A stretch of DNA of 35,096 nt, taken from Erysipelatoclostridium sp. An173. GTDB taxonomy: Bacteria > Bacillota_I > Bacilli_A > Erysipelotrichales > Coprobacillaceae. A program made the position numbers and the translations under genes. The notes under the pieces were generated by a model. The model saw nothing but the letters and a program-made list of their open reading frames with translations, had not been told where the DNA came from and did no database searches. The stretch lies in assembly GCF_002160495.1 (NCBI RefSeq), contig NZ_NFKR01000027.1, positions 1 to 35,096 on the forward strand, written 5' to 3'. This document shows, piece after piece, positions 1 through 35,096 of the stretch; position 1 is the stretch's first letter, and each line of letters begins with the position of its first letter.

Positions 1-34
1 ATTCACTCCTTTACAGGAAAGAATTATATCAAAA

Positions 35-93
35 AAGATTACCCTGATTAATGCAAAGTGTAACCACTTATCTGCAACAATTTGGGTAATCTT
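35..93 (+). repeat. Nested hairpin, possible terminator or structured RNA
   Basis: A perfect 10-bp inverted repeat (AAGATTACCC at 35-44, GGGTAATCTT at 84-93) encloses a second hairpin. The inner stem is TGCA plus AAGTG (52-60) pairing with CACTT and TGCA (65-76) around a TAAC loop. The right arm is followed by a modest T-rich run. It could end a plus-strand gene lying to the left; frame 1 stops at 49-51 and frame 3 at 45-47, and neither tail was recognised. It could also be an independent structured element. It matches no riboswitch class I know. Confidence 0.5.
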
Positions 94-170
94 ATTTTAA
101 CTTTTATAAAAGACTGGCTCTTGCTTCTTAAATCGGTGATTGTACTACTCATTTACTACTTTTGGTTGCA

Positions 171-275
171 TTTTCATGCTGGTAAATGCCAGTTTATGCA
201 GAGTATCTTCCCAAAGGAAAATGCCGATAAAGCCCTAAAATACAGGCTATACCGACATTTACCAGCTTATGAAAA
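171..275. repeat. Long imperfect inverted repeat of unknown role
   Basis: TTTTCAT plus GCTGGTAAATG (171-188) pairs with CATTTACCAGC (256-266) and ATGAAAA (269-275). That is an 18-bp stem with a 2-nt bulge and a 67-nt loop. A small AGCC/GGCT pair (231-234, 245-248) lies inside the loop. The stretch 1-334 holds no convincing gene, and the only sizeable open frame (82-318, TTG start, no ribosome binding site) crosses this repeat. A MITE-like remnant or a structured transcript are both possible. Confidence 0.4.
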
Positions 276-309
276 GATAATCAGAAATTTAGTAAGTTTT
301 TTTCATAAA

Positions 310-339
310 AATAAGTAAGACCTTATCGTCTTACTTATT
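310..339 (-). terminator. Terminator of the aconitase operon
   Basis: A perfect 12-bp stem (AATAAGTAAGAC at 310-321, GTCTTACTTATT at 328-339) has a 6-nt loop. On the minus strand it is followed by TTTTATGAAAAAAA. The GntR stop codon (335-337) lies inside the stem. It may also act, more weakly, on the plus strand. Confidence 0.75.
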
Positions 340-1030
340 CTTCACTTGCATTTTCTTCCTTAGCTTTATTTTCATAATAAGTTCGTACTAACATTTGAGT
401 TTTACGAATATGCTTTTGAATCTTTTCTTTAGCTAATTCTTTATCACGAGCAACAATTGCTTCATAAATTTCGCGATGTTCCTGAGCTGCTGAAATTAAA
501 CGATCAGGCTGTTTGATCGAATGTCTTGAAGTTACATGAATATAATAATTTATATCTGATAGTAATTGTTCAAAGTATTTCGATTGTGTACAGCAGTAGA
601 TTGCTTCATGAAAAGCAATATTAAGTTCATTGAATTTTTCCTGATCATTTTTACCAGCATAAAATTCCATTAAATCATAAACTTCTTTGATCTTTTCTAA
701 CTGCTCATCATTTATTCTTTCAATTGCTAATTGTATAGCTAAACCTTCTAAGGCATATCGAATTTCTAACATATCATCAATATCTCGATGTGAAAACCCT
801 AGTACATAAACACCTTTATTAGGAATACTTTTTACTAACCCTTCTAACTCTAATTGTTTTAAAGCCTCTCTAATTGGTGTTCTGGAAATATTTAACTGTT
901 TAGCTAATGCTACCTCATTTAACTTTTGTCCTTTAACATATTCTTCATTTAATATTTTATCTCTTAAAACATTAAAAATCTTATTCCCTAACGAACCATG
1001 TCCCGTATTTTCTAAGATATTCTTTGCCAT
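335..1030 (-). CDS. GntR family (FCD/FadR-type) transcriptional regulator
   Basis: A 231-residue DNA-binding regulator. An N-terminal winged helix-turn-helix (about 15-80) carries the typical ISRTPIREALKQLELEGLV recognition region. An all-helical FCD ligand-binding domain (about 85-220) follows, with the FHEAI and HREIYEAI motifs that usually place metal or organic-acid ligands; the usual Asp four residues before the first His is Asn here. It is the last gene of the aconitase-isocitrate dehydrogenase operon, starting 3 bp after the dehydrogenase stop with a GAGG ribosome binding site. FCD regulators commonly sense organic acids and control their own operon, so citrate or a related acid is a plausible effector. 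The effector is inference; the family is clear. Confidence 0.9.
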   Translation of the reverse strand: MAKNILENTGHGSLGNKIFNVLRDKILNEEYVKGQKLNEVALAKQLNISRTPIREALKQLELEGLVKSIPNKGVYVLGFSHRDIDDMLEIRYALEGLAIQLAIERINDEQLEKIKEVYDLMEFYAGKNDQEKFNELNIAFHEAIYCCTQSKYFEQLLSDINYYIHVTSRHSIKQPDRLISAAQEHREIYEAIVARDKELAKEKIQKHIRKTQMLVRTYYENKAKEENASEE

Positions 1031-1033
1031 AAC

Positions 1034-2029
1034 TTACCTCAACTTTTCAATTATTGCTGCTGTAAATTGCTCTGTTGTTGCCTTACCGCCAATATCAGGA
1101 GTAATTACTATCTTATCAGCAACAACTGCAGCTAAAGCATCCCGCAATTTATTTGCCTCTTCTAATTTCCCTAACGCTTCAAGCATTAATGCAAAAGCTA
1201 ATAATAAAGCACTTGGATTGGCAATTCCTTTACCAGCAATATCAGGCGCACTACCATGAACCGCTTCATAGATTTGATACTCATCACCAATATTACCACT
1301 AGGAGCAAAACCTAATCCACCTACTAATCCTGCACATAAATCAGATACGATATCACCATATAAATTTGGTGCTACTAATACATCAAACGTTTCTGGACGA
1401 ATAACTAATTGCATACACATATTATCGACTATCACTTCTTGGGTTTCAATTTCTGGATAATCTTTAGCTACATCTCTAAAAGCTTCTAAAAATAATCCAT
1501 CAGTATATTTCATAATATTAGCTTTATGAATTGCAGTGACTTTTTTTCGTCCATTATTTTTAGCATACTCAAAAGCATAACGGCATATTTTTTCACTAGC
1601 ACCGCGAGTAATTAACTTAACACCGTTGGCCATATCAGGATTAATCATATATTCAATCCCTTTATATAAATCTTCTGTATTTTCACGAATGATTACTAAA
1701 TCAATATTTTCATAACGTGAATCAATTCCTTTAAAAGATTTGATTGGTCTAACATTTGCATAAGTTGCAAACTGTTGTCTTAAAGCAACATTTACACTTC
1801 TAAATCCCGTTCCTATCGGTGTTGCAGTAGGTCCTTTTAAAGCCCATTTATATTTTTTAATGGCATCAACTAAACCAGGTTCAAAAACCTCTTTAGTTTT
1901 AGCAGCATATTCAGCACCAGCCTGGTATTCTAACCATTCGATATCTAAATTCATCGCTTTACTTACATCAACAACACTTTTAGAAATCTCTTTACCAATT
2001 CCATCACCAGGAATTAAAACTGCCTTCAT
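1034..2029 (-). CDS. NAD-type isocitrate dehydrogenase (isocitrate/isopropylmalate dehydrogenase family)
   Basis: A 331-residue decarboxylating dehydrogenase expected to convert isocitrate to 2-oxoglutarate. Visible motifs are GDGIGKEI at the N-terminus, the substrate loop FRSVNVALR, RENTEDLYKGIE, the metal-binding segment YGDIVSDL and EAVHGSAPDIAGKGIANP near the C-terminus. Asp-Ile after HGSAP fits NAD rather than NADP use in this family. The FRSVNVALR and RENTEDLY segments fit isocitrate better than isopropylmalate or homoisocitrate, although homoisocitrate cannot be excluded by eye. The ATG overlaps the aconitase stop (TAATG), so translation is coupled. Neighbouring aconitase makes the pair the oxidative half of a partial TCA cycle, probably for glutamate supply. 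Citrate synthase is not in the window. Confidence 0.88.
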   Translation of the reverse strand: MKAVLIPGDGIGKEISKSVVDVSKAMNLDIEWLEYQAGAEYAAKTKEVFEPGLVDAIKKYKWALKGPTATPIGTGFRSVNVALRQQFATYANVRPIKSFKGIDSRYENIDLVIIRENTEDLYKGIEYMINPDMANGVKLITRGASEKICRYAFEYAKNNGRKKVTAIHKANIMKYTDGLFLEAFRDVAKDYPEIETQEVIVDNMCMQLVIRPETFDVLVAPNLYGDIVSDLCAGLVGGLGFAPSGNIGDEYQIYEAVHGSAPDIAGKGIANPSALLLAFALMLEALGKLEEANKLRDALAAVVADKIVITPDIGGKATTEQFTAAIIEKLR

Positions 2030-3954
2030 TAAAAATCACCACCTAATTCTTTAATTGCATTTAATAACCCACCATAATTAATCATTACCTTTTCACGAGG
2101 TGATAGTGTTAATTTGGCTTCAATATAATCATTAGTTGTTTCATTAATTACTTTAACAAAACCATTATTAGCTACAACTTCTTTAATATTAACAATTTTA
2201 TAAGTATCGTGATCATTAAAGAAATCTTGATCCTTAGCTTCAATTACTAATGGTAAAATACCATTATTTATTAAATTAGAGCGATGGATACGTGCAAATG
2301 ATACTGCAAAAATAGCTTTTATTTTTAAATAATTAGGAACTAAAGCTGCATGTTCACGAGAACTTCCCTGACCATAATTATCGCCACCGACAATAAAACC
2401 ACCATTATTTTTTATAGCACGATCATAAAATTCTGGATCTACTTTACTAAATGAATATTTAGCTAGATGTGGTACATTTGAACGATATGGTAACAACTTA
2501 CTATCTGAAGGAACAATATGATCAGTAGAAATATTATCACCGACTTTTAATACAACTTTACCACTAATTTCATCGCTAATCTTTTCACCACGAGGAACCG
2601 GCTTAATATTAGGCCCCATATAAACTACATTATTTTCATCATATTCGTCAATAAAGAAATTCTGATTTTTAATAAAAGGTGTATTTGGTACTTCATCTAA
2701 ATACATATCATCTTCAAATTCTTGTGATAAATATCCTTTAATAGCACTTAAAGCAGCTATTTCTGGTGATACTAAATAAACACTAGCATCATTAGTACCA
2801 GAACGTCCTTTAAAGTTACGATTAATCGTTCTTAAAGAAACCCCTTTTGAAAGTGGTGCTTGTCCCATACCAATACAAGGACCACAACCACATTCTAAAA
2901 TTCTAGCACCAGCTTGAATCATATCAGCTAAAGCACCATTTTTTGATAACATTGCTAAAATTGAACTAGATCCTGGTGCAATAACTAACGACACATGATC
3001 AGCTACTTTATGACCTTTTAAAATCTTAGCCGCTTTCATCATATCGGCAAATGATGAATTAGTACAGCTTCCAATTACAACCTGATTAATTTTCATTCCT
3101 TCTAATTCTTGAACTGGTACTACCGCATCAGGACTATGTGGCTTAGCAGTCATTGGCACTAATGTACTTAGATCAACTGTTAATTCTTGATCATATGTTG
3201 CATCTTCATCAGCTTTCATTTCAATATAATCTTCTTCTCTACCTTGTTGAATCAAATATTCTTTAGTTCGCTCATCGGTTGGGAAAATTGAAGTAGTTGC
3301 TCCAAGTTCTGCCCCCATATTACAAATAGTAGCTCGATCGGTTAAAGAAAGAGATGCAATTCCATCACCTGTATATTCAATAATTTTATTGACCCCACCT
3401 TTAACTGTTAACTGCTTTAATATATATAAGATAATATCTTTAGCACTAACCCATGGTGTTTTAGTACCGGTTAAGTTAACCTTAACCACACTTGGACATT
3501 GTAAATAATATTTTCCAGTTGCCATTGCCACTGCAACATCTAGACCACCTGCACCAATGGCAATCATTGCCATGGCACCACAAGTTGGTGTATGTGAATC
3601 AGAACCAACTAATGTCTTACCTGGTTTTGCGAAATTTTCTAACTGTAATTGATGGCATACACCATTACCTGGTTTTGAAAAAGTGATTCCATGTTTTTTG
3701 GCTACACTACGAATAAACTCATGATCATCCATATTTTCAAATCCAGTTTGTAACATATTATGATCAATATAAGCCACTGCTTTTTCAACTGCAACATGCT
3801 TAATATTCATCGCTTCTAATTGTAAATATGCCATTGTCCCAGTCGAGTCTTGAGTCAATGTTTGATCTATTTGAATTCCAATTTGTTCTCCGGGAACTAA
3901 TTTTCCGTCTTTAAGTTTACTGCTTAAAATTTTGTATGCTAAATTCATACCCAT
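2029..3954 (-). CDS. Aconitate hydratase, Aquifex type (fused LeuC-LeuD-like)
   Basis: A 641-residue enzyme interconverting citrate and isocitrate. The large domain (about 1-430) carries GSDSHTPTCGAMAM and the [4Fe-4S] ligands C297 (GSCTNSS) and C357/C360 (CGCGPC). The swivel LeuD-like domain (about 470-641) shows GDNISTDHIVPSDSK and YGQGSSREHAALVP. Length and architecture fit the short Aquifex-type aconitases, not the ~900-residue AcnA. I place the start at the ATG at 3954, where a GGGGG ribosome binding site lies 10 nt upstream; an in-frame ATG at 3975 precedes that site and is unlikely. It is the first gene of a three-gene operon whose last gene encodes a GntR regulator. Confidence 0.92.
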   Translation of the reverse strand: MGMNLAYKILSSKLKDGKLVPGEQIGIQIDQTLTQDSTGTMAYLQLEAMNIKHVAVEKAVAYIDHNMLQTGFENMDDHEFIRSVAKKHGITFSKPGNGVCHQLQLENFAKPGKTLVGSDSHTPTCGAMAMIAIGAGGLDVAVAMATGKYYLQCPSVVKVNLTGTKTPWVSAKDIILYILKQLTVKGGVNKIIEYTGDGIASLSLTDRATICNMGAELGATTSIFPTDERTKEYLIQQGREEDYIEMKADEDATYDQELTVDLSTLVPMTAKPHSPDAVVPVQELEGMKINQVVIGSCTNSSFADMMKAAKILKGHKVADHVSLVIAPGSSSILAMLSKNGALADMIQAGARILECGCGPCIGMGQAPLSKGVSLRTINRNFKGRSGTNDASVYLVSPEIAALSAIKGYLSQEFEDDMYLDEVPNTPFIKNQNFFIDEYDENNVVYMGPNIKPVPRGEKISDEISGKVVLKVGDNISTDHIVPSDSKLLPYRSNVPHLAKYSFSKVDPEFYDRAIKNNGGFIVGGDNYGQGSSREHAALVPNYLKIKAIFAVSFARIHRSNLINNGILPLVIEAKDQDFFNDHDTYKIVNIKEVVANNGFVKVINETTNDYIEAKLTLSPREKVMINYGGLLNAIKELGGDF

Positions 3955-3981
3955 AACGATTATACCCCCAATCATTCAATG

Positions 3982-3991
3982 TTGCATACAA
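3982..3991 (-). promoter_or_regulatory. Candidate operator for the GntR regulator
   Basis: TTGCATACAA is a near-perfect palindrome with one mismatched base pair, resembling the TTGTATACAA type sites of FCD-GntR regulators. It abuts the -10 box of the aconitase promoter, where it would cover the transcription start. A related half, TTGTAT, overlaps the -10 itself. Binding by the regulator encoded at the end of this operon is an inference. Confidence 0.5.
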
Positions 3992-4019
3992 TTATACAAA
4001 AAAACAATATTTATTACAA
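3991..4019 (-). promoter_or_regulatory. Sigma-A type promoter of the aconitase operon
   Basis: On the minus strand TTGTAA (4014-4019) and a perfect TATAAT (3991-3996) are separated by exactly 17 bp. Transcription would start near 3984, about 30 nt before the aconitase ATG. Confidence 0.7.
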
Positions 4020-4161
4020 CCCTTAAAACAAAATTTTAAAAGAAGATATTTTAATAATAATTAATCATATATTTATTATTTACATAATGGCTATAATACA
4101 ATTATAAAAGACACTTTTTTAAGACATTTATTTCTTAATTTTTATAAATCTAAAAGCAGTC

Positions 4162-4190
4162 ATGACAAATGATAATAATCATGATATATT
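4162..4190 (+). promoter_or_regulatory. Candidate promoter of the Rrf2 regulator gene
   Basis: ATGACA (4162-4167) and TATATT (4185-4190) are spaced by 17 bp, each one mismatch from consensus. The spacer contains ATGAT-AATA-ATCAT, a small inverted repeat that could bind a dimeric regulator such as the Rrf2 protein itself. Transcription from here would begin almost at the ribosome binding site (GAGGTG, 4197-4202), giving a very short 5' UTR. An upstream start is therefore possible too. Confidence 0.45.
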
Positions 4191-4209
4191 GAATTTGAGG
4201 TGATTAAGC

Positions 4210-4644
4210 ATGAAAATTTCAACTAGGGGTCGCTATGCTTTACGTTTAATGATTGATCTGGCAATTCATCAAGATGAAGGAAACATTTCTTTAAAAGATA
4301 TTTCTAAAAGACAGGATATTTCCATTAAATATTTGGAACAGATTGTAAAACCACTAACTAAACATAAATTAATTAAAAGTACTCGTGGTTCTCATGGGGG
4401 TTATTCACTTACTAAAAAGCCTAGTGAATATACTGCAAAAGATATTTTAACTGTTCTTGAAGGACCGATTGCCTGTGTTACATGCTTAGAAGATCCAGTA
4501 AATAAATGTCCTCGCTTTAAATCTTGTCCTACAATTTCTTTTTATGAAGGATTAAATAAACTTATTAATGATTATTTAGAAACATATACTTTAGAAGATC
4601 TTATTAAATCTAATGATTTAGCTAGTGATGTTGACTATAAATAA
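4210..4644 (+). CDS. Rrf2 family transcriptional regulator with C-terminal cysteine cluster
   Basis: A 144-residue Rrf2/IscR-like regulator. It opens with the typical MKISTRGRYALRLMIDLA helix, then the winged helix with ISIKYLEQIVKPL and the wing TRGSHGGYSL. Four cysteines follow at 89, 92, 100 and 106. The last pair has the C-x5-C spacing seen in IscR, so an Fe-S cluster is possible, but the full pattern is not the canonical IscR one. No iron-sulfur or cysteine biosynthesis genes are adjacent, so its regulon cannot be read from context. The ABC-F gene follows after 37 bp with no visible terminator, so the two are probably co-transcribed. GAGGTGAT precedes the ATG. Confidence 0.9.
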   Translation: MKISTRGRYALRLMIDLAIHQDEGNISLKDISKRQDISIKYLEQIVKPLTKHKLIKSTRGSHGGYSLTKKPSEYTAKDILTVLEGPIACVTCLEDPVNKCPRFKSCPTISFYEGLNKLINDYLETYTLEDLIKSNDLASDVDYK

Positions 4645-4681
4645 TTATTAAAATATGTTAGAATTACTAGCGGTGATAAAT

Positions 4682-6535
4682 ATGTTGATAGAATGTTCGA
4701 ATATAAAAAAATCTTTTCAAGGAATACCATTATTAAAAGATATTACATTTAAAGTTGATAATCATGATAAAATTGCTATTATTGGGGTCAATGGCGCTGG
4801 TAAAACTACTATTTTAAAAATAATAGCTGGTGAAGAAGAATATGATGGCGGTAATCTTTTTAGTAACAAAGATTTAACTTTAGGGTATTTAAAACAACAG
4901 CATGATTTAGATATCAACAGTACTGTTTATCAAAGTGCTTTGGATGTTTTTAAACCTTTAATGGTAATTGAAGAGCGATTAAGAGAGTTAGAAGCAATAA
5001 TGGCTGATAACCACAGTAAACAGATTTTAGAAGAATATGACCGTTTAATGCAACAATTTAATGATCAAAACGGTTATAGTTATCCAAGTAAGGTCACTGG
5101 TGTTTTAAAAGGATTAGGATTTAGTGAAGATGAATTTGATGATCCAGTTAAAATACTATCTGGTGGTCAAAAAACGCGACTAGCTTTAGCGAAAATATTG
5201 TTACAAGAGCCAAAGCTGTTATTATTAGATGAACCAACTAACCATTTAGATAATAGTGCAATTACTTTTTTAGAAAACTATTTAAAAAGTTATCCTAATG
5301 CAATTGTCGTTGTTAGTCACGACCGTTATTTTATTGATCAGATTTCTAATAAAATCGTTGAAATTGAAAATGGTAAAGCAAAAACATATAAATGTAAATA
5401 TGATGAATATTCATCATTAAAAAAACAACAACGAGCTATTGATTTAAAACACTATATTAATCAACAGCGAGAAATCAAACGGATTCAAGAAAGTATTGAT
5501 ACTTTAAAATCATATAATCGTGAAAAACAAGTTAAACGAGCTGAATCTAAAGAAAAACAATTAGCTAAGATGGAATTAATTGAAAAACCAGAAAACTTAC
5601 CAGATACAATTACTATTAATTTTAAACCTAAACGTGAATCTGGTTTTGATGTCTTGAAAATAGAAGATTTAGCAGTAAGATTTGAAGAACCATTATTTCA
5701 AAACATCAATATTGATATCAAAAAACAAGAACGAGTAGCCTTAATTGGTGATAATGGGATTGGAAAAACAACATTGTTTAAAACAATATTAAATCAAATT
5801 ATCCCCTACCAGGGAAAAATTAAATTTGGTAGTAAAGTAGATGTAGCTTATTATGATCAAGAACATAGTACCTTATCTTTAAATAAAACTATTTTTGATG
5901 AAATTAGTGATAATTTCCCAAATATGACCAACACTGAAATTAGAAACAGTTTAGCGTTATTTAATTTTAAAGGTGAAGATGTTTTTAAAGAAATATCTTT
6001 ATTATCAGGTGGTGAAAAAAGCCGTGTTGTTTTAACTAGCATTTTATTGAAACAAGCAAACTTTTTAATTCTCGATGAACCAACCAACCATCTAGATATT
6101 GCTTCAAAAGAGGTACTTGAAGATGCTTTAAATCAATTTGAAGGAACAATCTTCTTTATTAGCCATGACCGCTATTTTATAAATAAAGTAGCTACTAGGG
6201 TTATTGAACTTACTAATAATAAAGCAATTAGTTATGATGGTAATTATGATTTATATATCAGTCATAAAATAGCCATAAAACCAGTAAAAAAAGAAAATAC
6301 TGATTATCTCAATATGAAACAGCAAAATGCTATGTATCGTAAACAGCAAAATAAAATAAAAAAAGTAGAAAATCAAATTTCTACTTTAGAACAACAAATC
6401 AATGATCTTACTAATGAATTACATAGCGACGAAGTTGTTAACGATTATCAAAAATATAATCAGATTAGTGATCAAATAACTGATCTAGAAAACCAGTTAA
6501 ATGATTTATTAGAACAATGGGAAGCCCTTCAATAA
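4682..6535 (+). CDS. ABC-F family ATPase (ribosome-associated type)
   Basis: A 617-residue soluble protein with two ATP-binding cassettes and no membrane segment. Walker A motifs are GVNGAGKTT (about 35) and GDNGIGKTT (second half); signatures are LSGGQKTRLAL and LSGGEKSRVVL; each is followed by a Walker B ending DEPTNHLD. The arm/linker between the cassettes is rich in Lys, Gln and Glu, and the C-terminal ~80 residues form a predicted coiled coil. This is the YdiF/YfmR-like layout of proteins acting at the ribosomal E site. It could support translation or confer antibiotic tolerance; sequence alone does not decide. I use the ATG at 4682, which has GGTGAT upstream, instead of the earlier in-frame ATG at 4655, which has no ribosome binding site. 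Confidence 0.92.
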   Translation: MLIECSNIKKSFQGIPLLKDITFKVDNHDKIAIIGVNGAGKTTILKIIAGEEEYDGGNLFSNKDLTLGYLKQQHDLDINSTVYQSALDVFKPLMVIEERLRELEAIMADNHSKQILEEYDRLMQQFNDQNGYSYPSKVTGVLKGLGFSEDEFDDPVKILSGGQKTRLALAKILLQEPKLLLLDEPTNHLDNSAITFLENYLKSYPNAIVVVSHDRYFIDQISNKIVEIENGKAKTYKCKYDEYSSLKKQQRAIDLKHYINQQREIKRIQESIDTLKSYNREKQVKRAESKEKQLAKMELIEKPENLPDTITINFKPKRESGFDVLKIEDLAVRFEEPLFQNINIDIKKQERVALIGDNGIGKTTLFKTILNQIIPYQGKIKFGSKVDVAYYDQEHSTLSLNKTIFDEISDNFPNMTNTEIRNSLALFNFKGEDVFKEISLLSGGEKSRVVLTSILLKQANFLILDEPTNHLDIASKEVLEDALNQFEGTIFFISHDRYFINKVATRVIELTNNKAISYDGNYDLYISHKIAIKPVKKENTDYLNMKQQNAMYRKQQNKIKKVENQISTLEQQINDLTNELHSDEVVNDYQKYNQISDQITDLENQLNDLLEQWEALQ

Positions 6536-6546
6536 GGGCTTTTTAT
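6522..6546 (+). terminator. Terminator after the ABC-F gene
   Basis: AAGCCCTT (6522-6529), loop CAAT and AAGGGCTT (6534-6541) are followed by TTTTAT. The ABC-F stop codon lies in the stem. The minus-strand gene at 6543 ends against it, so it separates convergent units. The minus side has no good U-tract. Confidence 0.8.
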
Positions 6547-6761
6547 ACTTTTTCAACTTTTACAATACAATAATCCTCAGCTAACTGTGACCCTTCGCAA
6601 TCAATATATTCAACTTTTACAACACAACGATGATGATCATGAGTCCACAAAGAAATACAATCGCCTACTTGGATACCTTCTTCTTTACAAACAATTAAGT
6701 GTTTTATACTACCATTACAGATTTTATCAAAATACTGCTTTTTAACCTGTAAATTACACAT
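6543..6761 (-). CDS. Small PUA/ASCH-like protein (DUF3850-like)
   Basis: A 72-residue protein. The pattern KKQYFDKICNGSIKHL followed by IQVGDCISLW and a VVKVEYID strand recalls DUF3850/ASCH PUA-like domains, which show YF-x-x-V-x-x-G-x-K early and VGD-x-x-x-L next. Five cysteines are present and none form an obvious zinc site. PUA-like folds bind RNA or modified nucleotides, but no specific activity can be assigned. GGGAG lies 8 nt before the ATG. It follows the membrane protein gene by 14 bp on the same strand. The family call rests on motif resemblance only. Confidence 0.6.
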   Translation of the reverse strand: MCNLQVKKQYFDKICNGSIKHLIVCKEEGIQVGDCISLWTHDHHRCVVKVEYIDCEGSQLAEDYCIVKVEKV

Positions 6762-6775
6762 TCAAATAACTCCCT

Positions 6776-6985
6776 TCATTTTTTTAGAATTAATTTATGT
6801 TGTTTAGATACTTGTAATTCTTCTTTTTTTATTTCAATAGTCTTTTCTATTTCATGATTTTTCTTTTCCTTTATTTTAACTTTACTCCAGCAATAAATTG
6901 GATAAATAAAAAATCTAATTGTTATTGTTAATGCTAATAAACCTAAATCTATTGATAATAGTAGAAATAATGGTTTTAAATGCAT
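6776..6985 (-). CDS. Small single-pass membrane protein, unknown function
   Basis: A 69-residue protein. A hydrophobic stretch (about residues 5-32, with PLFLLLSIDLGLLALTITI) is followed by a charged tail rich in Lys and Glu that looks helical. That suggests a single membrane anchor with a cytoplasmic tail. The start is the ATG at 6985, preceded by AGGAGGA; an upstream in-frame ATG at 7012 lies before that site and is unlikely. It is probably co-transcribed with the PUA-like gene downstream. I recognise no family. Confidence 0.6.
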   Translation of the reverse strand: MHLKPLFLLLSIDLGLLALTITIRFFIYPIYCWSKVKIKEKKNHEIEKTIEIKKEELQVSKQHKLILKK

Positions 6986-7015
6986 TTTATGTCCTCCTTT
7001 GTACCTAAACACATT

Positions 7016-7037
7016 AACTATTTATATATAAATAGTT
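7016..7037. repeat. Perfect 22-bp AT-rich palindrome
   Basis: An uninterrupted palindrome whose half is AACTATTTATA sits between the divergent membrane-protein gene (minus) and the first GH1 gene (plus). It could be an operator or a cruciform-prone site. It lacks a T-tract on either side, so it is not an intrinsic terminator. Confidence 0.7.
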
Positions 7038-7122
7038 TATGCTTTAAATAGTATACAGATTGATGAGTACATAATTTGTCTAAATTGGTAAGCTATCTTA
7101 TTAAAGTCTTAGTTTTCATATT

Positions 7123-7139
7123 TTGTAAAACGGTTTCAA
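7123..7139 (+). promoter_or_regulatory. cre-like / LacI-family operator
   Basis: TTGTAAAACGGTTTCAA is close to the catabolite-responsive element consensus but has one extra base between the half sites. It covers the -35 position of the downstream promoter, a location expected to repress. CcpA or a local LacI-type regulator are both possible. Confidence 0.5.
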
Positions 7140-7162
7140 TTATTTTTAGTTTAAAGTATAAT
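7134..7162 (+). promoter_or_regulatory. Candidate promoter of the first GH1 gene
   Basis: TATAAT (7157-7162) is perfect. The -35 at a 17-bp spacing is TTTCAA (7134-7139), which is weak and overlaps the cre-like site. AGGAGG follows at 7186-7191. Confidence 0.6.
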
Positions 7163-7179
7163 TAATCTATATGACATAA

Positions 7180-8622
<1,443 letters not shown>

Positions 8623-8627
8623 TTATT

Positions 8628-8657
8628 AAGAGATGATTTGTATCATCTCTTTTTTTA
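8628..8657 (+). terminator. Terminator after GH1 copy 1
   Basis: AAGAGATGAT (8628-8637), loop TTGT and ATCATCTCTT (8642-8651) are followed by a run of T. Confidence 0.9.
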
Positions 8658-8660
8658 TCC

Positions 8661-8691
8661 TTGACTTATAGTTTACTTTAAGATGTATGAT
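8661..8691 (+). promoter_or_regulatory. Candidate promoter of the MATE gene
   Basis: TTGACT (8661-8666) and TATGAT (8686-8691) are separated by 19 bp, which is long. An AAAGGGGG ribosome binding site precedes the ATG at 8717. Confidence 0.4.
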
Positions 8692-8716
8692 AAATTTACA
8701 CTAAAGGGGGAATTTA

Positions 8717-11606
<2,890 letters not shown>

Positions 11607-11608
11607 AC

Positions 11609-13108
<1,500 letters not shown>

Positions 13109-13110
13109 TT

Positions 13111-13116
13111 ATTATA
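13111..13116 (-). promoter_or_regulatory. Possible -10 box for GH1 copy 3
   Basis: A perfect TATAAT on the minus strand lies about 27 bp before the ATG. No convincing -35 is seen, so the promoter call is weak. Confidence 0.35.
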
Positions 13117-13153
13117 CTTATAAATCAAAGATTCATAAGATAATTCCTTTTAA

Positions 13154-14059
13154 TTACTTTACATATTTAGTAATAAAATTAACTAATGTGCTTTTAAATT
13201 CATCAGTTTCTTTTAAATCATATAAATAACGTTCTTCTTTTAAAACAAATAATGCTTTACTACCACGATTAGCATTATATAAAGGATATACCATCTTTAA
13301 TGGTACAAAATCATCATCTTTCATATGAATATATAATGTTGGAATATCATTATGTTTAACTAATTCCACGTAATCTTCTTTAATATCAATCTTAATTTGT
13401 TTTCTTATTTTACGTTTAATTAAATTAACCGTTGGAAATTTAGGAACTTTATAGTCTTTAATTAAGCGATATCCTAAAATATCATAAACACTTGTATAAG
13501 CTCCATCGCTAATTATTGCTTTAACATTTTTTAATGAATGTTCACTAGCAGCCTTTAAAATCGTATTAGCACCAGTTTCTTTTCCATATAATACAATTTT
13601 ATGATCTTTCCCAAATGTTTTTAAGATAAATCGATTCCAGCAAACTAAATCACGAACATCTTTAATACCAAAACCACGAATATAACCATCACTTTGTCCA
13701 TGTCCACAAGCATCGACTAATAATATATTCCAATCTGGATAGCGTTCTTTAAAATATGGAACATACATTGTCATATCTTTAGCTTCCAAAGCAAAAGGAT
13801 GTAATATCATTAAGGTAACTTCAGCATTTGGTTCTTCTAATAAAATTCCTCTTAATCGTATTCCTTGGCGATTTTTTAAATAAACATTTTTACTTGCATA
13901 TTTGGTTTCTAAAATACTTGGTTTATCATCTTCTTTATGATGACGATAAGCCATTGCTTTAACCATCTTATTTGCAAAAGCATTTACAGCACTAACACTA
14001 CTGGCAATTCCAGCAACTAATGCAAATGATGCAACAACTCTTTTTTGATTTTTATACAT
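13154..14059 (-). CDS. Alpha/beta-hydrolase-fold protein, probable pseudoenzyme
   Basis: A 301-residue protein. Residues 7-30 are hydrophobic (a signal peptide or anchor, with AFA-N at 27-30 as a possible cleavage site), followed by an alpha/beta-hydrolase core. The fold landmarks are LMILHPF, VDACGHGQSDG and YIHMKDDDFVP. In family members the nucleophile elbow is G-x-S-x-G; here it reads GKETG (159-163), placing Glu161 at the Ser position. The usual C-terminal GH-x-x-S/Y motif is replaced by KEERYLYD, so the catalytic His is also gone; the acid Asp (about 250) remains. It is probably not a serine hydrolase. The ATG at 14059 (GGAGG upstream) overlaps the preceding gene by 8 bp. Confidence 0.8.
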   Translation of the reverse strand: MYKNQKRVVASFALVAGIASSVSAVNAFANKMVKAMAYRHHKEDDKPSILETKYASKNVYLKNRQGIRLRGILLEEPNAEVTLMILHPFALEAKDMTMYVPYFKERYPDWNILLVDACGHGQSDGYIRGFGIKDVRDLVCWNRFILKTFGKDHKIVLYGKETGANTILKAASEHSLKNVKAIISDGAYTSVYDILGYRLIKDYKVPKFPTVNLIKRKIRKQIKIDIKEDYVELVKHNDIPTLYIHMKDDDFVPLKMVYPLYNANRGSKALFVLKEERYLYDLKETDEFKSTLVNFITKYVK

Positions 14060-15257
14060 GTTTACCTCCATACTCCTTATAATTTTCCATTAATAATCTA
14101 TTTATATTACATACTTGTTCAAAAGAACTTAATCGATATTCATCATGCTCCATTCTTCCAGCATAGAAACGGATTGCAGTTTCCAGATTTTCCCGAATAA
14201 TTTCTTTATATTCTGGTGGAAAAGTTGATATTGGAAAACATACGAATACGAATGTATTATAATCTTTAGAAAATAAATTAATTAATAAATCATATCCTTC
14301 GCTTTGAACAATTGAATTACCTATTGCTAATTGTAAATCATGATTAGCAAAAGTAAGCATATCATTCATTACAAAACGAATTACATCCATGGACGCATTT
14401 TGATAACCTTCAATATCATTTTCAAAAATAGCTTTTAGATATGGAATAACAATATTACTTGTTTTCCCTTCTTCATGAATTCGATTATCGATATAATTAA
14501 AAATTGCTTTTGTAATTCGATAATGAGAAAGAACCAGATTACCAAAATCGGTCATGATTGCAAAAGCAAATCGTTGTGAATTACACAAACGCCATATTGC
14601 ATCTAATAACGGCTCTTTAACTGTGTTATAAAAACCATCTAAATGTTTAAATACATCTTTAATAATCAACCTAAAATAATATAAATGATATTGGTACTGG
14701 GTGTCTAAATACTTAGCTGTCATCCCATCCCATTCATATTCATAAAGTATTTTATCCAACAATAAACTGACTGAATCCATATATTTTTTATAATTACCAT
14801 TACTTAATAACCGATCTAAGTATGGCATGAAAAATTCATAAAACTCATCAACAGTTTCCTGGTTAGTACCTCGATGATATTCTAAGTAATCAAGAATATT
14901 TCGATAATCTAATGGTTCTAACATGCTATTAGTATTTTTACTATTAATATAATGTTGGAATACATGACAATGTAAAATTGTTTTATATTTATTAAAATAT
15001 AAAATCTGCTTTAAAGCATCTTTAGTAATATATTCTTGTTCCTGTTCGTGTAAATCTACAGAAAAAGTTGTTTTTACCTCATCACCAGAATAATCGACTG
15101 TTACAAAAACATTAATTTCACGAAATTGAATATCACGAATATAATAGTGAAACTTATGCTCAAATTTTTTAGTTTGAACACAACTATGACAACGGTATTT
15201 ACCCTGATAATTACTTTGATGTTCTTCTAAATACTTATGAATACATTCACGCGCCAT
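14052..15257 (-). CDS. Unrecognised 401-residue protein with N-terminal Cys/His cluster
   Basis: I recognise no family. The N-terminus carries C5, H7, C23 and C26 (a possible zinc-binding C-x-H...C-x-x-C), then a short strand-rich segment (about 33-80, with INVFVTVDYSGDEVKTTFSVD). A long region rich in Tyr, Leu and Phe (100-400) looks almost entirely helical, possibly repeat-like. No signal peptide or membrane segment is evident, so it is probably cytoplasmic. AGGAGGTG precedes the ATG at 15257; an upstream in-frame ATG at 15332 lies in the promoter region. It overlaps the hydrolase-fold gene downstream by 8 bp, implying coupled synthesis. Confidence 0.75.
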   Translation of the reverse strand: MARECIHKYLEEHQSNYQGKYRCHSCVQTKKFEHKFHYYIRDIQFREINVFVTVDYSGDEVKTTFSVDLHEQEQEYITKDALKQILYFNKYKTILHCHVFQHYINSKNTNSMLEPLDYRNILDYLEYHRGTNQETVDEFYEFFMPYLDRLLSNGNYKKYMDSVSLLLDKILYEYEWDGMTAKYLDTQYQYHLYYFRLIIKDVFKHLDGFYNTVKEPLLDAIWRLCNSQRFAFAIMTDFGNLVLSHYRITKAIFNYIDNRIHEEGKTSNIVIPYLKAIFENDIEGYQNASMDVIRFVMNDMLTFANHDLQLAIGNSIVQSEGYDLLINLFSKDYNTFVFVCFPISTFPPEYKEIIRENLETAIRFYAGRMEHDEYRLSSFEQVCNINRLLMENYKEYGGKHV

Positions 15258-15328
15258 GAATTCACCTCCTATTTTATCTTTACTTTCAATATATTTTACC
15301 ACGTCTTGACTAACTTTAAAACCAATAC

Positions 15329-15363
15329 ACAAAAAAAAGTATCCAATTCTCGCTTAGATACTT
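15329..15363 (-). terminator. Terminator of the ecfA1-ecfA2-ecfT-truA-PHP operon
   Basis: On the minus strand a 10-bp stem (one wobble pair; arms 15354-15363 and 15337-15346) with a 7-nt loop runs directly into a run of eight T. It ends the upstream operon before the 401-aa gene. Confidence 0.85.
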
Positions 15364-15364
15364 A

Positions 15365-16246
15365 TTACTTAATCTTCCCTTTTTTAAATACTGGCTGTTC
15401 AATAACATTTAAATTATGTCGCCAGGCAAATCTTTCTAATGCTTCAAAATCATCTTGATTAAAATGATTAGGACTATGTCCATCGACACCTAGAATCACT
15501 TTACAACCCATCTCACTTACAATATCAAAAAAATGTGAATTAGGGTAAGGATATAGTAACTCATCGTTAACACGACGATAACCGCGCCGAATTCCACCAG
15601 CATTTATCTCTAATGGAACCTCTTTTTCCAAGGCTTTTTGACAAATTTCCCGGGTAATATTTTCACAAAACTCATCAAAATAGATTTTTCCGATCATAAA
15701 TAAATCGGGATGAGCAATATATGTAAACAAATCAGTATCCAAGGCCTTTAAAACATTATCTTTATATGAAATTATTTCCTTATCACTAATCGCCGGTTTA
15801 CCATAGTATTTAGTTGCTACCGAATATTTATCAAAATGATTTCCTAGTATTAAATAATCAATTTCACCACTATCTAATAGCTCTTGATAATAATCTAAAT
15901 ATTCTTCAAAATACTCAGCTTCAAAACCTTGATAAATAGTAATTTGATCTTTATATTTTTTCTTTAGCTCTTTAACTTTTTCAATATGAATATCTTTTTT
16001 TGAGTATGGTAATCGCATTGCTGGTCCATTTTTTAAAATTGATAGACAAGCTGATCCAAAAGAATGAAAATTACCAATTGTATAAGGAATCCCCTTTAAT
16101 AAATGTTTTCGGTAATGTGGTAAAGGTACATGTTCACTAAAGCCTAAAACTTCAATCCCTTCATTAAGGGCTGAAATGACCATCTCTTCTTCATCACCAA
16201 TAGCATGACCACATCGAAAAGTATGTGTATGATAATTAGTCTTCAT
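15365..16246 (-). CDS. PHP-domain phosphatase, HisK/HisJ-like histidinol phosphatase
   Basis: A 293-residue metal-dependent phosphoesterase. PHP motifs run in order: NYHTHTFRCGH at the N-terminus, GFSEHVP, GFEAEYFE, ILGNHF, YIAHPDLF, LEINAGG and GVDGHSP, giving the full set of His/Asp/Glu ligands for a trinuclear metal site. Length and motifs fit monofunctional histidinol-phosphate phosphatases, but no histidine genes are nearby and other sugar or nucleotide phosphate substrates are possible. The ATG at 16246 with GAGG upstream overlaps the truA stop by 11 bp; a longer in-frame start at 16309 would run deep into truA and is rejected. Confidence 0.85.
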   Translation of the reverse strand: MKTNYHTHTFRCGHAIGDEEEMVISALNEGIEVLGFSEHVPLPHYRKHLLKGIPYTIGNFHSFGSACLSILKNGPAMRLPYSKKDIHIEKVKELKKKYKDQITIYQGFEAEYFEEYLDYYQELLDSGEIDYLILGNHFDKYSVATKYYGKPAISDKEIISYKDNVLKALDTDLFTYIAHPDLFMIGKIYFDEFCENITREICQKALEKEVPLEINAGGIRRGYRRVNDELLYPYPNSHFFDIVSEMGCKVILGVDGHSPNHFNQDDFEALERFAWRHNLNVIEQPVFKKGKIK

Positions 16247-16973
16247 CGTAAGATACCTCGTACAAATATAGACCTTGTGGTTTAGCTTTAAATAAACATT
16301 TTTTTTCACCTTTACTATCTAATAGCTCTTGTAATCGGGCTTGATCGATTCTTTTAGCTCCAACTTGAATTAACCCACCAACAATATGGCGAACCATATA
16401 ACGTCTAAAACCATTACCGGTTAATATAAATTTAACGATACCATTTTCATTAGTAATATCAATTTTATAAATAGTTCTAATTGTATTACCATACTGGTCA
16501 TAACTACAAAATGAAGCAAAATCATGTTCACCAATAAAGATTTTTGCCGCTTGCTGCATCAATTCAATATCTAAAGGACGTCCATACTGGTAAATATAAT
16601 TTGTTTCAAATGGATTATACTCATTAGTACTTAATAAATAATGATATTCTTTTTTTACAGCACTATATCTACTATGAAAATCCTCTGAAACAAATTCAGT
16701 ATCAGTAATATAGATATCGTTTGGTAAAAAATGATTAATAGCTCTTTTCCATTGCTTTTCTGGTAAATTGCTTGTTGTATCGAAATGAAAAACCTGCTTA
16801 ACACCATGAACCTTAGCATCAGTTCTACCAGAACCATGAATAATTATTTTCTCTTTACAAATATTTTTCAACGCTTTTTGAATTTCACCTTGAACAGTTC
16901 TTAAATTATTTTGAACCTGAAAACCGTGAAATTTACTACCATCATAAGTAACAGTCGCTTTAACTCGTACCAT
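16236..16973 (-). CDS. truA: tRNA pseudouridine(38-40) synthase TruA
   Basis: A 245-residue enzyme isomerising uridines 38-40 in the tRNA anticodon arm. The catalytic Asp is in GSGRTDAKVHG, and the conserved FHSRYSAVKKEYHY and GNGFRRYMVRHIVGGL segments are present. Its ATG overlaps the ecfT stop (TAATG). The ecfA1-ecfA2-ecfT-truA order is standard in Bacillota. Confidence 0.97.
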   Translation of the reverse strand: MVRVKATVTYDGSKFHGFQVQNNLRTVQGEIQKALKNICKEKIIIHGSGRTDAKVHGVKQVFHFDTTSNLPEKQWKRAINHFLPNDIYITDTEFVSEDFHSRYSAVKKEYHYLLSTNEYNPFETNYIYQYGRPLDIELMQQAAKIFIGEHDFASFCSYDQYGNTIRTIYKIDITNENGIVKFILTGNGFRRYMVRHIVGGLIQVGAKRIDQARLQELLDSKGEKKCLFKAKPQGLYLYEVSYDED

Positions 16974-17773
16974 TATAAAACAAAACTCATTGCAATTACA
17001 AAACCAGAAACAGCAATAGTTAAAACAAAAGCAACTGTATCACTAGTTTGCCATTTTAAAGACTTATAGCGAGTTCGTGGTGCTTCTGGATTATAATTAC
17101 GACTTTCCATAGCATTAGCTAAATCTTCAGCGCGTTGAAAAGCAGAGATAAATAATGGAATAATTAAAGAAACAATTGCTTTAATCTTTTCTTTCATTGT
17201 TCCTTCATTAAAATCAACTCCACGACTAGCCTGAGCTTTCATAATTCTTTTAGCTTCATCTAGTAAATCGGGAATGAAACGCAAAGCAATAGATATCATC
17301 ATTGCAAGTTCATGAGCTGGAAAACCAAAGCGTTTAAATGGTAATAACATACTTTCTATTCCCAATGTTAAATCTAAAGGCTTAGTTGAAGAAGTTAAAA
17401 TAGTTGTAAGCGTAATAATTAAAATCAACCTTATAAATATATATGCTGATTGGATTAAAGCTCCTGAGTAAATATTAAATGAACCTATTGTTAAAACTAT
17501 TTCTCCAGTATTAACTAAAAAGATATTAAACACCATTAAAAACAACATCATAAACAACATCGGCTTAATTGCTTTTAAAATATGTTTAATAGCAATATTT
17601 GATAACATTGCTACAAGTAAAACAAATACAGCTAAAATACCATAACCAATAAAACCAGCATCAAAAAAGACAGCAATTAAAAATATTAATAATGCTCCTA
17701 TTTTTAAACGAGGATCAAGGCGATGGATAAGTGAATTTACTGGGATATATTTTCCAAAAGTCATACTATCCAT
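16973..17773 (-). CDS. ecfT: ECF transporter transmembrane protein EcfT
   Basis: A 266-residue membrane subunit linking the EcfA ATPases to interchangeable substrate-binding S components for vitamins and metals. About five to six hydrophobic segments are visible, plus the two cytoplasmic coupling motifs QASRGVDF and AMESRNYNP (family consensus A-R-G), which contact the ATPases. I prefer the ATG at 17773, preceded by AGGTGG, to the GTG codons upstream. It overlaps ecfA2 by 8 bp. No S component is encoded in the window, as is normal for a shared group II module. Confidence 0.95.
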   Translation of the reverse strand: MDSMTFGKYIPVNSLIHRLDPRLKIGALLIFLIAVFFDAGFIGYGILAVFVLLVAMLSNIAIKHILKAIKPMLFMMLFLMVFNIFLVNTGEIVLTIGSFNIYSGALIQSAYIFIRLILIITLTTILTSSTKPLDLTLGIESMLLPFKRFGFPAHELAMMISIALRFIPDLLDEAKRIMKAQASRGVDFNEGTMKEKIKAIVSLIIPLFISAFQRAEDLANAMESRNYNPEAPRTRYKSLKWQTSDTVAFVLTIAVSGFVIAMSFVL

Positions 17774-18617
17774 TAAGCTCACCACCTATTGCCGCAACTA
17801 AATCTTCAATATTATTAATTGAAGTATCAATATTAAAACCACCTTGATTCAATTTAATAATAAAATCAGTAATAATTGGTAAATCGATTCCTAATCCATT
17901 TAAATATTCACTATCTTTAAATACGTTAGTCACTGTATCATGTTTTTCAACCTTACCATGATTCATAACTACTACTTCATCACAATATTGTAATACGTGA
18001 TTCATATCATGAGTTACTAAAATTATTGTTTTACCCATATCATTAATCTTTTTAAATAAGCTCATCATTTCATTAGTACCTTGTGGATCCAATCCAGCTG
18101 TTGGCTCATCAAGAATTAAAATATCTGGATCCATGGCTAAGATCCCTGCTATAGCTACTCTTCTTTTTTGCCCTCCAGATAAATCAAATGGTGACTTTGA
18201 TAAATAACTATCATCTAAACCAACTGTGTTTAATACCTGGCTAGCAATTCGTTTAGCTTCATTTTCGTCAACACCAAAATTTAATGGCCCAAACATAATA
18301 TCTTTTTCAATTGTTTCTTCAAATAACTGATACTCAGGGAATTGAAAAACTAAACCAGCTTTTTTTCTAAGTGGTTTTAATTTGCTAGGTTTTTGAGTAG
18401 CAGTAATTAAATATTCTTCTACGTTAATGCTACCATTAGTAGGTAACAATAAAGCATTGATATGTTGTATCAAAGTACTCTTACCGCTTCCAGTTTGACC
18501 AATAATAGCAGTAAAACTTTGATCCTTAATATCCAAATTTACACCCTTTAAAGCATGATAAGAAAAAGGGGTATTGGGACTATAAATATGTTCTACTTCT
18601 TTGAATGTAACTGACAT
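17766..18617 (-). CDS. ecfA2: ECF transporter ATPase EcfA2
   Basis: A 283-residue ABC ATPase. It has Walker A GQTGSGKSTLIQHIN, the Q-loop FQFPEYQLFE, signature LSGGQKRRVAIAG and Walker B DILILDEPTAGLDP. It pairs with EcfA1. The ATG lies inside ecfA1 (25-bp overlap). The nearest GGAGG is 16 nt upstream, unusually far, with an in-frame stop between, so no alternative start exists. Translation probably depends on coupling to EcfA1 termination. Confidence 0.95.
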   Translation of the reverse strand: MSVTFKEVEHIYSPNTPFSYHALKGVNLDIKDQSFTAIIGQTGSGKSTLIQHINALLLPTNGSINVEEYLITATQKPSKLKPLRKKAGLVFQFPEYQLFEETIEKDIMFGPLNFGVDENEAKRIASQVLNTVGLDDSYLSKSPFDLSGGQKRRVAIAGILAMDPDILILDEPTAGLDPQGTNEMMSLFKKINDMGKTIILVTHDMNHVLQYCDEVVVMNHGKVEKHDTVTNVFKDSEYLNGLGIDLPIITDFIIKLNQGGFNIDTSINNIEDLVAAIGGELNG

Positions 18618-19423
18618 AATTCGTTAATCAATACCTCCTTTTTTAACGACATACTTGTTTTAATATTTATCTTTTCTAATCCTTTAGCTACTTTTAAAGC
18701 AAAAGGAATATCTAATTCTGATTTAATCAAGGAAGTCTCATCTTTAAGTATTTTATCAGGTTCACCTTGAGCAACTATTTTACCATCATTTAATATAATT
18801 ACTTGATCTGCATTTTTAGCTTCTTCAATATCATGAGTAATTGAGATAATAGTAATGTCTTTTTCTTGATTTAATTCTTTAACTAGACTATTGATTTCAC
18901 GACGCCCCATAGGATCAAGCATACTTGTGGCTTCGTCAAGAATAATTATACTAGGCGCCATAGCTAGAATTCCGGCAATTGCAACTCGCTGTTTTTGACC
19001 ACCAGATAATTTTGTTGGTTCATGATCTAAAAAATCAAGCATTTTAACTTTGGCTGCATAATTATTAATTATTTCATCCATTTCTTCTTGAGGAACACAA
19101 TTATTTTCTAAACCAAACGCAATATCATCTCTAACTGTCGCACCTATAAATTGATTATCTGGATTTTGAAAAACTATTCCGATATTATCACGAACTTTAT
19201 ATAGGTTTTCTAGAGTTAATTCAATACCATTAACAATAATTGTGCCACCTTTTTTTTCTAATAATCCAATCAATAATTTAGCAATTGTACTTTTTCCACT
19301 ACCATTATGCCCTAATATTGCTACATAGTCACCTTTTTTTATATCAAAAGAAATATGATCTATTGTTTTTAAACCTTCATCGTATTCAAAAAACAAATCT
19401 TTTATTTCAATGATTTTTTCCAT
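18593..19423 (-). CDS. ecfA1: ECF transporter ATPase EcfA1
   Basis: A 276-residue ABC ATPase, first gene of the ECF-truA operon. Walker A is GHNGSGKSTIAKLL, the Q-loop FQNPDNQFIG, the signature LSGGQKQRVAIAG, and Walker B IIILDEATSMLDP. AAGGTGGTGG precedes the ATG. It has its own promoter behind the rplQ terminator. Confidence 0.95.
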   Translation of the reverse strand: MEKIIEIKDLFFEYDEGLKTIDHISFDIKKGDYVAILGHNGSGKSTIAKLLIGLLEKKGGTIIVNGIELTLENLYKVRDNIGIVFQNPDNQFIGATVRDDIAFGLENNCVPQEEMDEIINNYAAKVKMLDFLDHEPTKLSGGQKQRVAIAGILAMAPSIIILDEATSMLDPMGRREINSLVKELNQEKDITIISITHDIEEAKNADQVIILNDGKIVAQGEPDKILKDETSLIKSELDIPFALKVAKGLEKINIKTSMSLKKEVLINELCQLHSKK

Positions 19424-19454
19424 TCGTCCACCACCTTGATTACATGTTTTTTAC

Positions 19455-19483
19455 ATTCTATTATTATTAGTTAACTTAGTCAA
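19455..19483 (-). promoter_or_regulatory. Promoter of the ecfA1 operon
   Basis: On the minus strand TTGACT (19478-19483) and TAGAAT (19455-19460) are spaced by 17 bp, each one mismatch from consensus. It lies immediately after the rplQ terminator and about 25 nt before the ecfA1 ribosome binding site. Confidence 0.75.
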
Positions 19484-19487
19484 GTAA

Positions 19488-19511
19488 AATAAAAAGACCC
19501 GAAGGTCTTTT
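19488..19511 (-). terminator. UUCG-loop terminator after rplQ
   Basis: AAAAGACC, loop TTCG and GGTCTTTT (minus strand; arms 19504-19511 and 19492-19499) are followed by more T. It lies 4 bp beyond the rplQ stop and ends the ribosomal superoperon. Confidence 0.9.
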
Positions 19512-19515
19512 ATTA

Positions 19516-19878
19516 TTAAATTAAAGTAATGATTGCCATTGGGGCATTATCACCTTTACGATTGTAAGTTTTTAAGATACGAGTGTATCCACCATTTACA
19601 TCGCTATATTTAGGGGCAACTTCATCAAATAATTTTTGTACAGCTGTTTTTCCTGTTTCAGCGTCAACTACATTATGTAATACAGCAGCAGCTTGACGTC
19701 TAGCGTGTAAGTCACCACGTTTACCTAAAGTAATTAATTCTTCAACTACTGAACGAACTTCTTTTGCTCTTGTTACTGTAGTTTCTAATTGTCCGTACAT
19801 AATTACTTCTGTTGCAAGAGAACGTAACATTGATTTTCTAATATCAGAAGTACGTCCTAATTTTCTATTTCTAGCCAT
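19516..19878 (-). CDS. rplQ: 50S ribosomal protein L17
   Basis: A 120-residue large-subunit protein near the exit tunnel. The start [19 protein letters not shown] and the [19 protein letters not shown] end are characteristic. It is the last gene of the alpha operon, 32 bp after rpoA, with the terminator right behind it. Confidence 0.97.
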
Positions 19879-19910
19879 GAGATTAGCGCTCCTTCCTTAG
19901 TAATTGCGAA

Positions 19911-20855
19911 TTAATCGATAGGTTTAAACCCTAACCCTAATTCAACTAATTTTTCTTTAACTTCTTTTAAAGATTTCTTACCTAAGTTTCTTACTTTGAT
20001 CATATCATCTTCAGACTTAGCGGCAAGATCTTGAACAGTTTGAATACCTGCTCTTTTTAAACAATTATATGAACGAACTGATAAATCAAGTTCTTCGATT
20101 GTCATATCTAAAACTTTATTTGTTGTATCGCTTTGAGCTTCAGACATAACTTCCATGTTAACAGCCATATCAGTCAATTCAACAAACATATTTAAATGTT
20201 CCACCAAAATCTTTGCAGCTAGTGAGATAGCTTCATAAGGCTTTAAAGCCCCATTGGTTTCAATTTCTAAAGTTAATTGATCATATTTTGCACTTTCACC
20301 AACACGAGTTGGTTCAACTGCATAAGATACTCTTTCAATTGGCGAATAAATAGAATCAGTTGGAATAATACCAATTGTATTAATTTCTTGTTTATTTTGA
20401 TCAGCACTTACATAACCACGGTCTTTTTTAGCATATAATTCCATATATAAGTGTGCCCCTTGAGCAACATGAGCGATTACCATATCATTAGAAATCATTG
20501 TTACTTCAGAAGGACATTGGATGTCAGCACCTGTTACAGTAGCAGGTCCTTCAACATCAATGATCATTGTTGCTGATTCATCACTATCCACATCAAATAC
20601 AAGCTTTTTTAGACGTAAGATAATTGAGGTAACGTCTTCTACAACACCATCAACTGCCGAAAATTCATGAATTGCACCTTGTACTTTAATTGCATAAATT
20701 GCCGAACCAGGTAATGATGATAAAAGAACACGTCTTAAAGAGTTACCTAAAGTTGTCCCGAACCCTCTTTCTAAAGGTTCGATGACAAACTTACCATAAT
20801 TATCTGTTTCATCATAATTAGCTATATTAAAATTTGCTTTTTCAAACTTTTGCAT
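19911..20855 (-). CDS. rpoA: RNA polymerase alpha subunit
   Basis: A 314-residue protein. The N-terminal assembly domain contains [19 protein letters not shown] and [10 protein letters not shown]. The C-terminal domain with its helix-hairpin-helix motif ([34 protein letters not shown]) contacts UP elements and activators. GGAGG precedes the ATG. Confidence 0.98.
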
Positions 20856-20901
20856 TTATTTTCCTCCTCACTAGGAATTACTATATTAGATCATGCAATA
20901 A

Positions 20902-21294
20902 TTATCCGCGTGGACGTTTTGGTGGACGGCACCCGTTATGTGGAATTGGGGTAACGTCAGTAATAGAAGTTACTTCTAATCCCGCAGCTTGTAAAGCTCT
21001 AACTGCAGCTTCACGTCCTGGTCCTGGACCTTTAACGTTAACATCTACAGATTTCATACCATGATCCATTGATGCTTTAGCAGCAGCTTCTGAAGCCATT
21101 TGTGCTGCAAATGGAGTAGATTTACGAGAACCTTTGAAACCTAAAGCTCCAGCACTAGACCATGTAATTACATTACCATGTTCATCAGTAATAGTCACGA
21201 TAGTGTTATTGAAAGTTGAATGAACATGTGCTACACCTTTTGCAATATTCTTTTTTACACGTCTTTTACCACGTGTTTGTCTAACTTTTGCCAT
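20902..21294 (-). CDS. rpsK: 30S ribosomal protein S11
   Basis: A 130-residue platform protein of the small subunit. [32 protein letters not shown] and the C-terminal [13 protein letters not shown] are diagnostic. It follows rpsM by 19 bp. Confidence 0.98.
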
Positions 21295-21313
21295 CTTAAT
21301 TCAACCTCCTATT

Positions 21314-21679
21314 TTATTTTTTCTTTCCTGCGATTGGTTTTGCTTTTCCCTTACGAGTACGAGCATTTGTTTTAGTTTTTTGACCACGAACAGGAAGTCC
21401 TCTACGATGACGGATTCCTCTGTAGCTTCCGATTTCCATTAAACGTTTAATGTTTAAAGCTACTTCACGACGAAGATCACCTTCAACTTTGATTGATTCG
21501 ATTTCTTTTCTGATTTTACCGATTTCATCTTCTGTTAAATCTTTAACTCTGACATCTTCACTAATTCCAACATTTTTTAAGATTTTTTGAGCTGTTGGTT
21601 TACCGATACCATAGATATAAGTCAATGAGATAACCACTCGTTTATCACGAGGGATATCAACACCAGCAATACGAGCCAT
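21314..21679 (-). CDS. rpsM: 30S ribosomal protein S13
   Basis: A 121-residue protein of the 30S head that contacts the P-site tRNA and L5. It shows [28 protein letters not shown] and the basic tail [18 protein letters not shown]. Confidence 0.98.
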
Positions 21680-21694
21680 ATAATTTCCTCCTAA

Positions 21695-21808
21695 TTAACC
21701 TTGTCTTTGTTTATGTTTAGGGTTTTCGCAAATAACCATTACGCGCCCTTTTCTTTTAATTACTCTGCATTTATCACAGATTGGTTTTACAGATGCTCTA
21801 ACTTTCAT
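21695..21808 (-). CDS. rpmJ: 50S ribosomal protein L36
   Basis: A 37-residue protein, easily missed because of its size. It begins [14 protein letters not shown] and ends [10 protein letters not shown]11, C14, C27 and H32 form the zinc ribbon of the C+ form. It lies between infA and rpsM, its usual place, with GGAGG before the ATG. Confidence 0.96.
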
Positions 21809-21839
21809 CTTGTTTACCTCCTTTGGGAAGATTTAAGTT

Positions 21840-22061
21840 TTATTTATGTCTAAATGTAATTCGCCCACGTGTTAAATCATATGGAGAAATTTCAACCGTA
21901 ACCCTGTCCCCCGGTAAAATGCGAATGTAATGCATACGGATTTTACCAGAAACGTGAGCAAGGATTTCTACTCCATTTTCTAACGCTACTTTAAACATCG
22001 CGTTTGGTAATGTTTCAAGTACCGTTGCTTCTACTTCAAGAACATCATCTTTCTTTGCCAT
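21840..22061 (-). CDS. infA: Translation initiation factor IF-1
   Basis: A 73-residue single OB-fold protein binding the 30S A site. It shows [39 protein letters not shown] and [11 protein letters not shown]. The ATG at 22061 matches the family length; a TTG three codons earlier is not needed. GGGAG lies 9 nt upstream. Confidence 0.96.
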
Positions 22062-22080
22062 TGATTTCAACTCCCTTTAA

Positions 22081-22827
22081 TTAAAGTTTTGTCAAGATTT
22101 CATAACCATCGTCAGTTATGACAATAGTATGTTCATAATGAGCCGCTAATGAGCGGTCTTTTGTTACAACTGTCCATTCATCTTGCATTACCTCTGTTTC
22201 ACATCCACCAAGATGTGCCATTGGTTCAATAGCAAGTGCCATACCAGCTTTAAGTCTAGGTCCACGTCCTGGTTTACCATAATTTGGTACACTTGGATCT
22301 TCGTGAACTGCTGTTCCAATTCCATGTCCTGTATAATCACGTGGTGTTGAACAGCCATGATCTTCTAAATATACTTGTATAGCGTGAGAAATGTCTGATA
22401 AACGATTACCTGGTTTAACTTGTTTTAGTCCTTCATATAATGAAGCTTCACATACTTCCATTAAATGTTTAGCTTCATCACTAATTTGACCTACTGCGTA
22501 GGTCCACGCACTATCACCATGATATCCTTTAAAGCAAGCCCCTACATCAACTGAAATAATATCGCCATCTTTTAAAACACGATCACTTGGAATTCCATGT
22601 ACAACTACTTCATTAATTGAAGTGCAAACACTATTAGGAAATCCATAAAGATGCAGAAATGAAGGAGTTGCATTATTTTCACGAATTACTTTTTCACAGA
22701 TTTCATCAATCTCTTTAGTAGTAATACCAGGTACAATCACTTCTTTTAATTTTTGATGTACTAACGCAACAATTCTTCCTGCTTCTTTCATCAGTTCAAT
22801 TTCTCGATGATCTTTAGTAACAATCAT
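22081..22827 (-). CDS. map: Methionine aminopeptidase, type I
   Basis: A 248-residue enzyme removing the initiator Met. Metal ligands are D94, D105, H168, E201 and E232, and H77 is the conserved active-site His. Motifs include [17 protein letters not shown] and [13 protein letters not shown]. Its ATG overlaps the adk stop (TAATG). There is no N-terminal zinc-finger extension. Confidence 0.97.
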
Positions 22828-23474
22828 TATTTGGCCTCCAGGCTAGCTTTGATATCCTTAAAGACGTCTTCCATAGATTGATCACCGTTAATATTAGTGA
22901 TTTGTCCTTTCATTGTATAATAATCAATTAATGGACTAGTTTGTTTTTCATAAGTATCAAGTCTGACTTTAACAGCTTCTTCGCTTTCATCAGGACGTTG
23001 ATATAATTCACCACCACAATTATCACAAATACCTTCTTGTTTAGGTGGGTTATATTCAATATGATAACTTGCACCACATTCTTTACAAGTTCTTCTTCCA
23101 GAAAGTCTTGGAATTAAACGATCAAGTTCAATTTCTAAATTAATTACAGCATCGATTGTAAATTCAAATTCTTTAGCAATACTTTCTAATTCACGAGCTT
23201 GAATAATAGTACGTGGGAATCCATCAAGGATGAATCCATTTGGAAATTCATTTTCTTGTAAATATTCCCTAACCATTTGAATAGTATAATCATCAGGAAC
23301 TAGATGCCCAAATTGCATAAAATATTTAGCAATCACACCATATTTCGTTTGTTCTTTAAGTGCTTTTCTAAATATATCTCCAGTTGAAATATGTGTTAAT
23401 CCATATTCTTTAACTAAATTTGCCGCTTGAGTCCCTTTTCCTGCACCAGGAGGTCCCATTAAAATAATGTTCAT
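22827..23474 (-). CDS. adk: Adenylate kinase
   Basis: A 215-residue nucleotide kinase interconverting ATP+AMP and 2 ADP. The P-loop is GPPGAGKGT (7-15), and DGFPRT is the AMP/catalytic segment. The long LID carries a zinc site with C130, C133, C150 and C153, typical of Gram-positive forms. Confidence 0.98.
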
Positions 23475-23499
23475 AATCTACGCCTTCTTTCTTATTATA

Positions 23500-24801
23500 C
23501 TATCTACGAATATAACCATGATATTCTTTTCTTGTAATGTATGTTTTAATTTGTTTAACCGTCTCTAACGCAACACCAGTTACGATAATTAACCCGGTAC
23601 CTCCAAGCGAAAGTGAGGCATTTTCAGTTTGCGTCCAGAGAACTGGCGTAATAATTGGAATCGCTGCAATGATACATAATGATAAAGATCCAACAACAGT
23701 AATTCTATTTAATACTGTTTTAATATATACCATTGTATCAGTCCCAGTTCTAACTCCAGGAATTGAGCCACCATTTTTCTTCAAATCTTTACTAATTTGT
23801 TCAGCATCAATTTGTAAGTTAGAATAGAAAAATGTAAATCCGATAATCATCAAGATATATAAGATAAATCCTACCGGTTCTTGATAATTAAATATTGTAT
23901 TTATCCAATTTGTCACATCACTTGTTTCCATAAAACTTACTATAGTTCTAGGCGCTGCCAACACTGATGCGGCAAAGATTACAGGAATAACTCCTGAACT
24001 ATTAATCTTAATTGGCATATGTGTTTGATCTTTAGTACGCATTGTTGTATTAGAACTTGTTGCATAAATAATTGGAATTTTTCTAACTGCACCTTCATTA
24101 AATACAACGAAGATAACGATAGATAAATATACAACAACAAATAATACATACCAGGCAATACCTAATGCAATATCACCAGCGTTACCAGTTAAATCAACTA
24201 AATTATTAAATGTTGTTATAAAACTATTTGGTAAACTAGAGACAATACCTGTAAAAATTAATAATGATACACCATTACCAATTCCACGATTAGTAATTTG
24301 ATCACCTAACCATACAGCTAACATACTTCCAGCCATCATTATTAAAACGACATAGATATAAGTCCAGATACTTGAATCTGTTAAAATACCATAGCCATTA
24401 TCAAATGCGTAAGTTAATACACCACCTTGTAATGCTGCTAAAAATAATGTTACAAATCTAGTCACGCGGTCTTTTTTCTTTTTACCTGTATTACCTTCTT
24501 TACGCCAGCGAGTTAGAGCAGGAATAACATCCATAGACAATAACTCGATGATGATTGAAGCAGTAATATAAGGTGAAACTCCTAGTGAAAACAAAGAGAA
24601 AGTTTCTAATGTTCCCCCACCAAGAAGATTCATTATTCCGAAAATTCCATTTGTAGCATCACTTGAACTTAAAGCTCCTGTAGTAACACTAGGAATAGTA
24701 ATAGCTGCACCTAAACGGTATACAAATAGAATACCTAAAGTGAAAATTATTTTTTGTCTTAATTCACCTTTTTTGAAAACATTTTTTAAAAATGTAATCA
24801 T
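23500..24801 (-). CDS. secY: Protein translocase subunit SecY
   Basis: A 433-residue channel protein with ten hydrophobic segments. It shows GVSPYITASIIIELL, NRGIGNGVSLLIF, the cytoplasmic loop with NTTMRTKDQTHMPIKIN, and the C-terminal YHGYIRR. It starts 1 bp after the rplO stop, with GAGGTGATC as ribosome binding site. Confidence 0.98.
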   Translation of the reverse strand: MITFLKNVFKKGELRQKIIFTLGILFVYRLGAAITIPSVTTGALSSSDATNGIFGIMNLLGGGTLETFSLFSLGVSPYITASIIIELLSMDVIPALTRWRKEGNTGKKKKDRVTRFVTLFLAALQGGVLTYAFDNGYGILTDSSIWTYIYVVLIMMAGSMLAVWLGDQITNRGIGNGVSLLIFTGIVSSLPNSFITTFNNLVDLTGNAGDIALGIAWYVLFVVVYLSIVIFVVFNEGAVRKIPIIYATSSNTTMRTKDQTHMPIKINSSGVIPVIFAASVLAAPRTIVSFMETSDVTNWINTIFNYQEPVGFILYILMIIGFTFFYSNLQIDAEQISKDLKKNGGSIPGVRTGTDTMVYIKTVLNRITVVGSLSLCIIAAIPIITPVLWTQTENASLSLGGTGLIIVTGVALETVKQIKTYITRKEYHGYIRR

Positions 24802-24802
24802 T

Positions 24803-25243
24803 TTAGATCACCTCAGTTTTTCCACCTGCAGCTTCAATTGCGGCAACAGCTGATTTAGAAAATTTATGAGCTTTAACAGTAATTGCTTTTTCTAATTTTC
24901 CGTTACCTAAAATTTTAACACCATCTAATTCTTTTTTAATTAATCCAGCTTCTTTTAAATCTGTAGGGCTAACTGTTGACCCATCTTCGAATTTATTTAA
25001 TTGTTCTAAGTTAACAATTGCATATTCTAACCGGTTAAAGTTAGTAAATCCACGTTTTGGCAAACGCATGAATAATGGAGTTTGTCCACCTTCAAATCCT
25101 GGTTTCTTTCCACCACCAGATCTTGCACCTTGACCTTTTTGACCACGGCTAGAAGTTTTACCAGTACCAGAACTAGTTCCACGTCCAACACGTTTTCTTG
25201 CTTTACGTGCACCTTCAGTGTATTTTAATTCATGTAATTTCAT
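24803..25243 (-). CDS. rplO: 50S ribosomal protein L15
   Basis: A 146-residue protein. The flexible basic N-terminal half contains [19 protein letters not shown] and [15 protein letters not shown]; the globular C-terminal half ends [16 protein letters not shown]. Confidence 0.97.
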
Positions 25244-25257
25244 TAGTTTACACCTCC

Positions 25258-25440
25258 CTATTTTTCTTCTACTGTAACTAGGTGTTCAACAACCTTAATC
25301 ATTCCTTGAATAGATTCGTTGTATTCTTTTTCAACTGTTTTATTAATTTTTGTTAAACCTAACGCTTTAAGAGTAGCCCGTTGTTTTGGTAAACGACCAA
25401 TAGGACTTTTTTTAAGCGTAATCATAACTGTTTTTGCCAT
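25258..25440 (-). CDS. rpmD: 50S ribosomal protein L30
   Basis: A 60-residue protein with [24 protein letters not shown] and the ending [13 protein letters not shown]. It lies between rpsE and rplO as usual. Confidence 0.96.
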
Positions 25441-25453
25441 TATTTACGCCCTC

Positions 25454-26017
25454 CTATCCGAAAATTTCTTCTACTTTTTTATCTCTTAATTCAGCAACTT
25501 GGTTAACAGTTTTTAATGAAGCTAAACCTTCCATTGTAGCTCTAACCATGTTAATTGGAGTTCTTGAACCAATACATTTTGATAAAATGTCTGTATATCC
25601 AGCTAACTCAACAACCGCACGAACAGGACCACCTGCGATGATTCCAGTACCTTGGCTAGCAGGTTTAATAAATACTTTACCTGATCCATAAATACCAGTT
25701 ACTTCATGAGGAATAGTTCCATGAACGAAAGGTACATTGATAATATTTCTTTTTGCATTTTCAGACGCTTTTCTAATTGCATCAGGTACTTCGTTAGCTT
25801 TACCAGTACCGAATCCAACACGTCCTTTTCTATCACCAACAACAACTAATGCAGCAAAACGGAATTTACGTCCCCCTTTTACTACTTTAGTAACACGGTT
25901 AATTGTAACAACACGTTCTTCAAATTCTTTTTCTTCTCTTCTAGGTCCATTATTGCGTTGACCTCTTCTTGGTCCGTTATTTCTTGGTCCATTATTTCTT
26001 GGTTTACGTTGTTCCAT
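25454..26017 (-). CDS. rpsE: 30S ribosomal protein S5, with repetitive N-terminal extension
   Basis: A 187-residue protein. The core begins at [19 protein letters not shown] and continues through [17 protein letters not shown] and [16 protein letters not shown], standard for this mRNA-entry and fidelity protein. Before the core lie about 30 residues containing RNNGPR three times, rich in Arg, Asn and Gly. Typical S5 proteins have only about 10 residues there, so this is a low-complexity extension. The ATG at 26017 has GGAGG upstream and no better internal start is visible. Confidence 0.96.
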
Positions 26018-26029
26018 GTTGACCTCCTT

Positions 26030-26386
26030 CTAGAATTCTAATCCCGCTTCTCTAGCTGCATCTGCTAGAGCTTTTACACGACCATGGTAAACATATCCAC
26101 CACGATCAAATACTACTTTTTTAATATTTTTAGCTAAAGCTGCTTCGCCAATAGCTTTTCCTACTGCAGTTGCAGCAGCGATGTTAGAACCGTTTTCTAA
26201 TTTCATATTAACACTAGATGCACTAGCTAAAGTTACACCATTAACATCATCAATAATTTGCGCATGAATATGAGCATTTGAACGGAACACATTTAAACGT
26301 GGACATTCAGGAGTTCCACTGATTTTAGCACGAACTCTAGCATGTCTTTTTAAACGAACATCATTACGTGATTGTAATTTTGACAT
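26030..26386 (-). CDS. rplR: 50S ribosomal protein L18
   Basis: A 118-residue 5S-rRNA-binding protein. It shows [36 protein letters not shown] and [26 protein letters not shown] (given here in part for recognition: [10 protein letters not shown]). Confidence 0.97.
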
Positions 26387-26407
26387 CTTAATTTGCTCCT
26401 TTCACAA

Positions 26408-26953
26408 CTACTTCTTACCAGCAGTTTTTCCTTCTTTTCTGATGATTCTTTCATCACTATATCTAATACCTTTACCTTTATATGGTTCAGGTTTTTTAAC
26501 TTCTCTAATTTGAGCAGCAACATGACCTACACGTTCTTTAGAGATTCCAGATACGATGATTTTAGTATTAGATGGAGTTTCAATTTTAACTCCTTCTTCA
26601 CCTTTAACTTCAACTGGATGAGAGAATCCTACATTTAATACTAATGTATCTCCCTTCATTTGTCCACGGTATCCGATCCCAACGATTTCAAGTTCTTTTT
26701 TGAAACCATTATGAACTCCTTCAATCATGTTTGCAAGTAATGCTCTTGTTGTACCATGTAATTGTTTGTGAGTTTTTTGTTCACTACTTCTACTAACAGT
26801 AATTACATTATCTTCATTTTTAATTGTAATTACTGGTGAAAATTGTCTTACTAAAGTCCCTTTTGCTCCTGTAACAGTCACTGTGTTATCCGCAGCGATA
26901 TCAACTGTAACTCCTTCAGGTACATTAATAATTTTATTACCGACACGAGACAT
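26408..26953 (-). CDS. rplF: 50S ribosomal protein L6
   Basis: A 181-residue protein with two related domains. [15 protein letters not shown] opens the first, and the C-terminal [20 protein letters not shown] is the family signature near the factor-binding site. Confidence 0.97.
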
Positions 26954-26984
26954 CAGTTTGCACCTCCTGAATTGTTATTTTTAA

Positions 26985-27380
26985 TTACCAAATATATGCT
27001 AGAACCTCTCCACCAACTTTTTTAGCACGAGCTTCTTTGTCAGTCATTAACCCTTGAGAAGTTGATAAGATTACGATTCCTAATCCATTTAATACTTTAG
27101 GAATTTCGTCTACTTTAGCATATACGCGTAACCCTGGTTTAGAAATTCTTTTTAAATCAGTGATTACTCTATCATTTCCTCTATATTTTAAAGAAATATT
27201 AATATTTTGAATTGGGGCTTCTCCCTCAACTGTATATCCATTAATGAATCCTTCGTTTTTCAAAATTTCAGCAATTCCAACTTTTAATTTTGATGCAGGC
27301 ACCATTACGTTATCGTGATGTTGTCTGTTTGCATTACGGATTCTTGTTAACATATCTGCAATTGGATCTGTCATGACCAT
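26985..27380 (-). CDS. rpsH: 30S ribosomal protein S8
   Basis: A 131-residue 16S-binding protein. It shows [18 protein letters not shown] and the C-terminal [22 protein letters not shown]. In many bacteria S8 represses the spc operon; no S8-like target was identified here. Confidence 0.97.
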
Positions 27381-27413
27381 TTGCTAATCCTCCTTCCATC
27401 TGGATAAAATTTA

Positions 27414-27599
27414 TTACCAGCTTGATTTTTTTACACCTGGAATTTCACCTTTGTATGCTAATTCGCGGAAGCAAATTCTACAAAGTCTAAATTTTCTAAT
27501 AACTGAATGTGGTCTTCCACAACGTTCACAACGTGTGTATTCACGCACTTTGTATTTTTGAGGACGTTGTTGTTTCACCTTCATTGATGTTTTAGCCAT
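27414..27599 (-). CDS. rpsN: 30S ribosomal protein S14, type Z
   Basis: A 61-residue zinc form of S14. Ligands C24 and C27 (CERC) and C40 and C43 (CRIC) are present, with the ending [11 protein letters not shown]. The name rpsZ is also used. Confidence 0.97.
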
Positions 27600-27619
27600 A
27601 TTTTTGCGGGTCCTCCTTC

Positions 27620-28159
27620 TTATTTCTTGAATGGCATTCCTAATTGAGCTAATAATTCATGACCTTCTTCGTCAGTTTTAGCTGTAGTTACGAATACGAT
27701 ATCCATTCCTCTTAACTTATTTACTTTATCAAAATTGATTTCAGGGAAAATTAATTGTTCTTTAACACCTAATGTATAATTTCCTCTTCCATCAAATGAG
27801 TTATTGGAAACACCTCTAAAATCTCTTACTCGTGGTAATGAGATATTGATTAATTTATCTAAAAATTCATACATTCTTTCACCACGTAAAGTTACTTTAC
27901 ACCCGATTGGCATACCTTCACGTAATTTGAATCCAGCGATAGATTTTTTTGCTCTTGTAATAATTGGTTTTTGCCCAGAAATTAATGTTAATTCATTAAC
28001 TGCTTCATCTAATAATTTTGAATTAGATACAGCATCACCAACCCCGATGTTGATTACGATTTTTTCAATTTTTGGAGCTTGCATTCTTGAAGAATAATTG
28101 AATTTTTCCATCATTGATTTTACTACATCGTTTTGATAACGTTCCATTAAACGGTTCAT
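27620..28159 (-). CDS. rplE: 50S ribosomal protein L5
   Basis: A 179-residue 5S-rRNA-binding protein. It shows [33 protein letters not shown] and [11 protein letters not shown]. The ATG at 28159, downstream of GGAGG, gives the family's usual MNRL start; an in-frame ATG at 28177 lies before the ribosome binding site. Confidence 0.97.
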
Positions 28160-28177
28160 TCTATATCCTCCTTCCAA

Positions 28178-28516
28178 CTATTTTTTCTTTTTCTTTTTAT
28201 CTACTTCAGCTCCAGTTTTTCTGTTAACTCGAACTTTTACTTTTTTACCATCTTCTTCGATGAATTTATATCCAAGTTTAACTGGCGCTTTTGTTTTAGA
28301 ATCATAGAATGCAACATTAGAAACATGAATAGGTGCTTCTCTTGTTACAATTCCACCTTCAGGATCTGCTTGTGAAGGTTTGATATGTTTAGTTACCATA
28401 TTAACACCTTCAACGATTACTTTGTCTTGTTTTGCAAGAACTTGTAACACTTCACCTTGTTTTCCTTTATCTTTACCTGCAATAACTTCTACAGTATCAC
28501 CTACACGGATTTTCAT
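28178..28516 (-). CDS. rplX: 50S ribosomal protein L24
   Basis: A 112-residue assembly initiator with the KOW motif near the N-terminus ([19 protein letters not shown]). It ends in six consecutive lysines, a longer basic tail than most relatives. Confidence 0.97.
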
Positions 28517-28529
28517 GTTTAAGTTCCTC

Positions 28530-28898
28530 CTATAATACTTCTGGAGCTAATGATACGATTTTCATGAAATCTGCATCTCTTAACTCTCTTGCAACTGGTC
28601 CGAAGATACGAGTTCCTCTTGGAGATTTATCGTCTCTTATAATTACACAAGCGTTATCATCGAATTTGATATAAGAACCGTTTTCTCTACCAACTCCATA
28701 TCTAGTTCTTACGATAACTGCTTTTACTACTTCACCTTTTTTTACTGTTCCACCTGGAGTGGCTTGTTTAACTGTAGCAACAACAATATCACCGATGTTA
28801 CTAAATTTACGATTAGATCCACCTAAATTACGGATTACTAATACTTCTTTAGCACCAGTATTGTCAGCGACTTTAAGTCTACTTTCGTTTTGGATCAT
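28530..28898 (-). CDS. rplN: 50S ribosomal protein L14
   Basis: A 122-residue beta-barrel protein at the subunit interface. [20 protein letters not shown] and [20 protein letters not shown] are diagnostic. Confidence 0.98.
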
Positions 28899-28931
28899 TT
28901 ATGGTTACCTCCTTTTAGAGTTTTATTTTAA

Positions 28932-29192
28932 TTAAACTGTTTCTGCTTTTTTAACAATTTCCACTAAACGGAAACGTTTTGTTGCAGATAATGGTCTAGT
29001 TGACATGATTTTTACAGTGTCACCTACGCTAGCAATATTGTTTTCATCATGTGCATGGAATTTTGTAGATGATTTCATACGTTTTCCATATAATTTATGT
29101 TTAACATGAGTTTCTACTAGCACTGTAATAGTTTTATCCATTTTAGTAGATACAACTGTACCTGTATACGTTTTACGATTATTTCTTTCCAT
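28932..29192 (-). CDS. rpsQ: 30S ribosomal protein S17
   Basis: An 86-residue OB-fold protein. It shows [19 protein letters not shown] and [20 protein letters not shown]. Confidence 0.97.
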
Positions 29193-29203
29193 TGTATCTC
29201 CTC

Positions 29204-29398
29204 CTATTGGTTCAATTCTCTTTCTCTAATAATTGTTTTAATTCTAGCGATAGATTTACGAACCGTTCTAATACGTGCTGTGTTTTCTAACTGTCCAGTA
29301 GCTTGTTGGAAACGAAGTCCAAAAAGCTCTTTTTTGTATTCTTCTACTTTATCTAATAAAGCAGCGTTATCTAATTCTCTCATTTCTTGAACTGTCAT
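29204..29398 (-). CDS. rpmC: 50S ribosomal protein L29
   Basis: A 64-residue helical hairpin protein near the tunnel exit. It shows [40 protein letters not shown] and [13 protein letters not shown]. Confidence 0.97.
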
Positions 29399-29400
29399 AA

Positions 29401-29811
29401 CTATTCACCCTTTCCAATGATTTTACATTTAATAGGTAATTTATGAGATGCCAGTCTTAAAGCTTCTCTTGCAAGTTCTTCATCAACACCTGCAACTTCG
29501 AAAAGAACACGTCCAGTTTTAACAACTGCTACCCATTCTTCTGGAGAACCTTTCCCAGATCCCATACGTACTTCTAATGGTTTTTTAGTTTTAGCTAAAT
29601 GAGGGAAAATTCTAATCCACAATTGTCCACCACGGTTCATACGACGATTGATAGCAACACGGGCTGCTTCAATTTGACGAGATGTAATCCAAGCACCTTC
29701 AGCTGCTTGTAAACCAAATTCACCAAATGATACTTTAGTTCCACCTTTAGCTTTACCTTCATATTTAATTCGATGAGGTCTTCTATATTTTGTTCTTTTA
29801 GGCATTAACAT
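29401..29811 (-). CDS. rplP: 50S ribosomal protein L16
   Basis: A 136-residue protein near the A-site tRNA. It shows [32 protein letters not shown] and [20 protein letters not shown]. Of two ATGs, the one at 29811 is 10 nt from GGAGG and matches relatives. Confidence 0.97.
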
Positions 29812-29813
29812 GA

Positions 29814-30467
29814 TTATTTAACCTCCTTCTTCTTTTCAGGAAGGATTTCACCCTTACAAATCCAAACTTTAACTCCTAACTTACCGTAAGTAGTGTCTGC
29901 TTCAGCAGTAGCATAATCGATATCGGCTCTTAAAGTATGAAGAGGGACATTTCCTTCAGAATAACCTTCAGCACGAGCCATATCAGCTCCTCCTAAACGT
30001 CCTGAAACACTAGTTTTAATTCCTTTAGCTCCAGCTCTCATTGCTCTTTGAATAGCACGTTTTTGAACTGTTCTAAAAGAAGCACGATTTTCTAATTGTT
30101 CAGCAATGTTGTTTGCAACTAATTGAGCAACAACATCTGGGTTTTTGATTTCAACGATATTGATAAACACTTGTTTATCTTTTACCATTTTGCTTACTTC
30201 TTTTCTTAATTTATCAACAGATTCACCATCTTTACCAATTACAACACCAGGTCTTGATGTATGTACGAAGATAGTAACTCTTTTTTTAGATCTTTCAATT
30301 TCTACTCTAGCTACAGATGCAGTCTTAAGTTTCTTTAAAATGTAATCACGAATTTTGATATCTTCATGTAACAAATTAGCAAAATCTTGCTTGTTAGCAT
30401 ACCATCTTGAATCCCAATCACGATTGATTCCAACACGTAAACCAACTGGACTTACTTTTTGACCCAT
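29814..30467 (-). CDS. rpsC: 30S ribosomal protein S3
   Basis: A 217-residue protein with a KH domain ([16 protein letters not shown]) and the C-terminal domain with [20 protein letters not shown]. The ATG at 30467 with AGGAGG gives the usual [11 protein letters not shown] start; a longer in-frame start into rplV is rejected. Confidence 0.97.
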
Positions 30468-30478
30468 TATGTAACCTC

Positions 30479-30811
30479 CTATCTTTCTTCTACCACACAA
30501 GTGATGTGGCTAGTTCTTTTTAAAATTCTTGTTCCGCTACCTTTAGCTCTAGCAGCGAATCTTTTTAATGTAGGACCTTCGTCTACATAGATTTCTTTAA
30601 TATATAATTTTTCTGCTTCAGCGCCTTCGTTATAAACAGCGTTTTGAGCAGCAGATTTAATTACTTTAATGATTGCAGGAGTTGCACTTTTATTTACATA
30701 TTCTAACATACCAAGTGCTTCTTTAACTTGCTTACCTCTTACTAAGTCAACAACTAAACGAGCTTTTTGAGGTGAAACACGAATCATTTTAGCTTGTGCT
30801 CTTGCTTCCAT
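30479..30811 (-). CDS. rplV: 50S ribosomal protein L22
   Basis: A 110-residue tunnel-lining protein. [19 protein letters not shown] and the loop tip region [19 protein letters not shown] are visible. Confidence 0.97.
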
Positions 30812-30830
30812 GTTTTAAAATCTCCTCTCT

Positions 30831-31109
30831 TTATTTTCCAGCTTTCTTATCATCAGATCCATGACCATGATAAGTTCTTGTTGGAGCGAATTCTCCTAAT
30901 TTATGTCCGACCATATCTTCAGTTACATAAACTGGGATATGTTCTCTTCCGTTATACACAGCAAATGTGTGCTCAATAAATTGAGGGAAGATTGTTGAAC
31001 GTCTAGACCAAGTTTTAATAACTTCTTTTTTTCCTGATGCATTTAATGCTTCAACTTTTTTCATTAAATGGTCATCTACGAATGGTCCCTTTTTTAAACT
31101 ACGTGCCAT
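30831..31109 (-). CDS. rpsS: 30S ribosomal protein S19
   Basis: A 92-residue 30S head protein. It shows [38 protein letters not shown] (key residues) and [16 protein letters not shown]. Confidence 0.98.
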
Positions 31110-31127
31110 TATTTCTTCCTCCTCTTA

Positions 31128-31961
31128 TTATTTAGAATTTCTACGACGAACAATTAATTTGTTAGACGCTTTTTTAGTTTTTCTAGTTTTAACACCCATA
31201 GCTTTTTTACCCCAAGGTGTCATTGGTGCTTTACGTCCGATTGAAGTTCTACCTTCACCACCACCATGAGGGTGATCATTAGGGTTCATTACAGAACCAC
31301 GTACTGTAGGACGAACACCTTTCCATCTCATACGACCAGCTTTTCCGTAATTTACTAAGCCATGATCTTCGTTTCCAACAACACCAACTGTTGCTCTACA
31401 TACACCTAATAATTTACGAACTTCACCAGAAGCAAGTCTTACAGTTACATATTTGTCTTCTTTACCTAAAATTTGAGCAGACACACCAGCAGAACGTGCG
31501 ATTTGTCCACCTTTACCTGGTTGCATTTCAATGTTATGGATTACTGTACCTTCAGGCATGTTAGCCATTGGTAAAGCATTTCCTACTTTGATATCGGCAT
31601 GTTCACCAGATACGATTTTACTTCCAACTTCTAACCCTTTTGGAGCTAAGATATATCTTTTTTCACCATCTGCATAATTAATTAATGCGATGTTTGCTGA
31701 TCTATTTGGATCATATTCGATAGTTGCTACTGTACCAACGATATCATCTTTATTACGTTTGAAGTCAATGATACGATATTTACGTTTATGACCTCCACCG
31801 TGATGACGAGTTGTAATAACACCTTGATTATTACGTCCACCGTTTTTACCAACTTTTGCAACTAAAGATTTTTCAGGTTTTTTTGCTGTAATTTCTTCAA
31901 ATGTTAATGAAGTCATATTACGACGACCATTAGTCACCGGTTTATATGCTTTAATTGGCAT
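31128..31961 (-). CDS. rplB: 50S ribosomal protein L2
   Basis: A 277-residue protein near the peptidyl-transferase centre. It shows [20 protein letters not shown], the [17 protein letters not shown] segment and [14 protein letters not shown] with the conserved His near the active site. Confidence 0.98.
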
Positions 31962-32014
31962 CTTTAGTTTCCTCCTAATTTATCTGGAATCATATATTCC
32001 AATATTTTCATTTA

Positions 32015-32305
32015 TTATTCTTCACCGAAATAATTAATTGATTCACCTTCAGCTAACTTAACGATAGCTTTTCTTCTACGGTTTGTTTTACCTTCGTAAC
32101 GACCCATTCTTTTTTTCTTAGGTTTTACATTCATAACATTAACACTTTCAACTTTTACACCAAACATAGCTTCAACAGCTTGTTTAATTTCAATTTTGTT
32201 AGCATTAACATCAACATCGAATGTATATTTATTTTCTTCTGCGCTTAGAGTCATTGATTTTTCAGTAAGTACTGGTTTTTTTAATACATCTGTAATGTGT
32301 GCCAT
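32015..32305 (-). CDS. rplW: 50S ribosomal protein L23
   Basis: A 96-residue protein at the tunnel exit that docks SRP and trigger factor. It shows [33 protein letters not shown] and [17 protein letters not shown]. The ATG overlaps the rplD stop (TAATG). Confidence 0.97.
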
Positions 32306-32928
32306 TATCCTAGTACCTCCTCAACAGATTTGATAGCAGCTTCAGTCATGATTAACTTATTGCTGTTTAAAACGTCATATACATTTACGCGTCTTGCATC
32401 TAATAATTTAACACCTGGGATGTTGTTTGCACTTCTTGCAACTGTTTCATCAATTTCATCCATAACGATTAATGTTTTTGCAGGTGCTTCTAAATTTGAT
32501 AATACTTTCACCATTTCTTTTGTTTTTGGTGCATCAAATTTGATTGTATCTAATGCCATGAATTCATTATCAATGATTTTTGTCGATAAAGCAGATCTAA
32601 GTGCTAAACGACCAACTTTACGATTGATTTTGAATTTATAGCTTCTAGGTGTTGGACCAAATACAACTCCTCCGCCACGCCATTGTGGTGCTCTGATTGA
32701 TCCTTGTCTAGCTCTACCTGTACCTTTTTGACGCCATGGTTTCTTTCCACCACCGCTTACTTCAGTACGGTTTTTTACTTTATGAGTACCTTGTCTTAAA
32801 GACGCTCTTTGTAATAAGACCATATCGAAGATTGCTTGATTATTTGGTTCGATTCCAAATACTGCTTCATTTAATTCTAGGTCTTTTACTTCAGCACCTT
32901 CTTGGTTATATACTTTAACTTTAAGCAT
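32305..32928 (-). CDS. rplD: 50S ribosomal protein L4
   Basis: A 207-residue tunnel protein. The extended loop contains [20 protein letters not shown] and [15 protein letters not shown]. In gamma-proteobacteria L4 also regulates the S10 leader; whether that occurs here is unknown. Confidence 0.98.
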
Positions 32929-32948
32929 ATTAAATCCTCCTTCCTAAA

Positions 32949-33668
32949 TTATTCAGCTGCTTCAACTGGAGTTTCAGTTGTAACATCTGCTTCTGCAACT
33001 TCTGGTGTATAATCAACTAATTCATATACATCATTAACTTTACCGTTACCTTTGATTGCAGATTTAACGATTACTAATCCTTTTTTAGGTCCAGGAACAG
33101 AACCTTTGATTAATAATAAATTATTTGTTGTATCAACAGCTACAATTTCTAAGTTTTGTACTGTTCTAGTTACATGTCCCATTTGCCCTGGTAATTTTTT
33201 ACCTGGAGCAATTCTATTTGGAGCGATTGGACCCATTGAACCAACAATTCTGTGCGCTCCAGAACCATGTCCTTTAGGACCAATATGTTGTCCATGTCTT
33301 TTGATTACACCTTGATATCCTTTACCTTTTGAAGTACCAGTTACGTCTACTACTTCTCCAGCAGCGAAGGTATCAACACTAATTTTATCTCCAACTTCAT
33401 AACTCATCATTTCGTCAAAACGAAATTCTTTAATGAAGCGCTTAGGAGCTGTATTAGCTTTCTTAACAATACCTAATTCAGCTTTATTAGCTAATTTTTC
33501 TCTCTTGTCTTCAAAACCAACTTGAACTGCATCATATCCATCAGTAGCAACTGTTTTCTTTTGTAATACTACGTTTGGAGTAGCTTCAACTACAGTTACA
33601 GGAATTAATACACCATCAGTTGTAAAGACTTGAGTCATTCCGATCTTACGACCTAAGATTCCTTTCAT
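32949..33668 (-). CDS. rplC: 50S ribosomal protein L3, with acidic C-terminal tail
   Basis: A 239-residue early-assembly protein. It shows [32 protein letters not shown] and [20 protein letters not shown]. Most bacterial L3 proteins are near 210 residues; here about 20 further residues rich in Glu, Ala, Thr and Val follow the core. Confidence 0.97.
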
Positions 33669-33688
33669 GAGTTACACCTTTACCTTTC

Positions 33689-33997
33689 TTATAATTTGAT
33701 TTCAATGTCTACACCACTTGGTAATTCTAATCTTGTTAGAATATCAACTGTTTCTTGTGTAGGGTTCACAATGTCGATTAAACGTTTGTGAGTTCTAATT
33801 TCGAATTGTTCACGAGAATCTTTATACTTATGAACTGCTCTTAAGATTGTATAAACTTCTCTTTCTGTTGGTAGTGGTACTGGACCAACTACTTGAGCTC
33901 CAGATTTCTTAGCAGCACCGATAATTTTTTCTGCTGAGTTATCTAGAATTTTGTGATCAAATGATTTTAATCTGATTCTAATTTTGTTATTTGCCAT
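33689..33997 (-). CDS. rpsJ: 30S ribosomal protein S10 (NusE)
   Basis: A 102-residue protein, first gene of the superoperon and also the transcription factor NusE. It shows [37 protein letters not shown] and [15 protein letters not shown]. The ATG at 33997 lies 8 nt from AAAGGAG; the in-frame ATG at 34015 is upstream of that site and rejected. Confidence 0.97.
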
Positions 33998-34123
33998 GAT
34001 TTTTTCTCCTTTCAATTTATAGGATGTGAGTTACTCGATGCAAATTCCCTGAAACATGCCGTTTCATGACAACGCCTTTCGGTGTTTCAGCAACCTTGCA
34101 CTTCTTTGCAACGTCAACGGTTG
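33998..34123 (-). promoter_or_regulatory. Structured 5' leader of the S10 operon
   Basis: Two hairpins are visible on the minus strand. The first pairs CAACC/GGTTG (34119-34123, 34091-34095) with an inner TTGCA/TGCAA (34107-34111, 34096-34100). The second pairs CTGAAACA/TGTTTCAG (34083-34090, 34049-34056) and adds CCG/CGG beyond a TG bulge. A leader of this size before rpsJ is expected for ribosomal-protein autoregulation, but the ligand (for example L4) is not shown by the sequence. Confidence 0.55.
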
Positions 34124-34124
34124 T

Positions 34125-34153
34125 ATTTTAGCAAAAAAAAGCCTTTATTGCAA
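34125..34153 (-). promoter_or_regulatory. Candidate promoter of the S10 operon
   Basis: On the minus strand TTGCAA (34148-34153) and TAAAAT (34125-34130) are separated by exactly 17 bp. The -35 lies in the loop of the adjoining terminator hairpin. Transcription would start near 34118, trimming the first leader hairpin, so an additional upstream promoter may exist (for example TTGTAA near 34195). Confidence 0.5.
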
Positions 34154-34165
34154 GGCTTTTTTTAA
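34132..34165. terminator. Bidirectional intrinsic terminator upstream of the S10 operon
   Basis: An AAGCCTT/AAGGCTT core with A-rich and T-rich flanks (about 11 bp of stem) and a 6-nt loop is followed by runs of T on both strands. It would stop transcripts entering from the IS-relic/rRNA side, or act as an attenuator if the S10 promoter is further upstream. Confidence 0.75.
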
Positions 34166-34638
34166 TTTATTTATAAAAATATTTCGACAAAATTTACAAG
34201 CAATTAATATATGTAAATACAACCATTTTTTCATAAAAAAGTGACAATTTATCATTACATAAATACATCGTATTCAATGATAAAACAATATATCCCCAGG
34301 ATCCTTTATCCTAGCTAAAAAGAATCTTTAAGCTGATAAAACACTAGCAAAAGAGCTAGATGAATATAGTGTAAAAAGTATTATAAAATCTGACGCGATT
34401 ACATTGTATATAATCTTTAAAATTTTATCAAATCTCTGTTTTTCATTTTTGTTATAAAGTAATTGTCTGACTACCTATTGTCTAATTATTAATTAAAGCT
34501 GTTATACAAGCAAATTAATAGACTGTCCACAAACAAACTCAAACTATATATAGCGCCATATTCTTAGACAACTATAAAAACCTTGTGCATCAGTTTTTTA
34601 TATCATCATTCTATTTAACAAAACAGTTCTTTTAATAA
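34166..34638. other. Gene-free, AT-rich stretch
   Basis: No gene, RNA or clear repeat is recognised. Small hairpins occur: AGGAT/ATCCT around 34298-34313, and CTAGC/GCTAG around 34341-34360. Part of it may be decayed IS sequence belonging to the transposase relic that follows, but no reading frame shows this. Confidence 0.5.
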
Positions 34639-34890
34639 ATAAATTTAAAAAGCAATACTATAGTTGATCTTATAAGATCTAGAAATCAAAAAAAGACTTT
34701 AGACTAGTTCTTTCATATTTTAAAAAAAGAAAAAGAAGCTGTTGAATTTATATGCACCAATATGAGTTATACATTTAAATCTATTTTACAGCCATATTTT
34801 CCGCACTCAACGCTTCTTATCGATCATTTTCACGTAATAAAATATATCAATGATCAATTAAATAATATACCAACAAAAAAACATATGTAA
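34639..34890 (+). pseudogene. ISL3-type transposase fragment (decayed)
   Basis: One frame reads IVDLIRSRNQKKTLD, an in-frame TAG (34705-34707), then FFHILKKEKEAVEFICTNM, SYTFKSILQPYFPHSTLLID and HFHVIKYINDQLN. This follows the DDE core of ISL3-family transposases, where the strand pattern is D-I-L-x-x-R, V-x-F-x-x-x-D-M and F-P-N-A-x-I-V-x-D-x-F-H-V. The first catalytic Asp is Asn here (codon 34759-34761) while the Asp before x-F-H-V is kept. There is no start, N-terminal zinc region or C-terminal Glu. It is a dead remnant between the rRNA and S10 operons. Confidence 0.75.
34666..34679. repeat. Perfect 14-bp palindrome in the IS relic
   Basis: GATCTTATAAGATC is self-complementary. It lies inside the transposase fragment and may simply be chance. 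Confidence 0.4.
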
Positions 34891-34932
34891 ATAGTTTAAT
34901 GATAAAGCATCTTTAAAATATGATAATTTGAA

Positions 34933-34978
34933 GAGTAAAATAAAAAGAGGATGATGTAATCAGATAACACTATCCTCA
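34933..34978 (-). terminator. Terminator of the rRNA operon
   Basis: On the minus strand TGAGGAT (34972-34978) pairs with ATCCTCT (34946-34952). The stem extends inward through GTGT/ACAT after a mismatch. It is followed by TTTTATTTT. It lies about 25 nt beyond the 5S rRNA end. Confidence 0.7.
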
Positions 34979-35002
34979 TAGAATTTAATAATAAAAAAGA
35001 AG

Positions 35003-35096
35003 AACCGGCAGCTAGCTATTGTTGCACGTAAGTACTATCGTCGCCGTTATGATGCTTAACTTCTGTGTTCGGAATGGGTACAGGTGTGTCCATCAT
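35003..35096 (-). rRNA. rrf: 5S ribosomal RNA, 3' part (5' end outside the window)
   Basis: The minus strand reads ACACACCTGTACCCATTCCG, then AACACAGAAGTTAAGC, the near-universal 5S loop region, and ends near GCTGCCGGTT. About 94 of roughly 110-117 nt are present. The 3' boundary (35003) is approximate, judged from where the terminal helix should end. It shows that an rRNA operon lies upstream of the S10 operon in the same direction. Confidence 0.92.

Follow-up and report, generated by a model that had tools for sequence, protein, structure and literature searches.

An ancient serine-less alpha/beta-hydrolase and an undescribed partner family encoded by an overlapping gene pair in Coprobacillaceae

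In the 35,096-nucleotide stretch of Erysipelatoclostridium sp. An173 DNA analysed here (the window), a gene for an alpha/beta-hydrolase-like protein without a catalytic serine, which we call ABH, overlaps the gene of a 401-amino-acid protein of no recognised family, U401. The question raised by this locus is whether ABH is an enzyme recently damaged by mutation or a pseudoenzyme kept for another purpose, and what U401 has to do with it. The longest open reading frame of ABH occupies 13154-14071 on the minus strand and its first ATG, at 14071, would give a protein of 305 residues; the start is probably the second ATG, at 14059, because a GGAGG sequence lies directly 5' of it within the end of the U401 gene, which leaves a coding sequence of 301 amino acids at 13157..14059 (stop codon 13154-13156). 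U401 is encoded on the same strand at 14055..15257 (stop codon 14052-14054), and its ATG at 15257 is preceded by a ribosome-binding site of its own, AGGAGGTG. The two genes overlap, as the preliminary description had stated; the overlap is 8 nt long, from the ABH ATG at 14059 to the U401 stop at 14052, and the stop-start region with its nested ribosome-binding site reads ATGTATAA (14052..14072, minus strand).

Both the sequence profile and the core fold place ABH among the alpha/beta-hydrolases. Pfam Abhydrolase_1 matches it barely over threshold, at 26.6 bits (cut-off 25.8). The ABH family profile matches solved esterases in the PDB, with Pyrococcus furiosus esterase Pf2001 (5g59) at the top (E=1e-9), and the same structure is the best structural match of the predicted ABH model (Foldseek E 1e-6; VIA Z 11.9, rmsd 4.8, 226 aligned), which shows the helix-strand order typical of the fold and, at a pLDDT of 56, is reliable in the core only. 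The ABH and U401 models were each built from 7 sequences, which accounts for their low confidence. ABH and Pf2001 have the core alpha/beta-hydrolase domain in common, but the profile alignment puts the G-K-E-x-G elbow of ABH over the active G-F-S-M-G of Pf2001 (the GxSMG of solved esterases). In the window this nucleophile elbow is GKETG (residues 163-167; 13571..13585, minus strand), with Glu165 instead of Ser, and in the model it (Y-G163-K-E165-T-G167) is flanked by strand 158-163 and helix 166-176. The region of the catalytic His, KEERYLYD (residues 278-285; 13217..13240, minus strand), contains no His and carries Arg281 and Tyr282 in its place (K-E-E-R281-Y282-L-Y), so that ABH lacks both the Ser nucleophile and the catalytic His of an active serine hydrolase. 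What the preliminary description had listed as retained is indeed present, namely the fold, the catalytic Asp and a membrane anchor or signal. Asp253 follows strand 7 in the loop DDDFVP (residues 252-257; 13301..13318, minus strand), and an N-terminal hydrophobic helix (13943..14059, minus strand; helix 3-41 of the model, supported by hydropathy) ends at Tyr42-Arg43, both conserved at at least 90% among pair members. This helix is weak, with a 19-residue Kyte-Doolittle mean of 1.8, and the charges that flank it, examined for membrane topology, do not decide its orientation.

Comparison with relatives indicates that the loss of the serine is old. None of 36 aligned rows of ABH contains G-x-S-x-G, the residue at the nucleophile position being Glu, Gly or Asn; in a set of 20 pair-type sequences that covers 18 genera, this residue is Gly in 11, Glu in eight, Asn in one and Ser in none. 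Orthologues with an intact G-x-S-x-G, set beforehand as the finding that would speak for a recent inactivating mutation, are thus absent, and that possibility is ruled out. In contrast, 20 close paralogues drawn from Coprobacillaceae and its sister family all keep Ser, Asp and His. The serine loss is ancient and predates the divergence of the sampled genera. The other triad residues behave differently from Ser, since the same 20 pair-type sequences retain His in eight and Asp in 16, so His and Asp drift after the loss of Ser. The view that both Ser and His are lost therefore holds for the window's ABH, and family-wide for Ser but not for His. Similarly, the loss of Ser is fixed while the exact replacements are not. 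In the window's branch of the 36-row alignment the nucleophile position is always Glu, and position 281 is occupied alongside Glu165 by Arg, Lys or His, and in one case by Glu.

ABH also does not evolve as a dead gene. Among congeners dN/dS is 0.09-0.24 for ABH and 0.02-0.14 for U401, rough values given that synonymous sites are near saturation, and these ratios, which rule out that either is a pseudogene, point to purifying selection on both. The combination of a catalytic-residue loss fixed in orthologues with purifying selection is what the sequence of a pseudoenzyme should display. The best-conserved parts of ABH are the segments of its former active site (0.74 and 0.72; mean 0.58), but the same segments are conserved in the paralogues (0.71 and 0.73), so their retention in ABH may be a constraint of the fold. 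In one genome (L055, G029:C12:30839-31688) ABH is split into two overlapping frames, through either sequencing error or real inactivation.

Searches of U401 against Pfam, NCBIfam, PADLOC, PHROG and the PDB gave no significant match, and no common ancestry with ABH was found; the lack of a PADLOC match also removes membership of a defence system from consideration. As far as the libraries searched go, the sequence represents an undescribed protein family. Its predicted model (pLDDT 60) shows an N-terminal region of four beta strands and, after it, helical hairpins, which agrees with the earlier characterisation as an unrecognised, mostly helical protein. These hairpins are like those of generic alpha-solenoids (HEAT, PCI, TPR), with which U401 shares no sequence match in Pfam, and structural searches returned only generic matches, with scores that any helical repeat would be expected to give (best Foldseek E 0.04; best VIA Z 9.4, to unrelated solenoids), so a more specific fold was dropped. 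On this low-confidence model U401 is probably an alpha-solenoid, preceded at the N terminus by a small beta region. A hydropathy and signal check found neither a signal nor a transmembrane segment, and the protein looks cytoplasmic. The N-terminal C-x-H...C-x-x-C cluster first noticed in the window's protein (C5-x-H7...C23-x-x-C26) did not survive alignment, where it is unconserved outside the genus and close relatives: C26 becomes A, S, M or G outside the genus and C23 becomes Y or F further out. A zinc- or metal-binding cluster is thereby ruled out. The invariant residues of U401 instead include H128, Y172, W176, Y188, H191 and part of a C-terminal SFEQxxNIN motif.

The two genes are almost universally found together, contrary to the possibility, raised at the outset as a potential refutation, that they rarely co-occur. 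The window is part of a Thomasclavelia-like genome: among loci with names, those closest to it belong to Thomasclavelia, a genus that NCBI assigns to Coprobacillaceae, Erysipelotrichales. An order-wide search found U401 in 42 of 43 Coprobacillaceae genomes, the sole exception being a 69% complete assembly, and in none of 272 other genomes of the order. None was found in phages, plasmids or viral contigs, nor in class and phylum samples save for one chance match of 25 bits, in which the frame of a supposed distant homologue is DNA polymerase III alpha (DnaE). ABH lies directly downstream of U401 in 18 of the 19 genera carrying U401. In 17 of these 18 genera the ABH start codon overlaps or touches the U401 stop codon, usually as ATGA with AAGGAG within the last U401 codons, and a 15-nt gap separates them in the remaining one. 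The evolutionary distances of the two proteins correlate after TruA is removed (partial r 0.51, a mirror-tree value obtained without control pairs). A single genus was seen to lack the pair. In its 98% complete genome, G016, U401 is intact (L111:1-1900), a sequence resembling a terminator and the gene of an ABC-transporter ATPase come after it, and the only ABH-related hydrolase is an ordinary active-type paralogue. Since the U401 tree, with long branches, groups G016 with a pair carrier, G010, the simplest though not certain reading of the sequences is that ABH was lost secondarily. G016 also implies that U401 is not strictly dependent on ABH.

In most genera of both branches the pair has a third member. 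A GH1 gene (beta-glucosidase / 6-phospho-beta-glucosidase-like; in the window at 11639..13084, minus strand) lies directly 3' of ABH; its products are orthologues, 73-91% identical to that of the window, while other GH1 proteins are below 50%. Upstream of U401 the branches differ, with rpl17-ecfA-ecfA-ecfT-truA, mostly also a PHP phosphatase, in the window's branch and thrC-thrB-PHP-c4 in the other, where some 11 bp separate the end of c4 from U401; the window's branch carries c4 elsewhere, close to thrB. With an identity of only about 36%, the PHP genes found in the two settings are not necessarily orthologues. These arrangements are most simply explained if U401, ABH and GH1 relocated as one unit between two unrelated contexts, in a direction that we can only infer, and the GH1 neighbour hints, by its position only, at a link with glucoside metabolism. 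Several other features of these surroundings were noted. The product of c4 is an 80-amino-acid protein of no known family (L107:8729-8971; in the window's own genome G000:C38:13360-13593) that is nearly as family-restricted as U401, being found in 35 of 37 family genomes searched and in none of 23 from the sister family. In Thomasclavelia, a threonine-biosynthesis locus and the gene of an active-type hydrolase are close to c4. At L103 and L108, one from Thomasclavelia and one from another genus, a gene of about 740 amino acids stands between ABH and GH1. Elsewhere in the window, at 7183-11606, a MATE transporter gene (8717-10090) stands between two GH1 genes with similar products, all on the plus strand, and an ABC-F gene (4655-6535) lies beside this cluster.

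The gene pair probably serves in binding or scaffolding. The sequences give good support to the pairing of U401 with ABH and to the loss of serine catalysis. We consider it about an even call that the two proteins make up a functional unit specific to Coprobacillaceae, ABH being a true pseudoenzyme that uses its old active-site face as a binding surface. ABH resembles membrane-anchored serine alpha/beta-hydrolases (Abhydrolase_1 / Hydrolase_4, including the 20 paralogues) in its fold, N-terminal hydrophobic helix, HGxS(D/E)G loop, elbow position and Asp loop, but those paralogues keep GxSxG and His throughout whereas pair-type ABH never has the Ser. By sequence it groups with such enzymes; the loss of its Ser is older than the divergence of the sampled genera, and purifying selection has since maintained it as the gene that overlaps U401 on the downstream side. 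The helix may tether ABH to the membrane, the retained face (the HGxSDGYIRGFG loop and GKxxGAN elbow) may bind rather than react, U401 may read or use that binding, and the gene overlap may link the synthesis of the two proteins. A non-catalytic ABH acting jointly with U401, a physical complex between them and any ligand are all inferred. The main difficulty for joint action is topology, because ABH may be oriented either way and U401, without a signal or transmembrane segment, could not contact the ABH domain directly if that domain were extracytoplasmic. A more specific form, in which the empty site of a membrane-tethered receptor binds a ligand and signals its state to the solenoid family, with GH1 in the unit, is speculative and we think it rather unlikely.

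The main alternative, doubtful but deserving attention, is that ABH serves as an anchor or stability factor that recruits U401 to the membrane or assists its folding, with no small ligand involved. The strict gene order and preserved overlap, the lack of a membrane segment in U401 and the near-invariant Tyr42-Arg43 beside the ABH helix would all fit, but U401 stands alone in G016, and the fact that the former active-site loops are the best conserved would be left unexplained. It is less likely, and in our view improbable, that the genes are independent and merely co-inherited, with U401 functional, ABH a passenger in slow decay and the overlap a product of operon compactness; the slower evolution of U401, the absence of ABH from G016 and the split frames in G029 are consistent with this, but dN/dS well below 1, frames intact across 18 genera and the presence of the pair with GH1 in two unrelated contexts argue against it. 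Residual catalysis by Ser-independent chemistry, Glu-based or non-covalent, is similarly hard to credit. In its favour, many ABH proteins keep Asp or His, the pocket segments are highly conserved and Glu is invariable in the window's branch. Against it, the nucleophile position varies between Gly, Glu and Asn, of which Gly could not act as a nucleophile, the His position takes many residues, and the old triad leaves no residue that all members share.

For ABH as a pseudoenzyme with a binding role there are parallels. Pseudoenzymes with the alpha/beta-hydrolase fold have been described chiefly in eukaryotic signalling. Known examples such as the plant gibberellin receptor GID1 and the NDRG proteins, all eukaryotic, have broken triads and act in binding or scaffolding. 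ABH resembles them in its hydrolase fold and broken triad, a likeness of general description, and none of them is known to pair with a U401-like protein. A search of a literature library found no paper on the U401-ABH pair or on pseudo-hydrolases of Coprobacillaceae. Pseudo-hydrolases of this fold are known elsewhere, and the U401 family is, as far as these libraries reach, the undescribed part. As a bacterial pseudo-hydrolase whose serine was lost before 18 genera split, ABH would offer a clean case of an enzyme fold becoming a binding module. Together, U401 and ABH are two lineage-signature core genes, present in practically all members of this common family of gut bacteria. If the receptor reading were true, they would form a lineage-defining two-protein complex of Coprobacillaceae and a bacterial counterpart of the hydrolase-derived receptors.
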